Virus record (IMG/VR): IMGVR_UViG_3300042564_004771
Location: 1 to 21,267 of that record
Strand: one strand, 5' to 3'
Length of the DNA: 21,267 nt
Origin: a virus
Shown: in pieces, positions 1-21,267 of the stretch
Layout of the letters: the number at the start of each line of letters is the position of its first letter
How positions within the stretch are numbered: the stretch's first letter is position 1
Notes under the pieces: model-generated
What the model saw: only the letters and a program-made list of their open reading frames with translations
What the model was told of the DNA's origin: nothing
The model's database searches: none
Program-made: the position numbers and the translations under genes

Positions 1-614
1 TCATTTACATTAATATCTGTAACATCGTCAGCCGTTAAAACATAATCATTTTTTCCGGTTTTTTCCATTTCTTCTTGTTTGTCATCAAAAAATTGTGATA
101 ATTTTTGATTAAAAGGATATGAATCATAACTTCTTAATTCCAATTTTTCTTGAGGGGTTTTCTCTCGATACTTCTCGATTTTGTTTTCAAGTGAATTAAG
201 TTTACTCATAATGGTATCCATCTCACCTAGTTTTTGTTCCAAGGTATTCAATTGATTGAACAAGTTTTCAAAATAATCGTCTTGTTTGGTTTGGATATTT
301 TTTTGAGCGTCAACCAATTCGGTAATGTCAAGTTCTTCTGAATCAGAAGACCCTTCACCCTTATCTTCCTCAGATTTTCCTTCAGCGTCTACTTTTTCAA
401 CATCTGGGTCAGATTCAACATCAATTGGTTCGGGTGTTGGTGGTGTGGCTTCCGCTCCGGGCGCTGGTGGTGTTGCTTCCGCTCCGAGTGCCGGTGCGAC
501 ATCATCCCCAGGTAATGGTGCCGTTAAAGCATCAATAGCTTCCTGTTCTGAAATATAGTTATTAATACTTCTATATCTTTGGATTTCTTCTAATATTTTT
601 TTATCTAAACTCAT
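1..614 (-). CDS. Acidic coiled-coil phage protein, partial (3' end beyond window)
   Basis: An open frame starts at the ATG at 614-612 and stays open to the window edge, giving about 204 residues without a stop. The first 25 residues look helical (MSLDKKILEEIQRYRSINNY). Residues about 30-65 are an Ala/Pro/Gly/Glu linker built on a tandem repeat (GAEATPP twice). Residues about 65-95 are very acidic. Residues about 95-150 look like a coiled coil (NLFNQLNTLEQKLGEMD). A better-ordered block follows, with RSYDSYPFNQKLSQFF and GKNDYVLTADDV. It lies 4 bases after the 74-residue gene and probably shares its transcript. I do not recognise the family. The position after the hub and the linker plus coiled-coil layout suggest a virion or assembly protein, but this is inference. 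Codons in the linker are more G+C-rich than in the neighbouring genes. Confidence 0.85.
   Translation of the reverse strand, partial: MSLDKKILEEIQRYRSINNYISEQEAIDALTAPLPGDDVAPALGAEATPPAPGAEATPPTPEPIDVESDPDVEKVDAEGKSEEDKGEGSSDSEELDITELVDAQKNIQTKQDDYFENLFNQLNTLEQKLGEMDTIMSKLNSLENKIEKYREKTPQEKLELRSYDSYPFNQKLSQFFDDKQEEMEKTGKNDYVLTADDVTDINVN
439..492 (-). repeat. Two tandem 27-bp in-frame repeats coding a Pro/Ala/Glu linker
   Basis: Two adjacent 27-bp units (439-465 and 466-492) differ at only a few bases. Each encodes a nine-residue block containing GAEATPP in the minus-strand gene. The unit length is a multiple of three, so changes in copy number would keep the frame. The stretch is clearly richer in G+C than its surroundings. 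Confidence 0.8.
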
Positions 615-618
615 TTAA

Positions 619-843
619 TTAACCGTTTAATAATTGTTTTATACCTCTTGAAGTTTCAACTCTGACTTTTCTATTAGCTGTTGTTTGATGTCCCGCTCTT
701 TCGATAAGTCCGTCTTTTTCTCTAACCACATAACAATCACCAGTATCTAAGTCACAAACTTGTTTGGTTCCGTCACCATTATCTTCTTCAGAGTATCTAA
801 CTGATTTTCCAAGATAGTTGTCTAATGTTGCTTTTAAATTCAT
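619..843 (-). CDS. Small hypothetical protein, 74 residues
   Basis: A complete 74-residue frame begins at the ATG at 843-841 and ends 4 bases before the next gene. The sequence is hydrophilic and probably a small fold: MNLKATLDNYLGKSVRY, then a short acidic loop, then KQVCDLDTGDCYVVREKDG, with two cysteines five residues apart, and a basic C-terminus (NRKVRVETSRGIKQLLNG). There is no signal peptide or membrane segment. It follows the giant hub gene after a 42-bp gap that holds a TATTTAT-type element, so it may start a new transcript with the coiled-coil gene. No Shine-Dalgarno motif is present. I do not recognise the family; its reality rests on the tight spacing and sensible composition. Confidence 0.75.
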   Translation of the reverse strand: MNLKATLDNYLGKSVRYSEEDNGDGTKQVCDLDTGDCYVVREKDGLIERAGHQTTANRKVRVETSRGIKQLLNG

Positions 844-852
844 AAAATTATT

Positions 853-866
853 TTTATATATAAATA
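853..866 (-). promoter_or_regulatory. Candidate phage promoter element (TATTTAT core) before the 74-residue gene
   Basis: On the minus strand the sequence reads TATTTATATATAAA, ending 9 bases before the ATG at 843. It resembles elements before four other minus-strand genes here. The spacer is very A/T-rich, so a chance match is quite possible. Confidence 0.35.
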
Positions 867-885
867 TACAACAAAACTAAATAAG

Positions 886-3800
886 TTAACTTGTTATAAC
901 TGTAAATGAAAATGTTTGTGAAATATCTCTAATAATATCATTGGGATTATTGGTGACATTATAAACTACATTTCTGTCGAGAGGTTCTGCAACTAAAGTA
1001 ATTTTACTTTGAATTTTAGTGTCTTTATTGATATCAATAACATAAGTAACTCGTTCACTAACCGCACCTTGTATATCAACATCGGTAATTGAGAAACTTT
1101 GTCGATTTCCACTCACATTATTTTCAAACTCTTTTTCAAAGGTCCCTTCCCCAATTTTCTCATCTACAATTGTATTGTTAGGTCCAACAACAGGTTTAGT
1201 TGCAGTCCATGTCCATTTAACATATTCAGGTAAAATATTCCATTGACCCGAGCCAGGGTTGATAGTGACTACCATATTGGTGTCCCCGCCTGTTGTTTGA
1301 TTAGGTGTTGTATTTGCAATCAATACCACTGGTTGAGGTTGAGTATTAACATTAGGTGGTAATCCCGGTGGTGTTATTGGTATCGATGGCGTTAATTGTT
1401 GAGGGTTATACGTGAATGCACTAAGACTTATCCCATCACCATTTAATCCTTTAACTATTATCGAGTCTTGTTGAAGAACCGGAGTATTACTATAAGGAAC
1501 AATAACACTAATATTAAATCTACTATTAATCGTTATATTTTTTGTGGTCGTTACATTGTTGATTGTGACTGCGGTAACTTGGTCTAAATTATCACCAATA
1601 ATCGTTAAAATAGTCCCACTAATACCTGTTAATGGCGAAAATGTATTTATCGTCGGAGGTGCACAAGTAACACTCACGCTAGTCGTATTTAAATTATTAG
1701 TTGGGTTAGTTATACCATTATTTGTATTCTCAATACTTTTAATTTTAGCGTTATTAACTTTTTTTAGTTCTTTACTTATTTCAATAGGTAATCCCACAAG
1801 CCCTGCTGAGTTAAATGCGTCATCAAATGTTTTTTGTAATTGGGTATACTGACTTAAATTTTTGTCAAAATAGTCTTGCGATACCTTAGATACAGGCCAT
1901 TCACATACATAGTATTTAGTAATTCCAAGTCCTGTGGTTTCATCAAATATCCGAATAACATTTCTACTAAGTCTTGTAACCATGAATGATAAGAACTCTT
2001 TAACTGTATCGAAAATTGCGATTGGTTGTGATGTTGTATCGGGAGTCAAATTTGAAATATTCAAACATGAAAATTTATTTTGCGAAAAGAACTTAACACT
2101 ATCCCCATAATCATCTGTTGTTAATGTTATATTTGCAAAATTATTATTATATCCATTAAATACACCCGAACCCGGTATAAATGTATTAGGATAACATATC
2201 ATATAAATTAAAACTTGTATATAAGGGTCAGTTGTTTCTTTTTTAATTTCGTCGACAAATTGTTGAGGAGTGAGTTTAGTCAATACCGAAGATTGAGCAT
2301 CTCCCCATGTTTGGAAATTGGATGATAAATTATTTCTACATGAATTACTAGCGGCACTACTATTTTTACTAACTTGGGAAACATATTTTGAGGTATCGAT
2401 ATTTGTAATCGCTTTACCTGTTACACTATCTTTAGAATTTCTAATTAAACTTTCAACGTTTGTCAATAAATTCTGATTAATACTTTGTAAGTATTTGTCA
2501 ATTGGCGGTAAATTATAAGTGCTTTGTCTAGTCCCTGTGAATGTTGTTTCAAAAGTTCCTGGAGTAATTGCATGATTGACTTCAGTAATAAAATATGCCC
2601 CATGAAACATTGGGATATGATTTAAATTAAAATACATTGTAGGTTGTAGTAAAGCATTTCCAAGACATTGGACAGTGCACTGATAACTTCTACCTTTATA
2701 GTATTCATATAATCCATTATTTTGGGTTGCAACATTCCTACCTGAATATTGGTCATTCATATTAATAAGCGTCATAACCGATTCAGAAGTCGCTTTGCCA
2801 GGGTCCATAGTTACATTAATCGAGTAAAATACATTTTGATTTCTGATACCAGCATCAACATTAAATCCAACACATTTGTTTGAAATTCCCCAATCTTTTT
2901 TGTTTGTAATATCTTCAATCAATGGGTTATCAGTATATCTCCTCATTTCAAATGAATCACTTCTAAATCTTGAATTTTTTGGTAGTTCAAGATGTTCCGA
3001 AGGTTTTCCAATAAAGAAACAAACCATTTTTGGACTTGAGTTTGTATAATCGGCCTCCAAATATGTTCCCCACATTCTATTTCCAAATTCTAAGCTCCCC
3101 TCAGCGTTTGGTGTTGTTATTCCTGATACATCCTGCACATTATAAAAATTGACATAAGATGGTAATGGCATTACATAAAATTTATTATTAATTAAAATTT
3201 CACTTAAAAACGAATATACACTCATTCTCATATTCAAAGCACTTTTACTAAGAACATTTCTTAAACTAAAGATATCTAAAATTATAGTGTCACCAATATT
3301 TCTAGACGCTCGGTCTAAAAATAAAAAATCTTCAAATAATGTTTTAGTTGAAAAATCCGAACCTGCAATCCATTTATCATTTAACGCCTTGAATACTTCC
3401 CAAGTTTCAATTTTACTTTGCTCACCGTCAATAACGCTCTTAATAGTTCTCTCAGGTAATTCTTGTTGATTAGGTAGCCCCTCTCTTATTTGTGTTAAAA
3501 TTGAATTTAATATGTTACTTTGGAAATTAGAAGTTTTTGTCAAATATTCTTGAAGCTTACTCTTAAATTGCAAAGGAGTTATCGTAGGTTGTAGTAGTTT
3601 TTGAGTTGCCGACATTTTTATAATTGGTGCCAACAATTTGACGTTATTTGTGGTAAATTCAATATTATTGTCAATAAAAAAATCAGTTATATATGAACCT
3701 CCATCAGAATATTTTAAATTAGTTATTGTTGAGAATCCAACTTCAGTTTCTAATGCTAACCACGCATCAGGGTAATTTGTTTTTGATGTGGATAACGTAA

Positions 3801-6800
3801 CATTATTTAATACTGACGGTAAACTATTCCTAACGTAAGGGTTAAATATTATTGGGTTAACAATTGAATTATTACCCCCTCCTTGAGCCAGGTAAGAATC
3901 CATAACCCTCCGGTTATATTGTGCAGGATTCCCATACTTCAATATTACATCATACTCTAAGAATGATTTAATTGTGCTAGAAAATAATGATAATTGGGCA
4001 TCCCCAATGGTATTAAAATATTGTTCGCTAGTTACTGAAGAATTTTTTGAGTTAATCTCCATTAAATTTCTGAACAAGTATTGGAAATTTTTATATAACA
4101 CATTAGGGTCTGAAGGAGATTGCCCTATAGGTATTATTACTTCAGGACCTAAATCAATATTTGCAATTGGTTTAGACCAATTCAAAAATTCTTGTTCAAA
4201 TTTATCTAAAATACTTTTATCAAAGACCGAGAAAATTTCTTCAATTTTAGAATACTCGTCGGTAGTTAATAATTTAAATGGTGATTGTTGTGTCGTACCA
4301 GTTTCAATTTTATTCAAATAAGAATCCGGTTGTGGTTTAACTATTTGTTCATTATTAAAGTAACCATAATTTGGTGATGCCCATAGTGTTCTAACGGAAC
4401 CATTATATATTGAATTGTTATCAATAAAATTACATATTGATTGATTATTGTTAACACATTCAATTTTAGTTTGATTAAATTGGGTTCCAAATGAAGGTAT
4501 AATATAATATTTAAGACTACTTGTGTTATTACTTGGGTTACATTCAGCTCCTGTGGATGTATCATCCCCTAATCCATTGGGAACAATAACCGACCATGTT
4601 TCAATATTTTGGAATGGGTATGTGTTTCCGCTTGACGTTTGTATGTTTGAATCAGTGAAATTAAATACTTGAACTCCATAATCAATACTTTTTTGTATTT
4701 CACTATCTGTGTAATTTTGATACAAATCATAACCATTATAAAATACGTTAAAATCGTTAATTACTTTTGGATAAAATCCTGTCTGTATTTCAACACTATC
4801 ATTAAAAGTATTTTGTAATGTAATTTTTTTAACCCCTTCGTAATTAAATGTATATGTTTTAGTATCAGAACTAACTATCGGGTCAAAATTCCCTTTATAG
4901 TCAAAATTCTTCCAAGCAGAATCTAAAATATCGACATTATCCGTTTTGTATGTTTTATATCGATACCATATAGACCCAAGTTTTAGAACCCAAGCATATG
5001 GCATTTTATGTATCGCACCAAATTTTTTGAAACAAGATGCAATGTAATCCAAATCACTAGAAGCGTCTAATGTTTTATATTTCTCCTTTAGCGATGCCAA
5101 GGGTAGTGAATTGATAAAAAGATATGCCGCTTGGGTATATGGATGCGGGTCCTTTCTTCTCCAATTATAAACCCCGTTTTGAATTGCGTTTACAAAATAA
5201 GGTGTGTTTAACAACGATGTTGTTGTTTCAATAGAGTTATTTCTATTTGGTGAAAAATAATTTACGTATCCTTCAGTTGGTATAAAAAACGTCGGGTTTT
5301 TTCTTAAATCATAAAACGCGGATAATCCAATTGTTGATACGTCACTTGTTGGGTTAGAAACTCTTATATATGAAAAATTAGTTACGGGTCTATTAGTACT
5401 ATAATCGTAAACACTATTAAAATTAGAAATGACATCTCTATCTTCAAATACAGTTAATACTCTATTAGTTGAGTATACCGAATTTTTAGTATTAGTCGCA
5501 CTATTCGCCATATTATCAGAAACCCATTTTGGGTCAGTGAACGGATAAGTATCAATTATTATTGGCTCATTAGTTACGTTTTTAACTATTTGCAATAACC
5601 CATCAGAAATTGTTTGTATTTGAGGTTCTTTACCTAAATCATTTAAACTTAATATATTGAATGAATTATCGGTCAACGCTTTAATATATGGTGTGACAAA
5701 AAAATCTCTAATAAAATCTTGGTAAGAACGTCCAGTACCTTGATTTGATATGTTTTCTAAAAACGTAGGATAGTTCTCAGAGGTTATATTGTAATTTTTA
5801 AGTTTTAATGTTAAGAAAGGTGAACTAACCCCCAAACTTGTTTTAATGTTATTTGTTTCGGCGTTAACAATCAATTTTGATAATTGGTCAAGTTGATTGT
5901 TATTACCTCTAATAAAATTAGAGTAATTTGAAGTTAAGAATTGTCTTTCCCATATTTCATAGAAAAACTTAATCTCTTGTTTATTAACATACGCAATCCC
6001 TTGAGAGGGGTATTCAATCGCATTAACATTAATTATATTTGTTGTGTTTTGGCTATCGATTGGGGGTTGAGTAATTGGCACATCAAATTTTTGTCCGAGA
6101 CCTTTAAAGTATTCTTCAACAAATTCAACTTCAGGCCATACATCATATAACCATCCTTTTGTTTGGTCAACATACCCTGGGTCTCCAGGATATTTTAATT
6201 GAAAACGACCATTCTTAAAATCCGGTGACTCCACAAAAAATTGTGGCCATGGATACACAGGTTCTTCCCCGTTCACCAATCCTTGATTTTGATTTTTAGC
6301 TTCTTGGGAAATGTTATAATGTTGTCTATTATCTACTCCAGGCGCCGAAGACGGATTATTTAAAATAGAGTTAACTCTCGCCGGATGATTCCTTACTTTC
6401 CAAGCATTAGTATGAACTTCATCCATTAGTCTAATGAAACCCTCGGCAGACGCCATAATAACCGCACTAATATTTCTTACGGTTGGTTTAAACCCTAAAC
6501 CTACCGATGAACTTTCAATTTTGTTAGATAAGTCCGTAGTAATTTCAGTTTCATATTCTAATAATTTCTTATTAGATTCAGTATCCATCTTATTTAATAA
6601 ACGTTGGAATTCACTAAAATTATATACGGGGGGAAATACAGTATTGTTATTGTTTGTTTCTTTTATTGGACTTAATTGTTTAATAATTAATTTTTCTTCA
6701 ACTAGTTTGATATCGGCATCGGTTGGTAATAAAATTCCTGTCTGTGATATTGTTGTTCGATATAAATCAATTTCACTTAATGAAATTTGTTTTAAAAAAG

Positions 6801-8163
6801 TATTATATGTTATACTATTTTTAATTGGTGTTTTACTTTTCTTACCTAATGTTGGATTAGTTTCTAATAATTTATTAAAATCAGTTACATACCCCGAAAG
6901 GAATGTATTCGATTCTTGTCTTATTGTTTGATTTTCAAGAAACTCTTGTTTAAAAATAAAAACTTCTTCACCAGTTCCTTTTAATATAATAGGTTTAGGG
7001 TTCATATATTTATTAAACCACGATTGACTTCCCGAGTAAACTTCAATAAAATAATTTGATAAAGTTTCTTGATAATTTCTAATATTGGTTAAAGGTTCAA
7101 TAACAACTGGTGGGTATGATTGTTGAATCGTCTTTTCAAAATCTTGTAGTTTATTCATCAGTTGGGTTATCGTCAATTCAGGGAAATCAAGACTAATTAA
7201 ACCTTTTGATTTATATTCACTGTAAACTTCAACAATTTTTTGGTATCCCTTTTCCGCAACAAGTTCTGTGACAACATTATTTTTTGATATTGATGATTCT
7301 TTAGATATTACATTACTTTTAGATTGTGACTCAATATTCTTGTTTGAACCTCCTTCAGGTGACGTTGTTGATTTTGAAATATCAAAAATTTTACTATACA
7401 TGTGAGGTGTTGCTAATAAGCTCCCCATTGATATTTCATTTAATATATTAAATTTAAACCCCGAAAAGTCTAATTCAATTGAATAATTACCACTAAACGT
7501 ATTATATCTCGCATTAAATTTTAAAAGGTTCAATTGATATCTAACCGCTTGCCCATAATACCCCTTAAGTGTAAGATAAAAAGGGCAATATGGCATATTA
7601 AAAAATGCGGCATATGGCGAATCATCCCCAAGTTGAAATAATGCTCTTCCTTGGACATCTTCAAGCGTCATACTAACCGTAGGGACAAATGAAGTATTTG
7701 TTTTGATGTTAATACTTGTTATACCGAGTAATCCATTATCTGTCGATTTTTTACCCGGGTTGGAAAGTGATGATTTTATATATGGATTTTTCCCATTTGG
7801 TGGTGTAATTATTTCTTCCTGTATTTGATTATCACCTAAACCATTTCTAGTGTTTTTACCAGTCAATTCATCATAATAACCTGTCGTTAAGAAAGTTTCT
7901 TCGGTTGGTTTTAGAAAATTTATGGCCGCGATTGAGATAGTTCTATTTGTATCATTTGGTGCAGCACCAATTGACAATTTTGTTCTCGGTAATAATTCCG
8001 CCTCAAGATTAACATACATGACTAAATTTTCATGGTCAACTAACCTTTCTTTAATATTACCAAACGTATCTATAGTTTTATTTGGGTCAACAACTGCAAT
8101 GTTTTGATAATCAAACTCTACTAAAATATTACCACTTTTATCTCCTTGTAAATTACCTGCCAT
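886..8163 (-). CDS. Giant baseplate hub protein (gp27/gpD-like regions plus IPT/TIG domain), 2425 residues
   Basis: This is probably the central hub at the end of the tail tube. The N-terminal region (about 1-260) has FDYQNIAVVDP near the start and NMPYCPFYLTLKGYYGQ near 190-205, a pattern of hub-type phage proteins. A second hub-like block lies near 1835-1885, with MYFNLNHIPMFHGAYFI, VNHAITPG and TGTRQS, like the end of gpD/gp27-type hubs. The region between (about 270-1750) is unassigned; it includes a well-ordered stretch near 1048-1070 (GAIHKMPYAWVLKLGSIWYR). Residues about 1975-2065 contain GYNNNFANITL, similar to lysozyme-like modules of phage tail proteins, but I see no clear catalytic Glu. 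An IPT/TIG immunoglobulin-like domain spans about 2167-2252 (PTINTFSPLTGISGT), followed by a Pro-rich linker and a C-terminal beta-rich domain. T4 gp27 is only 391 residues. The start overlaps the LysM gene by 11 bases, so the two are translationally coupled. Confidence 0.8.
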   Translation of the reverse strand: MAGNLQGDKSGNILVEFDYQNIAVVDPNKTIDTFGNIKERLVDHENLVMYVNLEAELLPRTKLSIGAAPNDTNRTISIAAINFLKPTEETFLTTGYYDELTGKNTRNGLGDNQIQEEIITPPNGKNPYIKSSLSNPGKKSTDNGLLGITSINIKTNTSFVPTVSMTLEDVQGRALFQLGDDSPYAAFFNMPYCPFYLTLKGYYGQAVRYQLNLLKFNARYNTFSGNYSIELDFSGFKFNILNEISMGSLLATPHMYSKIFDISKSTTSPEGGSNKNIESQSKSNVISKESSISKNNVVTELVAEKGYQKIVEVYSEYKSKGLISLDFPELTITQLMNKLQDFEKTIQQSYPPVVIEPLTNIRNYQETLSNYFIEVYSGSQSWFNKYMNPKPIILKGTGEEVFIFKQEFLENQTIRQESNTFLSGYVTDFNKLLETNPTLGKKSKTPIKNSITYNTFLKQISLSEIDLYRTTISQTGILLPTDADIKLVEEKLIIKQLSPIKETNNNNTVFPPVYNFSEFQRLLNKMDTESNKKLLEYETEITTDLSNKIESSSVGLGFKPTVRNISAVIMASAEGFIRLMDEVHTNAWKVRNHPARVNSILNNPSSAPGVDNRQHYNISQEAKNQNQGLVNGEEPVYPWPQFFVESPDFKNGRFQLKYPGDPGYVDQTKGWLYDVWPEVEFVEEYFKGLGQKFDVPITQPPIDSQNTTNIINVNAIEYPSQGIAYVNKQEIKFFYEIWERQFLTSNYSNFIRGNNNQLDQLSKLIVNAETNNIKTSLGVSSPFLTLKLKNYNITSENYPTFLENISNQGTGRSYQDFIRDFFVTPYIKALTDNSFNILSLNDLGKEPQIQTISDGLLQIVKNVTNEPIIIDTYPFTDPKWVSDNMANSATNTKNSVYSTNRVLTVFEDRDVISNFNSVYDYSTNRPVTNFSYIRVSNPTSDVSTIGLSAFYDLRKNPTFFIPTEGYVNYFSPNRNNSIETTTSLLNTPYFVNAIQNGVYNWRRKDPHPYTQAAYLFINSLPLASLKEKYKTLDASSDLDYIASCFKKFGAIHKMPYAWVLKLGSIWYRYKTYKTDNVDILDSAWKNFDYKGNFDPIVSSDTKTYTFNYEGVKKITLQNTFNDSVEIQTGFYPKVINDFNVFYNGYDLYQNYTDSEIQKSIDYGVQVFNFTDSNIQTSSGNTYPFQNIETWSVIVPNGLGDDTSTGAECNPSNNTSSLKYYIIPSFGTQFNQTKIECVNNNQSICNFIDNNSIYNGSVRTLWASPNYGYFNNEQIVKPQPDSYLNKIETGTTQQSPFKLLTTDEYSKIEEIFSVFDKSILDKFEQEFLNWSKPIANIDLGPEVIIPIGQSPSDPNVLYKNFQYLFRNLMEINSKNSSVTSEQYFNTIGDAQLSLFSSTIKSFLEYDVILKYGNPAQYNRRVMDSYLAQGGGNNSIVNPIIFNPYVRNSLPSVLNNVTLSTSKTNYPDAWLALETEVGFSTITNLKYSDGGSYITDFFIDNNIEFTTNNVKLLAPIIKMSATQKLLQPTITPLQFKSKLQEYLTKTSNFQSNILNSILTQIREGLPNQQELPERTIKSVIDGEQSKIETWEVFKALNDKWIAGSDFSTKTLFEDFLFLDRASRNIGDTIILDIFSLRNVLSKSALNMRMSVYSFLSEILINNKFYVMPLPSYVNFYNVQDVSGITTPNAEGSLEFGNRMWGTYLEADYTNSSPKMVCFFIGKPSEHLELPKNSRFRSDSFEMRRYTDNPLIEDITNKKDWGISNKCVGFNVDAGIRNQNVFYSINVTMDPGKATSESVMTLINMNDQYSGRNVATQNNGLYEYYKGRSYQCTVQCLGNALLQPTMYFNLNHIPMFHGAYFITEVNHAITPGTFETTFTGTRQSTYNLPPIDKYLQSINQNLLTNVESLIRNSKDSVTGKAITNIDTSKYVSQVSKNSSAASNSCRNNLSSNFQTWGDAQSSVLTKLTPQQFVDEIKKETTDPYIQVLIYMICYPNTFIPGSGVFNGYNNNFANITLTTDDYGDSVKFFSQNKFSCLNISNLTPDTTSQPIAIFDTVKEFLSFMVTRLSRNVIRIFDETTGLGITKYYVCEWPVSKVSQDYFDKNLSQYTQLQKTFDDAFNSAGLVGLPIEISKELKKVNNAKIKSIENTNNGITNPTNNLNTTSVSVTCAPPTINTFSPLTGISGTILTIIGDNLDQVTAVTINNVTTTKNITINSRFNISVIVPYSNTPVLQQDSIIVKGLNGDGISLSAFTYNPQQLTPSIPITPPGLPPNVNTQPQPVVLIANTTPNQTTGGDTNMVVTINPGSGQWNILPEYVKWTWTATKPVVGPNNTIVDEKIGEGTFEKEFENNVSGNRQSFSITDVDIQGAVSERVTYVIDINKDTKIQSKITLVAEPLDRNVVYNVTNNPNDIIRDISQTFSFTVITS

Positions 8164-8476
8164 AATAATAAAAATATTCGGACACCGCCGCTTTATAGTC
8201 TTGTAATGAAGGTAGTAAAGGATATGGGATTATCAATACCGCACCGTCATATATATTATTTTCTAAACCGCCAAATTGGGGATTTGCCTGTAAAATTAAC
8301 CAACCGAAAAAAGGTGAATTGTAAAATTCTTGTGAGACAACATCTAATCTACTTCTACCTACTTTATAAATAAATGTTTTATCTGTTGTCTTTTGAACAA
8401 TGTTTACAAAAGGAACAACAGTTTGTTCACCATTAATTAAAAAGTCACTATATCTATTCCAATATTGATATGCCAT
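8153..8476 (-). CDS. LysM-type baseplate protein (T4 gp53 / P2 gpX-like), 107 residues
   Basis: A small baseplate protein expected to connect the tube-proximal baseplate with the hub. The central region has the LysM pattern: TFIYKVGRSRLDVVSQEFYN, then an aromatic/hydrophobic segment (FFGWLILQANPQ) and GAVLIIPYPL, matching the usual 'Y.V..G.RLD.IS.E.Y...W..I..AN....G..L.IP'. LysM-like proteins occur in this slot as gpX of P2, gp53 of T4 and Afp7 of contractile injection systems. In phage baseplates the fold serves assembly and need not bind peptidoglycan. The start overlaps the stop of the 1673-residue gene (TAATG), and its own end overlaps the hub start by 11 bases, so all three are probably made in fixed ratio. 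No Shine-Dalgarno motif is seen. The C-terminus is Tyr-rich (EYFYYYGR). Confidence 0.8.
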   Translation of the reverse strand: MAYQYWNRYSDFLINGEQTVVPFVNIVQKTTDKTFIYKVGRSRLDVVSQEFYNSPFFGWLILQANPQFGGLENNIYDGAVLIIPYPLLPSLQDYKAAVSEYFYYYGR

Positions 8477-11400
8477 TAGTTAAGTTTTGCTTTTGATATA
8501 AATACATTAGCAGGACTTTCGTCATTCCATGTTTTATTGTTTGTATTTTGATTTTCAACCCACCCTAAACCTTTAATTAGTTTTTGTTGTGCTTCATTAT
8601 TCGGACCTTCTGTAGTATATGTAAATGTCCTTTTTTTCTTTAAATTAAATGGAGTATATTTTAAAAAGTCCTTTAATTTATTTTTCTCCATTTCATCAAT
8701 AAAAAATTTAGTTATTGCGTTTTCTTCTTCAAATACAGGTTTTGCAATTGTTAACCAGTATTTATCAAACTCCACACTTAAATTACCATTATCACCTTTA
8801 CCTATTAATGTAGAATTACTTAAAATATTACCAATTAACGCGTTCTTAAATGATTCATATTTTTTAGAATCTACCACATCATTAGATATTATCATATAAA
8901 CCCTTCTAAAAACAAATCCATTATTTCTATCAAATAATTTGTTTTGGCTAAATGGGTTAAAAACTTCTTCGGTTGAGGGTTTTTTATTATCGTTTGGTTC
9001 AAAAACTAAATTACCCGTATAAGTTTTATTATCATATGTAAAAGTATTTGCACTCGATATAATTTTGTTAAATTCAGTAATACCACTTTTAATTTTTTTC
9101 ACATCATCATATAACTCAATTAAAGTATTCGGGGCATTATTTGAACTAGGGTCGACTTCAGTAGTTCCTGACACATTATATGAAACAATTTTACCATCTT
9201 TTAATTGATACCCGTCAGTTCCTGTATTTGTCACAGCGCTATAACTAATAGTATTTACCCTACCAATATACCCAATATAACTTTGTTGGGTTGAAACAAT
9301 GCCGTTAGTTATATTAGTAATTGCGTTTTGGAAGGAACCTCTTTTATTATTAACAAAATTTGAATAATTTTCTTGGAGTTGGTTTACAAGTCTATTTGTA
9401 AAATTTTGGTTTGCAATAAATTTAATAAACCCTTCGTCTTCTTTTTTAATATCCTTAATTAATTGTCCAAATATTTCATTAGTTCTTTTTTCCAAATTAT
9501 ATGGTTTACCAAATAAGATAGTGTCCGAATCTTTTGTTAACGTAAATTTACCCCTTTGATATGTTCTTTCTAACATCCATTGTTGACGAACCGCATTATT
9601 ATATTGATTAAATGATTCTCTATTTTTATTAACCACATTAGTAAAATAATTTTGAGTTTCTCCAACCATTTTATCCATAAATGAACTATAACTAATTGTT
9701 CCCGTTTGACCACTTTGACTGACGACATTAGTAATTATTGTTCCGATAGCACTGTCATTTGTCTGACCATTATTTGGTGAGGATTGGTTAATTGTTGGCG
9801 GAGCAACACTTTCAATCGCAGATTTTAAAAAGTCGGCATCAATTACTTTATAACTCAAATCAGTTGAATCCGCTCTATCATCATAAATTTCTGTATTAGC
9901 GTAATAATTGAACGTTAATGCATTTTGTAGTTTATCTACTGATTCTTTTAATCCACTACCTCCAACAAAATTAAACCCTAAAGTAATATTCGCAATCATT
10001 GGTTGGACTCCAATACCTTCCGGGTTTAAATCTAATTCTTCATAAGTAATACCCAAACTTGTTGGGATTATTTTAGTATTATAAAAATCCCCAACCCGTA
10101 AAATTAACACCGGTGGTGCCCCAAATGAAGTATTGGTTGCATTATTATACGTAAGAGTTTTACTTCCTCCATTATCTACCTTAACCGTCGGGATTGTATC
10201 GCCAGGTCTCATACATTGTTGTAAGAAAGTTAACCTCGAATTAAGCCCTTCAGGGGTGATTGAATGAAATCCTGGTTGAAAAAACTTCAACTTATCTCTA
10301 AGGTTGTCATAAACCATAGGACTTTCCTCTTTAATCGCCTCAAAATAATCACATTCAGATAGTAGGGCACGTAATACTCGTTTACTAATATTATCCTTTA
10401 ACGTGACTTTTGTTTCTATTGTTGGGACAGTTGTTGTTGTTTTAACAACATTACCAACAAGAACTGTAGTGTCTTTTGGTGGTAAATCCGCCGGAGGGGC
10501 TTTCAATGTTGAAGTTATTTTTGATATGTAAGCTCGTCTACAAGCCATTGCGGTTGTCGTAAATATCTCCGAATTTGGTGGATTACTATTAGCATCAGTA
10601 CAAGATACTTTTTCGTTTTGAACAAATTGCTTAGTTTTTTCATCGTATTTACTAACTTCGCTTGTCTCCCCTAAACCTAAACCCACATTAAATCGTAATC
10701 GTCCACTTCGCACATAGTCTTGCATTCTAGTATTACCTGTAATGTATATTATCGCAGATTGTATTCTTCTAGCCGACAAGTCGGCATTAGAGGCGGTGGA
10801 CGACTTTGCGGATGCGGTTGCTTCAAAATTTAAAGTTATTGTTCCCTCTATGTTTCCATCATTGTCAGTAGAATTAATAAATTGTTTATCTATTTCATTT
10901 ATTAATTCATCAATTCGATTTTTATTTGGTATAACTACGCTATCAAAAAACGAATTTGTTGCTTCAGGATTTTTAGAATTCGTGTTATATAAGTCCCTAC
11001 TAATATTATTAGTGTAGTTAGTATATGTTGTTTGAAAATTAACATTATATGTTAAAGGTATTGCATTTTCAAAGTAAAATCCTATATTTTCAAATTGTTT
11101 TAAATTATTTTCAGTGGCATTAACTGAACGATTATCAGTTGAGACTTGCGGAACATCTGAAATTGTTTTAACCGAATATTCAATTTGTTCTTTTGTTAAT
11201 TCTTTAGAACTTAAAGCTGTTTGAAATTGGAACAAATCATTTGGTGATATTGTGTAATATTTTTTAGCTAACTCATATATATCATATTTTCTACATCCCG
11301 CAAAAAAAGATTCTAAAATACTATCAATTCTAGTTTTATTTGTTTCGTTTGACAATACTTTATTTACGATAACATTTAAGACCGATGGGTGGTCAACAAC

Positions 11401-13497
11401 AATTTTCCAAGTTAAAGTACCCCCTCTACTTGTATTTTTATAGGTATATATGGGTTCGGGTCTACCAATAAAATCGGTTGGTTGCCAATTGGCTTGTATA
11501 TTCTCACTAAAGGTTAATCCATATGGTGGAAACCACATTACTCTACCTCCATTAGGACCTCTTTCACATACAGGTAAATCCGAAACCGTAAATCCGGGTG
11601 TGTTTGATGTTACCCATGCCAAGTTTTCTATTGAGAACATGTATTTTTTTGCAACCGCATTATTATAAGTTCCAATTAAATTTGTCGAGTCCTGACCTCC
11701 TTCTTGTTTATTAGGAGCAATATTTAAGTTATATGTTTTATCTAACACCGAATATGCGAATCTTCTCCCTTCAGTAACAATACCATCGGTTTTCTGTAAA
11801 TCATTGTATTGTAAATAAGGAGTATCTTTAGCAAAAACTCGACAATATTCCGCTCCTACTTCTTGACCAATTGACCCAACATAACTCAAGACTCTAGAAC
11901 CTTTCGTTAATTCTTTATACCCATCATTAAAAACTTTAGAAACTTGGTCAATAGCGTTACCAACATGTTGTAATCGTTTACCCCCTTGAGGTTGACTATT
12001 AATTATCCTTTGAGTTTCATCAAGAATAGAACCTTGTTTTAAAGTTCTTTCTGTTGATTCAGTTGAGTTATATGATGATGGCCTAAAGTCTTCATCTTGG
12101 TTAATCACAACACCTCCAACACCCACTTTTTTACCAGCATTACCTCTATATTTTGTAGAAGTCCATGTAAATCCACCTTCAATACCACCCCCATTACTAT
12201 ATGTTGGTCCGTTTGCCCCCAGTCTAATTTCTTTACTAGGTCCCTCATATAATTGAGCAAGTTCTTGAGGTCCGTAAACAGGTGATTGTTGTTCATTACC
12301 AAAAGAATCTACGGGTAATTCTCTACTCGGTGAGAATACTCTTGATGGGTCAGATGTTGTTGACCCAACATAAAAATTAGCATTATTTGTTTGGGTTCCA
12401 ACAATTACACCTCCCAGTCTATCTAATAATGTTCTATCGTAGTTTGGTTTATATCGATTAAAATTAATATTTTTCCATAAGATAGATTTTTGTCCTCCTC
12501 CCGTATTATTGTAAAAAATTTGAGACCCTGTCTTTCCCGCCCCCAATAAATTTGATACAAAATTACCTGCCGCAGCAATTGGGTTGGCAAGTAAGGATTG
12601 GGCTATTGTTGATGGTCTTGGAGGATTAATACTTGGGTCAAAATAAGAACCGGGTATTAATGAAAAAGGAAGTTCACTTCCTGCCAATCTAAGTGAAAAG
12701 TCTGCCGCCGCGGTTATAGGATTAGACGGGACAGTAATTTGGTAATTGGGTTCAATTAATGGGACTCGACCCGTTAAAATATTAACAACATTCGTACTAC
12801 TATTAATATTTAAAAAATTTGCACGACCTATAGTTTCTCGAATGATTGCTCGTCCAATTCTTTCTTGGAATTCTCTTCTAAGTGTTCTCGCACCTAATCG
12901 AGCAATAAAGGAATCTTGGCTCAAACGACCATTACTACCTTGTGGGTCTGATGATAATAATATTGATAATGGTGAATAAGATGACGAATTAAATGTTGTT
13001 GGGTATGGTTGATTATTATATAAATTTGGGATTCCTCCTGTGAGTCCGTTGTTTATTGAATCCGGAGACACAATTGCTTCTCCAGCATCTAATTGTTGAA
13101 GACTATTACTACCATAGGCGTTTAATGGTTGCCATGCAGGTGCAATACCCGGAAATCCAATCTTTGCGGCAATTTGGGCATCGTCTAAAAGTTTTGCGTC
13201 TTGTTGTCCAGGTCCATACTCTCCTTTATTCGGTGCGATAACATTAACAGGTAAATCCGGTAATTGTTGATATCCCCCATCATTACCCCACTTATTGAGA
13301 GGGTATAACTTATCGGCAAAAAATGGTGTATCAATTAGAGAATCGTCACTATCAACAGGAACCAAATCCGATTGAATTATCTCATAATTTGTTGGAGGAG
13401 TTACTTTAGTTGGAGATTTAACATAAGGCACTAAGTTTCTTGAAACTAGTTTTTTTCTAAATCCTTCCGTACTAATAAAATCTAATGGACTTCCCAT
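8476..13497 (-). CDS. Very large baseplate/tail protein with internal OmpA-like domain, 1673 residues
   Basis: This gene lies between the tape measure and the LysM/hub genes, the place of gpU in P2 and of gp48/gp54-type tube-end proteins in T4. The N-terminal third is Gly/Asn/Ser/Pro-rich and poorly assignable. Residues about 618-710 form an ordered block (RVMWFPPYGLTF, FIGRPEPIYTY, VVDHPS) typical of phage tail-end or baseplate proteins. Residues about 885-945 read like an OmpA C-terminal domain: T894, N904, LSARRIQS at 907-914 and GLGLGE at 939-944, in the right order and spacing. The OmpA aspartate after that threonine is Ala895 here, while the key arginine is kept (R911). Residues about 1140-1220 are another ordered block (GVQPMIANITLGFNF). 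The C-terminal 400 residues look mixed helical. A promoter-like element lies 11 bases upstream. Membership of the baseplate is well supported by context; the exact role is not. Confidence 0.75.
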   Translation of the reverse strand: MGSPLDFISTEGFRKKLVSRNLVPYVKSPTKVTPPTNYEIIQSDLVPVDSDDSLIDTPFFADKLYPLNKWGNDGGYQQLPDLPVNVIAPNKGEYGPGQQDAKLLDDAQIAAKIGFPGIAPAWQPLNAYGSNSLQQLDAGEAIVSPDSINNGLTGGIPNLYNNQPYPTTFNSSSYSPLSILLSSDPQGSNGRLSQDSFIARLGARTLRREFQERIGRAIIRETIGRANFLNINSSTNVVNILTGRVPLIEPNYQITVPSNPITAAADFSLRLAGSELPFSLIPGSYFDPSINPPRPSTIAQSLLANPIAAAGNFVSNLLGAGKTGSQIFYNNTGGGQKSILWKNINFNRYKPNYDRTLLDRLGGVIVGTQTNNANFYVGSTTSDPSRVFSPSRELPVDSFGNEQQSPVYGPQELAQLYEGPSKEIRLGANGPTYSNGGGIEGGFTWTSTKYRGNAGKKVGVGGVVINQDEDFRPSSYNSTESTERTLKQGSILDETQRIINSQPQGGKRLQHVGNAIDQVSKVFNDGYKELTKGSRVLSYVGSIGQEVGAEYCRVFAKDTPYLQYNDLQKTDGIVTEGRRFAYSVLDKTYNLNIAPNKQEGGQDSTNLIGTYNNAVAKKYMFSIENLAWVTSNTPGFTVSDLPVCERGPNGGRVMWFPPYGLTFSENIQANWQPTDFIGRPEPIYTYKNTSRGGTLTWKIVVDHPSVLNVIVNKVLSNETNKTRIDSILESFFAGCRKYDIYELAKKYYTISPNDLFQFQTALSSKELTKEQIEYSVKTISDVPQVSTDNRSVNATENNLKQFENIGFYFENAIPLTYNVNFQTTYTNYTNNISRDLYNTNSKNPEATNSFFDSVVIPNKNRIDELINEIDKQFINSTDNDGNIEGTITLNFEATASAKSSTASNADLSARRIQSAIIYITGNTRMQDYVRSGRLRFNVGLGLGETSEVSKYDEKTKQFVQNEKVSCTDANSNPPNSEIFTTTAMACRRAYISKITSTLKAPPADLPPKDTTVLVGNVVKTTTTVPTIETKVTLKDNISKRVLRALLSECDYFEAIKEESPMVYDNLRDKLKFFQPGFHSITPEGLNSRLTFLQQCMRPGDTIPTVKVDNGGSKTLTYNNATNTSFGAPPVLILRVGDFYNTKIIPTSLGITYEELDLNPEGIGVQPMIANITLGFNFVGGSGLKESVDKLQNALTFNYYANTEIYDDRADSTDLSYKVIDADFLKSAIESVAPPTINQSSPNNGQTNDSAIGTIITNVVSQSGQTGTISYSSFMDKMVGETQNYFTNVVNKNRESFNQYNNAVRQQWMLERTYQRGKFTLTKDSDTILFGKPYNLEKRTNEIFGQLIKDIKKEDEGFIKFIANQNFTNRLVNQLQENYSNFVNNKRGSFQNAITNITNGIVSTQQSYIGYIGRVNTISYSAVTNTGTDGYQLKDGKIVSYNVSGTTEVDPSSNNAPNTLIELYDDVKKIKSGITEFNKIISSANTFTYDNKTYTGNLVFEPNDNKKPSTEEVFNPFSQNKLFDRNNGFVFRRVYMIISNDVVDSKKYESFKNALIGNILSNSTLIGKGDNGNLSVEFDKYWLTIAKPVFEEENAITKFFIDEMEKNKLKDFLKYTPFNLKKKRTFTYTTEGPNNEAQQKLIKGLGWVENQNTNNKTWNDESPANVFISKAKLN

Positions 13498-13507
13498 CTA
13501 TTTTCTT

Positions 13508-13538
13508 TTACTTATAAATAGGTTAATGTTAATTTTTT
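13508..13538 (-). promoter_or_regulatory. Candidate promoter element, copy B of a 31-bp repeated motif
   Basis: This 31-bp stretch matches 15399-15429 at 26 of 31 positions. On the minus strand it starts with six A, then has TTAACATTAAC, then CTATTTATAAG. The TATTTATA core (13520-13513) ends 15 bases before the ATG at 13497. It lies in the 50-bp gap between the tape measure and the 1673-residue gene, so it is not under coding constraint. Confidence 0.55.
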
Positions 13539-13547
13539 ATTCAAAAA

Positions 13548-15386
13548 TTACTTTCTTCTTTCAAGTTCTTTTGATTTTTGAGATTGATATTCATAGATTA
13601 ATCTTTTGAATTCTTCAGATTCGAAATACGTTTTTAATTGTTGTTGACTAACCCCTGGAGGTGCATCAACTTTAATTGTTATAACCCCCCCAAAATCAAT
13701 TTTTGTATTAACTTCTTTAGTTGTTTCGATATAATTTTTTTGAGTAGTTCCAACTCCCATTATTTGATTTCTTGATATTGGACTTACAGACATCTGTCCT
13801 TTTGGGTTAACATTTTTTGAAATTTGTGCAATATTTTTTGAAACTTGTTTGTTATAACTTTCTCCTGTTATTTCTTTCCTAAAAAATTGTTCAATACTAC
13901 TACTACCTGTAACTCCTTTTGCAGTCTCATTTAAAATTTCTTTAAGGATTTTTACCCCCTCATCCCCTATTTTACCCGCAGAACCAACTAACATACTTTC
14001 AATTTTTGATAAATTATTCGGAATATCCTTAAGTGAAATCGACCCTTGTTGGACGTTACCTATAAGATTCATCATTTTTTGTATCATTTCTCCAGAAAAC
14101 TCTCTAACTCTTCCTGTTGTTGGCGCTTTCTTTTGAGTAACATCCGCAAATTTAGTGACAATGTTTCTTAGTCCTTCAATATTTGTTGACAATTCAGGTG
14201 CTGTTGCAGCACCGAATCTTATCGTATTTAAAATTGCCTTCGCATCAGCCGCCAAATTTTCTGTCACACCCAATTGACTTTTTTGAATATCTTCAAGAGT
14301 TTTTGGGGCCTTTTTTTGTTGGTCAATTAATTTATTAAACTCTTCTTGATTTAAATTTTGTAACTCTTTTCTTGTCCCATCATTAAGTGTAACTTCATAC
14401 CTCTTACTATCTTTACCCATACTAAGAATATTTGTCAAATATTGCTTATCTTCTTCATTTTCAAATTTTAAACCGACACTACTGACTTGAGATAATCTTT
14501 TATCTAAGTCTGCCGCCGCCAAGGCCGATTTTGATAATGTTCCTGACGCCAATCCTGCGGCATCTTCCATTTCTTTTAAAATTAACACACCTTGTCGACT
14601 AATCTTAAACGATTGTGTTTCTTCACTAAAATATGTAAATTGTTGTCCTACTCTAGCCAAACTATCTTGTAATCCGGCGGGATTTGTCAAAGATTCGTGC
14701 ATCATTGCAAATGGGTCGACTAAATTACCAGCCAATACTCCTAATCTTTGGAATGTTGCCGCCATGTTAATAGCGTCTTCAGGTCGTAACACTTTTTCTG
14801 CAAAATTAAAAGTATCGGACATACTAAACCTCAACATTGAAGCTTGAGCTGCCATTTTTGTTAAACCAATTACTCCTCCTTCAAATTGATACCGATTCAT
14901 TTTTTCCATGTTAGCGGAAACGTCAGACATTACAGTACGAGCATTTAAACCAACACTTTGGATATAAGTTATCGAATTTTCTAAATTTACCCCAATTTGA
15001 GATGTTTCATAACCAACATTTTTAAATTGGTTGGTTAATTCTTGAGCACTAGTTCCTAAAATTTTAGAAGCGGCATATAGTTTTGAAACAACAAGTTCAT
15101 TTTCAATAACATTTCTATTTGATGCTTCAGCAATTTGAGAAATTGTTGCAGTAACATCTTTTAAACTACCTCCCAACTTTGTGACAACTACGGAAGAGTT
15201 CGCAAAAGCAACATTCATTTCCTGAATCCTACTTCTACCTAATGTAAAATTTCTATTTAATTCATCACTATAGTTAACCATGTCAGCAATAGTACCGCTA
15301 ACTAGTTCGACTGGTGACATGATTTCACGTAGAGTCTTATTTAAATCCTCTAATTTCTTTCTACTTTCGTCATTTAAATCGGCCAT
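13548..15386 (-). CDS. Probable tail tape-measure protein, 612 residues
   Basis: Probable length-determining protein of the tail, positioned directly after the gp26/gp51-like genes as gp29 (T4, 590 residues) or gpT (P2) would be. The sequence is largely helical with low aromatic content: repeated LNDESRKKLEDLNKTL-type helices at the N-terminus, then long Ala/Ser/Asn-rich segments (TATISQIAEASNRN, AQASMLRFSMSDTF, INMAATFQRLGVLAGNL) resembling the core of TP901-type tape measures. The C-terminal 70 residues change to beta-like sequence (TKIDFGGVITIKVDAPPG) and end in a charged helix (QSQKSKELERRK). If helical, about 600 residues would span roughly 90 nm at 1.5 angstrom per residue, a plausible myovirus tail. 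No lytic domain is seen. The ATG at 15386 has no Shine-Dalgarno motif but a strong promoter-like element just upstream. Assignment rests on position and composition, with little motif evidence. Confidence 0.65.
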   Translation of the reverse strand: MADLNDESRKKLEDLNKTLREIMSPVELVSGTIADMVNYSDELNRNFTLGRSRIQEMNVAFANSSVVVTKLGGSLKDVTATISQIAEASNRNVIENELVVSKLYAASKILGTSAQELTNQFKNVGYETSQIGVNLENSITYIQSVGLNARTVMSDVSANMEKMNRYQFEGGVIGLTKMAAQASMLRFSMSDTFNFAEKVLRPEDAINMAATFQRLGVLAGNLVDPFAMMHESLTNPAGLQDSLARVGQQFTYFSEETQSFKISRQGVLILKEMEDAAGLASGTLSKSALAAADLDKRLSQVSSVGLKFENEEDKQYLTNILSMGKDSKRYEVTLNDGTRKELQNLNQEEFNKLIDQQKKAPKTLEDIQKSQLGVTENLAADAKAILNTIRFGAATAPELSTNIEGLRNIVTKFADVTQKKAPTTGRVREFSGEMIQKMMNLIGNVQQGSISLKDIPNNLSKIESMLVGSAGKIGDEGVKILKEILNETAKGVTGSSSIEQFFRKEITGESYNKQVSKNIAQISKNVNPKGQMSVSPISRNQIMGVGTTQKNYIETTKEVNTKIDFGGVITIKVDAPPGVSQQQLKTYFESEEFKRLIYEYQSQKSKELERRK

Positions 15387-15398
15387 ATAATTTAATTA

Positions 15399-15429
15399 TT
15401 ATCTATAAATAGATTAAGGTTAGTTTTTT
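15399..15429 (-). promoter_or_regulatory. Candidate promoter element, copy A of a 31-bp repeated motif
   Basis: On the minus strand: six A, then CTAACCTTAAT, then CTATTTATAGATAA. It matches 13508-13538 at 26 of 31 positions. The TATTTATA core (15411-15404) ends 17 bases before the tape-measure ATG. Its first bases overlap the stop codon of the second-frame reading at 15430-15428. The core flanks also form an inverted repeat (ATCTAT/ATAGAT). Confidence 0.55.
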
Positions 15430-15607
15430 AGTCTTTAGTATTATCTTCAACCCATTTATCTAATAGATATTTTCTTACAAAAATTGGCATTTGTAAAAAA
15501 TCTTGGTATGTGACTTTCATTAAGTTATTCAGATAGTAAAATTCATCTATCTGATTTTTTCTATAATCAGAAGAAAGGGCGAAAAAATTCGACCCCAAAC
15601 CCAACAT
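15428..15607 (-). CDS. Second-frame C-terminal extension or small gp51-like tail chaperone (59-residue open frame)
   Basis: An open frame that is +1 relative to the gp26-like gene overlaps its last 39 bases and runs on to 15428. It has an ATG at 15607-15605 directly after a TGA in the same frame, giving 59 residues; a later ATG at 15520 would give 30. The protein reads as a real one: FFALSSDYRKNQIDEFYYL, then VTYQDFLQMPIFVRKYLLDK, a helical '.sy.dfl.MP...R.yll..w' pattern as in small T4-type tail assembly proteins. It sits between the chaperone and the tape measure, where lambda GT and P2 E' are made by frameshifting. Either it is joined to the 247-residue protein by recoding at 15582-15587 (giving about 293 residues) or it is translated from its own start. 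No good Shine-Dalgarno motif favours the ATG. Confidence 0.65.
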   Translation of the reverse strand: MLGLGSNFFALSSDYRKNQIDEFYYLNNLMKVTYQDFLQMPIFVRKYLLDKWVEDNTKD

Positions 15608-16310
15608 TCACTGTCAGCTTTTCTCCGGACGGGGCCATTATTGTTTTAGTCATATCCAATCTAGGTTCGTTTTGATTCATAAAATTTCTTATATATTTGG
15701 AATCCGCGATTGGCATGGATTCAACAAATTTTGCAATTGTCGCTTTATCATTTGAACCTTCAATTTCAACAATTTCTTTTTGTAGTCTCCAAGTAATTTT
15801 AGGGACAACTCTACCAACAGGATAGGTTTCACTTAAACGAGAAATTTCCATAATTTCACCATAATTTAATGGTTTTATTTTAATAGTAGATTGTGATTTT
15901 GGTAATTTTATAGTAAAGGTTCCGTCATCATTAGGTTGTTGACCTTCAATAATTGGTAACTCATTTAATAAAACCGTTGTTTGGAATGGTTTGTTTGTAT
16001 TTGGGTCATTAAGATTTAAATCTATTTCAGGTCCAAATGCAGTGTTTCTTAGAAATATTAAAATTGATTCTACATCACCTTCAATTAAGTCTTCAACTCT
16101 CATGTCCGGTTCATAAATTTTTGACCTTAGTAAATTTATCGTAATATCAGAATTACTTCCCATTAAAATGTTTTCATCAGATGCTGTAAGATATCCAACT
16201 TTTAATGCCTTTTTCTTGTTCTTATAAAATATACCTTTAGATGGTAATGGCACCACGTCATGTGGTAATGTAAAATTTTCTTGACCGTAGTCTCTTGATT
16301 GTGTTTCCAT
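15567..16310 (-). CDS. T4 gp26/gp51-like baseplate hub or tail assembly chaperone, 247 residues
   Basis: Resembles the T4 baseplate protein family that contains gp26: it begins with a short tail, then LPHDVVPLPSKGIFY (15-29), the hallmark 'lPs.G..Y' opening, followed by LKVGYLTASDENIL and DMRVEDLIEGDVESIL, and KIKPLNYGEIMEISRL around residues 145-160. In T4-type phages these proteins act in assembly of the central hub and tail tube and may not stay in the virion; in this gene order it occupies the slot of the lambda G / P2 E chaperones. It ends VEFFRPFF, with a second frame continuing past the stop. The ATG at 16310 is only 4 bases after the T-run of a strong hairpin, so its ribosome site is unusual and no Shine-Dalgarno motif exists. 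Confidence 0.8.
   Translation of the reverse strand: METQSRDYGQENFTLPHDVVPLPSKGIFYKNKKKALKVGYLTASDENILMGSNSDITINLLRSKIYEPDMRVEDLIEGDVESILIFLRNTAFGPEIDLNLNDPNTNKPFQTTVLLNELPIIEGQQPNDDGTFTIKLPKSQSTIKIKPLNYGEIMEISRLSETYPVGRVVPKITWRLQKEIVEIEGSNDKATIAKFVESMPIADSKYIRNFMNQNEPRLDMTKTIMAPSGEKLTVNVGFGVEFFRPFF
15582..15587 (-). promoter_or_regulatory. Candidate +1 (or -2) ribosomal frameshift site, T6 run followed by CGC
   Basis: On the minus strand the zero frame reads GAA TTT TTT CGC CCT TTC TTC TGA. A tRNA-Phe on the second TTT could move +1 to TTC, or -2 to TTT, with good pairing. Either move enters the second frame (GCC CTT TCT TCT GAT). CGC is likely a rare codon in this AT-rich genome and could cause a pause. 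The zero-frame stop lies four codons downstream. Confidence 0.5.
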
Positions 16311-16314
16311 GTAT

Positions 16315-16351
16315 AAAAAATTAACCGTAAAGTTTATTGCTTTACGGTTAA
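16315..16351 (-). terminator. Rho-independent terminator or attenuator after the tube gene
   Basis: A perfect 12-bp stem (16340-16351 with 16321-16332, TTAACCGTAAAG and its complement) with a 7-base loop is followed on the minus strand by six T. It lies 41 bases after the tube stop and only 4 bases before the ATG of the gp26-like gene, so it would both cap tube transcripts and sit in the leader of the next gene. Confidence 0.85.
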
Positions 16352-16365
16352 TTATAACTTAAATA
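16352..16365 (-). promoter_or_regulatory. Weak promoter-like element before the gp26-like gene
   Basis: The minus strand reads TATTTAAGTTATAA, a looser match to the TATTTAT element seen before other genes. If used, the transcript would begin just before or inside the terminator hairpin. Support is thin because the spacer is nearly all A/T. Confidence 0.25.
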
Positions 16366-16392
16366 AAAATAATAGTAAATGCTAAATGCAAA

Positions 16393-16881
16393 TTAATAAA
16401 CTAATACACATCTATCCATACGAAGTTGTGCGGTAATATCCGCTAATGCGTCTTGACTATAACTTAAAGCTCCAAAATTAACATCAGTTAAAAATGTTCC
16501 ATAAAGAATCCATTTTTCAACTACAACCCCTGTTGGGTCTAACATTTCAAGGTCGATATCTTTTTTATAACCCGCAGCATAACCCATACGACCGGTAACA
16601 GATTCGGCATGTAGACGAACCCACTCCATAAGTGCTTGAGCTGCTGAAGGACCAATCGGGTCACGGAATTTAACCGAAATTGGGTCCCAATTAAATCTAC
16701 CAGCAACAAATGTTGATGTATTTAAAAATTGTATTTCAGTTGGTGCAATTTTAATAGTTGGTCTTGACGCACTCTCAACAAACCATTCATTTATCCCTAA
16801 ACTTGATGGAAACCTTAAAATAAACCGGTTCTGTCTTTTTGGTTCATAAGGTATGGGCATTTTCATTAATAAATCAGCCAT
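16393..16881 (-). CDS. Tail tube protein, T4 gp19-like, 162 residues
   Basis: Major subunit of the inner tail tube, polymerising as stacked hexameric rings inside the sheath. Length (162) is almost the same as T4 gp19 (163). Family features are clear: a basic Pro-containing N-terminus (PIPYEPKRQNRFILRFP), SASRPTIKIAPTEIQFLNT near residues 38-56, the conserved WDPISVKFRDPIGPSAAQA around 65-83, EWVRLHAESVTGRMGYA, and a C-terminal beta strand pair (YGTFLTDVNFGALSYS). It has its own upstream promoter-like element and is followed by a strong terminator, as expected for a protein needed in many copies per virion. The start ATG at 16881 has an A-rich leader without Shine-Dalgarno. Confidence 0.95.
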   Translation of the reverse strand: MADLLMKMPIPYEPKRQNRFILRFPSSLGINEWFVESASRPTIKIAPTEIQFLNTSTFVAGRFNWDPISVKFRDPIGPSAAQALMEWVRLHAESVTGRMGYAAGYKKDIDLEMLDPTGVVVEKWILYGTFLTDVNFGALSYSQDALADITAQLRMDRCVLVY

Positions 16882-16907
16882 GTTATTTCAATTTTGTTTT
16901 TTTTGTG

Positions 16908-16924
16908 TTTATATCTAATAAATA
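16908..16924 (-). promoter_or_regulatory. Candidate promoter element (TATTTAT core) before the tube gene
   Basis: The minus strand reads TATTTATTAGATATAAA in the 96-bp gap between the HAD stop and the tube ATG. The core ends 36 bases before the ATG. It supports separate expression of the tube gene. The rest of the gap (16925-16977) is runs of A and T without a convincing stem-loop. Confidence 0.4.
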
Positions 16925-16977
16925 TACTCTCGATTAAAATTTTTTTCTATTTACTTTTTTTTTAAAAAAATTATTAT

Positions 16978-17805
16978 CTATTTATATTCCTTTTTAATTC
17001 CTCCAGCAGTAGAATAAGTCTTAACTATGTTATCTGGTTTATCTTTAAAATGTTTACTCATTACTTCTACATTTTTAATATCATCATCTGAAAATCCTAT
17101 TACTGGTTCTTTTGGTATAAAATTATTTGAGATTTCATTTTTAATAAATGCTCTTTTATTTAAAATTCCAGCCATTCCTTTTATATATGATACAAAAGCT
17201 TCCATAGCTTTAACTTTTAATTCTTCAGGATTAGCAGCACTTCCTTCACCAAAAGTTACAGGGTGATATTTGTTTAATTCTAAATATGATTTAATTAATT
17301 CATCATCACTCATTTCATCTTCACCAACAAATGTTCTGTATTTTTTTAAATTCTTAACTAATTCATCTTTATTTATCCCGTTGAAATCACTTACAATGTA
17401 ATTATACACCGCTTGCTTTAATGTTTCCGGATTATGACCTCGAGCGGTTATGATTGAAAATATTGACCCATTATTGATTGCCTCTTTAAAGTCTCCAAAT
17501 GCAGGTCCTTCTTTAGCTCTCATCGCATCAACTAAAAAATCTTTGTCACCTTCCGTTCTAAAATTTCTAAATGGATTGTCCGCAAAACCGACAATAGTAT
17601 CTCCTTTATATTGAACAGGATTTTTACCTAAATCATGTCTATACTCTGCAAAATCATCGGTGCTCATACCAATTTCCTCACCATCTTCAGTTTTTAACAT
17701 AATTTTAGTTGGCATATGAACAATATTATCATCCCAATCAAAGGCATAATATTTCATATCTGGTGTTCCCTCGGGTTTAAAACCTTCTTTAAGTTGTCTT
17801 TTCAT
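16978..17805 (-). CDS. HAD-superfamily phosphatase-like protein, 275 residues
   Basis: Probable HAD-fold hydrolase. Numbering is from the ATG at 17805; a TTG three codons earlier (17814) directly follows an in-frame stop and is less likely. Motif I is FDWDDNIVHMPT at 22-33, with the nucleophile Asp23 and the acid Asp25. Motif II is SIITARGH, with Thr120. Motif IV is VIGFSDDDIKNV, with the acidic run Asp240-242, for Mg2+. A lysine for motif III must lie in the helical region between (near 190-225). DWDDN in place of the common DxDGT resembles phage and nucleic-acid-related HAD proteins, but the substrate cannot be read from sequence. It sits between sheath and tube, an unusual place for an enzyme. 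The spacer to the sheath stop carries a hairpin. The region is AT-rich like its neighbours, so there is no compositional sign of recent transfer. Confidence 0.8.
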   Translation of the reverse strand: MKRQLKEGFKPEGTPDMKYYAFDWDDNIVHMPTKIMLKTEDGEEIGMSTDDFAEYRHDLGKNPVQYKGDTIVGFADNPFRNFRTEGDKDFLVDAMRAKEGPAFGDFKEAINNGSIFSIITARGHNPETLKQAVYNYIVSDFNGINKDELVKNLKKYRTFVGEDEMSDDELIKSYLELNKYHPVTFGEGSAANPEELKVKAMEAFVSYIKGMAGILNKRAFIKNEISNNFIPKEPVIGFSDDDIKNVEVMSKHFKDKPDNIVKTYSTAGGIKKEYK

Positions 17806-17819
17806 ATTTGGCAATTAAA

Positions 17820-17839
17820 GGGGATACATTAGTATCCCC
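17820..17839 (-). terminator. Hairpin after the sheath gene, possible weak terminator
   Basis: A perfect 8-bp stem (GGGGATAC with GTATCCCC) and a 4-base loop lie 13 bases after the sheath stop and 14 bases before the HAD ATG. On the minus strand it is followed only by TTTAATT, a poor T-run, so it could be a leaky terminator or a 3'-end stabiliser of the sheath transcript. Confidence 0.5.
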
Positions 17840-17852
17840 ATTAAGTTTATTT

Positions 17853-20800
17853 TTAAATGTTTTCAAACGAAGCTCCGGTTGGAGTGATAAAGAACTCAAT
17901 ATCGATGAACTCTAATGCCTTCGTAGGTTTTAAGTAAATTTTACCGACTAATCGATTCGCATCTAAATCTTCAGGTGTTGAGGATACCGTTACACGGAAA
18001 TCAAAAAGACCTCTATCTCTTCTGATTGAGTCTAAAATAGGGTTAACACTATCCAAGAATTGTTGTCTAACGATTTGGTCATTTTGTTCAAACAATAATC
18101 TTACCGCCACTGCTGAAATCAACTTACGAGCTTGAAGTAATAATCTTCTTACGTTCAATCTATTAAGTGCAGAATCTGCAACTTGTAAAGTTTTGTTACC
18201 CCAAATTACGGTTCCGACATCAGAGAAAGTTGCGATAGGGTTAATTCTACCTTGATACAATGTATCTCTATCTGTCTGTGTAAGTTTTTGTCTAGCTTTG
18301 ATTGAATTTACAAGACCTCTTGTGTAACCCGCCGATGCGAACCAAGGGAATGAAATGTTATCAGTCAACGCTAAGTTTCTACAAACCTCACCTGTCGGTG
18401 GTAAATAAATTTGTGTATTATTAACTGTATCACGAACTAGTATCCAAGGATAGTAAGTTGCAGTATAGTTAGAGTCAATTCCTGTGTTATCTAAGTTGTC
18501 GACCGCTTCTTGAGAATAGATAATATCTTGAGGATTTGTTGAATCCGGTGTATACATTCTATAGTCAGGTGTTGTTGCAATATATACTGAATCCGCTCTC
18601 GAGAATTGAACCATGTCTATTGCTTCTTCAACAAGATTTGAGTTATTAACATAATCAATTGCCGTTGTTGCAAACACGTTAATATTTGTAGATTCCGGAT
18701 TTGAAAATGTTAGAATACCAAGTAAATATGCGTAATAATCAGTGTTAGCGAAATCTTGGGTATTGTTTTGAACAACAATTCGTTTGAATAATCCGTCACC
18801 TGTTGCGTTAGGATATCTTGAAGATGGTGATGCCCCCGCCAAATAACCTGACGCTCCTAATTGGAATCTATCTTCATTTGTTCTCCATTCTCGATATATA
18901 TCCCATCCGTCAAAACCTCCAGCAAAACATACAGTGTATTTTCTTGAGAAAATGAAATAATAAGGATTTTCTTGTGTTCCAGGGTCTTCTCTAAATTCCG
19001 CAACACCACACTCAAATGCCGTTTGTCCACTTGACATAGAAGTGTTTGCAATGGTTACAACAGTTGCACCTGAATCCATATGGAAACCTTTACTTAAGAC
19101 ATTCCATGGTTGACCTTCAATATTAGGATTAGTAACCCAATTTGAAGGTGTTTGTTTACCTTTATATGTTAAAAATGACTCGTCAATCCCAAATTGAGTT
19201 GAGAACCCTAAATAACTTCTTCTAACGATATCTCCAGCGGACTGAACAGGTGCACCACCAACGTTAAAACCGAAAGGTGGATTAGAAATAACTTCACCCG
19301 GAAAATAATATTTTGTTTTGAATTTAGGGTATGGTGATGGGTAAAAATCATAATCTTGATATTCTCTTTGAGTATATCCGTAGAATCCACAAGGTAATGC
19401 ATCTATAGGTGCCTCATCCGACATTTCAACCATTATATATTTAGATATTAGTGCGAATTCACCATTTGAAGACCCTATTTTTTTAGCTATGAAGTTATTC
19501 GATGCCGGGTCCATGTTACAATTTGTGAATTTTTCTATCACAACAGGATTTGCGTCCGTATCAAAAAAGTTTCTTACTAATACATCAAATGACATACTAT
19601 TGAAAGATAGATTTGCAATTGAAACTTTAACTTCAGTGTTTGCAGAATCTCCATCTGAAATTGAAATAAATTTAAATAATTTATATACCTTATTACCTCT
19701 TAATTCTGAAACTAAATAAGGTGTTTCCGGTGACTGATATCTTTCTAAATTATATGCAATTGATGATGGATTTTGACTTCTTGCCCCAGGTAAGTCAATT
19801 AAATTACATGATAATCCTCTAATATAACCTTGATTATATGCGTAGTCTAAAGACCCTTGGTAAGACTCCTCAACATAAATAGGGACTTCAAATCTTGATT
19901 TACCAAAATTATCTACACCCAAGACTTTAGTAATATACTTTGAAGAAGCCGCTAATAGAGAAGTTTCAAAAGAAAATACACTATTATCCTTAGTTATACC
20001 TGACAATAGAAATGTTGCGTAAGGTGATTTTGTAATTCCTGAGTATTGTTCAGTACAAATCAATTGTAAATTATTAGGAACCCAAGCATTATTATTGTCG
20101 TAATCAATCCCTACTTGGTAAACAGGTCCGTGATTCTCACTAGTACTACTATTAGTATAAAGTGATATACCTCTTGAACGGATAGTTCCAACAACCATGT
20201 TGTTAAATTCCTCATAAGCACTACCGGTAAACGTATAAGATTCTCCGATAACAGTACCTGTAAATGTGTTTGACGCACCTGAAATTAAATTTGATACGGT
20301 ATAATAGAATGAATAACCGGTATAATTACCTGTTAAAGAATTATTATTTTGAAATTCAAAATTAGCGTAATACCAAACATCATTACTATCCGAATCTAAA
20401 TCATTTTGTACAAAATCAGCTTCACACCCATACTGACTCGCAACTCTAGAATATTGACTTGTAATATTAAAATAATCTGATTGGGGAATTGCACCATATA
20501 TAACCGCAGTAGTTGCTGAAGTCGAAGGCGTATTCATTATTAAAGTTAAATATGAGTTAAAGTCGTCTTGTAATGTTGAAGTACTACCATCTTCTTGTCT
20601 ATATTCAACATTTAGATTTGTCGTAACTTGCGTTGGTAGCTGACCTGAAATAAATTCAACAACACCTAATGTTGGGTCGCCAGTGAATGTTACAGAGAAC
20701 GATGTTCCTGAAGAAGGGTCTCCAATAGTTGTTGGGTCAACATTTGCCGTAACATTAAGAGACCAAGAAGGTCCCGCATCATATCCTGATAAACCAAGAA

Positions 20801-21095
20801 CTCTTGTTACAAATAATTGGTTTGATTGTTGTAAATAAGATTTAGCAATATATGCCGCTTCATATTTAGGTATTTGAGTGTTAATGAATTTAGTTGGTTC
20901 TGTTCCACCGAAAAACGCTTGGAACTCGTCATAATTAGTTATGAATACCGGTTCAAACGCCGGTCCTTTGATTGTTTCTCCAACAAGACCTAATGTAGTT
21001 ACTCCCACACTTTGGGCTACGAAAGATAAGTCCGTTTCAGATGTGTATACACCCGGAGATACGAATACTTTTTGGTTTGCTTGTGCTGTTGCCAT
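17853..21095 (-). CDS. Contractile tail sheath protein, enlarged (1080 residues)
   Basis: Sheath subunit that surrounds the tube and contracts on infection. The N-terminus is canonical: VFVSPGVYTSETDLSFVAQS, then TTLGLVGETIKGPAFEPVFI and YDEFQAFFGG within the first 70 residues. The C-terminal domain is equally clear: FPWFASAGYTRGLVN near 918-932, QGRINPIATF near 946-955, NVRRLLLQARKLI, and the closing beta strands (GKIYLKPTKALEFIDIEFFI), which interlock neighbouring subunits in known sheaths. T4 gp18 has 659 residues; the extra roughly 420 lie between about residues 100 and 800 and are Ser/Thr/Asn/Tyr-rich beta-like sequence, expected to face outwards. The ATG at 21095 lacks a Shine-Dalgarno motif; a TATTTAT element lies upstream and a hairpin follows the stop, consistent with high expression as a unit. 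Confidence 0.95.
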   Translation of the reverse strand: MATAQANQKVFVSPGVYTSETDLSFVAQSVGVTTLGLVGETIKGPAFEPVFITNYDEFQAFFGGTEPTKFINTQIPKYEAAYIAKSYLQQSNQLFVTRVLGLSGYDAGPSWSLNVTANVDPTTIGDPSSGTSFSVTFTGDPTLGVVEFISGQLPTQVTTNLNVEYRQEDGSTSTLQDDFNSYLTLIMNTPSTSATTAVIYGAIPQSDYFNITSQYSRVASQYGCEADFVQNDLDSDSNDVWYYANFEFQNNNSLTGNYTGYSFYYTVSNLISGASNTFTGTVIGESYTFTGSAYEEFNNMVVGTIRSRGISLYTNSSTSENHGPVYQVGIDYDNNNAWVPNNLQLICTEQYSGITKSPYATFLLSGITKDNSVFSFETSLLAASSKYITKVLGVDNFGKSRFEVPIYVEESYQGSLDYAYNQGYIRGLSCNLIDLPGARSQNPSSIAYNLERYQSPETPYLVSELRGNKVYKLFKFISISDGDSANTEVKVSIANLSFNSMSFDVLVRNFFDTDANPVVIEKFTNCNMDPASNNFIAKKIGSSNGEFALISKYIMVEMSDEAPIDALPCGFYGYTQREYQDYDFYPSPYPKFKTKYYFPGEVISNPPFGFNVGGAPVQSAGDIVRRSYLGFSTQFGIDESFLTYKGKQTPSNWVTNPNIEGQPWNVLSKGFHMDSGATVVTIANTSMSSGQTAFECGVAEFREDPGTQENPYYFIFSRKYTVCFAGGFDGWDIYREWRTNEDRFQLGASGYLAGASPSSRYPNATGDGLFKRIVVQNNTQDFANTDYYAYLLGILTFSNPESTNINVFATTAIDYVNNSNLVEEAIDMVQFSRADSVYIATTPDYRMYTPDSTNPQDIIYSQEAVDNLDNTGIDSNYTATYYPWILVRDTVNNTQIYLPPTGEVCRNLALTDNISFPWFASAGYTRGLVNSIKARQKLTQTDRDTLYQGRINPIATFSDVGTVIWGNKTLQVADSALNRLNVRRLLLQARKLISAVAVRLLFEQNDQIVRQQFLDSVNPILDSIRRDRGLFDFRVTVSSTPEDLDANRLVGKIYLKPTKALEFIDIEFFITPTGASFENI

Positions 21096-21121
21096 TATTT
21101 ATTAATTCTATTACAGATTTA

Positions 21122-21136
21122 TTTTATAGATAAATA
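21122..21136 (-). promoter_or_regulatory. Candidate promoter element before the sheath gene
   Basis: The minus strand reads TATTTATCTATAAAA; the core ends 34 bases before the sheath ATG, nearly the same distance as at the tube gene (36 bases). It lies in the 120-bp divergent spacer. Confidence 0.4.
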
Positions 21137-21173
21137 TTCTATATTTTATCAAAAAACTTTACTTTTGAGTAAC

Positions 21174-21181
21174 TATTTATA
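21174..21181 (+). promoter_or_regulatory. Candidate promoter element for the divergent plus-strand gene
   Basis: On the plus strand the sequence around this site is TAACTATTTATAAATGG, with a run of six A about 20 bases upstream (21151-21156), similar to the elements at 13508 and 15399 but facing the other way. It lies 34 bases before the ATG at 21216. Confidence 0.4.
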
Positions 21182-21184
21182 AAT

Positions 21185-21209
21185 GGTAGGAATTAATTCT
21201 GCCTTTTTT
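21185..21209 (+). terminator. Possible leader hairpin with T-run before the divergent gene
   Basis: GGTAGGA can pair with TTCTGCC region (7 pairs, two of them G-T) around a 5-base loop, followed by TTTTTT on the plus strand, 6 bases before the ATG. The stem is weak. The layout repeats that seen before the gp26-like gene: hairpin, T-run, then start codon. Confidence 0.3.
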
Positions 21210-21215
21210 CTCACC

Positions 21216-21267
21216 ATGAAAACCAAGAAAGAAATTAAGAATATTAAAATATCCCCTGAATCACATA
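21216..21267 (+). CDS. Start of a divergent gene, partial (3' end beyond window)
   Basis: An ATG at 21216-21218 opens a frame that reads MKTKKEIKNIKISPESH and runs off the window. It is the only plus-strand gene start I can support, by the upstream promoter-like element and the lysine-rich, sensible N-terminus. The stretch KNIKISPESH resembles the first strand of small phage regulators of the ribbon-helix-helix type, but 17 residues are too few to assign a family. Confidence 0.5.
   Translation, partial: MKTKKEIKNIKISPESH

What the first reader, a model, noticed from the sequence alone, without database searches (positions are those of the whole stretch)
15428..15607. Probable translational recoding in the gp26-like assembly gene, producing an extended chaperone
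The gene between tube and tape measure ends at 15567, but a second frame that is +1 relative to it overlaps its end and continues 139 bases further with protein-like sequence (YRKNQIDEFYYL, VTYQDFLQMPIFVRKYLLDK). At 15582-15587 a T6 run followed by CGC allows tRNA-Phe to shift +1 or -2 into that frame, giving about 293 residues. Lambda G/GT and P2 E/E' make a longer chaperone by frameshifting at exactly this place in the gene order. For T4-type gp26/gp51 proteins the two parts are usually described as separate genes, so a fused product here would be notable. An independent start at 15607 is the main alternative.
Basis: partly seen in the sequence, partly recalled or inferred. Interest (0 to 1): 0.75.

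Follow-up and report, generated by a model that had tools for sequence, protein, structure and literature searches.

The report
Frameshift makes long phage tail chaperone
This uncultured phage almost certainly makes a short and a long version of its tail-assembly chaperone from one gene, by letting some ribosomes skip one base at a conserved UUU-UUU-CGC site; the trick is known from other phages, but here it goes forward (+1) and holds throughout a large group of T4-related phages.

Summary
The gp26-like gene (minus strand, 16310-15567; Pfam T4_baseplate) lies between tube and presumed tape measure. A +1 frame runs 139 nt past its stop, giving a 293-aa fusion. In the closest 80 relatives TTTTTTCG is invariant. 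The frame-0 Arg codon there is always CGT/CGC, although Arg in this gene is otherwise mostly AGA; TTT_CGN occurs in frame only here in the window. Selection for the second frame starts at T6, not at the ATG, and three distinct relatives carry a stop between that ATG and T6. All 173 distinct +1 sites of the wider family hold UUU followed by U or C; 44 exclude a -2 slip, and 45 have no start codon near the junction. Cyanophage-type relatives reach the homologous extension by -1 at T_TTT_TTC (80/80). T4 gp51 is a gp26-type domain plus the same kind of tail. Best account: +1 ribosomal frameshifting that yields short and long tail-assembly chaperones, as in lambda G/GT. The T4-like chaperone pair was published in 2022 (seen only as cited), so the principle is known; the +1 direction and UUU_CGY site are the new part. 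No protein evidence exists.

The parts
15567..16310 (-). Short chaperone (TAC-N), gp26-like, 247 aa
   Evidence: Pfam PF12322 T4_baseplate E 5e-8; phrog_150 baseplate hub E 1.4e-11; AlphaFold2 model pLDDT 87, pTM 0.82, best matches gp26-like baseplate hub proteins
15579..15587 (-). Shift site TTT_TTT_CGC: P-site Phe UUU can re-pair +1 on UUC; A-site CGC is the rarest Arg codon of the window
   Evidence: TTT TTT in 47/47 distinct genes, CGT/CGC in 47/47 while Arg elsewhere in the gene is AGA 331/400 and CGC 0/400; only in-frame TTT_CGN among 6649 codons
15428..15580 (-). +1-frame extension (TAC-C-like, gp51 C-terminus-like), read after the shift, to stop 15430-15428
   Evidence: codon-position entropy 0.35/0.16/0.74 beyond the frame-0 stop; profile match to the +1-frame tails of other gp26-family phages 95%, E 2.6e-8
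15567..15569 (-). Frame-0 stop TGA that ends the short form
   Evidence: TGA or TAA in the aligned relatives
15593..15596 (-). Invariant GGGG 5 nt upstream of T6 (GGG codon 239 in 47/47), possible Shine-Dalgarno-like or hairpin element
   Evidence: Gly elsewhere in the gene GGG 124/787; pairs with CGYCCT in the consensus fold, no compensatory changes; role inferred only
15605..15607 (-). ATG of ORF2, not used as its start in the preferred reading
   Evidence: relatives L004, L052/L056, L070/L071/L077/L078 have a stop between it and T6
15530..15553 (-). Hairpin CAGATAG/CTATCTG inside the extension, role unknown
   Evidence: 7 pairs, 92% paired, 2 pairs with compensatory change in 32 distinct sequences; not in the RNAalifold consensus
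13548..15386 (-). Presumed tape measure gene (client of the chaperones)
   Evidence: position; the corresponding gene is annotated tail tape measure protein in phages immuto and LIS04; no family match of its own
16393..16881 (-). Tail tube gene
   Evidence: phrog_4542 tail tube E 9e-25

Best explanation
One gene makes two tail-assembly chaperones. Most ribosomes stop at 15567 and release the short gp26-like protein. A fraction pauses with peptidyl-tRNA-Phe on the second UUU and the rare CGC codon in the A site, slips one base forward onto UUC, and reads on in the +1 frame to make a 293-aa form with a gp51-like C-terminal part. By analogy with lambda G/GT, the short form would coat the tape measure protein and the long form would recruit tube subunits. 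Shown by sequence: the site, its conservation, the selected second frame, and the dispensability of the ATG. Inferred: ribosomal slippage itself, its efficiency, the rare-codon trigger, and the chaperone role.
For: T6-C invariant in the closest 80 relatives. Lowest 9- and 12-codon synonymous variation of the gene is at the site; Arg codon CGY 47/47 there against CGT 14/400 and CGC 0/400 elsewhere. ORF2-frame selection starts at T6: variation upstream follows frame 0, downstream it follows frame +1, and three distinct relatives carry a stop between the ATG and T6. 259 of 264 family members have the longer extension in the +1 frame at the same place. All 173 distinct +1 sites have UUU followed by U or C; 44 rule out -2; 45 have no ATG/GTG/TTG from the upstream stop to four codons past the frame-0 stop. 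Cyanophage-type relatives: 80/80 have T_TTT_TTC and an open -1 frame. Extension profiles link the window to the +1 phages (95%), these to the cyanophage type (81%), and that to the T4 gp51 C-terminus (95.5%), with reversed controls under 1%. T4 gp26 is PF12322 alone and gp51 is PF12322 plus 48 aa. +1 on UUU_CGU was shown by mass spectrometry for influenza PA-X (PMC3498833).
Against: No protein or ribosome-profiling data. The direct match of the window extension to T4 gp51 is not significant (hhalign 0.7%). In the window itself the ATG at 15607 is intact, and it is usable in 33 of 36 distinct sequences, although gp26 coding alone could keep it. No clear stimulatory structure was found. T6 would also permit -2 in this phage. 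The tape measure assignment rests on position.
Confidence: 0.87

Rival explanations
1. ORF2 is a separate small protein started at the ATG at 15607, inside the end of the gp26-like gene.
For: The ATG is present in the window and free of an intervening stop in 33 of 36 distinct relatives. Separate starts do exist in some distant relatives: L100, L105 and Pseudomonas phage Cygsa01.
Against: L004, L052/L056 and the L070 group have a stop between this ATG and T6 but keep the rest of ORF2. Variation between ATG and T6 follows gp26 coding, not ORF2 coding. 45 of 173 related sites have no start codon near the junction. A separate start does not explain CGY and TTT TTT conservation.
Confidence: 0.05
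2. The shift is -2 instead of +1: tRNA-Phe moves from the second UUU back two bases, adding one Phe.
For: T6 permits it, and both TTT codons are invariant in this group.
Against: Related sites with TTC_TTT_TGG, TTC_TTT_CGT or NNN_TTT_CTT cannot do it yet keep the same frame (44 of 173). Strict retention of C after T6 and of a rare CGY A-site codon fits +1 onto UUC.
Confidence: 0.07
3. RNA polymerase slippage on the T run makes mixed mRNAs, some of which are read in the second frame.
For: A T6 or T7 run is present in many members.
Against: Members with TTT_CTT_TGG or TTC_TTT_CGT have no run longer than three T yet keep the +1 frame. T6 is short for bacterial polymerase slippage (general knowledge).
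Confidence: 0.03
4. Sequencing error or gene decay: the extension is a broken relic.
For: None found.
Against: The same frame relation is found in 173 distinct sites from many independent assemblies and isolates, with coding-type variation.
Confidence: 0.01

Closest known systems
T4 gp26/gp51 and the tail assembly chaperones of T4-like phages (Vladimirov, Gautam, Davidson 2022, Virology 566:9-15; not held, seen only as cited in PMC10885494 and PMC12846349)
   Same: Same Pfam/PHROG family for the short form; short and long form with a gp51-type C-terminal part; same place among the tail genes in most non-T4 members.
   Different: T4 has two separate genes; the T4-like frameshifts cited are -1 on poly-T; here the shift is +1 at TTT_TTT_CGY.
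Lambda G/GT and P2 E/E' tail assembly chaperone frameshifts
   Same: Gene just before the tape measure; shift near the end of the short form; long form has a C-terminal extension (PMC5009743).
   Different: -1 direction there; no sequence relation to gp26 was found; the HK97 tail assembly chaperone 2OB9 is only a non-significant fold hit (E 1.1).
Influenza PA-X UUU_CGU +1 frameshift
   Same: P-site UUU followed by CGN, +1 re-pairing on UUC (PMC3498833).
   Different: Eukaryotic ribosome, unrelated gene; resemblance of mechanism only.
Bacterial release factor 2 (prfB) +1 frameshift
   Same: +1 P-site slip on CUU_U, sometimes UUU_U (PMC5009743); the CTT_TGG and TTT_TGG members of this family look alike at the P site.
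   Different: [quoted passage not shown] here the A-site codon is a sense codon.

Membership tests
PF12322 T4_baseplate / gp26 family | Profile match above the curated cut-off | tested here: met
   33.3 bits against cut-off 24.5; phrog_150 E 1.4e-11
PF12322 T4_baseplate / gp26 family | Same fold as known members | tested here: met
   AlphaFold2 model matches the SP-15 baseplate hub subunit (TM 0.80) and T4-like hub assembly proteins
T4-like tail assembly chaperone pair (TAC-N / TAC-NC) | Gene lies between tube and tape measure | tested here: inconclusive
   Tube at 16393-16881; the following gene is annotated tape measure in relatives, but the window's own has no family match
T4-like tail assembly chaperone pair (TAC-N / TAC-NC) | Long form with a conserved C-terminal part related to gp51 | tested here: inconclusive
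   Direct match to T4 gp51 not significant; the chain window to +1 phages to cyanophages to gp51 is
T4-like tail assembly chaperone pair (TAC-N / TAC-NC) | Both proteins are made, bind the tape measure and are absent from the virion | not testable with these tools
   Needs infected cells or purified proteins
Programmed +1 frameshift | Conserved shift site permitting +1 re-pairing, with a rare A-site codon | tested here: met
Programmed +1 frameshift | Frameshift product detected | not testable with these tools
   No proteomics available
HK97/lambda-type tail assembly chaperone fold | Significant structural match of the short form | tested here: not met
   2OB9 rank 7, E 1.1, probability 0.51; the works-like claim is not affected

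The most novel reading that the evidence does not exclude
A large clade of gp26-family phages (uncultured freshwater and marine phages, Flavobacterium immuto, Microcystis Mel-JY01, Bacillus SP-15, Rhodothermus RM378 and others) uses +1 frameshifting with P-site UUU_U/C, while the cyanophage/T4 half uses -1 or gene duplication, so one homologous chaperone has switched shift direction; the window's subgroup has settled on UUU_CGY with the rarest Arg codon as pause, a bacterial parallel to influenza PA-X.
Probability: 0.7. Interest if true: 0.55.

Novelty: new variant of a known kind. Interest (0 to 1): 0.45.

Why it matters
It extends the tail-chaperone frameshift to a large group of T4-related phages where annotators list two hypothetical genes or miss the second part, and gives a natural series (+1, -1, split gene, duplicated gene) for one homologous protein. 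The UUU_CGY subgroup is a ready test for P-site slippage before a rare codon in bacteria.

Tried and rejected
Direct link of the window extension to T4 gp51: not significant. Similarity to solved structures by sequence and fold: nothing significant. RNA stimulator: candidate hairpins, none placed or supported well enough. tRNA genes in the window: none. The scan with P0010 gave one locus only. One early extension comparison wrongly included the window in the cyanophage set; it was repeated without it.

Full report
What is there. The window is a 21267-base virus record with tail genes on the minus strand: sheath, an unknown 278-aa ORF, tube, a gp26-like gene, ORF2, a presumed tape measure, and large baseplate-type genes. 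The gp26-like gene is 16310-15567. ORF2 lies in its +1 frame from 15607 to 15428. T6 is at 15587-15582 and CGC follows.

Closest relatives. A scan of IMG/VR returned 80 loci at 77-100% protein identity. Each has the gene with the same ending, and TTTTTTCG is present in all. Over 47 distinct genes, codons 242-243 are always TTT TTT, codon 244 is CGT 24 or CGC 23, codon 239 is always GGG, codon 245 always CCT. Elsewhere in the same genes Arg is AGA 331 of 400, CGT 14, CGC 0; CGC is 0.2 per thousand codons in the window. TTT_CGN occurs in frame once in 6649 codons of the window, at this site. These sequences are related, so the counts are not independent trials; but CGT/CGC varying without ever becoming AGA is hard to explain by descent alone.

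Where the second frame starts. In 36 distinct sequences, variation between the ATG at 15607 and T6 peaks at frame-0 third positions (0.16, 0.60, 0.00 in ORF2 codon positions), while beyond the frame-0 stop it is 0.35, 0.16, 0.74, as for a frame translated as ORF2. Three distinct sequences (L004; L052/L056; L070/L071/L077/L078) have a stop in the ORF2 frame between the ATG and T6 and still keep LSSDYRKxQIDEFYYL. So selection for ORF2 begins at T6.

Wider family. Using gp26-like proteins from LR756508, Mel-JY01, immuto and GXN1 as queries gave 181 more loci. Of 264 genes, 259 have the longer extension in the +1 frame. There are 173 distinct +1 junctions. All have a frame-0 UUU followed by U or C within the permitted stretch: TTT_TTT_TGG 89, TTT_TTT_CGY 32, NNN_TTT_CTT 29, TTC_TTT_TGG 9 and rarer forms. 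In 44 a -2 slip of tRNA-Phe is impossible. In 45 there is no ATG, GTG or TTG from the upstream stop to four codons past the frame-0 stop. Sites without a T run longer than three argue against polymerase slippage.

The other half of the family. In cyanophage S-RIM8 the annotated 45-aa baseplate hub assembly catalyst is the end of an open -1 frame that begins at T_TTT_TTC at the end of gp26. All 80 IMG/VR relatives of S-RIM8 gp26 show the same heptamer and -1 frame. Aeromonas phage 65.2 and phage SRB7757 do too. Pseudomonas phage Cygsa01, L100 and L105 have a separate ATG instead. T4 gp26 is PF12322 alone (residues 1-206 of 208) and gp51 is PF12322 (1-201) plus 48 residues. The cyanophage extension profile matches the gp51 C-terminus (95.5%, E 1.6e-8); the window extension matches the +1 phages (95%, 2.6e-8); the +1 phages match the cyanophage type (81%, 1.2e-5); reversed controls stay below 1%. 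Window directly against gp51 is not significant. A tree of 51 gp26 domains splits into a -1/duplicated half and a mainly +1 half (100/100), with two -1 members (L087, L270) in the latter; four changes of mode against 17.4 expected from shuffles. Long branches make deep placements unsure.

Mechanism. The best account is P-site slippage of tRNA-Phe from UUU to UUC while CGC waits. Firth et al. (PMC3498833) showed by mass spectrometry that UUU_CGU shifts +1 in influenza PA-X expression and argue for a P-site slip. The release factor 2 gene uses CUU_U and sometimes UUU_U (PMC5009743). A GGGG 5 nt upstream of T6 and candidate hairpins were examined; none is convincing as a stimulator. Slippage, efficiency and protein function are inferred.

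Function. Gene order (tube, gp26-like, presumed tape measure), the family, and the short/long pair fit a tail-assembly chaperone. T4 gp26 and gp51 are listed as hub assembly chaperones (PMC3004832). In lambda the short form binds the tape measure and the T part binds the tube protein (PMC5009743). The AlphaFold2 model of the frame-0 protein (pLDDT 87, pTM 0.82) matches gp26-like baseplate hub proteins in BFVD; the HK97 tail assembly chaperone is only a non-significant PDB hit.

Novelty. The 2016 review says the G-T frameshift is widely conserved except in T4. However, Vladimirov et al. 2022 identified the tail assembly chaperones of T4-like phages, some with a short gene and a separate fused long gene (as cited in PMC10885494), and poly-T -1 signals in others (as cited in PMC12846349). 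I could not read that paper. From memory its abstract says frameshifting is conserved in several T4-like groups. So the principle is known. What I did not find described is the +1 direction over this large clade and the UUU_CGY site. I class it as a new variant of a known kind.

Noticed in passing
window 15530-15553 (minus strand): A hairpin CAGATAG/CTATCTG inside the extension, about 28 nt past the shift site, with compensatory changes in relatives; role unknown, and codon choice could explain part of it.
   Followed up: partly
L087 3271 and L270 2163 (ends of gp26-like genes): Two members inside the +1 half of the tree use a -1 frame with T_TTT_TTC, suggesting a switch of shift direction within the family.
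   Followed up: partly
L100 2229, L105 2217, L275 2309: Relatives in which the extension has its own ATG after or overlapping the gp26 stop: the frameshift seems replaced by a split gene.
   Followed up: partly
L274 2681-2869: The annotated 45-aa cyanophage gp51 (baseplate hub assembly catalyst) starts at an internal ATG of a longer -1 frame; public annotation probably misses the fusion in many cyanophages.
   Followed up: partly
window 16978-17814 (minus strand): A 278-aa ORF between sheath and tube without a significant Pfam or PHROG match; an unusual place for what may be a non-structural gene.
   Followed up: no
window 886-8163 and 8476-13497 (minus strand): Two very large proteins (2425 and 1673 aa) with no family match, probably baseplate or hub.
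   Followed up: no
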